DNA of 64,000 bases, from the NCBI RefSeq assembly GCF_900141715.1, contig NZ_FQYK01000004.1:124001-188000 (forward strand). The letters are read 5' to 3'. A program made the translations under genes and the position numbers. Within the stretch, counting starts at the first letter, position 1; every line of letters starts with the position of its first letter. The notes under the pieces were generated by a model. It worked only from the letters and a program-made list of their open reading frames with translations, was not told the origin of the DNA and did not search any database. Origin of the DNA: Algibacter luteus (GTDB lineage Bacteria > Bacteroidota > Bacteroidia > Flavobacteriales > Flavobacteriaceae). This document shows, one piece after another, positions 1 through 64,000 of the stretch.

Positions 1-99
1 AATGAAATTCTTAAAAAAGTCAAGAAACGCCAATTTTAACATTTTTGTTAATGTAAGGTTAAAAGACGATAGCGCTAAATGTTAAAATGTTAATTTTGA

Positions 100-1671
100 A
101 TGATGAGCAAAAGAATATTCATCCTATTAATAATACTCATGAGTCTATCTCTAGTTGGTATTATCTCTATTCAAGCTTATTATATTAATGATTCAGTTCA
201 AAACGAAAAGGAACGATTTAAGTTTAATGTTGTAAAGGCACTTAATTACGTTTCAAATACGGTTGAGGAAAACGAATCTGAAAAATATTTTTCTAAGTTT
301 TTAAGCTTAGATAGTGAAAAGAAAGTAGATGAAGATGCTGTTTCTCAATTGCTCATTTATCAAAAAAATAATAGCACAAAAGAAACGCTCATTTACAGAA
401 GTAATGTATTGGAGGAAAATTACAAACTTTCTTCTTCGCTCTTTGACATTGGTTTAGATAGCCTAGATATAAAAAATATTACTGCGCAGTCAACTGCCGA
501 AATTTATAATAACGCTGGTATTTCAGAAAAAGATATAAAAAGTCCAATTTCTAAAATTATTAGAAGCGGTACTATTGATGAAGCACAAAGATTGAGTTTT
601 GAAAAGAGTTTTAAAGAAATATCAAAACGTACACCCATTCATAAACGTGTTTCTGGTACAGAAATTAAAAACCTGTTAACAGAAAAACTCAAAAAAGATG
701 GTATTGATATTGATTTTGAATACGCAATTTATAGTAACGATTTAGCAACAAAAGTAAGTAGTAGTAATTTTGAATATAATCCAAAATCGAACTTTAAGGT
801 TCCTATATTTTATGATGAAAACAATCAAACACCATATAGGCTTTTAGTTGATTTCCCAGATGATAAGAAGTTTATACTATCTGGTGTTTTGGAAATGATT
901 TTTTTATCAATATTATTTACATCTATCATCATTATTGCATATTCAAGTGCTCTGTTTCAGTTGGTAAAACAACGTAAAATTTCAGAAATAAAAACTGATT
1001 TTATCAATAACATGACGCATGAATTTAAAACACCAATAGCAACTATTAACTTAGCTTTAGATGCCATTAGAAACCCTAAAGTTATTGATGATAAAGAAAA
1101 AGTTGTTAGATATTTGGGCATGATAAAAGAAGAAAACAAGCGTATGCATGCGCAAGTTGAAAACGTATTGAGAATATCTAAACTAGAAAAAAATGAGTTA
1201 AACATCAGTAAGGATAGAGTGGAACTGCACGACTTAATTGAAGATGCAATTACACATGTAGAGCTTATTGTTGAAGACCGACAAGGATATATTAAAACAT
1301 TTTTAAATGCTGAACAGTCGTCTGTGTTAGCCAATGAGACGCATTTTACTAATGTTATTGTAAATATTCTGGATAATGCTATAAAATATTCTCCAGAAGC
1401 TCCTGAAATTGAGGTGTATACCGAAAATGCAGGAACAAACATATTATTAAAAATCAAAGATCATGGTAGCGGAATGAGTAAAGCAGCTGCCAAACGCGTG
1501 TTCGAAAAGTTTTATAGAGAACACACAGGAAATATTCATAATGTAAAAGGCCATGGTTTAGGATTGGCTTACGTTAAACGAATTGTAGAAGACCATCAAG
1601 GTCATGTATCAGTAGAATCAGAAAAGGACAAAGGAAGCACGTTCATTATAAAGCTTCCGTTAATATCATAA
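100..1671 (+). CDS. Two-component sensor histidine kinase
   Basis: Membrane-bound sensor kinase that should phosphorylate the regulator encoded 2 bp downstream. A first membrane segment (about residues 5-27) is followed by a roughly 235-residue extracytoplasmic sensor region and a second membrane segment near 263-285. The HisKA motif HEFKTP puts the phospho-acceptor at His307. The ATPase domain has the N box around Asn426 and G boxes DHGSGM and GHGLGL. No HAMP domain is obvious. The length (523 aa) suits Bacteroidota kinases of the RprX type. Two ATG codons are adjacent (100 and 103). A -7-like TAATTTTG at 91-98 lies so close that the transcript may be almost leaderless. The signal sensed is unknown. 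Confidence 0.93.
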   Translation: MMSKRIFILLIILMSLSLVGIISIQAYYINDSVQNEKERFKFNVVKALNYVSNTVEENESEKYFSKFLSLDSEKKVDEDAVSQLLIYQKNNSTKETLIYRSNVLEENYKLSSSLFDIGLDSLDIKNITAQSTAEIYNNAGISEKDIKSPISKIIRSGTIDEAQRLSFEKSFKEISKRTPIHKRVSGTEIKNLLTEKLKKDGIDIDFEYAIYSNDLATKVSSSNFEYNPKSNFKVPIFYDENNQTPYRLLVDFPDDKKFILSGVLEMIFLSILFTSIIIIAYSSALFQLVKQRKISEIKTDFINNMTHEFKTPIATINLALDAIRNPKVIDDKEKVVRYLGMIKEENKRMHAQVENVLRISKLEKNELNISKDRVELHDLIEDAITHVELIVEDRQGYIKTFLNAEQSSVLANETHFTNVIVNILDNAIKYSPEAPEIEVYTENAGTNILLKIKDHGSGMSKAAAKRVFEKFYREHTGNIHNVKGHGLGLAYVKRIVEDHQGHVSVESEKDKGSTFIIKLPLIS

Positions 1672-1673
1672 CT

Positions 1674-2378
1674 ATGGAAGAGCATAAAAAAAGAATTTTA
1701 TTAGTTGAAGACGATCCCAATTTTGGAACCGTTCTTAAGGATTATTTAATGATGAATGATTATGAAGTTACTCATGCTAAAAATGGTATGGAAGGCTTTG
1801 AAAAATTTAAGAAAGACGATTTCGATTTGTGCATTCTAGATGTTATGATGCCTTATAAAGATGGTTTTACACTGGCTAAAGAAATTCGAGAAAAAAATAC
1901 GGATGTGCCTATTATTTTTTTAACTGCTAAAACAATGAAAGAAGATGTTTTAAAAGGTTATAAAGTGGGTGCAGATGATTATTTAAATAAGCCTTTTGAT
2001 AGTGAGGTACTTTTAATGAAAATTAAAGCCATCATTCAAAGAAAAGCTACAGAAACCATTTCGGATAGTAAACAATTTGAATTTAAAATTGGTCGATTTG
2101 ATTTAAATTCGAAATTACGATTCTTAAAATTTGATGGTGGTGATCCGGTAAAACTTTCACCAAAGGAAAACGAATTATTACGTTTGTTAGCACTACATGA
2201 AAATGATTTAATGCCTCGTGAATTAGCGTTGACTAAAATATGGCGTGATGATAATTATTTTACATCTCGTAGTATGGATGTATATATTGCTAAATTGCGT
2301 AAATATTTAAAGCCGGATGATAAAGTTGAAATACTTAATATTCACGGTGAAGGATTTAGACTTGTAGTAAATAGCTAG
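1674..2378 (+). CDS. OmpR/PhoB-family response regulator
   Basis: DNA-binding partner of the kinase immediately upstream. The receiver (about 5-120) has the acidic pair Glu13/Asp14 region, phospho-acceptor Asp56 in ILDVMMP and conserved Lys106 in NKPF. A winged-helix Trans_reg_C domain follows (about 135-232), with the SPKENELLRLL segment usual in Bacteroidota RprY-like regulators. The 2-bp gap to the kinase gene shows co-transcription. A strong hairpin terminator lies just past the stop. Target genes cannot be read from the sequence. Confidence 0.94.
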   Translation: MEEHKKRILLVEDDPNFGTVLKDYLMMNDYEVTHAKNGMEGFEKFKKDDFDLCILDVMMPYKDGFTLAKEIREKNTDVPIIFLTAKTMKEDVLKGYKVGADDYLNKPFDSEVLLMKIKAIIQRKATETISDSKQFEFKIGRFDLNSKLRFLKFDGGDPVKLSPKENELLRLLALHENDLMPRELALTKIWRDDNYFTSRSMDVYIAKLRKYLKPDDKVEILNIHGEGFRLVVNS

Positions 2379-2400
2379 TAATCTTTACTTAATGATATAA

Positions 2401-2427
2401 AATCCAGCAGAATGCTGGATTTTTTTA
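2401..2427. terminator. Bidirectional intrinsic terminator
   Basis: A 9-bp perfect stem (AATCCAGCA / TGCTGGATT) with a GAA loop, followed by seven T residues on the plus strand. It lies between the converging response regulator (ends 2378) and the minus-strand gene ending at 2425, so it can serve both; the right arm and T tract run up against the stop codon of the minus-strand gene. Confidence 0.85.
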
Positions 2428-2946
2428 TTTATTAAAACTTTCAAAATCGTTTATATCATAGGCATTTTGATAGGATTCTTCGTTAATGGAATTTCCTTCT
2501 GAAGAATCGTAATCTACTAAAATCTTCCAAACAGACTCTTCTTTTTTTAATATCACATGAAATTTGCCATAATAAGACTTTTCATTAGCTGTATTAGGAT
2601 TTCGGGTTAATTTGTAAATACCACGCTCTGATGCTTTTTCGGTGCCACAAATACGCTCTAAAAACCTAAAGGAGATAATCTGCTTAAGACTTTTATCTTG
2701 CCAATAGGTTTTGTAAACTTCTATATATTCAGTCTTGTTTTTAATTTTATGGCTATCGCCACTTACACGCGTTAAGTTTTCACAGTGTAAATCTGAAAAT
2801 AACTGATAATCTAAAGTCTCAAAAGCCTTAGAGAAGTTAGCCCACAAATCATGATTAATAGCTTTTAATAAGTCTTCATTTTGAGAAAATGTACTACTTC
2901 CAATAAACAGAAATAGACATAGCAAAAAAGTTTTATTGTATTTCAT
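2425..2946 (-). CDS. Exported NTF2/SnoaL-like protein
   Basis: 173-residue protein with a clear N-terminal signal peptide (Lys-rich start, hydrophobic stretch, cleavage near SSTFSQ). The rest looks like a compact DUF4440/SnoaL-type alpha+beta cone: an amphipathic helix early (LWANFSKAFETLD), then DLHCENLTRVSGD and a C-terminal beta stretch (VWKILVDYDSS). Such domains may be small enzymes or binding modules; no catalytic set is evident. It is the last gene of a minus-strand run starting at 8209. A second protein of this general type is encoded at 43991-44542. Function unknown. Confidence 0.75.
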   Translation of the reverse strand: MKYNKTFLLCLFLFIGSSTFSQNEDLLKAINHDLWANFSKAFETLDYQLFSDLHCENLTRVSGDSHKIKNKTEYIEVYKTYWQDKSLKQIISFRFLERICGTEKASERGIYKLTRNPNTANEKSYYGKFHVILKKEESVWKILVDYDSSEGNSINEESYQNAYDINDFESFNK

Positions 2947-2982
2947 CTTAACCTTGTTTAAAGGTTTAAGATATAAAATAAA

Positions 2983-3639
2983 TTAGATACGTTTAATTAA
3001 CCAATCTTTAAACTCATAAAAATTTTGAGGTGCCACACCATGACCCACAGGAAATTCTGAGTATTTATGTTTGATATTCAAACTATCTAATAATGGAGGT
3101 GTTAATCTTGCCCAATTTACAGGAATCACTTGGTCTGCACTACCGTGAGAACAATAAAAATCTAAGTTGGTGTAATCTTTGCTTTCAAGGTTTTCTGGTA
3201 AAATATCTTTATTAATATAGCCACTAAGCGCTACTATATTTTTTACTTTTTCAGGATAAGTTAAGGCCACTGCATAACTCAAAATGGTTCCTTGACTGAA
3301 GCCTAAAAGCGTAACATTGTTATTGTTAACAGGATATGTTGCCAAAGCTTCATTAATAAATGTAGCAATTAAATCTCTAGAAGCTATGGCTTCTTCATTA
3401 TTACTCCATTTGCCTTTTTCTTCATCAAAATTAATGGCATACCAAGCATTGCCAAAAGGTTGCATGGGGTGTGGGGCTCTTACAGAGATGATAAATAATT
3501 CATCAGGTAATTCTGAAGCAAAAGAAAATAAATCGTTTTCATCACTACCATATCCGTGTAGCATGATGAGTAAAGGTGCGTTTTCAGTTAAACTAGATTC
3601 ACGAACTAAGTGTTGTAAAGAAAGCGATGTGTTTATCAT
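2983..3639 (-). CDS. Carboxylesterase/phospholipase-like alpha/beta hydrolase
   Basis: 218-aa serine hydrolase of the bacterial carboxylesterase/lysophospholipase (Abhydrolase_2) family. The catalytic triad is readable: nucleophile Ser115 in GFSQG, Asp169 in HGSADQVIP and His200 in VGHGVAP, with the oxyanion motif LHGYGSDENDL at 28-38. No signal peptide, so cytoplasmic. Likely cleaves short-chain esters or lysophospholipids; the substrate is inferred from family only. The start codon directly abuts the stop of the upstream membrane-protein gene, so the two are probably co-transcribed. Confidence 0.9.
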   Translation of the reverse strand: MINTSLSLQHLVRESSLTENAPLLIMLHGYGSDENDLFSFASELPDELFIISVRAPHPMQPFGNAWYAINFDEEKGKWSNNEEAIASRDLIATFINEALATYPVNNNNVTLLGFSQGTILSYAVALTYPEKVKNIVALSGYINKDILPENLESKDYTNLDFYCSHGSADQVIPVNWARLTPPLLDSLNIKHKYSEFPVGHGVAPQNFYEFKDWLIKRI

Positions 3640-3981
3640 TTATGATCCTAAATTAGCAAAGATTTTTTGAAATAAATTACCTAGCAACGGTACCGGTTGT
3701 GATTTTCTTCCTATGGCATTCGATAACCCATAAATTATAAGCGTAAAAAAGAACACGTATACCGATGCTCTTAACATAAAAATATCAAAATTTCTAGTGA
3801 TTGATAAGTTCACAACAATAAAAGAAAGCCAAAGTCCTAAAGACTGCCTGATGTGAAAACTAGCAAAAGCACTTTTTTTATCTTCTTCATTATTTAAATA
3901 ATAAGCTACAATGAATCCAATTATTGTAATGTAACTGATGATAGCATTTTTTCTTCCTCTAGAAATATCTTCCTCTGTCAT
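3640..3981 (-). CDS. Small multi-pass membrane protein (DUF4870/Tic20-like)
   Basis: 113 residues with about three hydrophobic segments (roughly 12-30, 46-66 and 72-92). An FASFHIRQSLGLW motif between the first two is typical of DUF4870/Tic20-like small membrane proteins in Bacteroidota. No enzymatic motif is seen. It lies 6 bp downstream of the dihydroorotase-like gene and directly touches the esterase gene, so it sits inside an operon. Role unknown. Confidence 0.75.
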   Translation of the reverse strand: MTEEDISRGRKNAIISYITIIGFIVAYYLNNEEDKKSAFASFHIRQSLGLWLSFIVVNLSITRNFDIFMLRASVYVFFFTLIIYGLSNAIGRKSQPVPLLGNLFQKIFANLGS

Positions 3982-3987
3982 AATCTA

Positions 3988-5241
3988 TCAATTTAATACC
4001 GCTTTATTCTTTGCAATAATTCCATAAACTCTACCTTTTAAAGTTTCATTTTCAAAAATGGTGTTTTTAGATTTGGATATGATATTAGATTTTAAAAACT
4101 CATATTTCTCATCAGGATTGAAAAGTGATATGTTTGCGGTATTACCTTTCTGTATTGGCGTTTGTTCTAACCCAAATCTTGTTTTACCTTTGGTCAAAAC
4201 TTCAATTGTTTTCTTTGTGGTAAAGATATTTTGCAAAGCACCAAACGCACTTTCTAAACCAATGGTTCCGTAATTTGCGTGATCAAACTCTATTTTTTTC
4301 TCCTCAATATCAATAGGTGAGTGGTCAGTAGTTACCATATCTATAGTGCCATCTTTCACGGCTTCAATTAAAGCCTCGATATCAGTCTGCGTTCTAAGAG
4401 GTGGCAATACTTTAAAGTTGGTATTAAAATCGGTTAAAACTTCATCCGTAAAGTAAAGATTATGTATGGCTACACTGCAGCTTACATTAAGTTTCTTCTT
4501 TTTAGCTTCGCGTATTAAAGCTACCGATGTTGCAGTAGAAATTGTTGGTATATGTAATTTACCGCCTGTATATTCAAGCAAAAATAAATCTCGTGCAACT
4601 TGCAATTCTTCCGCTAGTGCAGGAATACCTTTAAGACCTTGTTTTGTGCTTGTTACATTTTCATTCATAACACCATGTCCTGCTATTTTATTTTCCTGTG
4701 GGAAAGAGCATACCAAACCATCAAAATTACTAGCATATTGCAACGCAATTTTCATTAAGTTTGGATTAGAAATAGGTTTTTTATAATCGTAAAAGGCTAC
4801 GGCGCCTGCAGAACGCATATCGAATAGTTCTGCTAAATACTCACTTTTACTCCCTATGGTTAGGGCTCCAATTGGTAAAAGTTCAACAGCATTTTTATTT
4901 GCTTTTGATTTTAGAAAAGTAATATCAGAATTCGAATCAATTACCGGATTTGTATTCGAATTAACTGCAACTGCCGTAAAACCAGAGTGAGCAGCCGTTT
5001 TTAATCCGTTTTCAATGGTTTCACGTTCTTCATATCCAGGTTCTCCAAAACTTACACTACTATCAAACCAACCTTGAGAAATATGTAGATTGTCGCGCTT
5101 AATTTCTTTGTAATTATTTGGATTTTTAATGCTTTTGGAAATCTTTGTAATCACACCATTTTCAATTAATACATCTTGAGTTGAATTATGAAACTCGCTT
5201 TTGGAATCTATAATTGTGGCAGATTTTATAAGTATGTTCAT
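3988..5241 (-). CDS. Dihydroorotase homologue lacking metal ligands (PyrC'-like)
   Basis: 417-aa amidohydrolase-superfamily protein with the overall layout of class I (multifunctional-complex type) dihydroorotase. The catalytic site is degraded. The motif normally DxHxHxREPG reads DSSVSFGEPG (60-69), losing both zinc-ligand histidines and the substrate-binding Arg. The region normally giving the H..ED ligand reads CSFPQEN, and the later HxxHxST ligand is HIPTIST (Thr233). Only the Asp of TTDHSP (Asp306) is kept. By analogy with non-catalytic PyrC' subunits that support aspartate transcarbamoylase in Pseudomonas, it may be structural; that role is inference. Its ATG overlaps the stop of the BatA-like gene upstream (ATGA). 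Automatic annotation would probably call it an active pyrC. Confidence 0.85.
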   Translation of the reverse strand: MNILIKSATIIDSKSEFHNSTQDVLIENGVITKISKSIKNPNNYKEIKRDNLHISQGWFDSSVSFGEPGYEERETIENGLKTAAHSGFTAVAVNSNTNPVIDSNSDITFLKSKANKNAVELLPIGALTIGSKSEYLAELFDMRSAGAVAFYDYKKPISNPNLMKIALQYASNFDGLVCSFPQENKIAGHGVMNENVTSTKQGLKGIPALAEELQVARDLFLLEYTGGKLHIPTISTATSVALIREAKKKKLNVSCSVAIHNLYFTDEVLTDFNTNFKVLPPLRTQTDIEALIEAVKDGTIDMVTTDHSPIDIEEKKIEFDHANYGTIGLESAFGALQNIFTTKKTIEVLTKGKTRFGLEQTPIQKGNTANISLFNPDEKYEFLKSNIISKSKNTIFENETLKGRVYGIIAKNKAVLN

Positions 5242-7163
5242 TTAAAGAATTTTAAGATGAGCATTTCAATAATCAATAACGCTAGTGCAAAAATAACAAA
5301 CCATTTCCATAGGGCGTTAACTTTTGTATCACTTTTTATAGTATCGAAAACTTCTGTTATAGAATTACTAACTGTTACTTGTTCTAGAGCAGAAAGGTCT
5401 TTGTAAGCTAATTGACTTTCATTTCTGCTATAGTTGTAACTCACATTTTTAATGATTTCGTTTTTGTTTTTTATTTGATATGTTCCCGCAACTGAAGGGT
5501 CTTCTAAAGTATTTATGACCACCTTATTGTTGAAATATTGCTGTTTTGGTATCATGCTAATGTCTTCTTTAACTAAAGAAAGCACTGCATCTTGTTGCAT
5601 TTTTGTATCTACATCAAAAGCGTTTTCTTTACCTATGATGTAATAAAGTTCAGGTATTTTAAAGCTTTGTTTGGCAATATTATAAAGGGTTGGTACTATT
5701 AACGGTGAAATTTTAAAGCTAGAATTAACTTGATTTATTGAAGCCGTAAATAAGTAAACATTCTGTCTTTGACCTAAAAAGAGCTTCTCATCTTCAAACT
5801 GTAAAACGGCAGATAAGTTTTTTGAGGCTAAAGTATAAAAACTATTCACCTTGGGGTATTGAAAGTTTTTAACTTGTTTTTCAAAAACACCATTATTATA
5901 AAGCGGATGTGCATAATTTATACTCGTTATTCTTTTTTCAGAATTAACTATTTCATTAAAACTTAGATCATAATTGGTTAAAAACGTATTGTAAGATTCG
6001 TTATTGTTTTTTATAGAAGGTACAATAACTAGGTTACCACCTTGACGAGTAAACTGCTTTAATGCCGCGTTTAAGGCTAAAGGAATACTTTTCAATTCAT
6101 TTAAAATAATGAGGTGTTGACTATCAATAAGATTGTAATTTAATGTATTTAGTTGTGTCGAAACATAATTAAATTCTGTTATGCTATAAATACGTTTTAG
6201 GTATGAATCATCAGCATCATTAATACTTAAAACATTAATTTTTGAGGCTTCATTGATATTAAAATAAAGCGTATTATCAAACTGTAAACTGGCGTCATTA
6301 ATTGTAATTTTACCGTTAATCACATCATGGTTTGGTAAGGTAAAAATGGTTTCTGATTTTTGCTCAATTTCTAATGATGTCTTTGCAATTAATTTATCAT
6401 TATTAAACAAAGAAACTGGTAAGTTTTCAACTGAAACTCCGCTATTTTTTAACACTACTTTTAGCTCTAATAAGTCTGGATTAACTTTGGAAATAAAAAC
6501 ACTATCAATAGCAATGTTATTTTTATTGAGAGGGTTTAATTTTACAAAATTGATGTTAGTTGTTGAATCCGATAGAATATTTAAATTTGTGTTATCTTCT
6601 TGAAAATCAGAAATTAATATTACATTATTTAATGTATTAGTTTTATTTGATAAAAAGCTTTTGCATTTTAAATATGCCGCTTGCTTACTTAAAACGCTTG
6701 ATGTGTAATTAAGCGTAAGTAACTCGTTTTTTATAGCTTTTATGCTGGTTTTTTTGAAAACTTTATCATTTGTAATCAATGTAATATTTTCGTTCTCTGA
6801 TACGTTCGCAATCACATCTTGAATGGCCCGTTTAAACAGCTCACCTTGGTTGCCTTTGGTTTGCATACTGAACGAATTATCTAGATATATTACAGTTTCT
6901 TTTTCTTTCTTAAAACTGGTTGTTTTCGAAGTGAATGGTTGCGCAAATGCAAACACTAATGCTGCTAATAAAAACAAGCGGGTCAATAACACTAACCATT
7001 TTTTTATTTGCGAACTTTTACGTGTTTGCCAAGTAGCTTCTTTTAGAAAAGCGACATTTGTAAAATAAACTTTTTGGAACTTACGAAGTTGAAATAAATG
7101 AACAATAATAGGAATAAGCAGTAAAAATAAAGCGTAAAGAATTTCTGGGTGTTTAAACTGCAT
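5238..7163 (-). CDS. BatA-like membrane protein with N-terminal double TM domain
   Basis: 641-aa inner-membrane protein. Residues 1-80 form the BatA/aerotolerance N-terminal domain (TIGR02226 type): a hydrophobic helix at 8-24, LRKFQKVYFTNVAFLKE, and a second helix at 56-74. A von Willebrand A-like segment follows, with a partial MIDAS motif DNSFSM. The long middle region is probably extracytoplasmic, and a final membrane helix (about 617-637) anchors the C-terminus. The family is linked loosely with Bat/MoxR-type envelope complexes, but no MoxR ATPase or Bat operon lies next to it here. It overlaps the pseudo-dihydroorotase gene by 4 bp, an arrangement suggesting tight co-expression. Confidence 0.85.
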   Translation of the reverse strand: MQFKHPEILYALFLLLIPIIVHLFQLRKFQKVYFTNVAFLKEATWQTRKSSQIKKWLVLLTRLFLLAALVFAFAQPFTSKTTSFKKEKETVIYLDNSFSMQTKGNQGELFKRAIQDVIANVSENENITLITNDKVFKKTSIKAIKNELLTLNYTSSVLSKQAAYLKCKSFLSNKTNTLNNVILISDFQEDNTNLNILSDSTTNINFVKLNPLNKNNIAIDSVFISKVNPDLLELKVVLKNSGVSVENLPVSLFNNDKLIAKTSLEIEQKSETIFTLPNHDVINGKITINDASLQFDNTLYFNINEASKINVLSINDADDSYLKRIYSITEFNYVSTQLNTLNYNLIDSQHLIILNELKSIPLALNAALKQFTRQGGNLVIVPSIKNNNESYNTFLTNYDLSFNEIVNSEKRITSINYAHPLYNNGVFEKQVKNFQYPKVNSFYTLASKNLSAVLQFEDEKLFLGQRQNVYLFTASINQVNSSFKISPLIVPTLYNIAKQSFKIPELYYIIGKENAFDVDTKMQQDAVLSLVKEDISMIPKQQYFNNKVVINTLEDPSVAGTYQIKNKNEIIKNVSYNYSRNESQLAYKDLSALEQVTVSNSITEVFDTIKSDTKVNALWKWFVIFALALLIIEMLILKFFK

Positions 7164-7201
7164 GGTTTATTCGATTGAGCAAATCTAGATAATTTTTTTC
7201 A

Positions 7202-8209
7202 TTAACAAAAGAAAACATAATCCTCAATAGAGTTCAAATTTAATTTTAACAAATAATTCTTTATTTCTTGTTGTGACTTCTTGTTTGCCACTGTAATAAT
7301 ACTTTGTGCATTGTTAATGGTCTCTAAATAATCAAATGGCTTTAATATGTTGCCATAAATATCACGTCCAATTTTATTCGGGTTATCGCAAATCCACTCA
7401 AAAGGGATCTGCTTTTTAATCAGTGTTTTGGCAATAAATTTACCTTTGTTTCCAGCGCCCCAAATCACAAGTTTTTTCTCAGGATTATAGTCTAATTCTA
7501 AAAAGTAATCGAGTTTTAAGGGTATGAAATGATTTTCTGCATAATGTTCGTTAGTTCTTGAAGTTCGGTAACTATAATCTCGCCAATCGTGTAGAATGTC
7601 GTTACTAGGAATACAGGTATATTGATGTTTATAAAACCGAAAAGCTAAATCGTAATCTTCAGGATATCGTTTAGGATTAAAGGCATTACAAGCCATCAAG
7701 TCACTTCTGTGAATCATCCAGCAAGGTGAAGGGATGACACATTCTTTATAAATTTCAGAATAATTATTTCCTTTTTCTGTGAGCTCGTTCAACCAAATCT
7801 CATAATTTTTATAGCCTTCTTTAATGCCTTTTTCAGAAAAATAATTAACCTTACCAACGGCTAGGTGTCCTTTGCCATGAATTAATAGGTTTTTAGATAA
7901 TATTTCCAATTTATTTAATCGCATAACATCATCACTATCCATTCTGGTGATGAATTCGCCAGAACTTTGATTAAAAGCCATCTTTAAAGCATCAATAATA
8001 CCTTGTCCGCTGTTTTTCAAAAGCTTAATTCGGTCATCTTGTTTGGCGAAATTTTCAACAATAGAATAACTCATATCAGTTGAATGATCATCAACAATAA
8101 CTAACTCCCAATTGGTATAAGTTTGATTAATAATTGAGGTTAAGCAGTCGGCAATAAATTCCTCGGTATTTTTAAATGGAACTAGAATGCTAATTAAAGG
8201 TCTTTGCAT
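7202..8209 (-). CDS. Family 2 glycosyltransferase with C-terminal nucleotide-binding-like domain
   Basis: 335-aa GT-A glycosyltransferase. The N-terminus has the GT2 signature (ISILVPFKN, then INQTYTNWELVIVDDHSTD) and a metal-binding RMDSDD near 110. After about residue 235 there is a second module, KLVIWGAGNKGKFIAKTL, that resembles a Rossmann-like nucleotide-binding fold, seen in some Bacteroidota GT2 proteins. No membrane helix. Probably adds a sugar to an envelope glycan or glycolipid; donor and acceptor cannot be told. It is the first gene of the minus-strand run, 38 bp from the BatA-like gene. Confidence 0.88.
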   Translation of the reverse strand: MQRPLISILVPFKNTEEFIADCLTSIINQTYTNWELVIVDDHSTDMSYSIVENFAKQDDRIKLLKNSGQGIIDALKMAFNQSSGEFITRMDSDDVMRLNKLEILSKNLLIHGKGHLAVGKVNYFSEKGIKEGYKNYEIWLNELTEKGNNYSEIYKECVIPSPCWMIHRSDLMACNAFNPKRYPEDYDLAFRFYKHQYTCIPSNDILHDWRDYSYRTSRTNEHYAENHFIPLKLDYFLELDYNPEKKLVIWGAGNKGKFIAKTLIKKQIPFEWICDNPNKIGRDIYGNILKPFDYLETINNAQSIITVANKKSQQEIKNYLLKLNLNSIEDYVFFC

Positions 8210-8296
8210 ATTGCGAATTTAACAAAACCTTAAGAAAGTACCCCGTAACATTGTGGTAATTTGGGCGTCAATTAAAAAACTATAAAAATCAAATTA

Positions 8297-10186
8297 ATGA
8301 ATACTAAAACACTATTTGCGTTATTTGTTGGAGTTGTGTTAGTTAGTTGTGGTACTACTAAGAATGTAAGCAACGATTTAGCGACGAGTTTACCCATTGA
8401 AACATCAATTAATCTTTCTAATATTGTTGATGATAAAGCACCAGTAACTATTAATCCAGGTCGTTTTACAACAGAAACTGTGACTTACAGATTGCCAAGA
8501 GTAGTACAAGGCACATATTCAGTAAGTGATTTTGGGAAATATGTAGACGATTTTAAGGCTATAGATTACGCTGGCAATGAATTACCTGTAAACAAAGTTG
8601 ATACCAATTCTTGGACCATTACCAACGCTAAAGAATTAGACAAAATTACTTACTACGTAAACGATACTTACGATATTGAAACTAGTGGTGGTATTGGGAA
8701 AGACACGCCTTTTTCTCCTTCAGGAACAAACATAGAACCTAATAACTATGTGTTAAACTTACATGGTTTTATAGGGTATTTTGATTCATTAAAAAACAAT
8801 CAGTATAAATTAGATGTTACGGCTTCAACAGATTTTATTAGAACATCTGCGTTACAAAATGTGAGTTCTAAAGTTAGTGAAGTTGGAAAAACCACCACAA
8901 CTAGTTACTTCGCACCTAGGTATTTTGATATAACTGATAACCCAATGATGTATGGGAATTTAGATGTTGAAGAATTTCAGGTAGGCGATATTAAAATTGT
9001 TCTAAGTGTGTATTCTCCAAACAAAGTACATTCAGCTAAATCTCTTAAAGATGTAGTTTTTAAAATGATGAAAGCTCAAAAAGCATACTTAGGGGATATC
9101 AACTCTACACCTCGATACGATATCTATTTATATCTTTCTGAAGGAAAAGAAGACTCTCCAAAAGGGTTCGGAGCCTTAGAACATCATACTTCAACAGTAG
9201 TAGTATTGCCAGAATCTATGAATGATGACGCTATTGCAGAAGCCATGATCGACGTTGTTTCTCATGAATTTTTCCATATTGTTACTCCATTAAGTGTGCA
9301 CTCTGAAGATGTACACTATTTTGATTATAACAATCCTACGTTTTCAAAACATTTATGGATGTACGAGGGCGTTACAGAGTATTTTGCAACCTTATTTCAA
9401 GTAGATCAGGGTCTTGTTGAAGAGAAAGATTTCTATAACAAAATAATGGAAAAAATAGAAAGTTCTAAGCGTTATAATGATGCTATGAGTTTTACCATTA
9501 TGAGTGAAAACATCTTAAAAGATCCTTATAAAGATCAATACATAAATGTGTATCAAAAAGGAGCTTTAATAGGAATGTGCGTTGATATTTTAATGCGCGA
9601 AGGAAGTAATGGAAACAGAGGCATCCTTTCATTAATGAAAGAGTTATCAAACAAATATGGGAAGAACAAGCCTTTTGAAGACGATAAGTTAATCGAGGAG
9701 ATTACAGCAATGACTTACCCATCGGTTGGCGAATTTTTAAACACGCACGTTGTGGGTGATATTCCAATTAATTACAATGAGTTTTTCGCAAAAGTAGGAT
9801 TAGAAATTGCCGAAGATTTAATAGAAGCTAATTACATTATCATTAACGGTGCGCCAATAGTTAGTGGCGACCCAACAATAGGCGTATTTTTTATAGATAG
9901 TGTTTTAGAAAATAGTTTCTGGAAAGAGCAAGGTGCAATGCCAAACGATGTTATTAAGTCGGTTGATGGAGCAGAGGTTACATTACAAAATGCCAATAAA
10001 GTTTTAGGTGAAGTGTTTAGCTGGAAACCTGGAAGAGATGTAGAGGTTGTTTTAGAACGCGATGGCGAGGAAGTTGTGATTAAAACTACGACAACACAAG
10101 GTTATACAAAAGGAAAAGCTTTAAAAGTAAAAGAAAACGCTACTGATGCACAGCATAAGCTTCGTGAAGCATGGTTAAAAGGCTAA
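8297..10186 (+). CDS. M61-family metallopeptidase lipoprotein with PDZ domain
   Basis: 629-aa lipoprotein: lipobox LVSC with Cys18 as the probable lipidated residue. The N-terminal beta domain is followed by a thermolysin-like catalytic domain with HEFFH (His323, Glu324, His327) and the downstream glutamate region YEGVTEYFA, matching the M61 glycyl aminopeptidase family. A PDZ-like module occupies about 525-605 (VFFIDSVLENSFW then DVIKSVDG). It is transcribed alone, divergent from the glycosyltransferase gene, and is followed by a hairpin terminator. Probable role: envelope-associated peptide degradation. Confidence 0.93.
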   Translation: MNTKTLFALFVGVVLVSCGTTKNVSNDLATSLPIETSINLSNIVDDKAPVTINPGRFTTETVTYRLPRVVQGTYSVSDFGKYVDDFKAIDYAGNELPVNKVDTNSWTITNAKELDKITYYVNDTYDIETSGGIGKDTPFSPSGTNIEPNNYVLNLHGFIGYFDSLKNNQYKLDVTASTDFIRTSALQNVSSKVSEVGKTTTTSYFAPRYFDITDNPMMYGNLDVEEFQVGDIKIVLSVYSPNKVHSAKSLKDVVFKMMKAQKAYLGDINSTPRYDIYLYLSEGKEDSPKGFGALEHHTSTVVVLPESMNDDAIAEAMIDVVSHEFFHIVTPLSVHSEDVHYFDYNNPTFSKHLWMYEGVTEYFATLFQVDQGLVEEKDFYNKIMEKIESSKRYNDAMSFTIMSENILKDPYKDQYINVYQKGALIGMCVDILMREGSNGNRGILSLMKELSNKYGKNKPFEDDKLIEEITAMTYPSVGEFLNTHVVGDIPINYNEFFAKVGLEIAEDLIEANYIIINGAPIVSGDPTIGVFFIDSVLENSFWKEQGAMPNDVIKSVDGAEVTLQNANKVLGEVFSWKPGRDVEVVLERDGEEVVIKTTTTQGYTKGKALKVKENATDAQHKLREAWLKG

Positions 10187-10212
10187 ATAAATTAGCACTT
10201 TCATAATTATAT

Positions 10213-10256
10213 AAACGATTGATGGACTTATAAGTTTGTCGATCGTTTTTTTTATA
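10213..10256 (+). terminator. Terminator after M61 peptidase
   Basis: Imperfect long hairpin: outer arms AAACGAT / ATCGTTT and inner GACTTATAAGTTT symmetry, followed by a run of T residues. It lies 27 bp past the M61 stop codon. Confidence 0.65.
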
Positions 10257-10309
10257 AGTGTTATAGGAAGTTATTTTTGGTATCTCTACTGTTTTATCTT
10301 CTTAAACAA

Positions 10310-11068
10310 TCAGAATCCTTCAAAAACTCCAAGTCCGAATAAGGCGAAATCATATTTTACAGGGTCTTTAGGGTCTAGTTTCCTTAGAGCATGATCTAGT
10401 TCAAAAAGGGCTTTCGCATCATTTTGTTTTCGTTTAAGTAATCCCAATTTTCTAGCAACGTTTCCAGAATGCACATCTAATGGACATGAAAGTTGGCTGG
10501 GAGCGATGCTTTTCCAAATACCAAAATCTACACCAGTATTATCATCTCGTACCATCCATCGTAAAAACATATTAATACGTTTGGCGGCAGAATTTTTTAA
10601 CGGATCGCTAATATGTTTCTCTGTTCGAGGTAAATGGTCAATCTCAAAAAAAATACTTTTAAAATTTGAAATAGATTCTTGAAGTGTATCACTTTCAGAA
10701 GTAAAAACAGATTCTAAACCTCCATGATTATTGTAGATATGTTGTAAGGATTTTATAAACTGAATACAATCATGGCCATTAAACGTACGATGTACAAATG
10801 GCTCTAACTTTTCTAAATCGTTCACTTCATGATTCATCACAAAATCATAAGGAGAGTGGTCTAACAATTCCATTAATTTATTGGCATTGTTTATAATACT
10901 TTTTCGGTTTCCCCAAGCAATGGTTGCGGTTAGAAATCCTGAAATCTCAATATCTTCTTTAATGCTAAATTGATGAGGAATTTGAATAGGATCGCTTTCA
11001 ATAAAATTTGGGTTATTATATTGAATTACTTTAGCGTTTAGAAAGTCTTTGAGTTCTGCTTTTCTCAA
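10310..11068 (-). CDS. TIGR02757 (DUF2400) family protein
   Basis: 252-aa soluble protein. It shows the pattern of the conserved TIGR02757 family: FLTATIAWGNRKSI near 44, RINMFLRWMVRDD near 164, and CPLDVHSGNVARKLGLLKRKQND near 195. The histidine-containing LDVHSGNVAR segment recalls helix-hairpin-helix DNA glycosylase-like folds, but no biochemical role is known to me. The gene is 9 bp downstream of the LolD-like ATPase gene, so the two are probably one transcript. Confidence 0.88.
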   Translation of the reverse strand: MRKAELKDFLNAKVIQYNNPNFIESDPIQIPHQFSIKEDIEISGFLTATIAWGNRKSIINNANKLMELLDHSPYDFVMNHEVNDLEKLEPFVHRTFNGHDCIQFIKSLQHIYNNHGGLESVFTSESDTLQESISNFKSIFFEIDHLPRTEKHISDPLKNSAAKRINMFLRWMVRDDNTGVDFGIWKSIAPSQLSCPLDVHSGNVARKLGLLKRKQNDAKALFELDHALRKLDPKDPVKYDFALFGLGVFEGF

Positions 11069-11077
11069 AACAAGCTA

Positions 11078-11743
11078 TTAATTATCTACTATTAGTCCGT
11101 CAACCATAGTGAGTTTTCTATCGGCCATATCTGCTAAATCTTCATTATGTGTAACGATAACGAAGGTTTGTCCAAACTCATCTCTTAATTTAAAAAATAA
11201 GTTGTGTAAATTTTCAGCAGATTCGCTATCTAAATTACCCGAAGGTTCATCTGCAAATATCAAATCCGGATTATTAATTAATGCTCTAGCAACGGCAACG
11301 CGTTGTTGTTCGCCACCAGAGAGCTCATTTGGTTTATGATTGTAGCGATGCGATAACCCTAAAAAATCTAAAAGTTCTTTGGCTCGTTTTTCGGCATCAG
11401 ATTTTTTTGTTCCTTTTATAAAAGCGGGTAAACAAACATTTTCTATGGCAGTAAACTCAGGTAATAATTGATGGAATTGAAAAATAAACCCAAGATGTTC
11501 ATTTCTGAATTTAGCTAAGGTTTTATCTTTAAGGGTATTTATATTGGTGTTATTAATTACTAACTCAAAATCTTCATTTGTAGAAGCTTGATCTAAAGTT
11601 CCAAGAATGTGAAGTAGTGTTGTTTTTCCTGCACCAGAAGCACCAACAATCGAAACAATTTCGCCTTTTTTAATGGCAATATTTACACCTTTTAATACTT
11701 GTAAATTGCCGTAATATTTATGAATGTTTTTTGCTTGAATCAT
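11078..11743 (-). CDS. LolD-like ABC transporter ATP-binding protein
   Basis: 221-aa ABC ATPase of the LolD/MacB/FtsE group. Walker [10 protein letters not shown] (34-42), Q-loop region [16 protein letters not shown], signature [15 protein letters not shown] and Walker [15 protein letters not shown] are all intact, with the switch histidine in [10 protein letters not shown]. The LLPEFTA(L)ENV motif is typical of lipoprotein-release or MacB-type ATPases. No permease gene is next to it, so the membrane partner must be elsewhere. The downstream neighbour is the TIGR02757 gene. Confidence 0.92.
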
Positions 11744-11793
11744 GTGTAAAAAATTCCAGCTGTGAATTTACTACTTTATACTGTGATGAACAA

Positions 11794-14286
11794 TTAAGAA
11801 CTGTTTTTGTTGCTGAAAACGTTTTTTATGTCATTATAGTCAATAAAATAAACTAATCGTAATGAAAAAGTATTTCGTTTTTCTTGGTCGAATAAACTAT
11901 TCAAACTTTTAAAATAAGGATCTCTTGATTCATTGGATAAATTAAAAATTTGATTTCTATATAATGCTGTTAATTGGCTCCCGGGCGCAAATTGCCAAGT
12001 GTAGCTAAAATCTAAATTCCAAGTATTAAAATTGGCATCAGGGTTAAAGTCGGCGTCGTTACCAATAGTTGTTTTGGTATGTGTGTTAGACACTAAAAGA
12101 TTACCATTATCTTGTAGGTTATAAACTTTTTCATCATAAGTTACTCGACTTAGATAATTTCTAAAGCTAAGCGTAAGTGCATTGAAAGGATTAAAGTTAT
12201 AACTTCCAGAAATTCGAACGGTTGTTTCGATTCGATCACGCTGACCAAATATAATTTCATTTTCAACGTTTTGCCCGTTAATAAACCCTCTATCCGCTGT
12301 ATAATCATCATAAGAATAGCCTAAAACCAAAAGAAATTTATCATTAAACTTAAAACGCGGATTTATGCCATACCATATATTATTAAAGTTATCTCTTTCT
12401 TTATCAAAAAATCTGGCGTATCCAACATTAGCATCTATAGCAAAAAAGTTATTATAATTTGAAGAAAACCATACATTGGTTTGTGCATAATTTTTAGTTA
12501 TAAAGTAGCTGTCAAACCCGTTTCTAGGTTCAAAATAATCATAACGTTTATTAATGTTCCAATTACCATTAATACCAAAACCATGTAGTTTTTTATTAGT
12601 AGCATTAATATTAAAGCCTACGTTAGCTCCAGTAAAGTTATTCGGGTTTGCTAATTGGTTGTAGTTAAACCAAACACCTGTATAGAAGTTATTTAGCTTT
12701 TTTGTTGGCTCGAAAATTCGGTAAGATACTTCTGCATTATAATTACTATAATTATTTCTAAATAATATGCCTAAATCATTTATATCATAATTTTCATCGG
12801 CATAATTATAAACAAAACTATATCTTACTTTACCACTGTTCTTTCCAACACCAGCTTTAGCGCTATAACCGTTGTCTTTGTTGGCAACATCATTAAAGGT
12901 GCTCATTTTAATTTCGCCAATGGCGCCATAGGTGTTTTTCTTATTCACCAAATCAAGCAATAAACCTGTAACATTGGCATCTCTAAATTCGCCATTTCTA
13001 GTCACGTTGGTATTAATAAGTGTTACTGATGAGTTTTTATTAAACTGTTGGTCTAAGACCATAATATTATAGTTTGCTAAAGGTTCGGCTACAGCATTTC
13101 TTTTCGATTTAATAATTGTCTCTTCGGGTGTGTTTTCGTTTATGACTTCGGATTTTTCAATGGTTACTTCGGTTTTTTCAGTTATAGCATTAAAAAAACC
13201 TATGCCCAAACCATTTTTAGTTCTACCAGATATTTTTACGGCATTAAGTAACTGTACTTTATCAGGATAATTGGTAATTTCTTCATCATCATCAGTAGAA
13301 GGTCTACTTATAGGTCTACTACCAACTCGCCTTGTATAAAATAAATCTCCTTTATTAAATAAGTCTACACCTTCTGTGAAAAACTGACGTTGTTCACTAA
13401 ATTGTTGTTCGAAAGGGCCAAGATTAAGAATCACATTATCAAATCCTGCTTGACTAAAATCTGGTATTAAAGTAGCATCTAAAGTAATATTCTCGGTAAT
13501 ACCATATTTGAGATCTAAACCAGCAGCAAAATCAGTATCCGTTTCGCCATCAAATGTACTTACCAAGGCTGAAGAATAGGGGTAGAAACTTAATCTTGTA
13601 GGAGGTTTTATGTCTTTTAGTCCTTCTAATTCAGCATTATAAAGTCCGAAATTACCTTTTGTGACATCAATAGGATTCCATGTAAATTGAGACCTGGTTT
13701 TTCTGTAATGTCTATGGAATTGAATCCCCCAAGTTGGGTCGTCTTGCTGGGTAAAGCGAAGAGCTCTATAAGGTATTTTCACTTCTAAAATCCAACCGTT
13801 ATCTACAACCTTAACGGCACTTTCCCAAACTGCATTCCATCCAAAATCTTCACCATTGCTAGGACTTTCAACAGCATCAGCTTGCGTGCCTGTACTGAAA
13901 ACAAAAAATTCGGTATTGTTTTGAGCGTCGTTATTTGGATTAAAGATTATACCAAAAAAATCCGACTGTCCAAAGTTATCTCGCTGGGTAAACTGGCGCA
14001 TGATATCTTCTGGGTTATCATATAAATAAGCCGAAATATAAATGGCATTATCATCATAACACATTTTCACTTCGGTGCGCTTTTCTTTTGTAGGTGATTT
14101 TCCAACGTCTGGTCTAAATTGAATAAAATCAGTAGCAACTTGCAATTTGGACCAAAGACTTTCGTCAAGAACACCGTCAATATTTGGCGCAGTTTCAGTT
14201 CGAGTTATTTGATATGTTTTTTTTGATTGAGCTTCTACTTTTAATAAAAAGCAGAGTAGCATTAAAATGAATATTGATTGTTTCAT
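11794..14286 (-). CDS. DUF5916 outer-membrane-associated protein with CBM9-like domain
   Basis: 830-aa exported protein: signal peptide to about residue 19 (KVEAQS). Residues 25-215 have the carbohydrate-binding family 9-like pattern (NIDGVLDESLWSKL, VKMCYDDNAIYISAYLYDNPED). The remainder is rich in alternating aromatic beta strands (for example GVWFNYNQLAN, LNLDFSYTWQF) and ends in a strand with aromatic residues, as expected for an outer-membrane beta barrel. This domain pair is usual for DUF5916 proteins of Bacteroidota. Substrate unknown; a role in polysaccharide or peptide handling is only a guess. A short TGAT tandem run precedes the gene. Confidence 0.88.
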   Translation of the reverse strand: MKQSIFILMLLCFLLKVEAQSKKTYQITRTETAPNIDGVLDESLWSKLQVATDFIQFRPDVGKSPTKEKRTEVKMCYDDNAIYISAYLYDNPEDIMRQFTQRDNFGQSDFFGIIFNPNNDAQNNTEFFVFSTGTQADAVESPSNGEDFGWNAVWESAVKVVDNGWILEVKIPYRALRFTQQDDPTWGIQFHRHYRKTRSQFTWNPIDVTKGNFGLYNAELEGLKDIKPPTRLSFYPYSSALVSTFDGETDTDFAAGLDLKYGITENITLDATLIPDFSQAGFDNVILNLGPFEQQFSEQRQFFTEGVDLFNKGDLFYTRRVGSRPISRPSTDDDEEITNYPDKVQLLNAVKISGRTKNGLGIGFFNAITEKTEVTIEKSEVINENTPEETIIKSKRNAVAEPLANYNIMVLDQQFNKNSSVTLINTNVTRNGEFRDANVTGLLLDLVNKKNTYGAIGEIKMSTFNDVANKDNGYSAKAGVGKNSGKVRYSFVYNYADENYDINDLGILFRNNYSNYNAEVSYRIFEPTKKLNNFYTGVWFNYNQLANPNNFTGANVGFNINATNKKLHGFGINGNWNINKRYDYFEPRNGFDSYFITKNYAQTNVWFSSNYNNFFAIDANVGYARFFDKERDNFNNIWYGINPRFKFNDKFLLVLGYSYDDYTADRGFINGQNVENEIIFGQRDRIETTVRISGSYNFNPFNALTLSFRNYLSRVTYDEKVYNLQDNGNLLVSNTHTKTTIGNDADFNPDANFNTWNLDFSYTWQFAPGSQLTALYRNQIFNLSNESRDPYFKSLNSLFDQEKRNTFSLRLVYFIDYNDIKNVFSNKNSS

Positions 14287-14462
14287 TATTTTGATTGATT
14301 GATTGATGATGCGTTATTAGTCTGATAACTATAACAAAACTAATTTTGTTATCTTTTATTATTCATAATAAAAAGTTAAAAAATTGAATACGCGAATTAG
14401 ATTATCAGTAGAAAATGTAATTTTTAGCTACCTTTAGTTTTATTTTTTGACAAACACGCATT

Positions 14463-15050
14463 ATGGCATACAAAAGCTTTGAAGAATACAATATGAAAAT
14501 AACTGATGATGTTAAATCTAGATATGAAGACATCATAAAAGACTTAGGAGAAGATACAACAAGAGACGGACTTGTTAAAACACCGGAACGAGCTGCAAAA
14601 GCGATGCAGTTTTTAACACAAGGCTACGACCAAGACCCTGTTGAAATTTTAAAAGAAGCCATGTTTAAAGAATCTTACAATGAAATGGTTATTGTTAAAG
14701 ATATTGAGTTGTATTCGCTTTGTGAGCATCATATTTTACCCTTTTTCGGGAAAGCTCATATCGCCTATATTCCAAATGGGCAGATTGTTGGATTAAGTAA
14801 ACTTCCGCGGATAGTTGATGTTTTTGCGCGTCGATTGCAAGTTCAAGAACGATTAACCGAACAAATTTTAGATTGTATAAATGATACATTAAAACCACAA
14901 GGTGTTGCGGTTGTTATTGAAGCTTCGCATATGTGTATGATGATGCGCGGTGTACAAAAACAAAACTCAATCACAACAACATCTGGTTTTAGAGGACAAT
15001 TTGAAAAAATTGAAACCAGAAATGAATTTTTAAAGCTTATAGGAAAATAA
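14463..15050 (+). CDS. folE: GTP cyclohydrolase I
   Basis: 195-aa enzyme of the FolE family converting GTP to 7,8-dihydroneopterin triphosphate, the first step of folate synthesis. The zinc ligands Cys87 and His90 in LCEHH and Cys158 in [10 protein letters not shown] are present, as are the conserved [16 protein letters not shown] and the C-terminal [12 protein letters not shown] segment. The ATG at 14463 is chosen because it precedes conserved sequence with no loss; a second ATG at 14493 is possible. A -7-like TACCTTTA lies at 14429-14436. The small membrane-protein gene follows after 41 bp. Confidence 0.96.
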
Positions 15051-15091
15051 AACTGGTATGTTATTTGTTATATATCTATTAAAAAATAACT

Positions 15092-15361
15092 ATGAATTTA
15101 GAAAACTTAAGTAAAAATAAAAAGCTTGCATTAAGTATTGTGTTTGATGCTATTGGAATGTTAACGGTATTCGATATTATTTGGGCACCAGCTTCAGGAT
15201 ATTTAATGAGCAAAATGTATAAAGGTACTAAAGGTAAAATTGCTGGAGTCGTGTCGTTTATAGAAGAAATTATACCTGGACTTGATATTATTCCAACCTT
15301 TACTATTATGTGGTTTTTAACCTATGTTTTTCAAAAAAAGGAGCAGGTTGTAGAGGTATAA
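15092..15361 (+). CDS. Small membrane protein of unknown function
   Basis: 89-aa protein with two hydrophobic stretches (about 14-36 and 60-80), joined by a basic segment around KMYKGTKGK. A charged tail (KKEQVVEV) ends the protein. The pattern, with PASGYLMSKMYKG between the helices, recurs in Bacteroidota small membrane proteins, but I do not recognise a function. It follows folE on the same strand. Confidence 0.7.
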   Translation: MNLENLSKNKKLALSIVFDAIGMLTVFDIIWAPASGYLMSKMYKGTKGKIAGVVSFIEEIIPGLDIIPTFTIMWFLTYVFQKKEQVVEV

Positions 15362-15524
15362 CCTTATCACTTTTTTTTTCAGTTAAGGTATAGATAAGTT
15401 AAACTTTGTCAACTCATTTTTTTGTATTTAAATTTAATAAAATGAACTCTAAAAACATATCGTTAAAAAGTAGTTTATAAATCCTTTTAAATATCTAAAA
15501 ACAATTCTCTAATAACTATTTTAA

Positions 15525-17198
<1,674 letters not shown>

Positions 17199-17227
17199 AA
17201 TTGGATAGCTTATTGATAAGCTTGTGT

Positions 17228-17254
17228 TATTCCTGAATAATTAGGAATAGTTTT
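17228..17254 (+). terminator. Weak hairpin after pyrG
   Basis: A 7-bp AT-rich stem (TATTCCT / AGGAATA) with an 8-nt loop followed by TTTT. It sits between pyrG and yidC and may only attenuate read-through. Confidence 0.4.
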
Positions 17255-17273
17255 AAACGATACGAAATAATAG

Positions 17274-19160
17274 ATGGAAGAAAAGAAATTAGATCTCAAT
17301 TCGATTATAGGCTTTGTGCTTATTTTTGCAATATTGGCTTATATGCTGTGGCAAAACCAGCCTACACCTGAAGAAATTGAAGCACAGGAAAAAGCTAAAC
17401 AAGAGCAAGTTGAGGCTGAAAAAAAAGCTGATGTTGGTGAGCAAACACTTGTAACTACAGCCAACGACTATGCAGTTGGAGCCGATGCCGATTCACTTCA
17501 AGTAGTTCAGTTAAAAAATAAGTTAGGTGCTTTTGCTTATTCAGCATTACAATCTTCAGATCAAGAAACCGTGGTTGAAAGTGATTTATTAGCACTTAAA
17601 TTTAATAACAAAGGTGGATATCTTTCAGAAGTTCGATTAAAACAATTTGTAGATTTTGATTCTATTCCTATTTATTTAATCAAAGATAATAATGCCTCTT
17701 TTAATATTAATTTCGGCACTACGGATAGTAGAATTTTAAATACTAAAGATTTACCATTTGTACCAACAGTTACTAAAAATGCTGATGTTACAGTGGTTTC
17801 TATGAAACTTAAAGTTTCAGAAAATCAATTTTTAGAATATAGATACGAAATAAAAGATAACGATTACATGATCGATTTTGCTATTCGTTCTCAAGGTTTA
17901 AGTAACGTTATAAACAGTTCGCAGGCTATAAATTTAGACTGGAAGCTTAAAGGTTACAGACACGCCAAAAGTATTTCATATGAAAATAGATATTCAGATA
18001 TTCATTATGATTATGAAGACGGAAAAGCAGATTATACAAGAGATGGAGAAGATGTAATTGAAGATGTTACTTGGGTAGGCTATAAGCAACATTTCTTCTC
18101 TTCAGTTTTATTAACAGATAATCGTTTTAAAACAGTTAAAGTAAATACTGAGAATCTTGTAAAAGATGAGGCTATTGATACGGTTTACACCAAGCATTTT
18201 GCCACAACTATTCCTTTAGAATTGCAAGGTGGAGAATTAAATCAATCGATGGATTGGTATTACGGACCTAGTGATTTTAAGGTATTAAATAAATATGACC
18301 GTAATCTAGATGAATTGGTACCATTTGGATGGGGTATTTTTGGTTGGATAAACCGCTATATTTTTATGCCTCTTTTTGGCTTCTTGGGCGGATATATGCC
18401 TTACGGAATTGCTATTGTGGTTATGACTATTTTGGTAAAAATCTTATTATCATTTGTGCAGTATAAGCAGTTTTTATCGCAGGCAAAAATGAAAATTTTA
18501 AAGCCGGAATTAGATGAAATAAGAGCAAAATATAAAGACAACAAAATGAAAGCGCAACAAGAAACTATGGCGCTTCAAACTAAAGCAGGTGCAAGCCCAA
18601 TGGCAGGATGTTTACCGGCATTAATTCAATTACCAGTGTTTTATGCTTTATTTCAGTTTTTCCCTTCGGCGTTTGATTTAAGACAAAAATCATTCCTATG
18701 GGCAGACGATTTATCATCGTATGATGTTATTGCCAATTTGCCGTTTAACATTCCATTTTATGGTAACCATGTTAGTTTGTTTCCAATTTTGGCCTCTATA
18801 GCTATTTTCTTTTACATGCGATTAACTACTGGTCAAAATATGCAAGCTCAACCGCAACAAGAAGGTATGCCAGATATGGCAAAAATGATGAAATATATGA
18901 TGTATTTCTCACCTATCATGATGCTGTTTTTCTTTAACAACTATGCTTCTGGTTTAAGTTTATATTACTTTATTTCAAACCTAATTAGTATTGGAATTAT
19001 ATTAGTGATTAAAAACTTTATTCTTGATGAAGATAAAATTCATGCACAGATCCAAGAGAAGAAAAAGCAGCCTAAAAAAGAGAATCGTTTCCAGAAAAAA
19101 ATGGCTGAAATGATGGAACAAGCTGAAAAACAAAAGCAAGCGCAAAAGAAACGTAAATAG
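17274..19160 (+). CDS. yidC: Membrane protein insertase YidC
   Basis: 628-aa insertase for inner-membrane proteins. An N-terminal membrane anchor (about 8-24) leads to a large periplasmic beta domain with YDYEDGKADYTRDG. The conserved C-terminal membrane core begins near 350 and includes KPELDEIRAKYKDNKMKAQQ, QETMALQTKAGASPMAGCLP and a late pair of helices. The C-terminus is a Lys/Gln-rich cytosolic tail (KKKQPKKENRFQKK), as is common in Bacteroidota YidC. Terminated by a strong hairpin. Confidence 0.97.
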   Translation: MEEKKLDLNSIIGFVLIFAILAYMLWQNQPTPEEIEAQEKAKQEQVEAEKKADVGEQTLVTTANDYAVGADADSLQVVQLKNKLGAFAYSALQSSDQETVVESDLLALKFNNKGGYLSEVRLKQFVDFDSIPIYLIKDNNASFNINFGTTDSRILNTKDLPFVPTVTKNADVTVVSMKLKVSENQFLEYRYEIKDNDYMIDFAIRSQGLSNVINSSQAINLDWKLKGYRHAKSISYENRYSDIHYDYEDGKADYTRDGEDVIEDVTWVGYKQHFFSSVLLTDNRFKTVKVNTENLVKDEAIDTVYTKHFATTIPLELQGGELNQSMDWYYGPSDFKVLNKYDRNLDELVPFGWGIFGWINRYIFMPLFGFLGGYMPYGIAIVVMTILVKILLSFVQYKQFLSQAKMKILKPELDEIRAKYKDNKMKAQQETMALQTKAGASPMAGCLPALIQLPVFYALFQFFPSAFDLRQKSFLWADDLSSYDVIANLPFNIPFYGNHVSLFPILASIAIFFYMRLTTGQNMQAQPQQEGMPDMAKMMKYMMYFSPIMMLFFFNNYASGLSLYYFISNLISIGIILVIKNFILDEDKIHAQIQEKKKQPKKENRFQKKMAEMMEQAEKQKQAQKKRK

Positions 19161-19201
19161 TATTTATAAACTGATAACGTTTTCAAAATAACATTTAAAA
19201 C

Positions 19202-19236
19202 AAAAAGCTGTCAAGTTACAATCTGGCAGCTTTTTT
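19202..19236 (+). terminator. Intrinsic terminator after yidC
   Basis: Stem of about 12 bp (AAAAAGCTGTCA paired with TGGCAGCTTTTT, one G-T pair), a 10-nt loop and a T tract. Confidence 0.85.
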
Positions 19237-19304
19237 GATATAACAAACTTATAAAACAATCGTTAACGAGGTATAAATTCCGCGAAATCGAAATAATAAA
19301 AGAA

Positions 19305-20009
19305 ATGAAGAGGATATTTAGTTTAATAGTTTTAACACTGACTTGTAATTTGGTTCTAGCACAGGATATAAATGCATTTGATGAAAATGGTAAACGTCAT
19401 GGCTCTTGGAAAAAGAATTTTGATGGCACTAATATTACTAGATATGAAGGACAGTTTTATCATGGTAAAGAAATTGGCTTATTCAAGTTTTATAAAAATT
19501 ATAAGAATAAAGCCATTTTAACAGCAACAAAACTGTTTAATGAAAATGATAATATCTCAGAAGTTAAATTTTTAGCATCAAACGGACGGATTATTAGTGA
19601 AGGTAAAATGAACGGTAAAATTTATATTGGTACTTGGAAATACTATCAAAAAAACTCAGACCAATTATTGACTGTCGAGCATTATAACGATGAAGGCTTA
19701 TTGAATGGAGAGCGTTTTGTATACTATCCCAACGGTCAGGTAGCAGAAAAGAAAAGTTATATAAACGGTAAATTAAATGGAGTATCTATGTGGTATTCGG
19801 TAAAAGGTGTGGTTCTAAAATCTTTTATTTATGAAAATGATGAATTACATGGTGAAGCAAAATTTTATAATCCAAAAGGAGAGTTGGTAACTCAAGGGCA
19901 ATATAAGCGTGGTAAGAAAGATGGTGTTTGGGAGAATTTTGAAAATGGAAAAATAGTAACAGAAAAAGATTTCAGCTATAAACCTAAATACATAAAAAAA
20001 ACGCCTTAA
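19305..20009 (+). CDS. Exported YwqK/MORN-like repeat protein
   Basis: 234-aa protein with a signal peptide (cleavage near VLAQ). It is built from repeats of a beta-hairpin type, each with the pattern Y-x-N/D-G-x-x-x-G-x-W/x-x-Y: for example RYEGQFYHGKEIGLFKFY, YPNGQVAEKKSYINGKLNG and NPKGELVTQGQYKRGKKDG. Databases often name such proteins 'YwqK family antitoxin', but no toxin gene is nearby and the protein is exported. A structural or surface role is more plausible. The stop codon lies inside the terminator hairpin. Confidence 0.82.
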   Translation: MKRIFSLIVLTLTCNLVLAQDINAFDENGKRHGSWKKNFDGTNITRYEGQFYHGKEIGLFKFYKNYKNKAILTATKLFNENDNISEVKFLASNGRIISEGKMNGKIYIGTWKYYQKNSDQLLTVEHYNDEGLLNGERFVYYPNGQVAEKKSYINGKLNGVSMWYSVKGVVLKSFIYENDELHGEAKFYNPKGELVTQGQYKRGKKDGVWENFENGKIVTEKDFSYKPKYIKKTP

Positions 20010-20028
20010 TTTCTTAAGGCGCCTTTTT
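19994..20028. terminator. Terminator overlapping the YwqK-like stop codon
   Basis: An 8-bp perfect stem (CGCCTTAA / TTAAGGCG) with a 4-nt loop. A7 lies upstream and CCTTTTT downstream, so it could work in both directions. The TAA stop codon is part of the left arm. Confidence 0.8.
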
Positions 20029-20091
20029 CATAGACAATTTTTAGTGGGAATAGACTAAAAGGATGTCTACAATCAACAAACCAAACTAAAA

Positions 20092-21075
20092 TTATTCAGC
20101 AGCTGGTAGGATTACACGATCTATAACGTGCACCACACCATTGGTTCCTTGTATGTTTATTAAACTTGTTACGATATTACTTGTTCTCGCGTTGGCATCT
20201 GTTAAAGTGAATACCGAAGCATCAGCAGTTATTGCCCCTCCTAAAGTACTTACTTCTCCACTTGCTAATTGGCTAGATTGAACATTGGCATTTACAATGT
20301 GGTGTAATAGTACAGCATCTACAGTAGAGGTCTCTAAATCTGTTAACGCATCAATTTCTAATTCCGCTAATAAGGCAGCAAACGCATCGTTTGTAGGCGC
20401 AAAAACTGTAAACGGTCCAGCATCTGATGTAGAAACTGTTTGAATGTATGGTACAGTTGGCATTCCTGTATCTGCATAGGCTAACGCTCCAACTAACGTT
20501 GATAGCGCAGGATTAGTTGTAGCAAACGTCGCTATAGTAGGTAAATCAATTACCGTATCAATCACATGCACAATTCCGTTTGTAGTGCTAACATCAGCTA
20601 TAGCTACTGAAGCTCCTCCGTTGAAAGAAACTCCCGAAGTACCATCATAATAGATACTTAATTTCGTTCCGTTTGGTCCGTCAGCTAGTGTGTTTGCATA
20701 CCCTGTATTATCAATAAGTGCAGAAGATGGAATATTTGCACCGTCAATTACATGGTTCAATAAAATTTGTGTAAGTAACGCATTTGGTACTTCAGATAAG
20801 GAATTAAATCCCTTTTCAGCAAGAAAAGCTGAAAACGCGGCATTTGTTGGTGCTAAAACTGTTTTATCCCCTGATGCCGATAAAGCATCAACTAATCCAG
20901 CTTGCACTACAGCTTCAACCAATATACTTAAATCACTAACTGACTGTGCAGTTTCAACAATATTAAGTGGTTGTGGTGCAGGAGTACTGTTGTCATCATC
21001 ATTACTACATGATGTAAAGGCTATCATTAATACAATGATTAAGCTTAACTTTTCTAATAATTTTAAATTTTTCAT
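20092..21075 (-). CDS. Lipoprotein with two FAS1 (fasciclin) domains
   Basis: 327 aa from the start chosen here. The ATG at 21075 places a typical lipoprotein signal (MIAFTSC, then SNDDDNS as an outer-membrane export-like acidic tract) at the N-terminus; the upstream ATG at 21123 would add 16 residues before it and lies within the promoter region. Two FAS1 domains follow (about 40-180 and 185-325). Each has the H1-like LAPTNAAFSAFL / FAPTNDAFAALL motif and the H2-like NGIVHVIDTVI / NGVVHVIDRVI motif. Such proteins act in surface adhesion or matrix contact. The gene is alone, with a good Bacteroidota promoter. Confidence 0.92.
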   Translation of the reverse strand: MKNLKLLEKLSLIIVLMIAFTSCSNDDDNSTPAPQPLNIVETAQSVSDLSILVEAVVQAGLVDALSASGDKTVLAPTNAAFSAFLAEKGFNSLSEVPNALLTQILLNHVIDGANIPSSALIDNTGYANTLADGPNGTKLSIYYDGTSGVSFNGGASVAIADVSTTNGIVHVIDTVIDLPTIATFATTNPALSTLVGALAYADTGMPTVPYIQTVSTSDAGPFTVFAPTNDAFAALLAELEIDALTDLETSTVDAVLLHHIVNANVQSSQLASGEVSTLGGAITADASVFTLTDANARTSNIVTSLINIQGTNGVVHVIDRVILPAAE

Positions 21076-21099
21076 AGTGTAAGGTTTTATTTTGTTTAA

Positions 21100-21128
21100 C
21101 AAATATATAAAATAATTAAACAAACAAA
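21100..21128 (-). promoter_or_regulatory. Promoter of the FAS1 lipoprotein gene
   Basis: On the minus strand TTTG (21125-21128) is followed by 17 bp and TATATTTG (21100-21107), a close match to the Bacteroidota TTTG / TAnnTTTG promoter. It supports the start at 21075, giving a leader of about 20 nt. Confidence 0.65.
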
Positions 21129-21226
21129 CAAGTTTTGTTCAATATATTTTAAAAATAAATAAACAAAACTATTTTGATAAAGTATTTTCGAATAGCTAAA
21201 AGCCCTTTAAATGTTACAATATTATG

Positions 21227-21234
21227 TATCTTTG
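21227..21234 (+). promoter_or_regulatory. Candidate -7 box of the mnmA promoter
   Basis: TATCTTTG fits the TAnnTTTG consensus and lies 18 bp upstream of the mnmA ATG. No TTG -33 element is visible at the right distance. Confidence 0.5.
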
Positions 21235-21252
21235 TACACTAATTTTTAAAGA

Positions 21253-22440
21253 ATGAAACGCGTTATTATTGGGCTTTCTGGTGGTGTAGATTCAAGTGTT
21301 GCTGCTTATTTATTAAAGGAGCAAGGTTATGAGGTGATTGGCTTGTTTATGAAAAACTGGCATGATGATTCTGTGACTATTTCCAATGAGTGTCCATGGT
21401 TAGACGATAGCAATGATGCTATGTTAGTTGCAGAAAAATTAGGAATCCCTTTTCAAACAGTCGATTTAAGTGAGGAGTATAAAGAGCGTATAGTAGATTA
21501 TATGTTCCATGAATACGAAAAAGGAAGAACACCAAACCCAGATGTACTATGTAATAGAGAGATTAAGTTTGATGTCTTCATGAAAATAGCATTAGAGCTT
21601 GGTGCAGATTACGTTGCTACGGGTCATTATTGCAGAAAAGCTGTTATTGAAAAAGATGGCAGTAAAGTTTATCAACTTTTAGCCGGGGTAGATGGTAATA
21701 AAGATCAATCGTATTTTTTGTGTCAATTATCGCAAGAGCAATTATCAAAAGCTTTATTTCCTATAGGTGAGTTAACTAAACCAGAAGTTAGAGAGATAGC
21801 TACAAAATTAGATTTGGTAACTGCAGAAAAAAAGGACTCCCAAGGCTTATGCTTTATTGGTAAAGTAAAGTTGCCAGATTTTCTTCAACAACAATTAAAA
21901 CCTAAAGAAGGAATTATTGTTGAAATTCCAAAAGAGCAAGATATATATAAAGAAGATAGATTGTTATTTGATTCGGAAGAAGAAAAATTAAAACACTTAT
22001 CTAGAAAAATAAATTATAAAGTTGATTATGGTAAAGTGGTTGGTAAACATCAAGGCGCCCATTATTTTACTAAAGGCCAACGGAAAGGATTATCGGTTGG
22101 TGGAACTGTTGAGCCATTATTTGTAATCGATACCGATGTTGAACAAAACGTTATCTATACAGGACAAGGTAAAGAGCATCCTGGATTATACAAAAAAGCG
22201 CTTTTCGTTGCTAATGAAGAGTTACATTGGATTCGCGAAGATTTGGCTTTACAAGTTGATCAAACAATGCAAGTAAAAGCGAGAATACGCTATCGTCAAC
22301 CATTAGCAAAAGCTACTTTGTATAAAGTGGATAGTGGTTTGTATGTTGAATTTGAAGAATTTCAAACAGCAATCACAGAAGGACAATTCGTTGCATGGTA
22401 TATTGAAAATGAATTAATAGGTTCGGGAGTAATTTCATAA
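21253..22440 (+). CDS. mnmA: tRNA-specific 2-thiouridylase MnmA
   Basis: 395-aa enzyme that thiolates U34 of tRNA-Lys, Glu and Gln. The ATP-binding PP-loop [11 protein letters not shown] is at 7-17. The two catalytic cysteines are Cys100 ([12 protein letters not shown]) and Cys200 ([10 protein letters not shown]). Other conserved motifs are ATGHYCR, DQSYFL and TKGQRKGL. Its length and architecture are normal. The subtilase gene follows after 24 bp. Confidence 0.97.
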
Positions 22441-22464
22441 CTTAGCATTGCTTAATCTTAGGTT

Positions 22465-24099
22465 ATGAAAAAAGTATTGCTGCTTCTGGTATTTTGTTGT
22501 TTCCATTACAATTTATTTGCGCAAATAGAAGATGCTTGGGTTTACCTTGCTGACAAAGAAAATGTAGCTGCTTCAATAGCCAACCCCATAAGTATTCTTA
22601 CACAAAAAGCAATAGATAGAAAAAATGCTCATGGCGTTGTTATTGACGACAGAGATGTACCCGTTAACGAAACCTATATTACGCAACTAAAAAATGCAAC
22701 AGGAATCTCTGTTTTGGCAAAATCGAAATGGTTCAATGCTGTGCATGTGAGAGGCTCACAAACAGAAATTGAGTCTTTAACTAGTTTTACTTTTGTTTCA
22801 GCAATTGATTTTGCAGATAAAAATTTAAACGCTAAAGGCACAAAAACGAAGCCAAAACTAAACCATACCAAACTTTCAAAAGAAGAAAATAACTTTACAG
22901 TTTTCAATTACGGTGATGCAACCAACCAAATTGAAATGTTTAATGGTGATAAACTGCATCTAGCCGATTATACGGGAGACGGCATGACCGTAGCAGTTTT
23001 AGATTCTGGTTTTCCAAACGTAGATAACATGACATCATTTCAAAGATTGAGAAATGCAGGTAATATACTAGGAACCTATGATTTTGTTAACCGCGATATT
23101 GATGTTTACACAGGGACTTCAAGTAGCCATGGTACTTGGGTTTTAAGTGATATGGCAGGTTACATTGAAAATAATTTTGTGGGTACAGCACCTGATGCTT
23201 CTTATTATTTGTTTATTACAGAAGATGCCCCTAATGAAAATCCTGTAGAAGAAAGTTATTGGGTTGAAGCTGTTGAACGTGCGGATAGTTTGGGTGTTGA
23301 TCTTGTTAATACATCATTAGGTTATACTAGTTATGACAATCCTAACTATAGTTATACCCAAGCCGATATGGATGGCAATACCGCTTTTATAAGTAAAGGT
23401 GCTAATATTGCATTTGAGAAAGGACTTTTATTAGTAACATCGGCTGGAAACTCTGGAAATACGTCTTGGGGCATTGTTAGTGCACCAGCTGATGCATCAG
23501 GCGCTTTTACCGTAGGAGCAGTTGATTTGAATGGCAATTATGCATCATTTAGCTCAAGAGGAAATGCAACACAGCCCAATCAAAAACCAGATGTTGTTGC
23601 TCAAGGACAAGCAAGTTATGTGATAGGCACAAACGATGTTATTGGTACACTTAACGGTACTTCTTTTAGTTCACCCATTTTAGCTGGAGGGATAACCTGC
23701 TTATGGCAAGCATTACCTGAAAAAACAAACGCTGAAATTATGCAATTGGTTCGTGAGTCTGGTTCTCAATACACTTCACCCGATTATTTTTTGGGTTACG
23801 GCATTCCCAATCTTGAATGGGCTTTGAATACAACGTTGGCTTTTAACACGGATCTTGCTGATAATTTTGATGTACAAATTTATCCTAATCCTGTAACGGA
23901 TAATTTATTTATAAAACTACCTGTTTTAGCTGAAAAAACTAACTTGAAAATTTATAACATTTTAGGAGAAGAAATTAATACTTATGATATTTCTGAAAGT
24001 ATAAATGAAATTAGTACTGTTTCTTTGGCTCAAGGACTATATATTGTAAAACTTGCTAGTAAAACGTTTTCAAAATCTGTTAAACTTATAAAACAATAA
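22465..24099 (+). CDS. Secreted S8 subtilisin-like protease with T9SS sorting domain
   Basis: 544-aa secreted protease: signal peptide (LLLVFCCFHYNLFAQ), a propeptide-like region to about 160, and a subtilase domain with the triad Asp180 (VLDSGFPNVD), His222 (SSHGTWV) and Ser400 (NGTSFSSP). The final ~80 residues form a type A T9SS sorting domain, beginning VQIYPNPVTDNLFIK and ending VKLIKQ, which predicts export by the gliding/type IX system. The stop overlaps the ATG of the next gene (TAATG), so they are translated from one mRNA. Confidence 0.94.
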   Translation: MKKVLLLLVFCCFHYNLFAQIEDAWVYLADKENVAASIANPISILTQKAIDRKNAHGVVIDDRDVPVNETYITQLKNATGISVLAKSKWFNAVHVRGSQTEIESLTSFTFVSAIDFADKNLNAKGTKTKPKLNHTKLSKEENNFTVFNYGDATNQIEMFNGDKLHLADYTGDGMTVAVLDSGFPNVDNMTSFQRLRNAGNILGTYDFVNRDIDVYTGTSSSHGTWVLSDMAGYIENNFVGTAPDASYYLFITEDAPNENPVEESYWVEAVERADSLGVDLVNTSLGYTSYDNPNYSYTQADMDGNTAFISKGANIAFEKGLLLVTSAGNSGNTSWGIVSAPADASGAFTVGAVDLNGNYASFSSRGNATQPNQKPDVVAQGQASYVIGTNDVIGTLNGTSFSSPILAGGITCLWQALPEKTNAEIMQLVRESGSQYTSPDYFLGYGIPNLEWALNTTLAFNTDLADNFDVQIYPNPVTDNLFIKLPVLAEKTNLKIYNILGEEINTYDISESINEISTVSLAQGLYIVKLASKTFSKSVKLIKQ

Positions 24100-25040
24100 T
24101 GTCGAATAGAATTACCGAACTTTTTAATATAAAATATCCAATTGTTCAAGCGGGCATGATATGGAATAGTGGTTGGCGACTAGCGTCTGCATCTAGTAAT
24201 TCGGGTATTCTCGGACTCATTGGTGCAGGTTCTATGTATCCTGATGTATTGCGAGAACATATTATTAAATGTAAAAAAGCAACAAATAAACCTTTTGGAG
24301 TCAATGTACCAATGCTCTATCCTAATATTCAGGAAATCATGGATATCATTGTAGAGGAAGATGTAAAAATAGTATTTACCTCGGCAGGCAACCCTAAAAC
24401 TTGGACCTCTTGGTTAAAAGAACGCGGTATTACTGTTGTGCATGTAGTAAGCAGTGTGAAATTTGCATTGAAAGCTCAGGAAGCTGGAGTTGATGCTATT
24501 GTTGCTGAAGGTTTTGAAGCTGGCGGACATAACGGAAGAGATGAAACTACTACACTAACATTAATACCAATGGTAAAAGAGCAAATACATGTTCCTTTAA
24601 TAGCTGCAGGTGGTATTGCAACAGGTAGAGCGATGTTAGCCACTATGATTTTAGGTGCCGATGGTGTTCAAATAGGGAGTAGGTTTGTGGCTAGTGAGGA
24701 AAGTTCGGCACATACAGCATTTAAACAAGTCGTTGTTGATGCCAAAGAAGGCGATACCAAATTAACATTAAAAGAATTAGCTCCCGTTAGATTAATAAAG
24801 AATAAGTTTTATAGAGATATTGAAGCACTTTACAAATCTGGTACAACACCAGAACAACTTAAAGACTTATTGGGTAGGGCAAGAGCAAAACGCGGTATGT
24901 TTGAAGGTGACCTAGAAGAAGGCGAACTTGAAATAGGCCAGATTTCAGGGCTGATACACGATATACAACCTGTCCATCAGATTGTTGAAGAAATAATGCA
25001 GGAATTTGAGAATGCAAAGGCGAATATTCAACAACTCTAA
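24099..25040 (+). CDS. Nitronate monooxygenase / FabK-like flavoprotein
   Basis: 313-aa FMN-dependent TIM-barrel protein. It has an N-terminal YPIVQAGM motif and the flavin-phosphate motifs AEGFEAGGHNGRDETTT, PLIAAGGIATGRAMLA and GADGVQIGSRF. It matches the nitronate monooxygenase (2-nitropropane dioxygenase) and FabK enoyl-ACP reductase superfamily; sequence alone does not separate these two roles. The catalytic His of the class is probably the one in AGGHNG. Translationally coupled to the subtilase gene. Confidence 0.88.
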   Translation: MSNRITELFNIKYPIVQAGMIWNSGWRLASASSNSGILGLIGAGSMYPDVLREHIIKCKKATNKPFGVNVPMLYPNIQEIMDIIVEEDVKIVFTSAGNPKTWTSWLKERGITVVHVVSSVKFALKAQEAGVDAIVAEGFEAGGHNGRDETTTLTLIPMVKEQIHVPLIAAGGIATGRAMLATMILGADGVQIGSRFVASEESSAHTAFKQVVVDAKEGDTKLTLKELAPVRLIKNKFYRDIEALYKSGTTPEQLKDLLGRARAKRGMFEGDLEEGELEIGQISGLIHDIQPVHQIVEEIMQEFENAKANIQQL

Positions 25041-25061
25041 TAGAATAGTTTAAAATAACGT

Positions 25062-25841
25062 ATGAAATTAAAAAAAACATTTATATATAAACTTATTAAT
25101 AGAATATATCAGATAAAATGGGTTCCCAAATGGATTTATTTATTAGGACCCATTCAATTCATATCATTATTGTTTAAAAACAAATTTAAAAAGCAGCACC
25201 TTATTGCGCTTAATGTTAAAGGTTATAATAATCCAATATATCTCAGAGCAAATACAAGTGATTTTAAAATATTTAAGCAAATTTTTCTTGAAGAAGATCA
25301 TAATATTGATATTGATTTCCCTGTAAAGTCAATTATTGATGCAGGATCTAATTGTGGTTATTCTGTACTTTATTTTGCTAAGAAATTTGAAAACGCACTA
25401 ATTATCGCAGTAGAGCCTGATGAATCAAATTTTAATATGATTAAGAAAAACACATCTGCTTATAATAACGTAAAAGGTATTCATGGGGGTGTATGGAGTA
25501 AAACATCTCATTTATCTATTAGAAATAAGAAAGCAGGAAAGTGGGCGTTTCAAGTTCAAGAAGTTAGTGAAGATGAAGGTGAGTTTAAAGGCTATTCGAT
25601 AAATGACATAATGAAATTGTATCAATTAGAATCGATAGATTTTTTAAAAATTGATATAGAAGGATCTGAGAAAATTGTTTTTACTGAAAACTACAGTGAT
25701 TGGTTATCAAAAACTAAATATGGCATTGTAGAATTACATGAAATGTATTCAAAAGGTGTCACTGAATTTATTGATACTAAATTAAAAGAGCATAATTTTA
25801 GTACAGTAAAACAAGGTGAAAATTTAATATTTCATCATTAA
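25062..25841 (+). CDS. FkbM-family methyltransferase
   Basis: 259-aa SAM-dependent methyltransferase. The glycine motif IIDAGSNCGYSVLYFA (about 88-103) and acidic IAVEPDESNF are the SAM-binding features; DFLKIDIEGSEKIV (about 195) is the FkbM hallmark. The basic, hydrophobic N-terminus (KWVPKWIYLLGPIQFISLLF) suggests a peripheral or single-pass membrane link. Such enzymes commonly methylate sugars of surface glycans. The gene is AT-rich compared with its neighbours, which may indicate a recent arrival. A strong terminator follows. Confidence 0.88.
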   Translation: MKLKKTFIYKLINRIYQIKWVPKWIYLLGPIQFISLLFKNKFKKQHLIALNVKGYNNPIYLRANTSDFKIFKQIFLEEDHNIDIDFPVKSIIDAGSNCGYSVLYFAKKFENALIIAVEPDESNFNMIKKNTSAYNNVKGIHGGVWSKTSHLSIRNKKAGKWAFQVQEVSEDEGEFKGYSINDIMKLYQLESIDFLKIDIEGSEKIVFTENYSDWLSKTKYGIVELHEMYSKGVTEFIDTKLKEHNFSTVKQGENLIFHH

Positions 25842-25862
25842 TGATGAATTGAATATAGAATT

Positions 25863-25893
25863 AAAAAGGAGGAAATTTATTTCCTCCTTTTTG
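25863..25893 (+). terminator. Intrinsic terminator after FkbM gene
   Basis: Long perfect stem (AAAAAGGAGGAAA with TTTCCTCCTTTTT) and a short AT loop, flanked by A and T tracts, so possibly active in both directions. Beyond it, 25894-26117 is AT-rich with no open frame. Confidence 0.88.
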
Positions 25894-26105
25894 TTTAGAA
25901 ACCACAGCATAAATAATTCATCCCTATAAATAGCTAAATGTTTCCTAATGCTATATAGTTTTAGTGAGAACGACTTAAGGCACCGTAAAAATATTAAAAA
26001 TCTATAATATAAAACTTACAAGTTATCATGTTTTATTAACATTTGTTAATTTGATAATAAATTAAAAGAATAGTTTAATATTTATATTAAATAATAGCTA
26101 AATAC

Positions 26106-26113
26106 TACATTTG
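26106..26113 (+). promoter_or_regulatory. Candidate -7 box just before the MATE start
   Basis: TACATTTG fits TAnnTTTG and ends 4 bp before the ATG at 26118. If used, the mRNA would be leaderless or nearly so. No -33 TTG is evident. Confidence 0.35.
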
Positions 26114-26117
26114 TGAA

Positions 26118-27494
26118 ATGCAATTTAGCGACTATACAAAAGAATTTAAATACAATTGGCAACTTGCTGCACCTGTAATGTTAGGAATGCTTGGACACAC
26201 TTTTGTTAGTTTTATAGATAACATTATGGTTGGGCAATTGGGAACTGCTGAATTAGCTGCCGTTTCTTTAGGAAACAGTTTTATGTTTATTGCCATGTCT
26301 TTAGGTATAGGTTTTTCTACTGCTATTACGCCATTAATTGCTGAAGCAGACTCTGCTAAAGATTTTGTAAAAGGGAAATCGGCTTTCAAAAATGGATTGT
26401 TTTTATGTACCGTTCTGGGCGTTTTACTTTTTCTTTTAGTATTTTTTGCAAAACCATTAATGTATTTAATGAAGCAACCTGTTGAGGTTGTGGAATTAGC
26501 AATTCCGTATTTAGACTTGGTTGCAGTTTCATTAATACCATTAATTATTTTTCAAGGGTTTAAACAATTTAGCGATGGTTTATCTATGACCAAGTATCCT
26601 ATGTATGCAACGCTTTTAGCGAACATAGTTAACATCATTCTAAATTACTTATTAATATTTGGGAAATTTGGATTCCCTGAGTTAGGTATTGTTGGTGCAG
26701 CTTATGGTACGTTGGCTTCTAGAATAATTATGGTTTGGCATTTATGGGTTTTATTAAAAGGCAAAAAGAAATCGAAGGCTTATGTAACTCATATTAAGTT
26801 TTTTATACTTGATAAACTTATGCTTAGAAAAATTATAAACCTTGGCGCACCCAGTGCAATGCAAATGTTTTTTGAAGTCGCCATATTTACAGCTGCCATT
26901 TGGTTAAGTGGGTTATTGGGTAAAAATCCGCAAGCAGCTAATCAAATTGCTTTAAACCTAAGTTCCATGACGTTTATGGTTGCCATGGGTTTAAGTGTTG
27001 CGGCCATGATTCGTGTTGGTAATCAAAAAGGACTAAAAGCCTATTTTGAGTTACGTAGAATTGCCTATTCCTTATTTTTGATGGGTACTATTTTTGCGTT
27101 AGTTTTTGCTTTGTTTTTCTTTGTATTTCATGCGAATCTGCCAAAAATATATGTAGATTTTGATGACGCTAAAAATTTTGTAGACAACCAAGAAGTGGTA
27201 AGTATTGCTTCTAAATTGTTAATTGCATCTGCTATTTTTCAGATTAGCGACAGTATACAAGTTTTGGTATTGGGCGCGTTACGAGGTTTACAAGATGTAA
27301 AAATTCCAACGGTAATTACATTCATCTCGTATTGGCTTATTGGCTTTCCTATAAGTTGGTTTTTAGGGAAAGAAGATGCTTATGGTAGCTTTGGAATTTG
27401 GTTAGGATTACTAGCAGGTTTAACAACAGCTGCAATTTTATTGTATATTCGATTTAACTATTTGACAAAAAAATTAATTTTGTCTAACAAATAA
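26118..27494 (+). CDS. MATE-family multidrug/Na+ antiporter
   Basis: 458-aa inner-membrane efflux protein with about 12 helices in two homologous halves. The start YNWQLAAPVMLGMLGHTFVSFIDNIMVGQLG is the MatE signature with the conserved helix-1 proline and Asp (FIDNIMVG). The second half begins near 235 with NLGAPSAMQMFFE. Probably exports cationic drugs or metabolites using Na+ or H+. The next small gene starts 2 bp after the stop, indicating an operon. Confidence 0.93.
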   Translation: MQFSDYTKEFKYNWQLAAPVMLGMLGHTFVSFIDNIMVGQLGTAELAAVSLGNSFMFIAMSLGIGFSTAITPLIAEADSAKDFVKGKSAFKNGLFLCTVLGVLLFLLVFFAKPLMYLMKQPVEVVELAIPYLDLVAVSLIPLIIFQGFKQFSDGLSMTKYPMYATLLANIVNIILNYLLIFGKFGFPELGIVGAAYGTLASRIIMVWHLWVLLKGKKKSKAYVTHIKFFILDKLMLRKIINLGAPSAMQMFFEVAIFTAAIWLSGLLGKNPQAANQIALNLSSMTFMVAMGLSVAAMIRVGNQKGLKAYFELRRIAYSLFLMGTIFALVFALFFFVFHANLPKIYVDFDDAKNFVDNQEVVSIASKLLIASAIFQISDSIQVLVLGALRGLQDVKIPTVITFISYWLIGFPISWFLGKEDAYGSFGIWLGLLAGLTTAAILLYIRFNYLTKKLILSNK

Positions 27495-27496
27495 TT

Positions 27497-27730
27497 ATGA
27501 AAATGAAACTTCCTAAATTTATACTTGGTGATAATACCGAATTTCCTAACGCCATTTATGTTATTCATACTGAATTTCCGAGGTTTATTATTAATCTTGA
27601 GAATGATGAGGTGGAATGGTTTGAAGATTTTGATATGGAAGACCAAAAGGAATTAGAAACTGAAACCGAAAATGCCATAAAAGAGGCTACAGCGTTTTAT
27701 GATAACGAAATAGCTAAATACGAAGACTAA
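27497..27730 (+). CDS. Small acidic protein of unknown function
   Basis: 77-aa protein, strongly acidic (many Glu/Asp after residue 35; DFDMEDQKELETETENA). The N-terminal half has a beta-like pattern FPNAIYVIHTEFPRFIINL. It contains no known motif. It begins 2 bp after the MATE stop, and homologues next to MATE genes would support a real gene. The stop is just upstream of a structured intergenic repeat. Confidence 0.72.
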   Translation: MKMKLPKFILGDNTEFPNAIYVIHTEFPRFIINLENDEVEWFEDFDMEDQKELETETENAIKEATAFYDNEIAKYED

Positions 27731-27733
27731 GTT

Positions 27734-27836
27734 GCGTTAGGGATTGTAATGGAAATCCTTTTTGTAAGGCACGAGCAAAACGATTGTAAAGGAAAGCCCG
27801 ACCCTTTTGGTAACCTGCTTGCCGGCAGGCAGGCGC
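27734..27836 (+). repeat. Structured intergenic repeat, copy A
   Basis: About 100 bp matching copy B at 30264-30353 in ordered blocks: GCGTTA(A/G)GGAT, (A)TGGAAA, GGCACGAG, TTGTAA, AGCC(C/T)GACCC and GGTAAC. The ends GCGTTA and (G)GTAAC can pair to close a stem. At its right end there is a 20-bp GC-rich palindrome (27814-27833: CCTGCTTGCC / GGCAGGCAGG, one G-T pair) absent from copy B. It ends 15 bp before the PAP2 ATG and so probably lies in its leader. Open frames across it on the minus strand are not credible genes. Confidence 0.75.
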
Positions 27837-27850
27837 TGAAATAATTACTA

Positions 27851-28426
27851 ATGATTGAACAACTTTTAGAATACGACACAGAATTATTTTTGTTTTTAAA
27901 TAATTTAGGATCGACAACCTGGGATGGTTTGTGGCTTTTAATTACCAACAAATTTGCTTTTGTACCCTTGTATGTAATTTTACTTTATTTGTTGCACAAG
28001 CATTTTGGAGTCAATGCTTTATTAGTATTTATTGTTGTAATTGTATTAATGATTACATTTACAGACCAAGTAACTAACGTTTTTAAAAGAGCTTTTATGA
28101 GGCCTCGACCGTGCGGTGTTGCCGAAATTGCTGATGAATTACGTTTTATAGCAGTGCGCTGTGGTAAATATGGTTTTTTCTCAGGGCATTCTTCAAACTC
28201 TATGGCTGCTGCGGTTTTTTCGGGTTTAATGCTGAAACCATACTACAAAAATTTAATCTTTATTTTACTATTTTGGAGTGCAGTAGTGGCTTACAGTAGA
28301 ATTTATGTTGGGGTACATTACCCGCTGGATGTATTTTGTGGTATGACCTTTGGCGCTATTTCTGGATTTGGGTTTTACAAACTCAGCAAGTTTTTATTGC
28401 GTAAGTATTTAGCTGTAAAGTTTTAG
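27851..28426 (+). CDS. PAP2-family membrane phosphatase
   Basis: 191-aa membrane phosphatase. The three PAP2 motifs are intact: KRAFMRPRP (C1), FSGHSSNS (C2, with the catalytic His) and SRIYVGVHYPLD (C3). About five membrane segments. Likely acts on phosphatidic acid, undecaprenyl pyrophosphate or a related lipid phosphate in the inner membrane; the substrate is not determinable. Its 3' end overlaps the 3' end of the converging meaB gene by 18 bp. Confidence 0.93.
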   Translation: MIEQLLEYDTELFLFLNNLGSTTWDGLWLLITNKFAFVPLYVILLYLLHKHFGVNALLVFIVVIVLMITFTDQVTNVFKRAFMRPRPCGVAEIADELRFIAVRCGKYGFFSGHSSNSMAAAVFSGLMLKPYYKNLIFILLFWSAVVAYSRIYVGVHYPLDVFCGMTFGAISGFGFYKLSKFLLRKYLAVKF

Positions 28427-29485
28427 TAAATACTCTGCCGCGGCGAAAGGTGTGGTTTGATTTGTTTCTAGAAGTTCGAGTTGATTTTCAAGTGCCTTTT
28501 TAATTTTTGGGGTATTAAAGAAATTCGATTTGAGTTGTTCTTCTATGGTTTGAATGAGCCAGTATTTATTTTGCTCGTTTCGATTTGTATTGAAATAATT
28601 ATTATTTGTTGTTGTTTTGATATAATCTGAAATAATATCCCATATAGCATCAATTCCTTCATTTTTTAAAGCACTACAAAGGGTTACTTGAGGCTGCCAA
28701 TTTGATGATTTTGTAGGGTAGAGGTGAAGTGCTCTATTAAATTCTACTTTAGCAAGTTTGGCTCGTTTTAGGTTATCGCCATCTGCTTTGTTAATGGCAA
28801 TGGCATCTGCCATTTCAATAATACCACGTTTAATACCTTGAAGTTCATCACCAGCACCAGCCAACTTTAAAAGCAAAAAGAAATCGACCATACTATGTAC
28901 AGTCGTTTCGCTTTGTCCTACACCAACAGTTTCAATGATAATCACATCAAAACCTGCGGCCTCACAAAGAATAATGGACTCTCTTGTTTTTCTAGCAACA
29001 CCACCTAATGAATCTCCAGAAGCCGACGGACGGATAAAAGCATTTTCGTCTTTTACTAATTCTTCCATTCGGGTTTTATCACCTAAAATACTACCTTTTG
29101 TAATGGTGCTACTCGGGTCTATCGCTAAAACAGCAACACGTTTACCAAACGCGGTAAGATGTTTTCCGAAGGTTTCAATAAAGGTGCTTTTGCCAACTCC
29201 AGGAACTCCGGTAATACCAATTCTAATGGAATTATTAGCATGTGGTAAACAAGCTTGCAAGATGTTAGTAGCTTTTACTTTATGTTGAGGATTTTTACTT
29301 TCTATTAAAGTTATCGCTCTACTTAATGCTGTTATATCTTTATTGAGAAGGGATTCTATTAAATTGGAAGTGTCAATATCTGCTTTTCGCTTATTTTTAA
29401 AAGCATCAATTGAAGATTTACTCGTGATTTCGGAAAAGGAAACCCCTTTTTTTTCTTCTAAGGCTGATTTTTTAGATTTTGACAC
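28409..29485 (-). CDS. meaB: Methylmalonyl-CoA mutase-associated GTPase MeaB
   Basis: 358-aa G3E-family P-loop GTPase (ArgK/MeaB) that guards and loads adenosylcobalamin into methylmalonyl-CoA mutase. Walker A is GVPGVGKST (93-101). The motifs DPSSTITKGSILGDKTRM, FDVIIIETVGVGQSE and INKADGDN (NKxD guanine specificity) are all present. An N-terminal lysine-rich extension of about 30 residues precedes the conserved domain. The mutase genes are not in the window. It converges on PAP2 with an 18-bp overlap of coding 3' ends. Confidence 0.93.
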   Translation of the reverse strand: MSKSKKSALEEKKGVSFSEITSKSSIDAFKNKRKADIDTSNLIESLLNKDITALSRAITLIESKNPQHKVKATNILQACLPHANNSIRIGITGVPGVGKSTFIETFGKHLTAFGKRVAVLAIDPSSTITKGSILGDKTRMEELVKDENAFIRPSASGDSLGGVARKTRESIILCEAAGFDVIIIETVGVGQSETTVHSMVDFFLLLKLAGAGDELQGIKRGIIEMADAIAINKADGDNLKRAKLAKVEFNRALHLYPTKSSNWQPQVTLCSALKNEGIDAIWDIISDYIKTTTNNNYFNTNRNEQNKYWLIQTIEEQLKSNFFNTPKIKKALENQLELLETNQTTPFAAAEYLLKLYS

Positions 29486-29551
29486 AAGCAGACGAATGTT
29501 TGTCTAAATTTACGATAATATTTCGTTTCAAGCCGAACTTAATATCGGCTT

Positions 29552-30106
29552 CTATTTTAAAGGTACTGCTACCTTTACATCATCCCAAGCCATAGTTAGA
29601 TACAGTTTGTCTGTAGAATTATCGAATGCGATGGTAAACTGTTCTACGGTATTATCTAATTTTTCCACCGGTACTTCAATATTTAATACGTCGTAATTTG
29701 GATCCCACATAGGTTGCATTTGGGCATTGACACCCCATGAATATTGTTTGGAGTTGAAAATAACAGTCCAGGTAGAATCTTTAGGTACTGTCCATAAGGT
29801 GTATTTCCCTGCAGGAATATTAACGTCTTTAATTTCTAACGGTTTGTTGGTTTCGAAGGTAGTGGCTTCGTTAGCTCCAGTTCTCCAAACTTGATTGTAA
29901 GGGACTAAAGCGCCAAATATTTCGCGATCTTTTTTAGATGGACGATTATAGAAAACTTCTAGTTTTAAGTCGTTTAGTTTAAACTCTACAGTATCTTTAG
30001 GACTAAGGCGTTTGGCAAATATATTTTCTACAAAAACAGAATATAAAAATAATCCTAAAGCTAGAATGGATAAAAGGATTAAGGTGTTCTTTAAAAAGGT
30101 GTTCAT
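29552..30106 (-). CDS. DUF2911 family exported protein
   Basis: 184 aa from the ATG at 30106, chosen because it gives an ordinary signal-anchor (MNTFLKNTLILLSILALGLFLYS); the upstream ATG (30130) would add 8 residues before it. The conserved DUF2911 motifs are YNRPSKKDREIFGALVPYNQVWRTGANEATTF and IPAGKYTLWTVPKDSTWTVIFN. The likely beta-sandwich sits outside the inner membrane. No function is established for the family. It lies 66 bp upstream of meaB on the same strand. Confidence 0.87.
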   Translation of the reverse strand: MNTFLKNTLILLSILALGLFLYSVFVENIFAKRLSPKDTVEFKLNDLKLEVFYNRPSKKDREIFGALVPYNQVWRTGANEATTFETNKPLEIKDVNIPAGKYTLWTVPKDSTWTVIFNSKQYSWGVNAQMQPMWDPNYDVLNIEVPVEKLDNTVEQFTIAFDNSTDKLYLTMAWDDVKVAVPLK

Positions 30107-30263
30107 ATACAGCAATTTATTAAGGTGCAAAGATAATTTAAAAGGAATAACTAATAAATATACAAACGTGAAATTATTAAGTTTTGTTGTAGATGATTTT
30201 GCATGTGAATTGACCTGTAATAAAAGTGTAAATTTTTGCTATTAAAAACAGGTTTTAACAGAA

Positions 30264-30353
30264 ACGCCCGCGTTAAGGATAGCAGTGGAAAGCCCACAGG
30301 CACGAGGACTTGTAACGAATAGCCTGACCCCGCCAGAAGTGGGGTAACGCCCT
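30264..30353 (+). repeat. Structured intergenic repeat, copy B
   Basis: Second copy of the element at 27734. GCGTTA (30270-30275) and TAACGC (30345-30350) form a closing stem, and ACCCC / GGGGT (30327-30331 / 30341-30345) an internal hairpin. Inside are the shared blocks GTGGAAAGCCC, AGGCACGAG and TTGTAACGAATAGCC. It is in the 347-bp gap between the divergent DUF2911 and ECF-sigma genes, and is much richer in G and C than its surroundings. Confidence 0.75.
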
Positions 30354-30389
30354 AAAAAAGATTATTTTTAATTTTTAATTTCATTTTTT

Positions 30390-30415
30390 TGCAACACTCT
30401 GTTTTTTTATTCGTC
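30390..30415 (+). promoter_or_regulatory. ECF-type promoter, probably self-activated
   Basis: TGCAAC (30390-30395), a 16-bp spacer and CGTC (30412-30415). This resembles -35/-10 pairs of ECF sigma factors (for example SigX/SigW types with (T)GnAAC and CGTC). It lies 38 bp before the sigma-factor ATG, so the operon is probably switched on by its own product. Confidence 0.55.
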
Positions 30416-30453
30416 TTTAAAATGAACTAACTTATACCAAAAGTAAAACCAGC

Positions 30454-31005
30454 ATGTTTAAAGTTAACATTATTGAACAATGTAAACAGAACAACCGCAA
30501 AGCACAACTGCAGTTATACAACCAGTACTGCGATGGTATGTATATTGTTGCTAAACGGTTTTTAAAGGATGCTGCCGATGCTGAAGATGTGGTGCAAGAG
30601 GCTTTTATTAAGGCTTTTACAAAATTGCATCAATACAAAGCAGAGGTCACTTTTGGGGCATGGTTAAAACGTATTGTTGTTAATAAATGTATTGACTTTT
30701 TGAAAGCGAAGAAACAACACCTAATTGCTTTGGATGCGGTTTCTTTGAAAGTTGTAGATACAGAAGCAGACGGCAAATGGTTAGTAGACGATACGATAAC
30801 ATTAAACGATGTTAAAGCGGCGATAAATGAGTTGCCTGATAAGTATCGATATGTTGTGATGCTTTATTTAATTGAGGGTTACGACCATCAGGAAATTTCG
30901 GAGATTCTAGACATTACCGAAGTGGCATCAAGAACACAACTATCTAGAGGAAAAGTAAAATTACAAAAACTGTTAACACTTAAAAAAAATGGCACAAGAT
31001 CTTAG
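30454..31005 (+). CDS. ECF RNA polymerase sigma factor
   Basis: 183-aa sigma-70 family protein without the large region 1 or 3. Region 2 (about 20-90) shows YCDGMYIVAKRFLKDAADAEDVVQEAFIKAF, and region 4 (about 125-177) INELPDKYRYVVMLYLIEGYDHQEISEILDITEVASRTQLSRGK, with the HTH. It is the first gene of a three-gene operon. The likely inner-membrane partner follows with a 17-bp overlap, so the sigma factor is probably held inactive by it. Confidence 0.93.
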   Translation: MFKVNIIEQCKQNNRKAQLQLYNQYCDGMYIVAKRFLKDAADAEDVVQEAFIKAFTKLHQYKAEVTFGAWLKRIVVNKCIDFLKAKKQHLIALDAVSLKVVDTEADGKWLVDDTITLNDVKAAINELPDKYRYVVMLYLIEGYDHQEISEILDITEVASRTQLSRGKVKLQKLLTLKKNGTRS

Positions 31006-31567
31006 AGAGTTATTTAAAAATGATAAAATAACGAATGAAAAGATGCCCAAAAATCATCAAGAGCGCTTTTTAAATAAGTTAGATGAGGCATTGCCTGTAA
31101 CTCAAACATCTGGATTTAGTTGGCTGCGAATTGTAGCAAGTGCGGTGATACTTTTAGGTTTTACTTTGGCTGGTTTCAAGTATTTTTCTACACAAAATAT
31201 TGATGATACTCCAATGCTTGCTAAGACCAAAACAGTTGATACTAAAACCTTGGGTGATATTTCCCCTGGTTTAAAAAAGGTAGAAGATTACTATTTAGCG
31301 AGTATTAATTTGGAGTTGTCTAAAATGACCTATACTCCGGAAACCAAAGCTTTATTTGATGGGTATTTGATGCAATTGAATGAGCTAGATAAAGAATACC
31401 AAAAATTATCTTTGGAGTTAACCGATTCAGGACCAAGTGAATTAACAGTTAATGCTTTGATTGATAACCTAAAGCTTAGGTTAAATTTATTGTACCGCTT
31501 GAAATCTCAATTGAAAGCATTTAATACTTCGGAGGTGAATGCCGAAGGAATGACAAAATCAATCTAA
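30989..31567 (+). CDS. Probable membrane anti-sigma factor
   Basis: 192 aa: a short cytosolic N-terminus (about 1-44, MAQDLRELFKNDKITNEKMP), one membrane helix (about 45-64) and an extracytoplasmic region with helical segments. This layout suits anti-sigma factors of Bacteroidota ECF operons, although no classical zinc HxxxCxxC motif is present. It overlaps the sigma gene by 17 bp, which is typical of sigma/anti-sigma pairs. The assignment is from context. Confidence 0.7.
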   Translation: MAQDLRELFKNDKITNEKMPKNHQERFLNKLDEALPVTQTSGFSWLRIVASAVILLGFTLAGFKYFSTQNIDDTPMLAKTKTVDTKTLGDISPGLKKVEDYYLASINLELSKMTYTPETKALFDGYLMQLNELDKEYQKLSLELTDSGPSELTVNALIDNLKLRLNLLYRLKSQLKAFNTSEVNAEGMTKSI

Positions 31568-31579
31568 AAAAATCAAAAA

Positions 31580-33109
31580 ATGAACAGAATTATAATCCAA
31601 TTAATAGCTTTTTGTTTTCTAAGTATAGGAAATATTTTGGCGCAACAAAAATTAACAAAAGTATCTCAATCTATAAAAGTTGATAAGGATGTTGTTGTTG
31701 ATTTGAACACGAGCTATTGCAATATTGTTTTTGACACATGGAATAAGAACACCATTGAAATTGAAGCTTATATAGAAGGCGAAAGTTTAAGTAAGGAAGA
31801 GCTTCAAGAAGCTTTAAAGCAATGGGATGTAGATATTGATGCTACCAGTAACGAGGTGTCTATACGAACAAATAGTGGTCATACATCTTCTTTATGGGCG
31901 AGCCATGATACGGGTGATTTTCATGAAAACGATGTTAAAGCCTTGCTTCAGGAGTTAAAATTTGAATTGGCAGATATGCCACAGATGCATTTTAATCCTG
32001 ACATGCCTGAAATGCCAGAGATGCCCGAAATGCCTGAGTTACCAGAACTACCTGAATTGCCTGAAGGTGTTAGGGCTTTTAGTTTTGATTATGATGCCTA
32101 CCAGAAAAATGGTGAACAGTATTTAAAGGACTGGACAAAAAAGTTTGAATCTAGATATGGAAAGGATTATGCCAAAAAAATGGAAGAATGGGGCGAGAAG
32201 TTTGGAAAAGAATGGAGTGAAAAATTTGGTGAAGACTATGCTAGAAAGATGGAAGCTTGGGGTGAAAAATTTGGCGAACGCTACGCGGAACAAATAGAAA
32301 ATTGGAGTGAACGCTACGCAGAACGTATGGAACATCAAGCTGAACGTGCTGAAGCGCAAGCAGAACGTATGTTAGCGCAAAAAGAACGATTAAAAGAACA
32401 AAAGAAACGTATTGCAGAACATAAAGCGCGAGCAGAAGTACACAAAAATCATATGAAAGAGCGCTCTATTTTAATAAAAGATAGAGAGAAAGAAATAGAA
32501 CGATTGTTTCATAACAAAACGAACCCTAACATTAAGAAAACAATAAAAATAAAGATGCCAAAAGATGCAAAGTTAAAAGTAAACGTAAGGCATGGTGAAA
32601 TTGAGTTTGCAGCTAATATTGATAATTTAGAAGCCGATTTATCGCATACAAAATTTAAAGCAGAAAGCATTAATGGAAGTTTAACTTCCATTAATGCTTC
32701 ATATTCACCTATTTTTGTGAAAAACTGGAATTTAGGTGAATTAAATTTAAATTATGTTACCAATGCTGAACTTTCAAATGTGAAACATTTAGTATTAAAC
32801 GCTGTATCGTCTAATATTGAAGTGGAGCATTTATTTGGAAGCGCTATTATAGATGGGAATATTGGGAACATTAAAATTTTTAATATTGATGATGATTTTA
32901 TTAGTTTAAATATGATTCTTCAAAATAATGATGTGGAAATAGCTTTACCACTAACACCATCTAATTTAAGGTATAAAGGAAACAGATCGCATTTTATACA
33001 TCCTAACAATACCGAAGGTCATCAAGTTACTAATTTCACATTTGGGAATTTAGCTAATGGAAAAAATATAGTTATTAATGCAAAATATAGTCAAGTCTCT
33101 ATGCAATAA
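31580..33109 (+). CDS. Exported DUF4097-like protein with a repetitive helical insert
   Basis: 509 aa, third gene of the ECF operon. A signal peptide (cleavage near NILAQ) is followed by a beta-rich region to about 130. Residues 142-162 contain seven tandem MPE/LPE triplets. Residues about 190-250 hold imperfect repeats of the pattern (Y/W)xxKxxxWGEKFG, and about 245-310 are an Arg/Glu-rich predicted coiled coil. The C-terminal 190 residues return to a beta-helix-like adhesin pattern (KAESINGSLTSINASYSPIFVK), as in DUF4097 proteins. Probably the envelope target or sensor in this stress circuit; its precise function is unknown. See findings. Confidence 0.82.
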   Translation: MNRIIIQLIAFCFLSIGNILAQQKLTKVSQSIKVDKDVVVDLNTSYCNIVFDTWNKNTIEIEAYIEGESLSKEELQEALKQWDVDIDATSNEVSIRTNSGHTSSLWASHDTGDFHENDVKALLQELKFELADMPQMHFNPDMPEMPEMPEMPELPELPELPEGVRAFSFDYDAYQKNGEQYLKDWTKKFESRYGKDYAKKMEEWGEKFGKEWSEKFGEDYARKMEAWGEKFGERYAEQIENWSERYAERMEHQAERAEAQAERMLAQKERLKEQKKRIAEHKARAEVHKNHMKERSILIKDREKEIERLFHNKTNPNIKKTIKIKMPKDAKLKVNVRHGEIEFAANIDNLEADLSHTKFKAESINGSLTSINASYSPIFVKNWNLGELNLNYVTNAELSNVKHLVLNAVSSNIEVEHLFGSAIIDGNIGNIKIFNIDDDFISLNMILQNNDVEIALPLTPSNLRYKGNRSHFIHPNNTEGHQVTNFTFGNLANGKNIVINAKYSQVSMQ

Positions 33110-33142
33110 AACGACAATTTAAAGCCCTTAATAATTTACTTT

Positions 33143-33817
33143 TTAACAACTTATTTTCCAATATTCAATTTTTCTTCTTGTTACAAAACCCAATTTTTTA
33201 TACAGGTTTATAGGTCCCAAATTTGTTTCATCGACGTGTAAAAACGGAATTTTATTCTTCTCAAAAATCTTATTAGCAGTATGCGTTATTAGTTGTTTTG
33301 CGTAGCCATGACCCAAAAAATCAGGATGTGTTATTACCGCACTTATTTCTATGAAGTTATTGGTTTGCATGCGCTCACCAGTAATAGCAACTAACTTTTC
33401 ATTTTTATAAATCCCATAGTAGCGCCCCAAAGTATTAGTTTTAGCTTTAAAAAATTCAGGATAAACAAGCTTTGTTAAAGCAATTAAGTCTTGGTAATGC
33501 GCTTCGTTTAGTTTTATTATTGTTTCGGTTATTGGGTATTTTATTTTATGGTAAACAATCATTTGTAAACCAACATATTTAATTGGCGGGTTAAACGATG
33601 TGGGCATTGTAGGTTTGTTTCCAACAATAAAAAAATCTTTTAGTAATTTAGAATGTTGTTCAATGGCGCTTGCGGTTTCTTCTGGATTTTGAGTTGCACC
33701 AAAAGGCGTAAAATCGGGTTTATAAAATTTTACAGCGCCATAGTCGATACAATGCGCGTCATGTTGCTCTGTGAGTGCATACCAAACTGGATTGTCTAAT
33801 ACCGATTCGTTTTTCAT
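33143..33817 (-). CDS. GNAT-family acetyltransferase
   Basis: 224-aa protein with a C-terminal GNAT domain (about 130-222): VAITGERMQ, ITHPDFLGHGYAKQLITH (the acetyl-CoA pyrophosphate-binding Q/RxxGxG/A-like segment) and YKKLGFVTRRKI. The N-terminal half is a family-specific extension that may bind substrate. The ATG overlaps the stop of miaA by 4 bp. Substrate not determinable. Confidence 0.85.
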   Translation of the reverse strand: MKNESVLDNPVWYALTEQHDAHCIDYGAVKFYKPDFTPFGATQNPEETASAIEQHSKLLKDFFIVGNKPTMPTSFNPPIKYVGLQMIVYHKIKYPITETIIKLNEAHYQDLIALTKLVYPEFFKAKTNTLGRYYGIYKNEKLVAITGERMQTNNFIEISAVITHPDFLGHGYAKQLITHTANKIFEKNKIPFLHVDETNLGPINLYKKLGFVTRRKIEYWKISC

Positions 33818-34737
33818 TTTAATTGCAATTCAATTTTTGTTATAATGGTTTCAACAGATTCATTATAATCTACCCAAATGGTGTCTTGGTTTTTTCTAAA
33901 CCAGGTGAGTTGTCTTTTTGCAAAACGACGTGTATTCTTTTTTATTTCTGAAATGGCAAAATCTAAATCCCAAGTGCCATCTAAATAATTGAACAATTCT
34001 TTGTAGCCAACTGTATTTAGCGCATTTAGGTTCTTAAAAGGATAAAGTTTTTTAGCTTCTTGTAATAAACCTTGTTCCATCATCATATCAACGCGTTGAT
34101 TAATTCGGTTGTAAATTATATCTCTTTCTGCATTAATACCTATAGAAATGGTTTTGAATGGTCTATGTCCTTTCGCTTTATTTAAGAATGAAGCATAAGG
34201 CTTGCCTGTGCCTAAACAAATTTCTAAAGCACGAATGACGCGATGCGGATTATCAATTGCTATAGTATTGTATGAAGCCGAATCTAACTCTTGTAATTGA
34301 TCCTGTAAATACTTCAAACCATGAGTTTCCAATTGCTTATTTAAGCTTTTACGAATTTTAGTGTCTACATCAGGAAAATAATCTAAACCTTTTGTAACGG
34401 CATCAATATATAAGCCAGAGCCACCAACCATAATAGCAATATCGTGAGTTTTAAATAGTTTATCTAAACATTGTATTGCATCTTTTTCAAAGGCGCCTAC
34501 ATTATAATTATCGTTTATTGATTTATGATGAATAAAATGGTGTTTTGCTGCAGCTAATTCTTCAGGTGATGGGGCTGCAGTACCAATCTGCATGTCGCTG
34601 AAAAACTGACGCGAATCGGCTGAAATGATTTCGGTTTTAAAGTGTTGAGCCAGCTTAATGCTTAGCGCCGTTTTTCCAATGGCGGTAGGACCAACAACCG
34701 AAATAAGATATTTTGTTTTTGAATTGATAATAACCAA
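33814..34737 (-). CDS. miaA: tRNA dimethylallyltransferase MiaA
   Basis: 307-aa enzyme adding a dimethylallyl group to A37 of tRNAs reading UNN codons. Walker A GPTAIGKT (16-23) is followed by ISADSRQFFSDMQIGTAAPS, GGSGLYIDAVTKGLD and DNPHRVIRALEI. RRFAKRQLTWFRK is the tRNA-binding C-terminal motif. Length normal. It shares a 4-bp overlap with the GNAT gene. Confidence 0.96.
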   Translation of the reverse strand: MVIINSKTKYLISVVGPTAIGKTALSIKLAQHFKTEIISADSRQFFSDMQIGTAAPSPEELAAAKHHFIHHKSINDNYNVGAFEKDAIQCLDKLFKTHDIAIMVGGSGLYIDAVTKGLDYFPDVDTKIRKSLNKQLETHGLKYLQDQLQELDSASYNTIAIDNPHRVIRALEICLGTGKPYASFLNKAKGHRPFKTISIGINAERDIIYNRINQRVDMMMEQGLLQEAKKLYPFKNLNALNTVGYKELFNYLDGTWDLDFAISEIKKNTRRFAKRQLTWFRKNQDTIWVDYNESVETIITKIELQLK

Positions 34738-34924
34738 AATTTATTTTGTAAAGTTAAATTGAATTTATGATTAATACCAATTTTGAAATTAATAAACTAT
34801 GGCTAATAAATGCTTTTTTTAAAGTTGAAGCCTTATTGTTTTTTAACTGAATTAGATTAATAAATGCTGGATTTATTCACTCCGTGATTATGAATTATTG
34901 ATACGATTAATAACTTCATAAACA

Positions 34925-35770
34925 TTAACCGTATAACTTTTCTCCACAGTTGTAGCAATAGTCTGCTTTGTCTTTATGGTTTGTAGCAAGACAATTTTCG
35001 CAAGATTGTGTGTTTAAATTCGTTTTGGGCGGTTCGGGTTTTTGTTTAGTGCCTTGGCTAGCATATTCAGCAGATACGATTCCTGTTGGAACTGCAATAA
35101 TGCCATAACCCAAAATCATAACCATTGAGGCTATAAATTGGCCTAATGGTGTTTGTGGTGCAATATCGCCAAAGCCAACAGTAGTAAGGGTTACAATACA
35201 CCAATACACACTTTTTGGTATGTTGGTAAATCCGTTCTCTTCTCCTTCTACAAGGTACATAACAGTTCCTAAAATGATAGAAACTATAATGACAGCAAAA
35301 AGAAAAACTGATATTTTTGCGCGACTTGCTTTTAAAGCATTTACAAGATTATTTGATGCGCCCAAATATCTGGCCAGTTTTAAAATTCTAAATATACGCA
35401 ACAAACGTAAGGCTCTTAACGCTGCCAAAGCATGAATACCACCGAAAAAAAGTGATATATATTTTGGTATGGTCGATAACAAATCGATGATACCATAAAA
35501 ACTAAAAATATATTTGGCAGGTTGTTTTACGGTAATAATACGTGCAATATATTCAATAGTAAAAAGGATGGTAATAACCCATTCAGATATGTTTAAAAAA
35601 TTGTGAAATTTACTATCAATGCTCTTAACGCTTTCTAGCATAACAAGTAAAATACTCGCAATAATGGTAATCATTAAAACAACATCGAATAATTTTCCGG
35701 CAGAAGTCTCAGCCTCATATATAATTTTATAAAGCGATGTTCTCCAGGATTTTTTTGTTGTGTTGCTCAT
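34925..35770 (-). CDS. Voltage-gated K+ channel with C-terminal zinc ribbon
   Basis: 281-aa six-helix cation channel. The S4 voltage sensor has basic residues at every third position (R119, R122, R125, R128, K131). The pore has the potassium selectivity filter TVGFG (197-201), followed by an S6 with GYGIIAVPTG. Unusual is a cytosolic tail with two Cys pairs (Cys257/Cys260 and Cys272/Cys275) spaced like a zinc ribbon, suggesting a metal or redox regulatory module. It lies in a minus-strand group but 186 bp from miaA. Confidence 0.93.
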   Translation of the reverse strand: MSNTTKKSWRTSLYKIIYEAETSAGKLFDVVLMITIIASILLVMLESVKSIDSKFHNFLNISEWVITILFTIEYIARIITVKQPAKYIFSFYGIIDLLSTIPKYISLFFGGIHALAALRALRLLRIFRILKLARYLGASNNLVNALKASRAKISVFLFAVIIVSIILGTVMYLVEGEENGFTNIPKSVYWCIVTLTTVGFGDIAPQTPLGQFIASMVMILGYGIIAVPTGIVSAEYASQGTKQKPEPPKTNLNTQSCENCLATNHKDKADYCYNCGEKLYG

Positions 35771-35796
35771 ATTCTCAAAAGTACTAAAAAGTTTAG

Positions 35797-37173
35797 TTAG
35801 TTTTTGGTATTCGACAATTCGACTATTTTTAAGCGTTTATTCCTTCTTAAATAACTTTGGATTATATGTTGGGTGTCTCTATTGTTCTGCATGGGCGTAA
35901 TAATAGATTCTAATACGTCAAGGTTATTAATTTGATAGTTGAGATTAAAAAAGCCAATGCCCTTAAATACGCCGTTTTCTATAAGTATGGCACTTCGTTC
36001 GTCAACATCGCGACCTCTATCAACAACTACCATGTTTTTGTTTGAATAGCTGTTTTTTTTAATTAATTCGGAAACACGTTTGTTGTAAGTTTCTGGCGAT
36101 TCTACTTGAATACAAGCCCCTTCGCAGTTTTTAATTTGGTAGTTGAAACAACTGGTTTTGGTTTTATACAATCCAGTTAATTTTTGGCATAAATTGTAAT
36201 CTTCAACAGCTTTTGTGATAAAACTTTTTCCGCTCATGCGATTACTGAAGGTTGTAATGGGTTTTTTTCTTCCATCTGCGATATCAATTTTTAAATTAAT
36301 ATAACCGTGCTCATCTTTATAGTGATATAATGCATGAGTAAATATCGATCGACGTAACGCCCGGTTATAGATGGGTTTTACTTTCTTTATTTCTTCGCTT
36401 TCCTTTAGAAGCGCCACCAATTCACTTCCGGTTGCTTCGTAAGTTACTGCTGTAACCTGAGATTGTATTTTTTTTGATTTAGCATTTGTACCCGTAAAAT
36501 GTTGGTTAATGCGTTTTTTAATATTGTTACTCTTCCCAATGTAGATTATTTCACCATCAGATTTATGAATGTAATAAACCCCTGTTATTGAAGGTAACTC
36601 ACTTATAATATCTATATGTCTTGGTTCGAGTTGATGTTTCGGATTTAGCCTAACAGAATTTTTTATGATGCTTTTTTCAGAATCTTTATCTAGCAACATT
36701 TTAAACAATTTAACGGTTGCTAATGCATCACCAGAAGCTCGGTGCCTGTCGGTTACCGGTATTCCTAAAGAACGTACTAATTTACCTAAACTATAAGATG
36801 TTTGCCCAGGAATTAATCCTTTAGAAAGTTCAACAGTACATAAGGATTTGCGTTCATATTCAAACCCTAATCGGCTAAATTCTGTGCATAAAATGCGATA
36901 ATCAAATTGAGCATTATGGGCAACAAGTATACAATCTTCAGTGATTTCTACAATGCGTTTTGCAACTTCATAAAATTTTGGCGCATTACGAAGCATGTTA
37001 CTATTTATACCTGTTAGGTTAACTACAAAAGGTTGTATATCGCGTTCAGGATTTATGAGGCTAATAAATTGATCGACAACTTCATGACCATCATATTTGT
37101 ATATAGCTATTTCGGTGATGCCTTCTTCATTGTACTTTCCGCCAGTTGTTTCTATGTCTAATATTGCGTAAAT
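35797..37173 (-). CDS. DnaQ-like exonuclease fused to GIY-YIG (UvrC-like) domain; probable ATT start
   Basis: The first ATG in this frame is at 36996, but it would remove the exonuclease active site. Upstream the same frame stays open to a TAG at 37180-37182 and encodes the exo I motif ILDIETTGG, then an intact ITEIAIY. I therefore place the start at the ATT at 37171-37173, giving 458 aa. The exonuclease (about 1-170) has D6xE8, the NAQFDYR motif (exo II) and HRASGDA (exo III). The UvrC-N-like domain at about 198-213 has GVYYIHKS and YIGKS. Such fusions (like Cho plus an epsilon-type exonuclease) suggest repair of bulky DNA lesions. Family function is known only in outline. Confidence 0.82.
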   Translation of the reverse strand: MYAILDIETTGGKYNEEGITEIAIYKYDGHEVVDQFISLINPERDIQPFVVNLTGINSNMLRNAPKFYEVAKRIVEITEDCILVAHNAQFDYRILCTEFSRLGFEYERKSLCTVELSKGLIPGQTSYSLGKLVRSLGIPVTDRHRASGDALATVKLFKMLLDKDSEKSIIKNSVRLNPKHQLEPRHIDIISELPSITGVYYIHKSDGEIIYIGKSNNIKKRINQHFTGTNAKSKKIQSQVTAVTYEATGSELVALLKESEEIKKVKPIYNRALRRSIFTHALYHYKDEHGYINLKIDIADGRKKPITTFSNRMSGKSFITKAVEDYNLCQKLTGLYKTKTSCFNYQIKNCEGACIQVESPETYNKRVSELIKKNSYSNKNMVVVDRGRDVDERSAILIENGVFKGIGFFNLNYQINNLDVLESIITPMQNNRDTQHIIQSYLRRNKRLKIVELSNTKN

Positions 37174-37203
37174 GGTATGCTATTTTTATTTATTACTAAA
37201 CTT

Positions 37204-37875
37204 CTAATTTGAATAATTTCTTACACCAAAGATACTACTTCCTACTCGAATCATGTTACTTCCGCATGCTATTGCTAATTGATAATCGCCACTCATACCC
37301 ATACTAATAATTTCGAGTTTACAGTTAAAAGTTGATAGGTCTTTTAAAGCATCGAAAGTTGATTTAAGAAAATGAAATTCACGTTTTATTTGAATTTCAT
37401 CATCGGTAAATGTTGCCATTCCCATTACTCCAGTAATTTTGATGTGTTTTAATTCTGAAAAGGGTTCTGATTGCATAATATCTGAAGCCTCTTTGGACGT
37501 CATTCCAAATTTAGAATCTTCTGAAGCTATTTTTATTTGAAGCAAACAATCAATCACTCTATTATGCTTTTTTGCTTGTTTGTTTATTTCTGTCAACAAT
37601 TTAAAATTATCAACACCATGAATTAGCGACACAAAAGAAGCTATATATTTTACTTTGTTGCGCTGTACATGCCCAATCATGTGCCATTCAACATCTTTTG
37701 GCATCTCTTCATACTTTTCGGCCATTTCTTGGATTTTGTTTTCTCCAAAAACGCGCTGTCCCGCATGATAAGCTTCCATTAAATCGCTTACAGGTTTCGT
37801 TTTAGAAACAGCCACTAAACTAACATGTTCCGGTAATGTTGATTTTATATTTATAAGATTTTCTTTAATGCTCAT
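37204..37875 (-). CDS. YggS-family PLP-binding protein
   Basis: 223 aa from the ATG at 37875, chosen because the longer ATG at 37911 lies inside the upstream DUF1015 coding region and its extra 12 residues are not conserved in the family. VAVSKTKP carries the PLP-Lys, with VFGENKIQEM, EWHMIGHVQRNK and MGMSGDYQLAI. It acts in PLP homeostasis (COG0325). It begins 13 bp after the DUF1015 stop. Confidence 0.93.
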   Translation of the reverse strand: MSIKENLINIKSTLPEHVSLVAVSKTKPVSDLMEAYHAGQRVFGENKIQEMAEKYEEMPKDVEWHMIGHVQRNKVKYIASFVSLIHGVDNFKLLTEINKQAKKHNRVIDCLLQIKIASEDSKFGMTSKEASDIMQSEPFSELKHIKITGVMGMATFTDDEIQIKREFHFLKSTFDALKDLSTFNCKLEIISMGMSGDYQLAIACGSNMIRVGSSIFGVRNYSN

Positions 37876-37888
37876 ATTTTTAATGATA

Positions 37889-39127
37889 TCAAAATTCATA
37901 GATTGTAACACCGCTTCTTAATTTGGGTTCAATAAAGGTACTTTTTGGAGGCATAGTTAAACCTGAATTTGCAATAGCTTTGAGTTCGTCGACTGAAATA
38001 GGCACCAAACCAAAACCAACCGCATAATCGCCTTTATCTACTTTCATTTTTATGTTTACTAAATCGTTTTTACCATGAGAATAATCAATTCTTGTATCGT
38101 TACGTAAATCTGAAATCCCTAGAATGGGTTCTAAAACCGTTTTGTATAAAATATGTGTGTCTAGTGCTAGCAACGGATTGTCCAAACTATAATTATGTTT
38201 CCTGAGGTAAAGTGAATAAAACTCCCCATCCAAATACATGCTAAAATGATGCTTTCTACTAGGTTTATAGAGTTCTGATCCTCTATTTTCTATTCTGAAA
38301 ACTGCATCTAATTTTATAAGAAAAGCATCTTTTGTTAATCCGTTTAAATCTTTAACCAAACGATTGAATTCGTATATTTTTAATTCTGATTCTGGAATTA
38401 AATAACTCATAAAATAGTTATAAGCTTCGTCTCCAGAATGCATTTTATTTTCTGCTTTTAAATCTTCGGCTAGTAAAAATGATGATGCTGAACGGTGGTG
38501 ACCATCGGCAATATAAATACTATTCATAGTGTTAAACGCAGTCTTAATTTTGTTTATGGAAGCTTCGTCTTCCACGAGCCATAAATAGTGTGTGTCTCTA
38601 AAATGGGTGGTGAATTCAAATTCCGCACGCTCTTTTTGTGTTTCCGTAATTATATCACTAATAACGTCATTATCTGGATAGGTAAGGAGCACGGGTTCAG
38701 CATTAAAACCAACCGTTTTTAAATAATCTTTGAAAATGTTTTCGCGAAATTCAAGCGTATCTTCATGTTTTTTGATAATATCAGCTTTGTAATCTTCGGC
38801 ACTTGCAGCAGCTACAATTCCTGAAAATGCAATTCCGTCCCTGTTAACAATTTTATAGATATAATATGCAGGTGTTTCGTCTTGTATAAAAATACCATCT
38901 TCTTTAAACTCTAAATACCTGTTTTTCACTAAAGTATAGCGTGCTTTTCCAGTAATTTCTTGATGATATTTATAACCAGGATTTATAATATGAAGAAATG
39001 AAAACGGATTACCATCTAAACGGGCTTCTAATTCTTTTTGGGTATAGCTTTGATAAGACCTTGATGCCACCAAACTCACTTTATCGCGCGTTGGTCGTAC
39101 TGCTTTAAAAGGAATTATTTTAGCCAT
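37889..39127 (-). CDS. DUF1015 family protein
   Basis: 412-aa conserved protein of unknown biochemical role. Typical motifs include KARYTLVKNRYLEF and IYIADGHHRSASSF, the latter a conserved His/Asp motif that looks like a nucleotide- or metal-binding site, and DVLINT-like spacing in the middle. No signal peptide. It probably forms one transcript with the YggS gene downstream. Neighbourhood with PLP metabolism is suggestive but not proof of a shared pathway. Confidence 0.88.
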   Translation of the reverse strand: MAKIIPFKAVRPTRDKVSLVASRSYQSYTQKELEARLDGNPFSFLHIINPGYKYHQEITGKARYTLVKNRYLEFKEDGIFIQDETPAYYIYKIVNRDGIAFSGIVAAASAEDYKADIIKKHEDTLEFRENIFKDYLKTVGFNAEPVLLTYPDNDVISDIITETQKERAEFEFTTHFRDTHYLWLVEDEASINKIKTAFNTMNSIYIADGHHRSASSFLLAEDLKAENKMHSGDEAYNYFMSYLIPESELKIYEFNRLVKDLNGLTKDAFLIKLDAVFRIENRGSELYKPSRKHHFSMYLDGEFYSLYLRKHNYSLDNPLLALDTHILYKTVLEPILGISDLRNDTRIDYSHGKNDLVNIKMKVDKGDYAVGFGLVPISVDELKAIANSGLTMPPKSTFIEPKLRSGVTIYEF

Positions 39128-39183
39128 TTATTTTAATGTTAAACCTTGCTTATGAACTATTTTATAGGTTGAAAACACTTGGC

Positions 39184-40074
39184 TTACTTTTGGAACTGTT
39201 GTGCTACTTTTTCGGCTTTCCTATTTTCAGAATAATCATAAAAACCTTCACCAGATTTCACACCTAATTTACCTGCTCTTACCATATTTACTAATAAAGG
39301 GCAAGGGGCATATTTAGGGTTTTTAAATCCGTCGTACATCACATGTAAAATAGACAAACATACATCTAAACCAATAAAATCAGCTAGTTGTAAAGGTCCC
39401 ATAGGGTGCGCCATACCTAATTTCATTACCGTGTCAATTTCTTCAACACCAGCCACTCCATTGTAAAGCGTTTCTATAGACTCATTTAACATGGGCATTA
39501 AAATACGATTAGCAACAAACCCAGGATAATCGTTAACCTCAACTGGTTCTTTACCTAAAGTTTTAGAAAGTTCCATGATGGTATGAGTCACAGCATTACT
39601 GGTGTTATAACCTCTAATGATTTCTACTAACTTCATAATAGGAACGGGGTTCATAAAATGCATGCCAATAACGCGTTCTGGTTTTGATGTTGCAGCAGCA
39701 ATTTGTGTGATAGAAATAGAGGAAGTGTTTGATGCTAAAATTGCTGAATCTGAACAGGCTTTATCGAGCTCTTTAAAAATGTTAAGTTTTAATTCTAAAT
39801 TTTCGATAGCCGCTTCAACTACTAAATCTGCGTTTTTTGCACCTTCACTAATACTTGTGTGTGTTTTGATATGAGACAGTGTCAGTTTTTTATCTGCTTC
39901 AGAAATTTTTTCTTTTGCAATCATTCTGTCTAAATTCTTGGTAATAGTAGCCATACCACGTTTAAGTGATGCTTCACTTATATCTATAAGATTTACAGAA
40001 AATCCACTTTGAGCAAATGTGTGTGCGATACCATTTCCCATGGTTCCAGCACCTATAACAGCTACGTTTTTCAT
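39184..40074 (-). CDS. 3-hydroxyacyl-CoA (3-hydroxybutyryl-CoA) dehydrogenase
   Basis: 296-aa NAD(P)-dependent dehydrogenase. The Rossmann motif is VIGAGTMGNGIAHTFAQSGF at the N-terminus; SNTSSISITQIA and GMHFMNPVPIMKLVEI carry the catalytic Ser/His region; NDYPGFVANRILMPMLNE starts the C-terminal helical domain. The monofunctional length suits PaaH/Hbd enzymes of fatty-acid or butanoate metabolism. Lies 56 bp from the DUF1015 gene, same strand. Confidence 0.93.
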   Translation of the reverse strand: MKNVAVIGAGTMGNGIAHTFAQSGFSVNLIDISEASLKRGMATITKNLDRMIAKEKISEADKKLTLSHIKTHTSISEGAKNADLVVEAAIENLELKLNIFKELDKACSDSAILASNTSSISITQIAAATSKPERVIGMHFMNPVPIMKLVEIIRGYNTSNAVTHTIMELSKTLGKEPVEVNDYPGFVANRILMPMLNESIETLYNGVAGVEEIDTVMKLGMAHPMGPLQLADFIGLDVCLSILHVMYDGFKNPKYAPCPLLVNMVRAGKLGVKSGEGFYDYSENRKAEKVAQQFQK

Positions 40075-40103
40075 TGGTATTGTATTTTTCGTTTTGTTAT
40101 AAC

Positions 40104-41063
40104 TTAAAAACTATTTATTATTTGAGTTGCAACACGCAGGGCTTCAGTACCATCATGAAGCGTAACAATTGGAGTCGTATTGTTATTAATAGCATCAGCA
40201 AAGGTTTCTAATTCGTCTAGAATCGAATTGTTTACAGGCACTTGAGGATTATCAAAATAAATTTGTTTTTTTACACCTTCAGCATTTTGTAAAATCATAT
40301 CAAAATCACCCGGATTTTCCGGGGCATCTTTCATTTTTACAACTTCACACTTTTTGGTTAAGAAATCTACCGAAATATAAGCGTCTTTCTGGAAAAAACG
40401 TGCTTTACGCATATTTTTAAGTGATATTCTACTCGCCGTTAAATTTGCTACACAACCATTTTCAAATTCTAATCTGGCATTAGCAATATCTGGCGTATCA
40501 CTAATAACAGCAACTCCGCTAGCTGAAATGTTTTTAACTTTCGATTTCACAACACTTAAAATAATATCAATATCATGAATCATTAAATCCAGAACTACAG
40601 GCACATCTGTACCGCGCGGATTAAATTCTGCCAATCGATGTGTTTCGATAAACATAGGCGAATTAATTTCATTTTTTACTGCTAAATATGCAGGGTTAAA
40701 ACGCTCAACATGACCTACTTGTCCGCGTAAATTATTTTCTGCTAAAAGCTCTCTGATATGTTCAGCTTCTTCTACCGTATTTGTAATGGGCTTTTCAATA
40801 AAAATATGCTTTCCTTTTGCAATGGCTTGTTTAGCACAATCATAATGTGATAACGTTGGTGTAACTATATCCACCATATCCACGGCATCAATCAAAGATT
40901 CAATGGAATTAAAATATTTATATCCTAATTCTGCCTCTACTTTTTTAGCGTTCTCTTCATCGGCATCATAAAACCCAACAAGTTCATATTTTTCAGATTG
41001 TTTAAGAAGTCTTAAATGAATTTTTCCTAAGTGTCCAGCACCTAGAACTCCAGCTTTTAGCAT
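40104..41063 (-). CDS. Gfo/Idh/MocA family oxidoreductase
   Basis: 319 aa from the ATG at 41063, where the protein begins MLKAGVLGAGHLGKIHLRLL, the dinucleotide-binding fold; a longer frame to 41120 would add 19 non-conserved residues. GKHIFIEKPI is the conserved EKP motif with the catalytic Lys. The C-terminal domain has a deep cleft typical of the family. Substrate is probably a sugar or sugar nucleotide. It is 29 bp from the dehydrogenase gene. Confidence 0.92.
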   Translation of the reverse strand: MLKAGVLGAGHLGKIHLRLLKQSEKYELVGFYDADEENAKKVEAELGYKYFNSIESLIDAVDMVDIVTPTLSHYDCAKQAIAKGKHIFIEKPITNTVEEAEHIRELLAENNLRGQVGHVERFNPAYLAVKNEINSPMFIETHRLAEFNPRGTDVPVVLDLMIHDIDIILSVVKSKVKNISASGVAVISDTPDIANARLEFENGCVANLTASRISLKNMRKARFFQKDAYISVDFLTKKCEVVKMKDAPENPGDFDMILQNAEGVKKQIYFDNPQVPVNNSILDELETFADAINNNTTPIVTLHDGTEALRVATQIINSF

Positions 41064-41221
41064 AATATTTACGTTTTCAACAAAAATAAGATATTTAAAA
41101 CGTGAAGTTAAGCAATTCATCTAAAAATTTGGCTTAAAAATGTGTGATAAATAAAAACTGATAATTTAGTTTTAAGCTTGAAAATGTTTGACTAATTTTA
41201 GCAAAATAAACGCTACTAAAA

Positions 41222-41863
41222 TTGAAAGATACTTTTAAACACAAAGGATTAAGACAACAACTCGTTAACATCATAGAAGCCAAAGGAATAAAGGACCCTA
41301 AAGTATTAAAAGCTATTGGAAAAATACCGAGGCATTTGTTTATGGACTCGAGTTTTTTAGATCATGCTTATCAAGATAAAGCGTTTCCTATTGCTGCAGA
41401 CCAAACCATTTCGCAACCTTATACAGTAGCGTTTCAAACTGAATTGCTAAAAATTAAACCTGGCGATAAAATTTTAGAAATAGGTACCGGAAGTGGCTAT
41501 CAAACAGCTGTTTTATGTGAATTAGGGGCTAAGGTATATAGTATTGAAAGACAAAATGAGCTATTTAAAAAAACATCTAAGTTTTTGCCAAAATTGGGGT
41601 ATCGCGCAAAAAAACTAGTATTTGGCGACGGTTATTTGGGATTAGAAGAAGAAGCGCCTTTTGATGGCATTATTGTAACCGCAGGTGCGCCTTATGTCCC
41701 TAAACCCTTACTAAGCCAATTAAAAATAGGAGGTAGGCTTGTAATTCCGGTTGGAGACGATATTCAAGTTATGACCATGTTTACAAGAAAAGGGCCTAAA
41801 GAATATGAACAAGAAGAATTTGGTGAGTTTAGATTTGTGCCTTTACTAGGAGATAAAAATTAG
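41222..41863 (+). CDS. pcm: Protein-L-isoaspartate O-methyltransferase
   Basis: 213-aa repair methyltransferase. ISQPYTVAFQTE and LEIGTGSGYQTAVLCELGA form the SAM site, with a later TAGAPYVPKPL motif. The start is TTG at 41222 because conserved sequence begins at once and there is no upstream in-frame ATG. The gene converges with a truncated methyltransferase gene 17 bp beyond its stop. Confidence 0.94.
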   Translation: MKDTFKHKGLRQQLVNIIEAKGIKDPKVLKAIGKIPRHLFMDSSFLDHAYQDKAFPIAADQTISQPYTVAFQTELLKIKPGDKILEIGTGSGYQTAVLCELGAKVYSIERQNELFKKTSKFLPKLGYRAKKLVFGDGYLGLEEEAPFDGIIVTAGAPYVPKPLLSQLKIGGRLVIPVGDDIQVMTMFTRKGPKEYEQEEFGEFRFVPLLGDKN

Positions 41864-41880
41864 GACTTAATTGTTCTTTT

Positions 41881-42066
41881 TTATAAATATTCTGCTTCAT
41901 AAGCATTACCAGCTCCAGGAATTAATATTTTTAACGACTTATTTTTTAATTGATCTATATAGGTCTTTAAAGGTGTTGTTGGTTTCCCAACATCCCAACC
42001 TGTTTGCCGTTCATTGTAACGTTGGGTCCAGTAATTTTCTACGTTGTTTGTATCTTCTTGATTCAA
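41881..42066 (-). pseudogene. N-terminal remnant of a TPMT-like methyltransferase
   Basis: Only 61 residues remain. They match the start of thiopurine-methyltransferase-like SAM enzymes of Bacteroidota, including YWTQRYNERQTGWDVG and the SAM-binding LKILIPGAGNAYEAEYL, after which a TAA stop follows immediately and the sequence reaches the convergent pcm gene. About two thirds of the normal enzyme (around 190-200 aa) is missing and I find no remainder. The reading frame is intact to the cut, so a deletion is the simplest cause; sequence still follows CocE-type gene by 5 bp. Confidence 0.75.
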
Positions 42067-42071
42067 TTTTG

Positions 42072-43967
42072 TTATTCTTCAATTGCTAAGTTTAGTGCTT
42101 CTAATCCTCCAACAATAGGCAATGTCAAACTAGTGCCGTCTAAATCAATGGTTAATTCAGTTCCTGGTTTTGGATGTAAAGTATATTCTTTATCGCTAGA
42201 AAAAATTATTAAGCCTATTTGTTGGCCTGCTTTAATTATTTGATCATCTGGTTGTAATTCGAAAGTAACATCATAAAATTTACCAGGTATAAGCGGTTCG
42301 CTTTCAGTTAACGATTTATGGTTTTGAGGATCTGCCCAACCACGCGTGATGATGTTATCGGTAATTTTTACTTTACCTTCATTCCAAGGTAGCGAAACCA
42401 ACCAAACTGATAAATTAGCTGCAGGTTTACTGCTCGCCAATTTTACTGTAATTTTAGGAACTCCCGATATATGCAAGTCTTTTGATAACGTGGGAGACAC
42501 ATATAATAAACGGTGTTTACTTGTTTCTGATTTAGCTAATTCTTCGCCAGCTATTGAATAGTCATCTATTAAAGTTTCTTGTCCCTTTTTTTGAGACTGT
42601 TCAGCAGTTAATCCACCTGAGTTAGGTGCTCCAGAACTTAAAAATAGCGTAACATCTTGCGCATCAGGGTTAGGGTAATCATTATAAGGAGTAGGTTGAT
42701 TTCTTTCATCATTTTCACGAACGATATAAGCTTTATCGGGTTGGTTTTCAATGCCATTATCAACACCATGTAAATACTTAGTAAACCACTTGTTCATCAT
42801 ACTTAAAGGTGGTGGTCCGCCATGTCCATTTTGATGGTAATAGATGTTGGTGTGTAATCCCATTTCTTTCGCTTTTTTGTAAATGCGATAGCTGTGTTCT
42901 GGCATAACATTCCAATCATTAAAACCATGAGACATCAATAATGCCGCTTTCATGGGAGCCATATCGTTTAAATAATCTCGACCTGCCCAAAAATCATTAT
43001 AGTCGCCATTAATTCTATCCATACCGTTTTTCATTTCGGTATCTCTAACTTTAGCATTACTGTAAACACGTTTAGATATAGGTTTTTTAGGAATTTTGGA
43101 GTCGTTAAGCTTTGTGTTTTTTAGTGGTATAATTGGTTCTTCGCCACCGCTATGAATAAAATCATATAATACATCAATATCTTCACCCAAATAACCTCCC
43201 GGAGATCTCACCAAACCGTTAGAGCGGTAATAATGATAGTAAGATGTGTTTGGTGCAATAGGTATTATCACTTCCAACCCTTCTACGCCAGTAGTTGCAG
43301 CCGCTAAGGGAATGGTTCCGTTGTATGAAGTTCCAGTCATTCCAACTTTACCGGTGCTCCAATAGGCTTTTACTTCTTTTTTGTTATAGGGTTCAGTATA
43401 ACCTTTTGCTCTACCACACAACCAATCAACCACTGTCTTTGGTGCTAAAGATTCGTTATCATCACCTACCGTTGGAGATCCTTGCGAAAGTCCAGTTCCT
43501 GGTGAAGACGAATGCACCACAATATAACCTCGTGGCACCCATTTTTTAATATGCGAATTCGAAATTATAGGTCGTTTGCCTCTGCGTGTCACTTCAGGAT
43601 GTACACGTGGTTTTTCAGATAGTTCTCCAAGTTCGTTATTAACATCCCAAAATAGGCCATCCACATCTGGTGCAACTCCAGCAAAATACGGGCTAGAAAC
43701 ATATATCACAGGTAATTTTAGACCTTCAGTTTCTGTTTGATAAGGTCGGGTAACAGATACGTGCATGCGGTCTAGTTTCCCATCACCATCAGTATCAAAT
43801 GTGGTTTCAACAAATAAATCATGTCTAATCCATTTATCTGGTGTATTAAAAGCTCCAACTATTTGTGCTTCACCATCTTTAAAACTAGGTTTTGCTTTGT
43901 CTTGGGCTACACTTTTTAAGATAAAAAAACTTAGAAAGAAAGTAAGGATGTAGTATTTCTTGATCAT
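42072..43967 (-). CDS. Exported CocE/NonD (S15) family hydrolase
   Basis: 631-aa secreted or periplasmic serine hydrolase of the Xaa-Pro dipeptidyl-peptidase/CocE family. Signal peptide to about residue 21 (SVAQ). The alpha/beta-hydrolase nucleophile is Ser214 in GTSYNG (GxSYxG). An Asp near SHGFNDWNVMPEHS and a His in YHQNGHGGPP complete the expected catalytic set. The C-terminal jelly-roll (about 450-620) is typical of PepX. Removes N-terminal Xaa-Pro dipeptides or similar; exact substrate not decided. Confidence 0.9.
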   Translation of the reverse strand: MIKKYYILTFFLSFFILKSVAQDKAKPSFKDGEAQIVGAFNTPDKWIRHDLFVETTFDTDGDGKLDRMHVSVTRPYQTETEGLKLPVIYVSSPYFAGVAPDVDGLFWDVNNELGELSEKPRVHPEVTRRGKRPIISNSHIKKWVPRGYIVVHSSSPGTGLSQGSPTVGDDNESLAPKTVVDWLCGRAKGYTEPYNKKEVKAYWSTGKVGMTGTSYNGTIPLAAATTGVEGLEVIIPIAPNTSYYHYYRSNGLVRSPGGYLGEDIDVLYDFIHSGGEEPIIPLKNTKLNDSKIPKKPISKRVYSNAKVRDTEMKNGMDRINGDYNDFWAGRDYLNDMAPMKAALLMSHGFNDWNVMPEHSYRIYKKAKEMGLHTNIYYHQNGHGGPPPLSMMNKWFTKYLHGVDNGIENQPDKAYIVRENDERNQPTPYNDYPNPDAQDVTLFLSSGAPNSGGLTAEQSQKKGQETLIDDYSIAGEELAKSETSKHRLLYVSPTLSKDLHISGVPKITVKLASSKPAANLSVWLVSLPWNEGKVKITDNIITRGWADPQNHKSLTESEPLIPGKFYDVTFELQPDDQIIKAGQQIGLIIFSSDKEYTLHPKPGTELTIDLDGTSLTLPIVGGLEALNLAIEE

Positions 43968-43990
43968 AAAAATTTGAAATTAATTGATGG

Positions 43991-44542
43991 TTATGGTAAG
44001 TATACCTTTGGAATGGGATTGTTTTCAGTTTCTTGAGTCCAAAAAATATTTACAACCCACCAGCGCTTGCCGTCATTTACTAATTGGATACTATTGATGC
44101 CTCGAATAAATGGAGATTCATCGCCTTCGCTATAAAACGATTCGTATGTACTTAAAACATGAGTGATATTTCCGAAGGTGTCAACTTTTCTATTAATTTC
44201 TTTTTCAAAAAAACCATTCTCAACTAGCCATTTTCCTGAACTCTTGATATAATCATCCGGACTCATATATCTTACTCCAAAATTACCTTCTTTATCTTGC
44301 CCTGACGGAATTAATTTTGCATCTGGCTTAAATAGAAACTTAAATTGTTTCCAATTTCTTTTTTGCCCTTTTTCACCAGAGATAACGGCATAAAGTGTTT
44401 TGATTGTACTATCTAAAGTTAAAACGGTAGTGCTATCTATCTTAAATTCAATAGAGTCTTGATTTGCTTTTTTGTTTTTGTATTGCGCATGAATACTTGT
44501 AGAAACAGTAATGACTAAGAGTACAACTAAGAACTTCTTCAT
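43991..44542 (-). CDS. Exported protein, NTF2-like, unknown function
   Basis: 183 aa with signal peptide (SIHAQ). The rest has the layout of SnoaL/NTF2-like proteins: LDSTIKTLYAVISGEKGQKRNWKQFKFLFKPDAK, then a beta-rich half ending VNDGKRWWVVNIFWTQ. It is a compact family common in Bacteroidota. It is preceded by smpB on the same strand (65 bp) and followed by the CocE-like gene (23 bp). Confidence 0.72.
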   Translation of the reverse strand: MKKFLVVLLVITVSTSIHAQYKNKKANQDSIEFKIDSTTVLTLDSTIKTLYAVISGEKGQKRNWKQFKFLFKPDAKLIPSGQDKEGNFGVRYMSPDDYIKSSGKWLVENGFFEKEINRKVDTFGNITHVLSTYESFYSEGDESPFIRGINSIQLVNDGKRWWVVNIFWTQETENNPIPKVYLP

Positions 44543-44607
44543 ATATAAAAATTTAAAGTTGAAAAATAGGAAAACTCAATAATTATAAGCGTTAATAAAC
44601 CCTTAAA

Positions 44608-45066
44608 TTATTTATATATTTTTTTAATACGGTCTAGGTTTCGCTTGTTATCTCTGTCTTTTATGGTCTCTCGCTTATCATAAAGCTTTTTGCCTTTTGC
44701 TAATGCAATTACAAGTTTTGCATAGCCTTTTTCATTTATAAACAGGCGTAACGGAATAATAGTAAGTCCAGTGTTTTGAACTTCCTTATTTAATTTTTTA
44801 AGCTCTTTTTTGTTCAAAAGCAGCTTTCTAGTAGCTTTAGGTTTATGATTGTAATACGTGCCATAAAGGTATTCTTCAATGGTCATGTTAACTACAAATA
44901 ACTCACCCTTTTCATTAAATTCACAAAAGCTTTCAGCAATAGAGGCTTTACCACTTCTAATAGATTTAATTTCGGTACCCGTTAGCACAATGCCAGCAGT
45001 ATACTTATCTAAAATTTCATATTGAAAGCGTGCTTTCTTATTTTGTATGTTAATGTTCTTTTGCAT
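44608..45066 (-). CDS. smpB: SsrA-binding protein SmpB
   Basis: 152 aa from the ATG at 45066. That start gives the standard [18 protein letters not shown] opening; the track-length start at 45114 would add 16 unrelated residues. [32 protein letters not shown] and the C-terminal basic tail [19 protein letters not shown] are diagnostic. SmpB delivers tmRNA to stalled ribosomes. No ssrA gene is visible in the window. Confidence 0.96.
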
Positions 45067-45177
45067 GAAGCACAAAACTACATAATTTATTGTGAGATTT
45101 TCACTTAACGACATTGAAAAAGTTAAAGAATGATTAATCGGTTTTTTGATTGCTTAAATACCATTAAATTAGCCTGA

Positions 45178-46779
45178 ATGAAGCGAATACTTTTTATGCT
45201 TATGCTTATTGCTGTTTTAGTATCATGTAAAAGTGTGGCTAAACATAACGAGCAGATTACCAAATTACATAGCGTTGAAAATTTGCATAGCGATATTGAT
45301 AAGCTATACAATCAACTTAAGCGTCATCACCCTAAGTTATATCAATACACTTCTAAGGAGGATCTAGATTTTAAATTTGATAGTTTGAAATTCACCATAA
45401 ATCAACCAATAGATTCTCGCACTTTTTATAGAAAAATAGCGCCAGTGGTAGCTTATGTAAAGCAAGGTCATGTAGCGGTAAGTTCTGTCTCAAAACGATT
45501 TACGAGAAATGAAAGAAAACAACTAAAGAAGACTACTTTTGAGTTTTATAAATTAGAATTTGAATATTTAGAAGACAAGCTTTGGGTAAAAAATTACAAG
45601 GGTAAAGATTCAATTTTAAAAGGCAAAGAAGTAGTTACTATTGAAGGAGAATCTGCAAAAGATTTAGTGAAAAGATATAAAACACGATTTGCTTCAGATG
45701 GTTATAACACCACATTGCATAATCGCTATGTTTCAAAGGGCTTTTCAACATTTTATTATCGAGACAAAGGGTTTTCTGATAGTTTGAAAGTAACTTTTAG
45801 ATCGAAAGACTCCTTGTTTTCGAGAGTTTTTAAACGCATAGATAAAGAAGATAAGAAAAAGAAAAAACGGACTGCAGAAGACACCACATCCGCAAAAAAA
45901 ATAAAATTCAATAAACTTTCAAAAGAAGAAAAGAAAGCAAAACAGCTGGCAAAACGTAAAAGAAGAAAGGATGATAGAAAATATGGATATCTGGGTGAAA
46001 ATAACAAGTACACCCGAAATTTTAGTTTTATAGGAAAAGATAGTAGTGTAGCTTACATGAAGCTTCGTAGCTTTACTAATGGCAATTATAAAAGATTTTA
46101 TAAAGAGAGTTTTGCTAAATTAGATTCTGCCAAAACCAAGTATTTTATTTTAGATTTAAGAGACAATGGTGGTGGTAGAATAGCCGAAATAGATTATTTA
46201 TATTCCTATTTAACAGATGAATCTTACCAGTTTATTACAGAAAGCGAAGTAACGAGCAGAACACCTTTTTTAAAATCATTTATGAGTAACACAACGCCGA
46301 ATAGTTTAAAAGTATTGAGTGCGGTATTTTATCCAGTTGTAGCGGCTCATAATCTATTTAAAACTAGAAACCGTGATGGTAAAACATATTACAAGTTTAA
46401 CAAGCATACCAAGATAAAACCACCTAAACCTATGCATTATAATGGGAAATTGTATGTTTTGATTAATGGTAATTCTTTTTCGGCATCTTCGTTGATTTCG
46501 ACGCATTTAAAAGCAAACGACCGCGCTATTTTTGTTGGTGAAGAAACTGGAGGTGCTTATAACGGCACAGTAGCTGGTGTTTACAAAATTTACCAATTGC
46601 CAAATACTAAAATTAAAGTGCGGATGGGGCTCATGCAAATAGAAGCTCCACAAAAACAAAATCCTGATGGTTACGGCGTAAAACCAGATATTACCATTTT
46701 ACCAAAATTAGAAGACAGACAATTAAATATTGACACCGAATTAGATTGGATTTTAAAAGATATTCATAAACACGATTAA
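45178..46779 (+). CDS. S41-family peptidase lipoprotein with Lys-rich insert
   Basis: 533 aa: lipobox LVSC (Cys17). The C-terminal S41 catalytic core includes FILDLRDNGGG, VLINGNSFSASSLIS with Ser435 as the probable nucleophile, and FVGEETGGAYNG. Unusually, about residues 218-268 form a stretch with 22-24 Lys/Arg (KEDKKKKKRT ... KEEKKAKQLAKRKRRK), inserted between the PDZ-like and catalytic parts. It is alone on this strand and starts about 64 bp from the minus-strand smpB start (from 45114). Confidence 0.87.
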   Translation: MKRILFMLMLIAVLVSCKSVAKHNEQITKLHSVENLHSDIDKLYNQLKRHHPKLYQYTSKEDLDFKFDSLKFTINQPIDSRTFYRKIAPVVAYVKQGHVAVSSVSKRFTRNERKQLKKTTFEFYKLEFEYLEDKLWVKNYKGKDSILKGKEVVTIEGESAKDLVKRYKTRFASDGYNTTLHNRYVSKGFSTFYYRDKGFSDSLKVTFRSKDSLFSRVFKRIDKEDKKKKKRTAEDTTSAKKIKFNKLSKEEKKAKQLAKRKRRKDDRKYGYLGENNKYTRNFSFIGKDSSVAYMKLRSFTNGNYKRFYKESFAKLDSAKTKYFILDLRDNGGGRIAEIDYLYSYLTDESYQFITESEVTSRTPFLKSFMSNTTPNSLKVLSAVFYPVVAAHNLFKTRNRDGKTYYKFNKHTKIKPPKPMHYNGKLYVLINGNSFSASSLISTHLKANDRAIFVGEETGGAYNGTVAGVYKIYQLPNTKIKVRMGLMQIEAPQKQNPDGYGVKPDITILPKLEDRQLNIDTELDWILKDIHKHD

Positions 46780-46801
46780 TTTCCAAAAAAAAGAATATTC
46801 C

Positions 46802-46833
46802 TTGAATGCCTTGAATCTAAATTTGTATTTTTG
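46802..46833 (+). promoter_or_regulatory. Candidate promoter of lpdA
   Basis: TTG (46802-46804), 21 bp and TATTTTTG (46826-46833), fitting the Bacteroidota TTG / TAnnTTTG pattern, with the lpdA ATG 39 bp further on. A second -7-like TAAATTTG lies at 46818. Confidence 0.5.
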
Positions 46834-46872
46834 AATTTAGATTTTTAAATACTAAAACTTCAAAGTTATTAT

Positions 46873-48273
46873 ATGAATTCATACGATGTAGCCATTATTG
46901 GTTCGGGTCCTGGAGGATATGTTGCAGCGATTCGTTGCGCGCAATTAGGCATGAAAACTGCCATTATAGAAAAATATGCCACACTTGGTGGTACATGTTT
47001 AAATGTAGGTTGTATTCCAAGTAAAGCGTTATTAGATTCGTCACACCACTACGAAGATGCTATTAAGCATTTTGAAGAGCATGGTATAGAGGTACCAGGC
47101 GAGGTTAAGGTAAATCTAGAAAAAATGATTGCTAGAAAACAAGCTGTTGTAGACCAAACTACAGGTGGTATTGATTTTTTAATGAAGAAGAATAGTATTG
47201 ATGTTTATCAAGGCTTAGGAAGCTTTAAAGATGCTACGCATATTACAATTTCAGGTGATAAAACGACTGAAATTGAAGCAAAAAACACAATTATTGCAAC
47301 TGGAAGTAAACCTTCAAGTTTACCATTCATAAACATTGATAAAGAGCGAATTATAACTTCTACAGAAGCTTTAAAACTTAAAGAAATTCCAAAACATTTA
47401 ATTGTAATTGGAGGAGGCGTTATTGGCTTAGAATTAGGGCAAGTTTACAAACGTTTAGGGTCAGAAGTAACTGTTGTAGAGTACATGGATAGAATTATTC
47501 CAACCATGGATGCTGGTTTATCTAAAGAACTTAATAAGGTTTTTAAGAAAGCTAAATTCTCGATGCAGGTGTCTCACAAAGTGAAATCTGTGGAGCGTAA
47601 AGGAAAAGAAGTTATAGTAAAAGCAGATAACAAAAAAGGAGAAGAAGTAGAATTTAAAGGTGATTACTGTTTAGTTTCTGTTGGTCGCCGCCCATATACG
47701 GATGGCTTGAATGCGGAAGCAGCAGGTGTGAAGCTTGATGATAGAGGTCGAGTAGAAGTAAACAATCATTTGCAAACTAGTGCATCTAATATTTATGCTA
47801 TTGGCGATGTTGTAAAAGGCGCGATGTTAGCTCATAAAGCGGAAGAAGAAGGTGTATTCGTTGCAGAGACACTTGCTGGACAGAAACCACACATAGACTA
47901 TAACTTAATTCCAGGTGTAGTTTATACTTGGCCAGAAGTTGCTGCTGTTGGAAAAACTGAAGAACAATTAAAAGAAGCTGGTGTCGATTACAAAGTTGGT
48001 TCTTTCCCAATGCGAGCTTTAGGTAGAAGTAGAGCAAGTATGGATTTAGACGGATTTGTAAAAATTCTTGCAGATAAATCTACAGATGAAATTTTGGGCG
48101 TACATATGATAGGTGCACGTGCGGCGGATATGATTGCCGAAGCTGTTGTTGCTATGGAATTCAGAGCCTCTGCTGAAGACGTTTCTAGAATGTCTCATGC
48201 GCACCCAACATTCACAGAAGCTATCAAAGAAGCAGCATTAGCAGCTACTGAGGATAGAGCTTTACATATATAG
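46873..48273 (+). CDS. lpdA: Dihydrolipoyl dehydrogenase (E3)
   Basis: 466-aa flavoprotein of 2-oxoacid dehydrogenase complexes. GSGPGGYVAAIRCAQLG is the FAD site, GGTCLNVGCIPSKALL carries the redox pair Cys42/Cys47, and VVIGGGVIGLELG-like IVIGGGVIGLELGQVY is the NAD site. The C-terminal SHAHPTFTEAIKEA contains the catalytic His-Glu. The other complex genes are not in this window. A strong terminator follows. Confidence 0.97.
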   Translation: MNSYDVAIIGSGPGGYVAAIRCAQLGMKTAIIEKYATLGGTCLNVGCIPSKALLDSSHHYEDAIKHFEEHGIEVPGEVKVNLEKMIARKQAVVDQTTGGIDFLMKKNSIDVYQGLGSFKDATHITISGDKTTEIEAKNTIIATGSKPSSLPFINIDKERIITSTEALKLKEIPKHLIVIGGGVIGLELGQVYKRLGSEVTVVEYMDRIIPTMDAGLSKELNKVFKKAKFSMQVSHKVKSVERKGKEVIVKADNKKGEEVEFKGDYCLVSVGRRPYTDGLNAEAAGVKLDDRGRVEVNNHLQTSASNIYAIGDVVKGAMLAHKAEEEGVFVAETLAGQKPHIDYNLIPGVVYTWPEVAAVGKTEEQLKEAGVDYKVGSFPMRALGRSRASMDLDGFVKILADKSTDEILGVHMIGARAADMIAEAVVAMEFRASAEDVSRMSHAHPTFTEAIKEAALAATEDRALHI

Positions 48274-48289
48274 ATTATTAAATAAAATA

Positions 48290-48328
48290 ATTAAAAAAAG
48301 GCTTACCATTTTGGTAAGCCTTTTTTTA
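48290..48328. terminator. Bidirectional terminator between lpdA and small membrane gene
   Basis: Long stem (AAAAAAAGGCTTACCA with GGTAAGCC plus T7) and a TTTT loop. The right T tract runs into the stop codon of the minus-strand gene, so it can serve both converging genes. Confidence 0.88.
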
Positions 48329-48526
48329 TTTTTTACCTCCTAAGAATCCTAATGCTAAGGCTACAATACCTAAAGCAATAGTAATATATGAGTTAGTATT
48401 ATCTTGGGCTTCTATACTTAATTCTCCAATACTTACAGCAGCTTCTGGAGCCACTAGCGTGTATATACCATAGCCTAAAAGTCCTAATCCGACTACTAAT
48501 AAAACTGTTTTAACTGATTTGTTCAT
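48326..48526 (-). CDS. Small two-helix membrane protein (DUF3185-like)
   Basis: 66-aa protein with two membrane helices (about 5-25 and 47-63) and a Pro-Glu-Ala turn. The pattern GLGLLGYGIYTL plus ALGIVALALGFLGGKK matches the DUF3185-like small membrane proteins. Role unknown. It is followed by the shared terminator. Confidence 0.72.
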   Translation of the reverse strand: MNKSVKTVLLVVGLGLLGYGIYTLVAPEAAVSIGELSIEAQDNTNSYITIALGIVALALGFLGGKK

Positions 48527-48642
48527 ACCTTATATAGTTAGTTTATTCAAACAAGATAGTTAATTTTTAAATAAACCATTTCGCCTACTACTGTTTATAA
48601 GGCTAATTAAGGATTATGATTCAAAACTGGAAACAATTATAA

Positions 48643-49425
48643 TTAAAACAGCTCATTTAGCACCTTAGCCAAACGAATTCCAGCTATTTGTAATTGCGTT
48701 CTAACTGTTTTAAAATGATGATAAGAATAACGGTATCTTAAATTTTCTTCTGGTTCTGCTGAGTCATATATTTTTCTAGTTAATTCATGCGTTTCATTTA
48801 CCCAATCAATAACTGATCCTTTTTGAATGGCTTTCACCTGTGCCTTACTTAAAACATCGGCATTTTCAGCTAATTCAACATAACTCATATCAAATTTTTC
48901 AATCATATCGGAATCCCAAACTCTATGAAGATTAGAATCCTCATAATGCCATTGTACTTTAAAATCGTTTCCGCCTCGATCTTCCTTTAAACCAATATGC
49001 ATGGGCTGATGTAAGTCGCCTATTAAATGAATTAGAAGTTTTAAATAAAACGCCTTATCGTCATCTGAAGCTTCATCATCTGAAATGATTTTTTTACAAT
49101 AATTAATTCCTGAAACTAAATCGCCTTCAGGGTTTTTCTCTGAATTCTCATAGTTTTCATCTAAAGACATATTGATGTAATGCCATGTGTAAAATTCGTT
49201 ATAACGCTTATCTGCTTTTATCTCATCAGCAAAAGTAGAAACAAACGCGAGCGATTTTCTGTTGAGCAAACGATTTATCTCACGTTTAGCTTTTCCTGAT
49301 AAATAGTCATCCGCAATTTTACCAACGACGCGGTGTCCGGTTTGTCCCCAAAAATCATCATTTGCAAAAGTTTGATATGGTAAAATATAAAGTGAAGCTA
49401 AAAGTAAAGTGTAAATAAATTTCAT
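48643..49425 (-). CDS. Secreted S1/P1-family nuclease
   Basis: 260-aa secreted zinc nuclease: signal peptide to about residue 21 (QTFAND), so that after cleavage the protein begins near DDFWGQTGHRVVG, which supplies the N-terminal Trp/His zinc ligands. LIHLIGDLHQPMHIG (Asp/His), GGNDFKVQW and NLHRVWDSDM are the remaining ligand motifs. Acts on single-stranded DNA or RNA in the periplasm or outside, giving phosphate and nucleosides. Confidence 0.92.
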   Translation of the reverse strand: MKFIYTLLLASLYILPYQTFANDDFWGQTGHRVVGKIADDYLSGKAKREINRLLNRKSLAFVSTFADEIKADKRYNEFYTWHYINMSLDENYENSEKNPEGDLVSGINYCKKIISDDEASDDDKAFYLKLLIHLIGDLHQPMHIGLKEDRGGNDFKVQWHYEDSNLHRVWDSDMIEKFDMSYVELAENADVLSKAQVKAIQKGSVIDWVNETHELTRKIYDSAEPEENLRYRYSYHHFKTVRTQLQIAGIRLAKVLNELF

Positions 49426-49596
49426 GCCGTTAATTTTTAGCTAATTTAAATATAACGGATAAAGAAATTCATAAATAATCCGGAGTTAACAAAAGTTTAA
49501 TAAAACAGTATATTTTTAATTTTTTTCAAAAACGCGTGACTAATTATAAAATGTAGTGTCTTATTCTACATAACACGTAAATAGCGCAAGCTAATT

Positions 49597-50169
49597 TTGA
49601 AAACCCTCGACAATATAAATAGTTTATCTGATGAAGATTTGGTACAAGCAATTGTTAAAACAAATGACACATTGCTTTTCGAAACGTTATATGATAGGTT
49701 CGCACGATTGGTGTACAATAAATGTTATGGTTTTGCAAAAGATGAAGATGAAGCTAAAGATTTAACACAAGATGTGTTTTTAAAACTCTTTGTAAAGTTG
49801 GCTAGTTTTAAAGGTAAATCGAAGTTTTCAACTTGGTTATATGCGTTTACATATAATCACTGTGTAAATTACGTAACCAGAAACACGGCTAAAAAATTTG
49901 AAAAGCAGTCGGTAGATTACACTGATTTAGAAAACTTATCAGAGGAGGAAGACGACAACAGTTTTCTAAGTATGAAGGTTGATAAATTAAAAGTAGCATT
50001 AGAACTCATTTCTCCGCAAGAGAAAATGATTTTATTATTAAAGTACCAAGATAATTTAAGTATTAAGGAGATTGAAAGTGCTTTAGGAATAGGAGAAAGT
50101 GCAGTTAAAATGAGAATAAAACGTGCAAAAGATAAACTTATAAGCGTTTATAACCTAAATGACAAATAA
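49597..50169 (+). CDS. ECF-like sigma factor (paralogue 1)
   Basis: 190 aa, TTG start at 49597 (no upstream ATG; conserved sequence begins directly). Region 2 has DEDEAKDLTQDVFLKLF and FSTWLYAFTYNHCVNYVTRN; region 4 has ALGIGESAVKMRIKRAKDKL. Very like the protein at 51535-52080 (about half of the residues identical by eye). The next gene overlaps by 1 bp. Upstream, TGTAG(N9)CTACA around 49553-49571 is a weak inverted repeat. Confidence 0.93.
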   Translation: MKTLDNINSLSDEDLVQAIVKTNDTLLFETLYDRFARLVYNKCYGFAKDEDEAKDLTQDVFLKLFVKLASFKGKSKFSTWLYAFTYNHCVNYVTRNTAKKFEKQSVDYTDLENLSEEEDDNSFLSMKVDKLKVALELISPQEKMILLLKYQDNLSIKEIESALGIGESAVKMRIKRAKDKLISVYNLNDK

Positions 50170-50345
50170 TGGATAATCCATTTAAACATATAAACCAGCC
50201 TATTAAGGAAGTTCCGCCAGAACTCAAGGAGAAAGTGATGAATGATATTGCCATGGCAAAACTCATCATGGACCTGGCAACGTTATTTTCTTATAATATT
50301 GGCGATGTTATTGAAACCGTTATTAAGAGTAGAAAATCAAAGTAA
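50169..50345 (+). CDS. 58-residue protein coupled to the sigma factor
   Basis: Short frame starting at the ATG that overlaps the sigma stop (TAATG). It starts MDNPFKHINQ, has VPPELKEKVMNDIAMAKLIMDLATLF, and ends with a basic tail. It looks soluble with one amphipathic helix. Coupled translation and position suggest a regulator of the sigma factor, but no motif proves it. It is too short for standard length cut-offs. Confidence 0.7.
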   Translation: MDNPFKHINQPIKEVPPELKEKVMNDIAMAKLIMDLATLFSYNIGDVIETVIKSRKSK

Positions 50346-50390
50346 ATTATATTAAACCAAACCTAAAATCCCTAAAAAAATAATTTAAAC

Positions 50391-51218
50391 ATGGAAAAAG
50401 CGACAAAATGGAAAGATATGGCCATGGAATCTCTATCAACGATGTGGCTTGAAATATCAAAAATATTTCCAAACATAATAGGAACTTTAATTGTTTTAAT
50501 TTTTGGTTGGTTAATTACCAAATTAATTGTAAAAATTATTAAGAAGGTTTTAAAGCTTGCTAATGCTAACAAATTGGATGATGCTATTAATGAAATTGAG
50601 ATTATTGAAGGCAAGAAGTTAAACTTTGATACGGTTAAAATAGTCTCAAACTTTGTAAAATGGGTCATGTATGTGATGCTTATTATTATGGCATCAGATA
50701 TTATGAACTTAACCATGATTTCTCAACAAATAAGCAATTTATTAGCTTATTTGCCACAATTATTTGCAGCGTTAGTCATATTTACTGTAGGTTTAATTTT
50801 AGCAAACCTTGTTAAGAAAGGATTGAAATCGTTGTTTGAGTCCATGGATTTATCAGGAGCAAAACTGATAAGCCAGTTTGTATTTTTTCTAATATTAATC
50901 TATGTTTCGATTACAGCCTTAAACCAAGCTGGAATTGACACCGAAATCATTACAAGTAATATAACTATGATTCTTGCGGCCTTTTTATTGGCATTCGCAT
51001 TGGCATTTGGTTTTGGGTCTCAAAAAGTAGTTGGAGATTTGATGAGAACATTTTATACAAGAAAGACCTATGAAATAGGACAAAAAATAGAATTTAATGA
51101 TATTAAAGGTGAAGTAGAGTCAATTGATGGCATTACAATAACCATATTAACAGATACAGGCAAAGTGATAGTGCCTATTAAAGATATTGTAGAGAGTCAA
51201 GTAAGATTACAGGATTAA
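50391..51218 (+). CDS. MscS-family mechanosensitive channel
   Basis: 275-aa small-conductance mechanosensitive channel. Three N-terminal membrane segments (about 21-42, 85-105 and 115-140 with further ones near 160-205) lead to the pore helix with LAAFLLAFALAFGFGSQKVVGDLMRTF. The cytosolic beta domain follows (GQKIEFNDIKGEVESIDGITITI). It protects against osmotic downshock. It lies 45 bp after the 58-aa gene, so it may belong to the sigma operon. Terminator at 51286. Confidence 0.9.
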   Translation: MEKATKWKDMAMESLSTMWLEISKIFPNIIGTLIVLIFGWLITKLIVKIIKKVLKLANANKLDDAINEIEIIEGKKLNFDTVKIVSNFVKWVMYVMLIIMASDIMNLTMISQQISNLLAYLPQLFAALVIFTVGLILANLVKKGLKSLFESMDLSGAKLISQFVFFLILIYVSITALNQAGIDTEIITSNITMILAAFLLAFALAFGFGSQKVVGDLMRTFYTRKTYEIGQKIEFNDIKGEVESIDGITITILTDTGKVIVPIKDIVESQVRLQD

Positions 51219-51285
51219 CTTTAAGTTAGGGTTAAAATTTGGTTGGTTACTTTTCTGTAAATTGAAAAGCTCTCTACATTATATC

Positions 51286-51319
51286 ATCCCTTTTCATGAA
51301 TTTGAAAAGGGATTTTTTT
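51286..51319 (+). terminator. Intrinsic terminator after MscS gene
   Basis: 11-bp perfect stem (ATCCCTTTTCA / TGAAAAGGGAT), a 6-nt loop and a T tract. Confidence 0.88.
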
Positions 51320-51534
51320 AATGAATTAAGTGAGACTTTAAGAATACAAATGGTCCACTCCGATTATAACTGCATTCAGCTTTTATATAAAAACCGTCAT
51401 TTCCTACATAAATATAAACACATTATCTATATTATTTGTATTTAGTCTAGTTTTGTAAATTATTGTTTTACAAAAATCAGAACAAAGTATCAAGCTTTAA
51501 TATTGGGATACCTTAACATTTAAACCAATTAGTT
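51320..51534. other. Intergenic region with weak promoter signals
   Basis: Within the 315-bp gap between the MscS and second sigma genes (51219-51534), this part is AT-rich with no open frame. TAGTTTTG at 51448-51455 resembles a -7 box, but the nearest TTTG lies only 9 bp upstream. I see no repeat or RNA gene. Confidence 0.5.
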
Positions 51535-52080
51535 TTGACAGATCAAGAATTAGTATCCAGAATTGTAGACCACAACGACACCGCATTATTTAGTGTATTA
51601 TATGACAGATTTTCACATAATATTTATAATAAATGCTACCATTTTGTGAAAAATGAAGATGAGGCTAAAGATTTAAGTCAAGATATTTTCTTAAAATTAT
51701 ATTTAAAATTATCGAGTTTTCAAGGAAAATCTAAATTTTCTACTTGGGTTTACTCATTTACCTATAACCATTGTGTTAACTACGTTAATAGAAATCCTAA
51801 ACGTAAATATGAAATGCGATTAACAGAAAATTTCGATATTGAAAACTACGCTGAAGATAGAGATGATTCCATGGATCACTTAGAAAGAAAAGGTAAGCGA
51901 ATTAATAATGCTTTACAAAAAATATCGGTCAATGACCGTTCTATTTTGGAGTTAAAATACAAACAAAATTTAAGCTTAAAAAATATTGAAAATACTTTGG
52001 GAATTGGTGAAAGTGCTGTTAAAATGAGAATTAAAAGAGCCAAAGAACGTTTAGCGAATTCTTATGCCATGGCAGTTTAA
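51535..52080 (+). CDS. ECF-like sigma factor (paralogue 2)
   Basis: 181 aa, TTG start at 51535 in the same position relative to conserved sequence as paralogue 1. Region 2: NEDEAKDLSQDIFLKLY and FSTWVYSFTYNHCVNYVNRN. Region 4: TLGIGESAVKMRIKRAKERL. It stands alone: no small partner gene follows and 20 bp beyond is the converging hybrid kinase gene. The linker between regions 2 and 4 differs most from paralogue 1. Confidence 0.92.
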   Translation: MTDQELVSRIVDHNDTALFSVLYDRFSHNIYNKCYHFVKNEDEAKDLSQDIFLKLYLKLSSFQGKSKFSTWVYSFTYNHCVNYVNRNPKRKYEMRLTENFDIENYAEDRDDSMDHLERKGKRINNALQKISVNDRSILELKYKQNLSLKNIENTLGIGESAVKMRIKRAKERLANSYAMAV

Positions 52081-52100
52081 TGTATTAAGTAAAAAATTAT

Positions 52101-53627
52101 CTAATCCGTTGATTTCTTTAAGTATTTCTGAATTCCTTCCAACAAGTTTTTCTTATCAAAAGGTTTTATTATAACATTGTTAATGCCGTTTTGTTTAAAG
52201 CGCTTAATGTCTTCTTTATAGGCTTGAGTTGATAAAACGATAATTGGAGTTTTTTTATATTCTTTTGAAAGATTTCTTACTGAAGCCGCTAAGTCTATGG
52301 CAGAGAAACCTTCTATTGTATTGGATAATAATATGATATCTACCTTTTTATCAATAATATTGGGAATTAACTCTTCGCCTTTATTTATAATATTCACATA
52401 AAACAGTCCTGTTGAGGCTAATGTTTTTAAAATAGTAAGCTGTATTAATTCTGAATCTTCAACTAACAGAACATTATATCTTCCCTCTAATTTCAGTAAT
52501 TGTTTATTTAACAATTCTTCCTTTTGGCTCTGGTTGTAATTTGATGTTTTAAAACTTAAATTACATATAAATTTAGAGCCTTTATCTATTTCACTTTCAA
52601 CCTTTATATTACCATCCATTTCGGTAATTAAGTATTTTACAATAGACAAACCTAAGCCAAAACCTCTGTCAATTTTCACATCCGATTCTAAGTTAGTAAA
52701 CCTATTAAAAATAGTTTCAAGATGTTCTTTATTTATGCCACAACCAGTATCTGTAATTTCAAAATGAAGATTAACCTTTTTCGCCCTTTTGTAATTAAGT
52801 GATATATCTAGTGTTATGGAGCCTTTTGTGGTATTATTTATGGCATTATTTAAAAGATTGTTTAAGATTTGTTTTAATCGATATTGATCGCCCTCAACAA
52901 ATTCAGGAATATTTTCGGCTATTTTGAAATTAAAATCAATACCCTTTTTATTTGCCATGTATTCGTACATAATTGCAACTTCATTCAGCAATTCTTTTAA
53001 ATTAAATACTTTATCAACTAAAATTAACTTTCCCGATTCTATTTTTGAAATATCAAGTATATCTTCAATTCTGTTTTTTAAATCTTTGTTAGCCGATTGA
53101 ATAATATTGATGTAGTTTTTTTGCTCAGTTGATAAATCACTATTATTTAATAAATCGCTAAATATTATAGACGCCGTAATTGGGTTTCTAAGTTGATGGC
53201 TAAAATTGGCAATAAAATTATTTTTAAATGTCTCTTTTTCTTGTAAGTATTCATTTTTAAGAACAAGAATTTGAGAGTTTATAATGGATTCGTTTCTAGT
53301 TTGTGCGGTAAGTTGATAGTTATTGTAATGTTTGGTTAAATTCTCAATAATTAAAAGATTTTCTTGATTATTTTGAGGTCTAAAAGTAAGGTCGACAACA
53401 TAAGGTTTACCATTAAACTCTAGGTTAATACAAGTAAACTCGAAACATTCATTTTTTATTAAAATCAAGTTGTTTAAAATCTCAAAGAAAGGATGAGTGT
53501 CTTGTATTTTATCGTTTACTTTTATGGGAAAAATAGGATTGTCTACTTCTAAAACACATCCAGAATCATCAACTAAAATATATTGAAAATTGTTTGTATG
53601 ATATTTTTCTAAATAGGGTTTTAGCAT
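52101..53627 (-). CDS. Hybrid histidine kinase with a degenerate receiver
   Basis: 508 aa, last gene of the GTPase operon, with no membrane segment. An N-terminal PAS-like region (about 10-95) precedes a coiled linker and HisKA with FSHQLRNP, phospho-acceptor His144. The ATPase domain has NNLLNNAINNTTKG and GFGLGLSIVKYL. The receiver at 393-508 keeps VEDSE, the Ser of VLST and the Lys of IIKPF, but its phospho-acceptor Asp is replaced by Ser435 (IILLSNTIEG). It may therefore sense or bind rather than accept phosphate. Possible output through the GTPase encoded 5 bp upstream is inference. Confidence 0.88.
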   Translation of the reverse strand: MLKPYLEKYHTNNFQYILVDDSGCVLEVDNPIFPIKVNDKIQDTHPFFEILNNLILIKNECFEFTCINLEFNGKPYVVDLTFRPQNNQENLLIIENLTKHYNNYQLTAQTRNESIINSQILVLKNEYLQEKETFKNNFIANFSHQLRNPITASIIFSDLLNNSDLSTEQKNYINIIQSANKDLKNRIEDILDISKIESGKLILVDKVFNLKELLNEVAIMYEYMANKKGIDFNFKIAENIPEFVEGDQYRLKQILNNLLNNAINNTTKGSITLDISLNYKRAKKVNLHFEITDTGCGINKEHLETIFNRFTNLESDVKIDRGFGLGLSIVKYLITEMDGNIKVESEIDKGSKFICNLSFKTSNYNQSQKEELLNKQLLKLEGRYNVLLVEDSELIQLTILKTLASTGLFYVNIINKGEELIPNIIDKKVDIILLSNTIEGFSAIDLAASVRNLSKEYKKTPIIVLSTQAYKEDIKRFKQNGINNVIIKPFDKKNLLEGIQKYLKKSTD

Positions 53628-53632
53628 CTATT

Positions 53633-54121
53633 TCAAATTAAGTCTTCAGCAAGTTTAGAGAATAGTTTTTCAACTTTACTTCCTGTTTTTGCACTTACAA
53701 AATAATCAACATGGGGTTCAAAAATGGTTTGGTGTTCTTTTAAATAAATTTTATTTACTAAATCCATTTTGTTCCCAACTACTTTTACGGGGATTTTAGG
53801 ATAATTTTCTTTTAAAAAGGACAGTTCAGAATTAAGATCTTGGAAGGTAACAGGTCTTGATAAATCAAAAACATAAATAAATCCGTTAGTACCTAATAAA
53901 TAAGACGGTCTCGTTTTTTTTATATCGTCTTGTCCTTCTAAATCCCAGATTATTAATGAAATTTGTTCTCCTTCGGGAATAGTTATGGTTTTTTTAGAAA
54001 TATGAACACCAATGGTTACTTTGTAATCTTCAGAAAAAGTATTTTCAACAAAGCGCCTTATTAATGAGGTTTTTCCAACTCCAAAATGACCTATTAACAC
54101 AATTTTTTTAGATACTGTCAT
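53633..54121 (-). CDS. Ras/Rab-like small GTPase
   Basis: 162-aa P-loop GTPase of the Ras superfamily, unusual in bacteria outside the Rup/MglA groups. All G motifs are readable: G1 GHFGVGKT (11-18), G2 Thr36 in KVTIGVHIS, G3 WDLEGQ with Asp60, Gly63 and Gln64, G4 NKMD (117-120) and G5 SAK (143-145). Gln64 is in the position of the Ras catalytic Gln, so intrinsic hydrolysis should be possible. No prenylation or membrane motif. Its start overlaps the end of the upstream gene by 14 bp, which suggests coupled production with the 273-aa protein. Confidence 0.9.
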   Translation of the reverse strand: MTVSKKIVLIGHFGVGKTSLIRRFVENTFSEDYKVTIGVHISKKTITIPEGEQISLIIWDLEGQDDIKKTRPSYLLGTNGFIYVFDLSRPVTFQDLNSELSFLKENYPKIPVKVVGNKMDLVNKIYLKEHQTIFEPHVDYFVSAKTGSKVEKLFSKLAEDLI

Positions 54122-54929
54122 TTTTAAAGAAATCTTCTATTTTTTTAGATAATAGCGATTTGTTTTTTAAGTGTTTTACTATTTTTTCCTTGTCGGCAAA
54201 TTCAAATAATTTGTCTTCTAGTTGGTCCTTAAATATAACATTGTAAGCACCTGAAACTACAACGGCAATATAGAAGGAAGAAAAATTTTGAATATGAATA
54301 TGGTAAAGGTCGTATTCAATATATTGTAAATTTTGACTCTCTTTTTTAAAGGCATCTTCAACAAAGCTTTTAATAGCTGTAAGCATACCAGCCACCATAT
54401 CTTCATCTGCCATTTTGTTTTTTGAATATTCAGCTAATAGAAGTCCAGAGCCTTTTTCAATAATAATTATTTGTTCAATTTTGGCATTGGTTTGTTCTTG
54501 AAGAATTAATTCTGATTCGTTAATGCCCGAAGCTTTAGATTTCGCTCTTCTAAAAAATCGTTTAAACGAGAAGGTTTTGTTAACTTGATTATTTATCCTT
54601 TCTGATAATAATTTCATTTCATGCTGCACGTAACGCTTTATCATTTTACCTAAAATTGGATAAAGAGCTTCAACAACCGCATCTTGGGAATTTTTAATTT
54701 CTGTTTTTAATGCTTCAGTTATAGTAGGCCCGAGCGTTTCAGGTATTTCTTTTACAAACTCATTTAACTTGGTTTCAATTATAGGGTCTACTTTAACAGA
54801 TAAGTTTTCTTTTTTGTTGACGGTGTTCTCAAGAATTTTGATTTTTTTTTCAATTGCAGACACAAACTCTCGCTCGTCGGTGAGCAAGATATCTTTAATT
54901 ATATTTAATTTTTCATCTTGATTCATCAA
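54108..54929 (-). CDS. GTPase-operon protein with roadblock/longin-like C-terminal domain
   Basis: 273 aa. Residues 1-125 are helical, with LNIIKDILLTDEREF, TLGPTITEALKTEIKNSQDAVVEALYP and a helical pair containing QHEMKLLSERI. A basic linker (SFKRFFRRAK) precedes a domain at about 148-250: KIEQIIIIEKGSGLLLAEYS, MVAGMLTAIKSFVEDAF and YHIHIQNFSSFYIAVVVSGAYN. The beta-beta-alpha-beta-beta order resembles roadblock/LC7 or longin folds that bind Ras-like GTPases (MglB, for example); this is a visual judgement. Terminates inside the GTPase gene. Confidence 0.75.
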   Translation of the reverse strand: MMNQDEKLNIIKDILLTDEREFVSAIEKKIKILENTVNKKENLSVKVDPIIETKLNEFVKEIPETLGPTITEALKTEIKNSQDAVVEALYPILGKMIKRYVQHEMKLLSERINNQVNKTFSFKRFFRRAKSKASGINESELILQEQTNAKIEQIIIIEKGSGLLLAEYSKNKMADEDMVAGMLTAIKSFVEDAFKKESQNLQYIEYDLYHIHIQNFSSFYIAVVVSGAYNVIFKDQLEDKLFEFADKEKIVKHLKNKSLLSKKIEDFFKNDSI

Positions 54930-54940
54930 CGCGAATAAGT

Positions 54941-55303
54941 TTATTCAGCTATTTTTTCTCCCAATTTTATAAAAAGCTCGCTTAATAGTTTTCTATCGGT
55001 CTTTTTATTGTCCATTTTAGAAAGTTTGTCGCTTATTGACTTTTCAAGATCGGTAATTCTAATATTGATGTCTGTACTTAACGAATCAATATTTTGTAAC
55101 AATTCAGACTCAACTGTACTAATTAAATCTTGAAGTTCTTCTCTTTTACTTAAAATATCAGCTTTTAGAGTTTCGAATTCTTGATTGTATTCTTGAATAT
55201 TTTCCCCAAAAATAAGTTCTTTTATAGCGTCAATTTTTGAATTATTGTTTTGAGGTTTGTCGTTTAAATTTTTAACGCTTTCTTCTATTGCTTGTTTTTT
55301 CAT
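54941..55303 (-). CDS. Small coiled-coil protein of the GTPase operon
   Basis: 120 aa, the first gene of the operon. It has a long predicted helix (about 30-110) with heptad-like spacing, for example QEFETLKADILSKREELQDLISTVESELLQNIDSL then IRITDLEKSISDKL. It ends LGEKIAE. No membrane helix or known motif. It stands 11 bp upstream of the 273-aa gene, so it is part of the same transcript; it may tether or oligomerise the GTPase partner, which is a guess. Confidence 0.75.
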   Translation of the reverse strand: MKKQAIEESVKNLNDKPQNNNSKIDAIKELIFGENIQEYNQEFETLKADILSKREELQDLISTVESELLQNIDSLSTDINIRITDLEKSISDKLSKMDNKKTDRKLLSELFIKLGEKIAE

Positions 55304-55484
55304 TATCAGCTTGTTTAGTGAAACTAATACACAAAAGTAGAATAAAATAAGCGATAATAGCTAATTAGGTGTTTATTTTGTACTATTTTATATATGATTT
55401 AATGATTTTTATGGACGAAATGGGGGTGTAATTCCTTAAATCAAGCAAACAAATATTAGACTTTATTTAGTTTGATAAAAGGTT

Positions 55485-56201
55485 TTAGTAGCTTTCTAGA
55501 ATTTTTAAAACATCCTTTTTATAACTCCTACTAATGGTTAATGCTGTATTATTGATGGTGATTTCTTCGTTTGTAAATGAGCTGATATGTTTTAACGAAA
55601 TGATGTAAGAACGATGAATTCTTAAAAATCGTTGTTTCGGTAGTTTGGCTTCGATTGCGCTAATTGTTTCACGAGTTACTATGGTTTCATTAGGTAAATG
55701 AATTTTAATATAATCACTATAGCTTTCAATGTAAATTATAGATTCAAAATCTATTTTTAGCATGCGTCTATCGGCTCGAACAAACATGAAATCGTTTATT
55801 TCTAAATCCTCTTTCACACTTTGATTCGAGTCAACATGGATTTCAAAATACGTATTTATTGCTTTGAGTAATCTTTCAAAAGAAATAGGCTTGAGCAAAT
55901 AATCTACTGCTTTCAATTCAAAACCTTCAACTGCGTAATCTCGATATGCGGTAGTGAATATGACTTTTACATTTTTGTTAATCGATTTGGCAAATGAAAT
56001 ACCTGAAATTTCAGGCATATTAATATCCAGAAACACCAAATCTACTTGCTGTTCTCTTAATAATTTAAAAGCATCAATGGCGTTACTGCAACTTCCTACA
56101 ATTTCTATATTTGGTATTTTAGTAAGATGTGTTGCAATAATTTCTCTAGCAATGGATTCATCATCTACTATAATACATTTTATGTCTTTTGAATCTGGCA
56201 T
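55485..56201 (-). CDS. LytTR-family response regulator
   Basis: 238 aa: receiver (about 7-120) with IIVDDESIARE, phospho-acceptor Asp59 in VFLDINMP and Lys in LLKPI. The LytTR DNA-binding domain (about 140-237) has MFVRADRRMLKIDFESIIYIES and LRIHRSYIISL. It is 3 bp downstream of its kinase gene. Such pairs commonly control envelope or metabolic genes in Bacteroidota. A possible target is the divergent ExbB-like gene. Confidence 0.94.
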   Translation of the reverse strand: MPDSKDIKCIIVDDESIAREIIATHLTKIPNIEIVGSCSNAIDAFKLLREQQVDLVFLDINMPEISGISFAKSINKNVKVIFTTAYRDYAVEGFELKAVDYLLKPISFERLLKAINTYFEIHVDSNQSVKEDLEINDFMFVRADRRMLKIDFESIIYIESYSDYIKIHLPNETIVTRETISAIEAKLPKQRFLRIHRSYIISLKHISSFTNEEITINNTALTISRSYKKDVLKILESY

Positions 56202-56204
56202 AAA

Positions 56205-57257
56205 CTAAGAAATTACAAGGTTTAATTTGACTTTGAAAACATCGTCTTTATTTTCAATATCAAGCGAATAGTCACCTTTATAAATCAAATCTAAACGTTT
56301 TTTTATGTTTTCCAAACCAATACCTTTTTCAGATTCAGAATTAGAATCACAAGTGTTTTCAATTTCGAAAAAAAGAGTGTTGTTTTTTTGAAACAGCTTA
56401 ATATCAATTGATAAAACGCCATTTTTTAAGCTACCATGTTTAAAACTGTTCTCTACAAAAGGCAGCAAAAGCATTGGAGCAATTTGTACATTTTCTGGAA
56501 TATGTTTAGTTTCAAAATTAATATTTAATGTATTATTAAAACGCATTTTTTCAAGTGCTATATAATCGTTAATATGATGGAGCTCATCATTCAGTGGTAC
56601 AAAGGGTTTATCGACTTGGTAGAGCAAATAGTCTAATAAATTAGAAAGTTTCAGAATCATTTCAGGTGTTTCATCTGCCTTTTTTAATGCAAAACCATAC
56701 ATGGTATTTAGTGTGTTAAACAGAAAGTGTGGATGAATCTGCATTTTTAAATAATTCAATTCTTGTTCCTTTAATTTAAGTTGCGTTTCTAAAATTTTGG
56801 TTTCTAGTTTTTTTGCGTCTTCTGTATGTTTTAAATTCAATTTTAGAAGTTTAAAGGCACTAACAATAATAACAACAAGATATACAGCAATAGCAACTAA
56901 TAGGAGACTTTTACTAATAGGAGCCATGTTGGCATACTTAAAATTCGAGAGGTAAACGAGTCCGTAGAATACAGAAATTACAATTAAATATGCCGAAATA
57001 ATTAAGGCATATATGCTGTACAGTACGAATAAAAAGTAGCGTTTAGTTATTAAATATTCTGGAATTAATTTATATATAAAAGTATACGTTGTGGCAATAG
57101 TTATGGGCATTAAAAATAATGAGAACGACAACACATAACTAAAATCGCTGCTATCTACACCGAAAAAATAAGTATAAAATAATAACACCCCACACCAAAA
57201 TAAAGTATGGAGTAAAACTTGACCTATTTTATGTAAAACCTTTGGAATTGTAAACAT
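56205..57257 (-). CDS. LytS-like sensor histidine kinase
   Basis: 350 aa with four N-terminal membrane segments (about 13-33, 40-62, 74-98 and 116-138). It has the His_kinase (PF06580) motif QIHPHFLFNTLN (His175 or His177) and the ATP-binding VENSFKHG and GIGLENIKKRLDLIY. It pairs with the LytTR regulator 3 bp downstream. No sensor domain outside the membrane. Confidence 0.93.
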   Translation of the reverse strand: MFTIPKVLHKIGQVLLHTLFWCGVLLFYTYFFGVDSSDFSYVLSFSLFLMPITIATTYTFIYKLIPEYLITKRYFLFVLYSIYALIISAYLIVISVFYGLVYLSNFKYANMAPISKSLLLVAIAVYLVVIIVSAFKLLKLNLKHTEDAKKLETKILETQLKLKEQELNYLKMQIHPHFLFNTLNTMYGFALKKADETPEMILKLSNLLDYLLYQVDKPFVPLNDELHHINDYIALEKMRFNNTLNINFETKHIPENVQIAPMLLLPFVENSFKHGSLKNGVLSIDIKLFQKNNTLFFEIENTCDSNSESEKGIGLENIKKRLDLIYKGDYSLDIENKDDVFKVKLNLVIS

Positions 57258-57360
57258 AACCTATTAAACCATATTACAATAATACTATAAATTTGAAGCT
57301 ATTAAAGTTTTTATAGACGAATAACAGGATTAGCTCTGGTTTTAGCATCATGTTATATTA

Positions 57361-57377
57361 ATGACTAAATTAGTCAT
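57361..57377. promoter_or_regulatory. Perfect 17-bp palindrome, candidate operator
   Basis: ATGACTAA A TTAGTCAT: 8-bp arms around a single A, no mismatch. It lies between the divergent LytS-kinase gene (starts 57257) and the ExbB-like gene (57449), about 37 bp upstream of that gene's -7 box. Binding protein unknown. Confidence 0.55.
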
Positions 57378-57413
57378 CTGTCGCATTTTAAATTAAAAGA
57401 AGCCTTAAGTGTT

Positions 57414-57421
57414 TATGTTTG
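57414..57421 (+). promoter_or_regulatory. Candidate -7 box of the ExbB-like gene
   Basis: TATGTTTG fits TAnnTTTG and lies 27 bp before the ATG at 57449. No good TTG is seen in the -33 region, as would suit a promoter needing an activator. Confidence 0.45.
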
Positions 57422-57448
57422 TGGCATGTTTAATTAAAATTTTGAATT

Positions 57449-57841
57449 ATGAATGTATTATCAGTTATTTCGTTAAATGTTTTTGTGGATAGATTTATGG
57501 AAGGCGGTCCATTATTTATGTCTTTTATTTTAATCTGTTTGCTTTTGGCCTTGTTTTTTATTGTTTTAGGTTTTGTTAATCTTAAAAAAAATGTGGCGAA
57601 ATCAAAAAAAATGACGGGTTTAGCTTCCGATGCAAGTATATTAGGCTTAGTATTTGGGTTTTTAGGATCTATAATTGGAATGATAACCGCTTTTGATGCA
57701 ATAGAGTCTATGGGCGATATTAGTGCAAGCATGATGGCAGGTGGACTAAAAGTATCGTTCTTAACAACAGTTTTTGGAGCTATTACATTTATAATTCCAA
57801 GAATAGGTATTATAATATTGAAAGGATTGCAGAAAAGCTAA
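57449..57841 (+). CDS. Short MotA/TolQ/ExbB-like proton-channel protein
   Basis: 130 aa with three membrane segments: about 21-44, 65-85 (LGLVFGFLGSIIGMITAFDAI) and 100-122 (VSFLTTVFGAITFIIPRIG). The last two resemble the conserved TolQ/ExbB pore helices with GSIIGM-like glycine motifs and a Thr/Ala-rich helix. It is shorter than classical ExbB (about 220 aa or more), lacking the large cytosolic loop. No ExbD or TonB gene follows. The divergent LytS/LytTR pair may control it. Confidence 0.78.
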   Translation: MNVLSVISLNVFVDRFMEGGPLFMSFILICLLLALFFIVLGFVNLKKNVAKSKKMTGLASDASILGLVFGFLGSIIGMITAFDAIESMGDISASMMAGGLKVSFLTTVFGAITFIIPRIGIIILKGLQKS

Positions 57842-57874
57842 AAGTTTTCATGGGACAATTTCAGTTAATCATAG

Positions 57875-57912
57875 AAATCTCTTTTTCATTTAATTGAAGA
57901 TGGGATTTTTTT
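57875..57912. terminator. Weak terminator after ExbB-like gene
   Basis: Imperfect AAATCTCTTTTTC / GAAGATGGGATTT pairing (several G-T pairs, one mismatch) followed by a T tract. Confidence 0.45.
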
Positions 57913-57965
57913 GTTTTAGAATTTTCTAAATCACTGCGGCCAGGTGGAGGAATAACTAAATACTT

Positions 57966-59345
57966 TTACTTCTTAAAATTCTTATTACGTCGGTTGTAAT
58001 TCTTATCACCTTTAGTTTTTGGCTTTTTATACTTTGCCGCAATTTTAAATTTATAGGAACCTCCTAAATTTTCTTTCTGATTTTTAGCTGATTTCTCATG
58101 AAATGCAGGCCCTGGAGCATCTTCGTCGCTACGTTTGTTTGGATTGTTGCGCTCTTTTATCTGTGGACGTTCTTCTTCAATAAGCTCAGTAGAAATCTCA
58201 ACAGTTTCCGGAAGCTCTTCAACCGGAATAGTCATTTTCATTAAAGCTTCAATGTTTTCAATGGCTTCTTGATCTTTTTCCGTTGTAAACACTAGTGCTT
58301 CACCTTCACGTTCGGCACGACCAGTTCTACCAATACGGTGCATGTAGTTTTCTGGGTAATCAGGTGTATCAAAATTAATAACATGACTCACATTATCGAT
58401 ATCTAAACCACGTGCCATAACATCGGTAGCTATTAAAATGCGGTTATCACCATTTCTAAAATGCTCGATACTTCGTAGCCTATAATTTTGTGTTTTGTTA
58501 GAATGAATAACACACAATTCCTCTTTAAAATGTTCATCTAGCTTATCGAACAATTTGTCTGCCATTCGTTTAAACGCCACAAAAATTAATACTTTATTAA
58601 AATGTTCTTCATCTTGAAGCATTTCTACCAATAAATTAACTTTGGTGTAAAAATTAGGAACATTGTAACGTTTTTGTGCAATGTTTTCAAGTGGTGTACC
58701 TGAAACAGCAATAGAAACGCGCTCTGGACTTTTAAAGAAATCATTAATTAGTAAATCAACATCTTGCGTCATGGTTGCCGAAAACATAATGTTTTGTCTT
58801 CGTTGCGGAAGAATATCGAATATATTGATAAGTTGGTGTCTAAAACCTAAATCGAGCATCACATCAACTTCATCAATCACTAATTTCTGTATAGATTTTA
58901 ATTGTAAAACTCGGGTTAAAGCCAAATCGTATAAACGACCAGGTGTAGCAACTAGTATATCTAAACCTTCGGCAATAGCTTTTTTTTGTGTGTTAATGTT
59001 GGTGCCTCCATAAACACCTAAAACACGATTGTTAATGTATTTAGATAGCTTTTCAATTTCATCAACCACTTGTACCACTAATTCTCGAGTTGGTACTAAA
59101 ACCAAAACTCTTGGATTTTCTTGTTCAGAATACTTTAAGTTTTTTAAAATAGGCAACATGTAGGCAAAGGTTTTACCTGTACCAGTTTGCGCAATACCAA
59201 CCACATCCTTACCCGAAGCCACCACATTAAAGGCTTGTTCTTGTATAGGAGTAGGCGTTGTGAAACCTAAATCGTTTATGGCGTTAAGAAGCGGTGTGTT
59301 TAAATTTAAATCTGAAAAAGTCAAAATCTTGATATTTTGGGGCAA
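57966..59345 (-). CDS. DEAD-box RNA helicase
   Basis: 459-aa RhlE-like helicase. Q motif TPTPIQEQAF, motif I AQTGTGKT, Ia VPTRELVVQ, motif II as DEVD (IDEVDVMLDLGF) rather than the usual DEAD, motif III SATM, motif IV VFVAFKR-like LIFVAFKR, motif VI HRIGRTGRAE. A basic tail (KKPKTKGDKNYNRRNKNFKK) should bind RNA. Probably remodels rRNA or mRNA at low temperature. Confidence 0.95.
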   Translation of the reverse strand: MPQNIKILTFSDLNLNTPLLNAINDLGFTTPTPIQEQAFNVVASGKDVVGIAQTGTGKTFAYMLPILKNLKYSEQENPRVLVLVPTRELVVQVVDEIEKLSKYINNRVLGVYGGTNINTQKKAIAEGLDILVATPGRLYDLALTRVLQLKSIQKLVIDEVDVMLDLGFRHQLINIFDILPQRRQNIMFSATMTQDVDLLINDFFKSPERVSIAVSGTPLENIAQKRYNVPNFYTKVNLLVEMLQDEEHFNKVLIFVAFKRMADKLFDKLDEHFKEELCVIHSNKTQNYRLRSIEHFRNGDNRILIATDVMARGLDIDNVSHVINFDTPDYPENYMHRIGRTGRAEREGEALVFTTEKDQEAIENIEALMKMTIPVEELPETVEISTELIEEERPQIKERNNPNKRSDEDAPGPAFHEKSAKNQKENLGGSYKFKIAAKYKKPKTKGDKNYNRRNKNFKK

Positions 59346-59365
59346 AGTTACACTTATTCTTGGCT

Positions 59366-60256
59366 TTAGGCTAAATGCGTGTTGTCTATTTCGATAATAT
59401 ACGATGCTTGAAATGTTTTATTAGCCTCTAAACTCAAAATACCTTCTTTATCAACAAGGTTTTGGTTTGTGTTTTCACTATCTGCAATTCCAAGCCAAGG
59501 CTCGATGCAGATAAAATCACCATTGGGTTTAGCCCAAATACCTAAATATGGAAAGCCTTCAAAATTCACAGAAAGAATAGGTCCGCTTTTTTCACTCATC
59601 AACCTTATTTTTCTAGATTTTGTGTCTTTAAAAACTAAAGCGTCTTTTAGAAACAAATCATGTGTTAACAGAAGCTTATTAGAATTATTAAAAACGAGTT
59701 CAGTTTTATCAGAAATGAGTCCGTTATCCATATTAATAAAGTGTCTTTTAGAATTTTCAACCTGATCAAATTCTAAATAATAATCGTCATAATTTTCATT
59801 TTTAAAAGCAGGGCATTTAAAAGCAGGATGTCCACCAACCGAAAAATACATGGTTTTATCATCAGTGTTTTTAACGGTGTGTTTAATTTCTAGATTATTG
59901 TCTGATAGCGTGTATGTGATAAAAAACTCAAAATGGAAAGGATATTTTGTTAATAAATCCTTATCTGAAACCAGCTTATAAGTTAAGCTGTTTTTGGTTT
60001 CTTTGTGTAAAATGATGTTTTGATTATGCCTAACAAAACCATGCTTTGGAAGTTTATATGCCTTATTTTCAAAAACATAGGTGTCGTTTTTTAATGCGCC
60101 AATTACAGGAAACAAATTAGGTGCAGAACTGCCCCAAACATTTGGGTCTGCATGCCACATGAATTCAGTTTTGTTTTTTACAGATGTTATTTTACTTAAT
60201 TCGGCACCAATGGTATTAACACTAATTTTTAGTTTATCGTTTTCTAATGTGTGCAT
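59366..60256 (-). CDS. Aldose 1-epimerase (mutarotase)-family protein
   Basis: 296 aa of the galactose-mutarotase-like beta-supersandwich. It has FMWHADPNVWGSSAPNLFPVIG, SVGGHPAFKCP with the probable catalytic His, and FICIEPWLGIADS with the probable Glu. It resembles the YeaD/LacX-like group rather than classical GalM. It lies 20 bp upstream of the helicase gene on the same strand. Substrate not defined. Confidence 0.88.
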   Translation of the reverse strand: MHTLENDKLKISVNTIGAELSKITSVKNKTEFMWHADPNVWGSSAPNLFPVIGALKNDTYVFENKAYKLPKHGFVRHNQNIILHKETKNSLTYKLVSDKDLLTKYPFHFEFFITYTLSDNNLEIKHTVKNTDDKTMYFSVGGHPAFKCPAFKNENYDDYYLEFDQVENSKRHFINMDNGLISDKTELVFNNSNKLLLTHDLFLKDALVFKDTKSRKIRLMSEKSGPILSVNFEGFPYLGIWAKPNGDFICIEPWLGIADSENTNQNLVDKEGILSLEANKTFQASYIIEIDNTHLA

Positions 60257-60311
60257 ACTTTTTGTTGTTTAAACTAATGTACAAAAATCTTCATATTTTA
60301 AGTATTCTAAT

Positions 60312-60319
60312 TAACTTTG
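60312..60319 (+). promoter_or_regulatory. Candidate -7 box of pabB
   Basis: TAACTTTG fits TAnnTTTG, 17 bp before the TTG start at 60337. Confidence 0.45.
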
Positions 60320-60336
60320 TTCAATATTTATTTTAA

Positions 60337-61641
60337 TTGAGAACAACACAAGTTTATACTTTCGAGCGTATTAGAAAATTCAAAAAACAGTTACTAGACT
60401 GGGCTCAACAATTTGAAGAGGTTGTTTGGTTAGAATCTAATCCTGAAAATAATAAAGAACACCAAAAGCATTATAATTATGATGCAGTATTGGCTGTTGA
60501 TGCATTTACGAGCATAAAAACCGATTTTACCGATGGTTTTGAAAAGTTAAAAGAATATCAAAGCTACTCGAAAGACTGGATTTTCGGCTATTTGTCGTAC
60601 GATTTAAAAAATGATGTAGAAAATTTAATATCTCAAAATTTTGATGGTTTAGGGTTTCCAGATTTATACTTTTTTCAACCAAAAAAGTTGTTTTTAATAA
60701 AAGGCACTCAAGTTGAAATACAGTATTTAAATGTTGTTTCGGATGAAATTGAAGATGATTTATTTGATATAAAAAATAAGTCTGAAGCTGCTCGAGGCAC
60801 GGTTTTTTCAGATATTAAAATAAAACTTCGAACTCATAAAGATGAATATTTTGATAAGGTAACAACCATGTTAGAGCATATTCATAGGGGCGATATTTAT
60901 GAGGCTAATTTTTGTCAGGAGTTTTATGCCGAAAACACACAAATCAATCCGCTTGAAACCTATCAGAAATTAAACAATATATCAAAATCGCCATTTGCAA
61001 CATTCCTAAAATTGGAAGAAAAGTTTGTGTTAAGCGCTTCACCAGAGCGGTATTTAAAGAAAAACGATACTACAGTTATTTCACAACCTATAAAAGGTAC
61101 AGCAAAACGGGCTCTAAACCCTTTGGAAGATGCTGTTTTAAAAACCAATTTAGCTCAAGATTCTAAAGAGCGCAGTGAAAATGTAATGATTGTAGATTTG
61201 GTTCGAAATGATTTATCAAAAACAGCCATAAAAGGAAGTGTTAAAGTAGAAGAGCTTTGTGGCATTTATAGTTTCAACCAAGTGCATCATATGATTTCTA
61301 CTGTGGTTTCTTCAGTAAATGAACAAACGAATTCCGTAGATATTCTAAAAAGCACGTTTCCAATGGGAAGCATGACAGGAGCTCCGAAAATTTCAGCAAT
61401 GAAAATTATTGAGCAATTGGAAAAAACAAAGCGCGGTATCTATTCGGGAGCCATAGGCTATTTTACACCTAAAGGCGATTTCGATTTTAATGTCGTTATA
61501 CGAAGCATTTTGTATAACGCCACAACGAGATATGTCTCTTATTCTGTTGGAGGCGCAATAACCGCTAAAAGCGATCCGTTAAAAGAATACGAAGAGTGTT
61601 TGGTTAAAGCCAAAGCCATGCGCGAGGTTCTTGAAAACTAA
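60337..61641 (+). CDS. pabB: Aminodeoxychorismate synthase component I (PabB-like)
   Basis: 434-aa chorismate-utilising enzyme, TTG start (no ATG before conserved sequence). The C-terminal domain has the PIKGTAKR motif: PIKGT with Lys is the aminodeoxychorismate-synthase form, whereas TrpE has PIAGT. YEANFCQEF, MIVDLVRNDL, GSMTGAPK and GAIGYFTPKGDFDFNVVIRSI complete the fold. The amidotransferase PabA is not adjacent. It supplies p-aminobenzoate for folate, as does folE upstream in the window. Ends overlap the converging gene by 4 bp. Confidence 0.9.
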   Translation: MRTTQVYTFERIRKFKKQLLDWAQQFEEVVWLESNPENNKEHQKHYNYDAVLAVDAFTSIKTDFTDGFEKLKEYQSYSKDWIFGYLSYDLKNDVENLISQNFDGLGFPDLYFFQPKKLFLIKGTQVEIQYLNVVSDEIEDDLFDIKNKSEAARGTVFSDIKIKLRTHKDEYFDKVTTMLEHIHRGDIYEANFCQEFYAENTQINPLETYQKLNNISKSPFATFLKLEEKFVLSASPERYLKKNDTTVISQPIKGTAKRALNPLEDAVLKTNLAQDSKERSENVMIVDLVRNDLSKTAIKGSVKVEELCGIYSFNQVHHMISTVVSSVNEQTNSVDILKSTFPMGSMTGAPKISAMKIIEQLEKTKRGIYSGAIGYFTPKGDFDFNVVIRSILYNATTRYVSYSVGGAITAKSDPLKEYEECLVKAKAMREVLEN

Positions 61642-62330
61642 TCTAAATGTTCTTTAAAATCTTCAATAGCAAGTTTTAAAACACGTTCAACGCGTTTAGC
61701 CTCAATAGATTTCACCTTCGCTATTTCTTCAAAAGATAATTTACCAAATACAAATAAATCAACAATATCTGAAACTTTTAAAGGTAACCAAGTGTAGAAT
61801 TTACCTAATAAATGTTTGTTGCGTTTTGAAGATAAATCTGTGATTTCTAAGGCATTTTTAATAGTAGAATTATTATCATCATAGAGAAATACTTGTTTGG
61901 CTTCACCGTCTTGCCTGTATGAGATGTCACTCAACTCTTCGTTCATAATTAAATCGAAATCTTCATCAACTGTAAATTTTTCATCTAAACCATCCAATTC
62001 ATCTTGTAAAATGGTATGCGTACTCATGGTTTGTTGATGGAATTTCTCATTTTTAAAAAGCGCATCTAAATCGTTATCTACAATTTTAAAAAGGCTAATT
62101 TTTATAGTTGCTGCATCCGCATCAATGTTGTAGCCAGCTTCATAAAATTTCGCAATGCCTTCATCAATAATGTCATGAGAGTTAAACATGTTTTTAGGAA
62201 TAATGCGCGTAGACTCAGCTATATACAATCTATGTTTTACATACGCTTGTAAATGCTGTGTTGCAGATACAACCTTCTTATTGAATTCATCTGTCGTTCT
62301 CTTATCGTTTAGTTTCTCTGAAGTGCACAT
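61638..62330 (-). CDS. Sigma-70-like protein with divergent N-terminus
   Basis: 230 aa. The C-terminal part (about 185-228: LPLKVSDIVDLFVFGKLSFEEIAKVKSIEAKRVERVLKLA) looks like sigma region 4 with a HTH. The N-terminal region (VVSATQHLQAYVKHRLYIAE then DIIDEGIAKFYEAGYNIDADA) has the shape of region 2 but not its usual DEAQDLVQE core. The middle is acidic (DELDGLDEKFTVDEDFDLIMNEE). It may be a non-canonical sigma factor or a regulator. The stop overlaps that of pabB by 3 bp on the opposite strand. Confidence 0.7.
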   Translation of the reverse strand: MCTSEKLNDKRTTDEFNKKVVSATQHLQAYVKHRLYIAESTRIIPKNMFNSHDIIDEGIAKFYEAGYNIDADAATIKISLFKIVDNDLDALFKNEKFHQQTMSTHTILQDELDGLDEKFTVDEDFDLIMNEELSDISYRQDGEAKQVFLYDDNNSTIKNALEITDLSSKRNKHLLGKFYTWLPLKVSDIVDLFVFGKLSFEEIAKVKSIEAKRVERVLKLAIEDFKEHLD

Positions 62331-62452
62331 AATCTTATAATTTTAATTACTTTCTTAAAGTTACAAAATTCGAGATAGTTTATTATGATTTTTGTCATTT
62401 GAATTATCAGGAAAGTGAATTATATAATAGTCAAAGTTGTATATTTGAAGGC

Positions 62453-63763
62453 ATGCTACAGGACTTAAAGAAACGCATAGAAACCCGACTAGATTTTTTA
62501 AATCATAGCAAACTTCTTATTGCCATATCTGGAGGAATTGATAGCGTGGTTTTAACTTTTTTATGTAAGCAAATAAAACTCAATATCTCATTAGCACATT
62601 GTAATTTTAATTTACGAGGAAATGAAAGTGATACAGATGAAGATTTTGTATTAGAGTTAGCCGAAGATTTAGATTTAGAAGTTTTTGTGCAACGATTTGA
62701 TACCGAAGCCTATGCTAAAGATAACAAGCGTTCTATCCAAATGGCTGCCAGAGAATTACGATACAATTGGTTTGAAGAACTCGCAGCTCAACTCAAGTTT
62801 GATTACATATTAACCGCGCATCATGCCGATGATAATTTGGAGACCTTTCTAATCAATTTTACAAGAGGAACCGGACTGGAAGGTTTAACAGGAATTCCAG
62901 AGGTTAACGGAAAATTTGTTCGACCCTTATTATCTTTTTCAAGTGCCGATATTAATGTTTATGCTAAAGAAAACAACATTAAATGGCGAGACGATAGCAG
63001 TAATGCCTCAACTAAATATCTTCGAAATAAGCTTAGACATGAAGTCATTCCTATCTTAAAAGAAATTAATCCCAGTTTATTAAATAGTTTTCAAAGCACA
63101 TTAAATAACCTCAATGAAACTGCTTTAATTGTTCAAGAAAGTATCGATAAGTTTTTAAACGAAGCTATTGAGAGTATTGATGACAATGTAGTTAAATTTA
63201 AGATTTCAGCGTTCAAAAATCTGGAGCACCAAAGACCATATTTGTACGAATCGTTTAAAGAATTTGGCTTCACGCAATGGGATGATATTTTAAATTTATT
63301 AGATGCTGAAACAGGCAAGCAAGTGTTTTCGACCACCTACAGGTTAATTAAAAATAGAGATCATTTATTGCTAAGTAAAATAGAATCTGAAGATTTTAAT
63401 GAGATCGAAATTTTAGAGTCCGATACAAAAATTGAAACACCTTTGGGTATTTTGTTTTTTGATGAAGCTGAAGCTGTTTTAGATCAATGTTCGAATACGA
63501 TATTTATTGATAAGGAGAAGTTGCAATTCCCTTTAAAAGTTAGAAAGAAACAGGAAGGCGATTATTTCTATCCATTAGGAATGACAGGTAACAAGAAATT
63601 AAGCAAATATTTTAAAGATGAAAAATTTTCGCTTTTAGACAAAGAAAATACTTGGTTATTGTGTTCAAGAGGAGAGGTTGTTTGGGTTATTGGCAAAAGA
63701 GCAGATAATCGTTTTAAGGTTACTGAAAACACAAACCAGATTTTGAAAATAGAGTTAAAATAA
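62453..63763 (+). CDS. tilS: tRNA(Ile)-lysidine synthetase
   Basis: 436 aa from the ATG at 62453; the TTG at 62399 would add 18 residues not seen in the family. PP-loop AISGGIDSVV (about 27-36), HCNFNLRGNES, TAHHADDNLETFLINFTRGTGLEGL and FVRPLLSFSSADI are typical. The enzyme converts C34 of tRNA-Ile (CAU) to lysidine and is essential. Length normal. The adenine deaminase gene starts 9 bp after. Confidence 0.94.
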   Translation: MLQDLKKRIETRLDFLNHSKLLIAISGGIDSVVLTFLCKQIKLNISLAHCNFNLRGNESDTDEDFVLELAEDLDLEVFVQRFDTEAYAKDNKRSIQMAARELRYNWFEELAAQLKFDYILTAHHADDNLETFLINFTRGTGLEGLTGIPEVNGKFVRPLLSFSSADINVYAKENNIKWRDDSSNASTKYLRNKLRHEVIPILKEINPSLLNSFQSTLNNLNETALIVQESIDKFLNEAIESIDDNVVKFKISAFKNLEHQRPYLYESFKEFGFTQWDDILNLLDAETGKQVFSTTYRLIKNRDHLLLSKIESEDFNEIEILESDTKIETPLGILFFDEAEAVLDQCSNTIFIDKEKLQFPLKVRKKQEGDYFYPLGMTGNKKLSKYFKDEKFSLLDKENTWLLCSRGEVVWVIGKRADNRFKVTENTNQILKIELK

Positions 63764-63772
63764 TTCACGCCA

Positions 63773-64000
63773 TTGAAGATAAAAGGTAACATAGTCGATA
63801 TTTTAAATAAACGCATTTTTAAAGGCGAAATAACTGTTGAAAATGGTAAAATTATTGCTATTTCAGAAAAAGAACATGAAGTAAATCATTTTATCATTCC
63901 TGGTTTTATTGATGCACATATTCATATTGAAAGTTCTATGTTAGTGCCTTCAGAATTTGCGAAAATTGCTGTAAAACATGGTACGGTGTCTACAGTTTCA
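63773..64000 (+). CDS. ade: Adenine deaminase, N-terminal part (cut by window end)
   Basis: 76 codons to the window end, starting at TTG 63773. Motif [15 protein letters not shown] (metal-binding HxH with the IESS of adenine deaminase) and [17 protein letters not shown] match the start of the amidohydrolase family of adenine deaminases (adenine to hypoxanthine). Here, unlike the homologue at 3988, the HIH metal motif is intact. The frame is open to the end. Confidence 0.82.

Follow-up and report, generated by a model that had tools for sequence, protein, structure and literature searches.

Introduction

What kind of switch is encoded by four tightly packed genes of Algibacter luteus, in which a small GTPase of the Ras type lies beside a histidine kinase, and what does it control? 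The window analysed here, a stretch of 64,000 nucleotides (positions 124,001 to 188,000 of contig NZ_FQYK01000004.1), carries this operon on its minus strand. A sequence-only reading of the window had seen a self-contained signalling unit with a roadblock/longin-like protein, related to MglA/MglB and perhaps serving gliding or cell polarity. A second class of systems has to be considered. Group 1 Rup GTPases, a group defined by tree, taxonomy and neighbourhood with hosts that include Bacteroidetes, are encoded together with a coiled coil, an uncharacterised protein, often then a transmembrane part and OmpA, and an output protein (Wuichet and Søgaard-Andersen 2014, PMC4316618). As outputs the survey describes GGDEF/EAL proteins or histidine kinases having an N-terminal region with an invariant Gln (PMC4316618). 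When it appeared, no member of the Rup GTPases had yet been examined by experiment (PMC4316618), and a later experimental study was not found in the library that we searched. We argue here that the operon represents the pan-bacterial Group 1 Rup-type module in a compact, apparently soluble form, with a phosphatase-type pseudo-kinase as its output, a joint reading to which we assign a probability of about 0.6. In outline the operon has largely been known since 2014, as an uncharacterised module of this type; new are the soluble variant, a striking joint change in the active sites of GTPase and kinase, and a probable longin domain in a bacterium.

Results

Re-reading of the window bore out the layout described earlier, with its coordinates, its strand and its spacing. 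The first gene (54941..55303) encodes a 120-aa coiled-coil protein with the N-terminal motif AIKELIFGE; it matched no Pfam family above the cut-off and has profile matches in Nostoc and Mesorhizobium. After a gap of 11 bp follows the gene of a 273-aa protein (54108..54929), for which model and profiles indicate a helical N-terminal half and a C-terminal longin-type domain (residues 148-272). Its open reading frame starts with TTG at 54929 and the next codon is an ATG at 54926; a protein of 272 aa is likelier, because most orthologues align from this ATG. The gene of a 162-aa Ras/Rab-like small GTPase (53633..54121) overlaps it by 14 bp, and 5 bp further on lies the gene of a 508-aa kinase (52101..53627), to which Pfam, alignment and model assign a PAS-HisKA-HATPase-pseudoreceiver architecture. 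The gene set proposed before, including the receiver-bearing kinase, is hence confirmed. A possible Bacteroidetes -7 box (TACTTTTG, TAnnTTTG; 55332..55339), noted by eye on the same strand about 29 bp ahead of the coiled-coil gene, may be a chance occurrence.

The same gene order with orthologues of all four genes was found in 15 further GTDB genomes. A GTPase profile run over 396 Flavobacteriales genomes matched 12 of them strongly (208-264 bits, against 58 bits for the match that follows), and these 12 genomes are exactly those that carry a GTPase-linked relative of the 273-aa protein, adjacent in each case. The chance of such an exact overlap is about 4e-23 if kinship is ignored, and the operon occurs in roughly 3% of the sampled Flavobacteriales (12/396). 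Gene order is constant in every flavobacterial relative with the GTPase, and the conserved order was seen in 15 + 12 + 1 genomes. The coiled coil is longer than usual in locus L077, the longin and GTPase genes of L069 are separated by an extra 139-aa open reading frame (6221-6640), which corresponds to a free-standing N-terminal PAS domain of the kinase, and L012-L015 encode a second kinase in tandem directly downstream of the first (about 7900-9450), in which the receiver Asp is replaced by Asn. The check proposed earlier, whether the four genes stay together, came out in favour, and the idea of a self-contained GTPase-kinase module is supported as well. Judged from homology and gene order, the coiled coil, the longin-fold protein, the Ras/Rab-like GTPase and the PAS-kinase are inherited as one unit.

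Several observations were made around these loci. In L080-L085 (Flavobacteriales family f7) a longer coiled coil (329-433 aa) and a homologue of the 273-aa protein adjoin a conserved membrane-protein gene whose product starts MATLERIR and is PpiD-like by eye; no GTPase match was found within the stretch fetched. The complete four-gene set of L077 adjoins the same MATLERIR gene, and genome G067 carries both kinds of locus, the four-gene set and the coiled coil with the 273-aa homologue alone. Comparison of these loci raises the question whether the GTPase-kinase half was gained or lost at one locus. In the window, a small membrane-protein gene with an MscS-like look (50391-51218) lies between two plus-strand genes for ECF sigma factors (49597-50169 and 51535-52080). 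The second ECF gene is convergent with the kinase gene, and the three genes are found again next to the operon in L005. Just upstream of the operon, on the same strand, Pfam identifies a response regulator of the LytTR type and a histidine kinase of PF06580 (55485-57257). This LytTR/LytS-like pair was rejected as a fixed part of the operon: it adjoins in L007 and L008, while in L006 no LytTR match lies beside the operon and a DEAD gene is next to it.

The GTPase matches the Pfam Ras family at 9.2e-33, and its motifs (G1 GHFGVGKTS, G2 Thr36, G3 DLEG, G4 NKMD, G5 SAK) agree with the earlier claim of a complete G1-G5 set including Gln64. Rabs were the nearest solved GTPases in a search of PDB sequences. 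Asp60 of G3 is invariant in 20 relatives. Gln64 is present in the window clade, yet it does not characterise the family, since N, Y, T, P or E stands at this site in relatives. The surrounding clades are without it, and from the aligned sequences Gln64 looks like a nested gain in the window clade.

The 273-aa protein has no Pfam family at E<=1, hence no Robl_LC7 match, and neither the single sequence nor a profile gave a significant NCBIfam or PDB-sequence match. Its fold is described from a model. AlphaFold2, run on 16 orthologues, returned a mean pLDDT of 55.6 for the 272/273-aa protein, with blocks of the C-terminal domain at about 43-86. The modelled C-terminal elements follow in the order E149-157, E163-168, H175-194, E202-204, E208-214, E218-225, H230-246 and H256-267, a beta-beta-alpha-beta-beta-beta-alpha-alpha topology as in solved longins. 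Best Foldseek matches to the model were AP sigma subunits and the roadblock/longin domains of Rag and LAMTOR (1.9e-4 downward). VIA-align gave Z values of 10-12.5 over 112-128 residues for the longins of AP-2, Mon1-Ccz1, Sec22b, Ykt6 and TRAPP and for an Asgard longin, the best match reaching Z 12.5 over 114 residues with an rmsd of 2.7. Among the 50 VIA-align matches listed the recognisable chains are longin-containing, and MglB and LC7 chains are not among these 50. The structure prediction thus supports the earlier guess of a roadblock/longin-like fold, and the moderate-confidence model favours a longin-type over a roadblock topology for residues 148-272. Longin and roadblock domains are circularly permuted relatives with similar GTPase binding (Zhang et al. 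2012, PMC3521125).

An MglA/MglB-like switch for polarity or gliding, as first suggested, would share the logic of a GTPase with a partner of the roadblock/longin superfamily, in which the longin and MglB folds are linked (PMC3521125), and the hosts encode a gliding gene. However, GldJ is present in 33/33 genomes checked (13 carriers and 20 non-carriers of the operon; 30 over the curated cut-off), against 12/396 Flavobacteriales with the operon. Because carriers and non-carriers have GldJ alike, the operon falls outside the core gliding set. As an association this distribution is uninformative, and it speaks against a specific link. Asp60 is also present where MglA has Thr in its G3 (PM3) motif. 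This MglA residue is Thr78 (PMC3000849). Together with the missing Robl_LC7 match and a neighbourhood that is not of the Mgl type, these results leave the proposed relationship and the role in gliding or polarity unsupported, and we regard such a switch as very unlikely.

The Group 1 Rup-type reading finds its evidence in relatives of other phyla and of the same phylum. Distant homologues of the 273-aa protein within the phylum lie in open frames of 598-738 aa, and OmpA was confirmed in the three of them that were scanned; the 273-aa protein corresponds to the N-terminal part of such OmpA fusions. Flavobacterial profiles of three of the genes detect the same four-gene order on a Nostoc plasmid (coiled coil 2e-13, longin/OmpA 3.5e-41, GTPase 2e-49) and matching genes on a Mesorhizobium plasmid (3e-14, 1.6e-27 and 1.6e-43, respectively), in which a coiled coil, an OmpA family protein, a Rab family GTPase and a cyclase follow one another. 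By these profile matches the module is homologous to the coiled coil/Unc-OmpA/Rup/output-enzyme operons of other phyla. As in Group 1 Rup, a single-domain Ras-superfamily GTPase with G1-G5 is surrounded by a coiled coil, a conserved protein and a signalling output. A G3 without the catalytic Gln is a described Group 1 Rup characteristic (PMC4316618), which the sister clades show and the window clade with its Gln64 does not; we use the label Group 1 Rup-type because of this departure. The assignment is based on gene content, order and homology together with the published description.

At the output position of Rup-type operons we also found sigma-54 activators and an adenylate/guanylate cyclase (L103-L105, L116, L117; L103 and L105 encode sigma-54 activators, and the N-terminus of L104 matches), which extends the published list of Rup outputs. 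In pairwise profile comparison (E about 1e-5, probability about 80%) the N-terminal domain of the kinase weakly resembles that of the outputs of the sigma-54-activator, cyclase and Nostoc-kinase types. Q109 of the kinase is aligned in most cross-phylum outputs and is one candidate for the invariant Gln of the published outputs (PMC4316618). In other Bacteroidota, L106, L109 and L112 contain pairs of a coiled coil and a longin-OmpA-type protein without a GTPase match nearby, and the GTPase-kinase and longin-OmpA halves of L107 and L110 are divergently transcribed.

Pfam recognizes HisKA, HATPase_c and Response_reg in the kinase. Three of its features had been missed in the sequence-only reading: the N-terminal PAS domain, the altered H-box and the receiver site. 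The N-terminus models as a PAS domain (mean pLDDT 86.9) and aligns with solved PAS structures, the Z values reaching 10.6. Q109, in the helix after the PAS domain, belongs to a nearly invariant Q109-x-x-N112 linker and is found in 28/28 kinases, Q15 in 25/28. As a universal catalytic Gln acting in trans, Q15 was discarded: it is absent or shifted in L074, L075 and L078 and replaced by Glu in four cross-phylum outputs, which makes Q109 the better conserved residue. The H-box of the kinase reads HQLRN (H144, Q145, N148) and not H-E/D-x-x-N/T, the motif of autokinases. HQ is present in every member of the window clade examined and HE in all other kinases examined. The phospho-Asp of the receiver is likewise absent, with Ser435 in the window and Ser, Ala or Thr at this site across the clade. 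In a tree built on GTPase and longin sequences, in which the 10-member window clade has a support of 99 and its union with L012-L015 a support of 100, three changes map to the one branch leading to the window clade: gain of GTPase Gln64, the H-box change from HE to HQ and loss of the receiver Asp. Their linkage may be coincidence, since all fall on a single branch.

In CrdS, the substitution E372Q abolishes kinase activity and leaves phosphatase activity intact, and N375, the equivalent of N148 here, is needed for the phosphatase (PMC3510030). Because of the HQ H-box and a receiver without Asp, we predict by analogy that the kinase of the window clade is kinase-dead and phosphatase-competent. 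The earlier suggestion that kinase and GTPase answer each other is tentative; residues required for autophosphorylation differ in this clade. Alternatively, the kinase could still be an active autokinase whose H144 supplies phosphate to a response regulator on a separate protein, with the GTPase as output as proposed for conservons. H144 and the N, G1 and G2 residues of the HATPase are intact, kinases of the sister clades retain HE and the receiver Asp, and the conservon kinase CvnA8 autophosphorylates (PMC13343842). However, Q145 stands in place of the required acid, the homologues of E372 are needed in three other HisKA kinases (PMC3510030), and the receiver Asp was lost in the same clade; we consider continued autokinase activity unlikely.

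Losses of this kind might also mark a remnant in which kinase and receiver decay under relaxed selection. The window clade, L069 and L073 as well as the second kinases of L012-L015 have lost the receiver Asp, so that its loss is spread over several separate lineages or paralogues, and the HATPase G1 box is lost in L073. Yet the frames are intact in every relative examined, and all clade members compared share one altered H-box core, FSHQLRNPIT. Within the kinase, the linker and DHp segments evolve most slowly (85-96% identity). We therefore argue for a new function over decay. Compared with six relatives, dN/dS values of about 0.02-0.22 indicate purifying selection on all four genes, these figures coming from the estimable segments and pairs with unsaturated dS, since many pairs of the kinase and of the N-terminal part of the 273-aa protein are saturated. 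Decay is in our judgement a most improbable explanation.

Discussion

The preferred reading is that a GTPase/longin switch would control a phosphatase-type pseudo-kinase via its PAS domain. The longin protein, scaffolded by its own helical half and the coiled coil, may bind the GTPase and set its nucleotide state, as an exchange or activating factor. The GTP-bound GTPase would then engage the output protein at its PAS domain and thereby change the dimerisation helices through the Q109-x-x-N112 linker. In the window clade, the GTPase now has its own catalytic Gln, and the phosphorelay would have been replaced by dephosphorylation of a response regulator encoded elsewhere. The adjoining LytTR/PF06580 proteins, an unconserved pair, are a possible substrate pair. 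Without an OmpA anchor the system would be soluble, and for this reason its input is probably intracellular.

A compact, apparently soluble four-gene version should express easily and would allow a direct test of the logic between GTPase, partner and kinase. The matched changes of the active sites are a concrete, falsifiable prediction of kinase-to-phosphatase conversion. A bacterial longin beside a Rab-like GTPase would, if true, bear on the origin of the eukaryotic longin-Rab partnerships, given that longins are usually traced back to roadblocks that descend from prokaryotes. It is a tentative thought that Rup-type operons across bacteria carry true longin domains with Rab-like GTPases, as bacterial counterpart or source of these pairs, and that the switch of the window clade became coupled to a phosphatase-only pseudo-kinase as its GTPase gained the catalytic Gln.

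Among known systems, Group 1 Rup modules have the same four components and an output with a conserved Gln-containing N-terminal region. The window operon differs in that OmpA is absent from the 272-aa protein (no Pfam match), Gln64 is supplied in cis, the H-box is HQ and the receiver is a pseudoreceiver. MglA/MglB likewise combine a small GTPase with a partner of the roadblock/longin superfamily, whereas the window operon keeps the G3 Asp, has no Robl_LC7 match, adds a coiled coil and a PAS kinase and showed no link to motility. The actinobacterial conservons (AGPS, CvnA-D; PMC13343842) are likewise four-gene units with a GTPase, a roadblock-superfamily protein and a histidine-kinase-like protein. 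In contrast, the partner here is longin-like and not an MglB-type roadblock, the kinase is of the PAS-HK-REC type and the GTPase belongs to another group; a counterpart of CvnC or of the MglB-type CvnB gave no Pfam or NCBIfam match among the four window proteins. The eukaryotic longin-Rab/Arf pairs (Mon1-Ccz1/Ypt7, TRAPP/Rab, AP sigma and mu with Arf1) resemble the window proteins in the predicted fold of the C-terminal domain (Z 10-12.5) and in the Rab-like GTPase partner, while the sequence identity to eukaryotic longins is about 6-15% and the window protein is bacterial.
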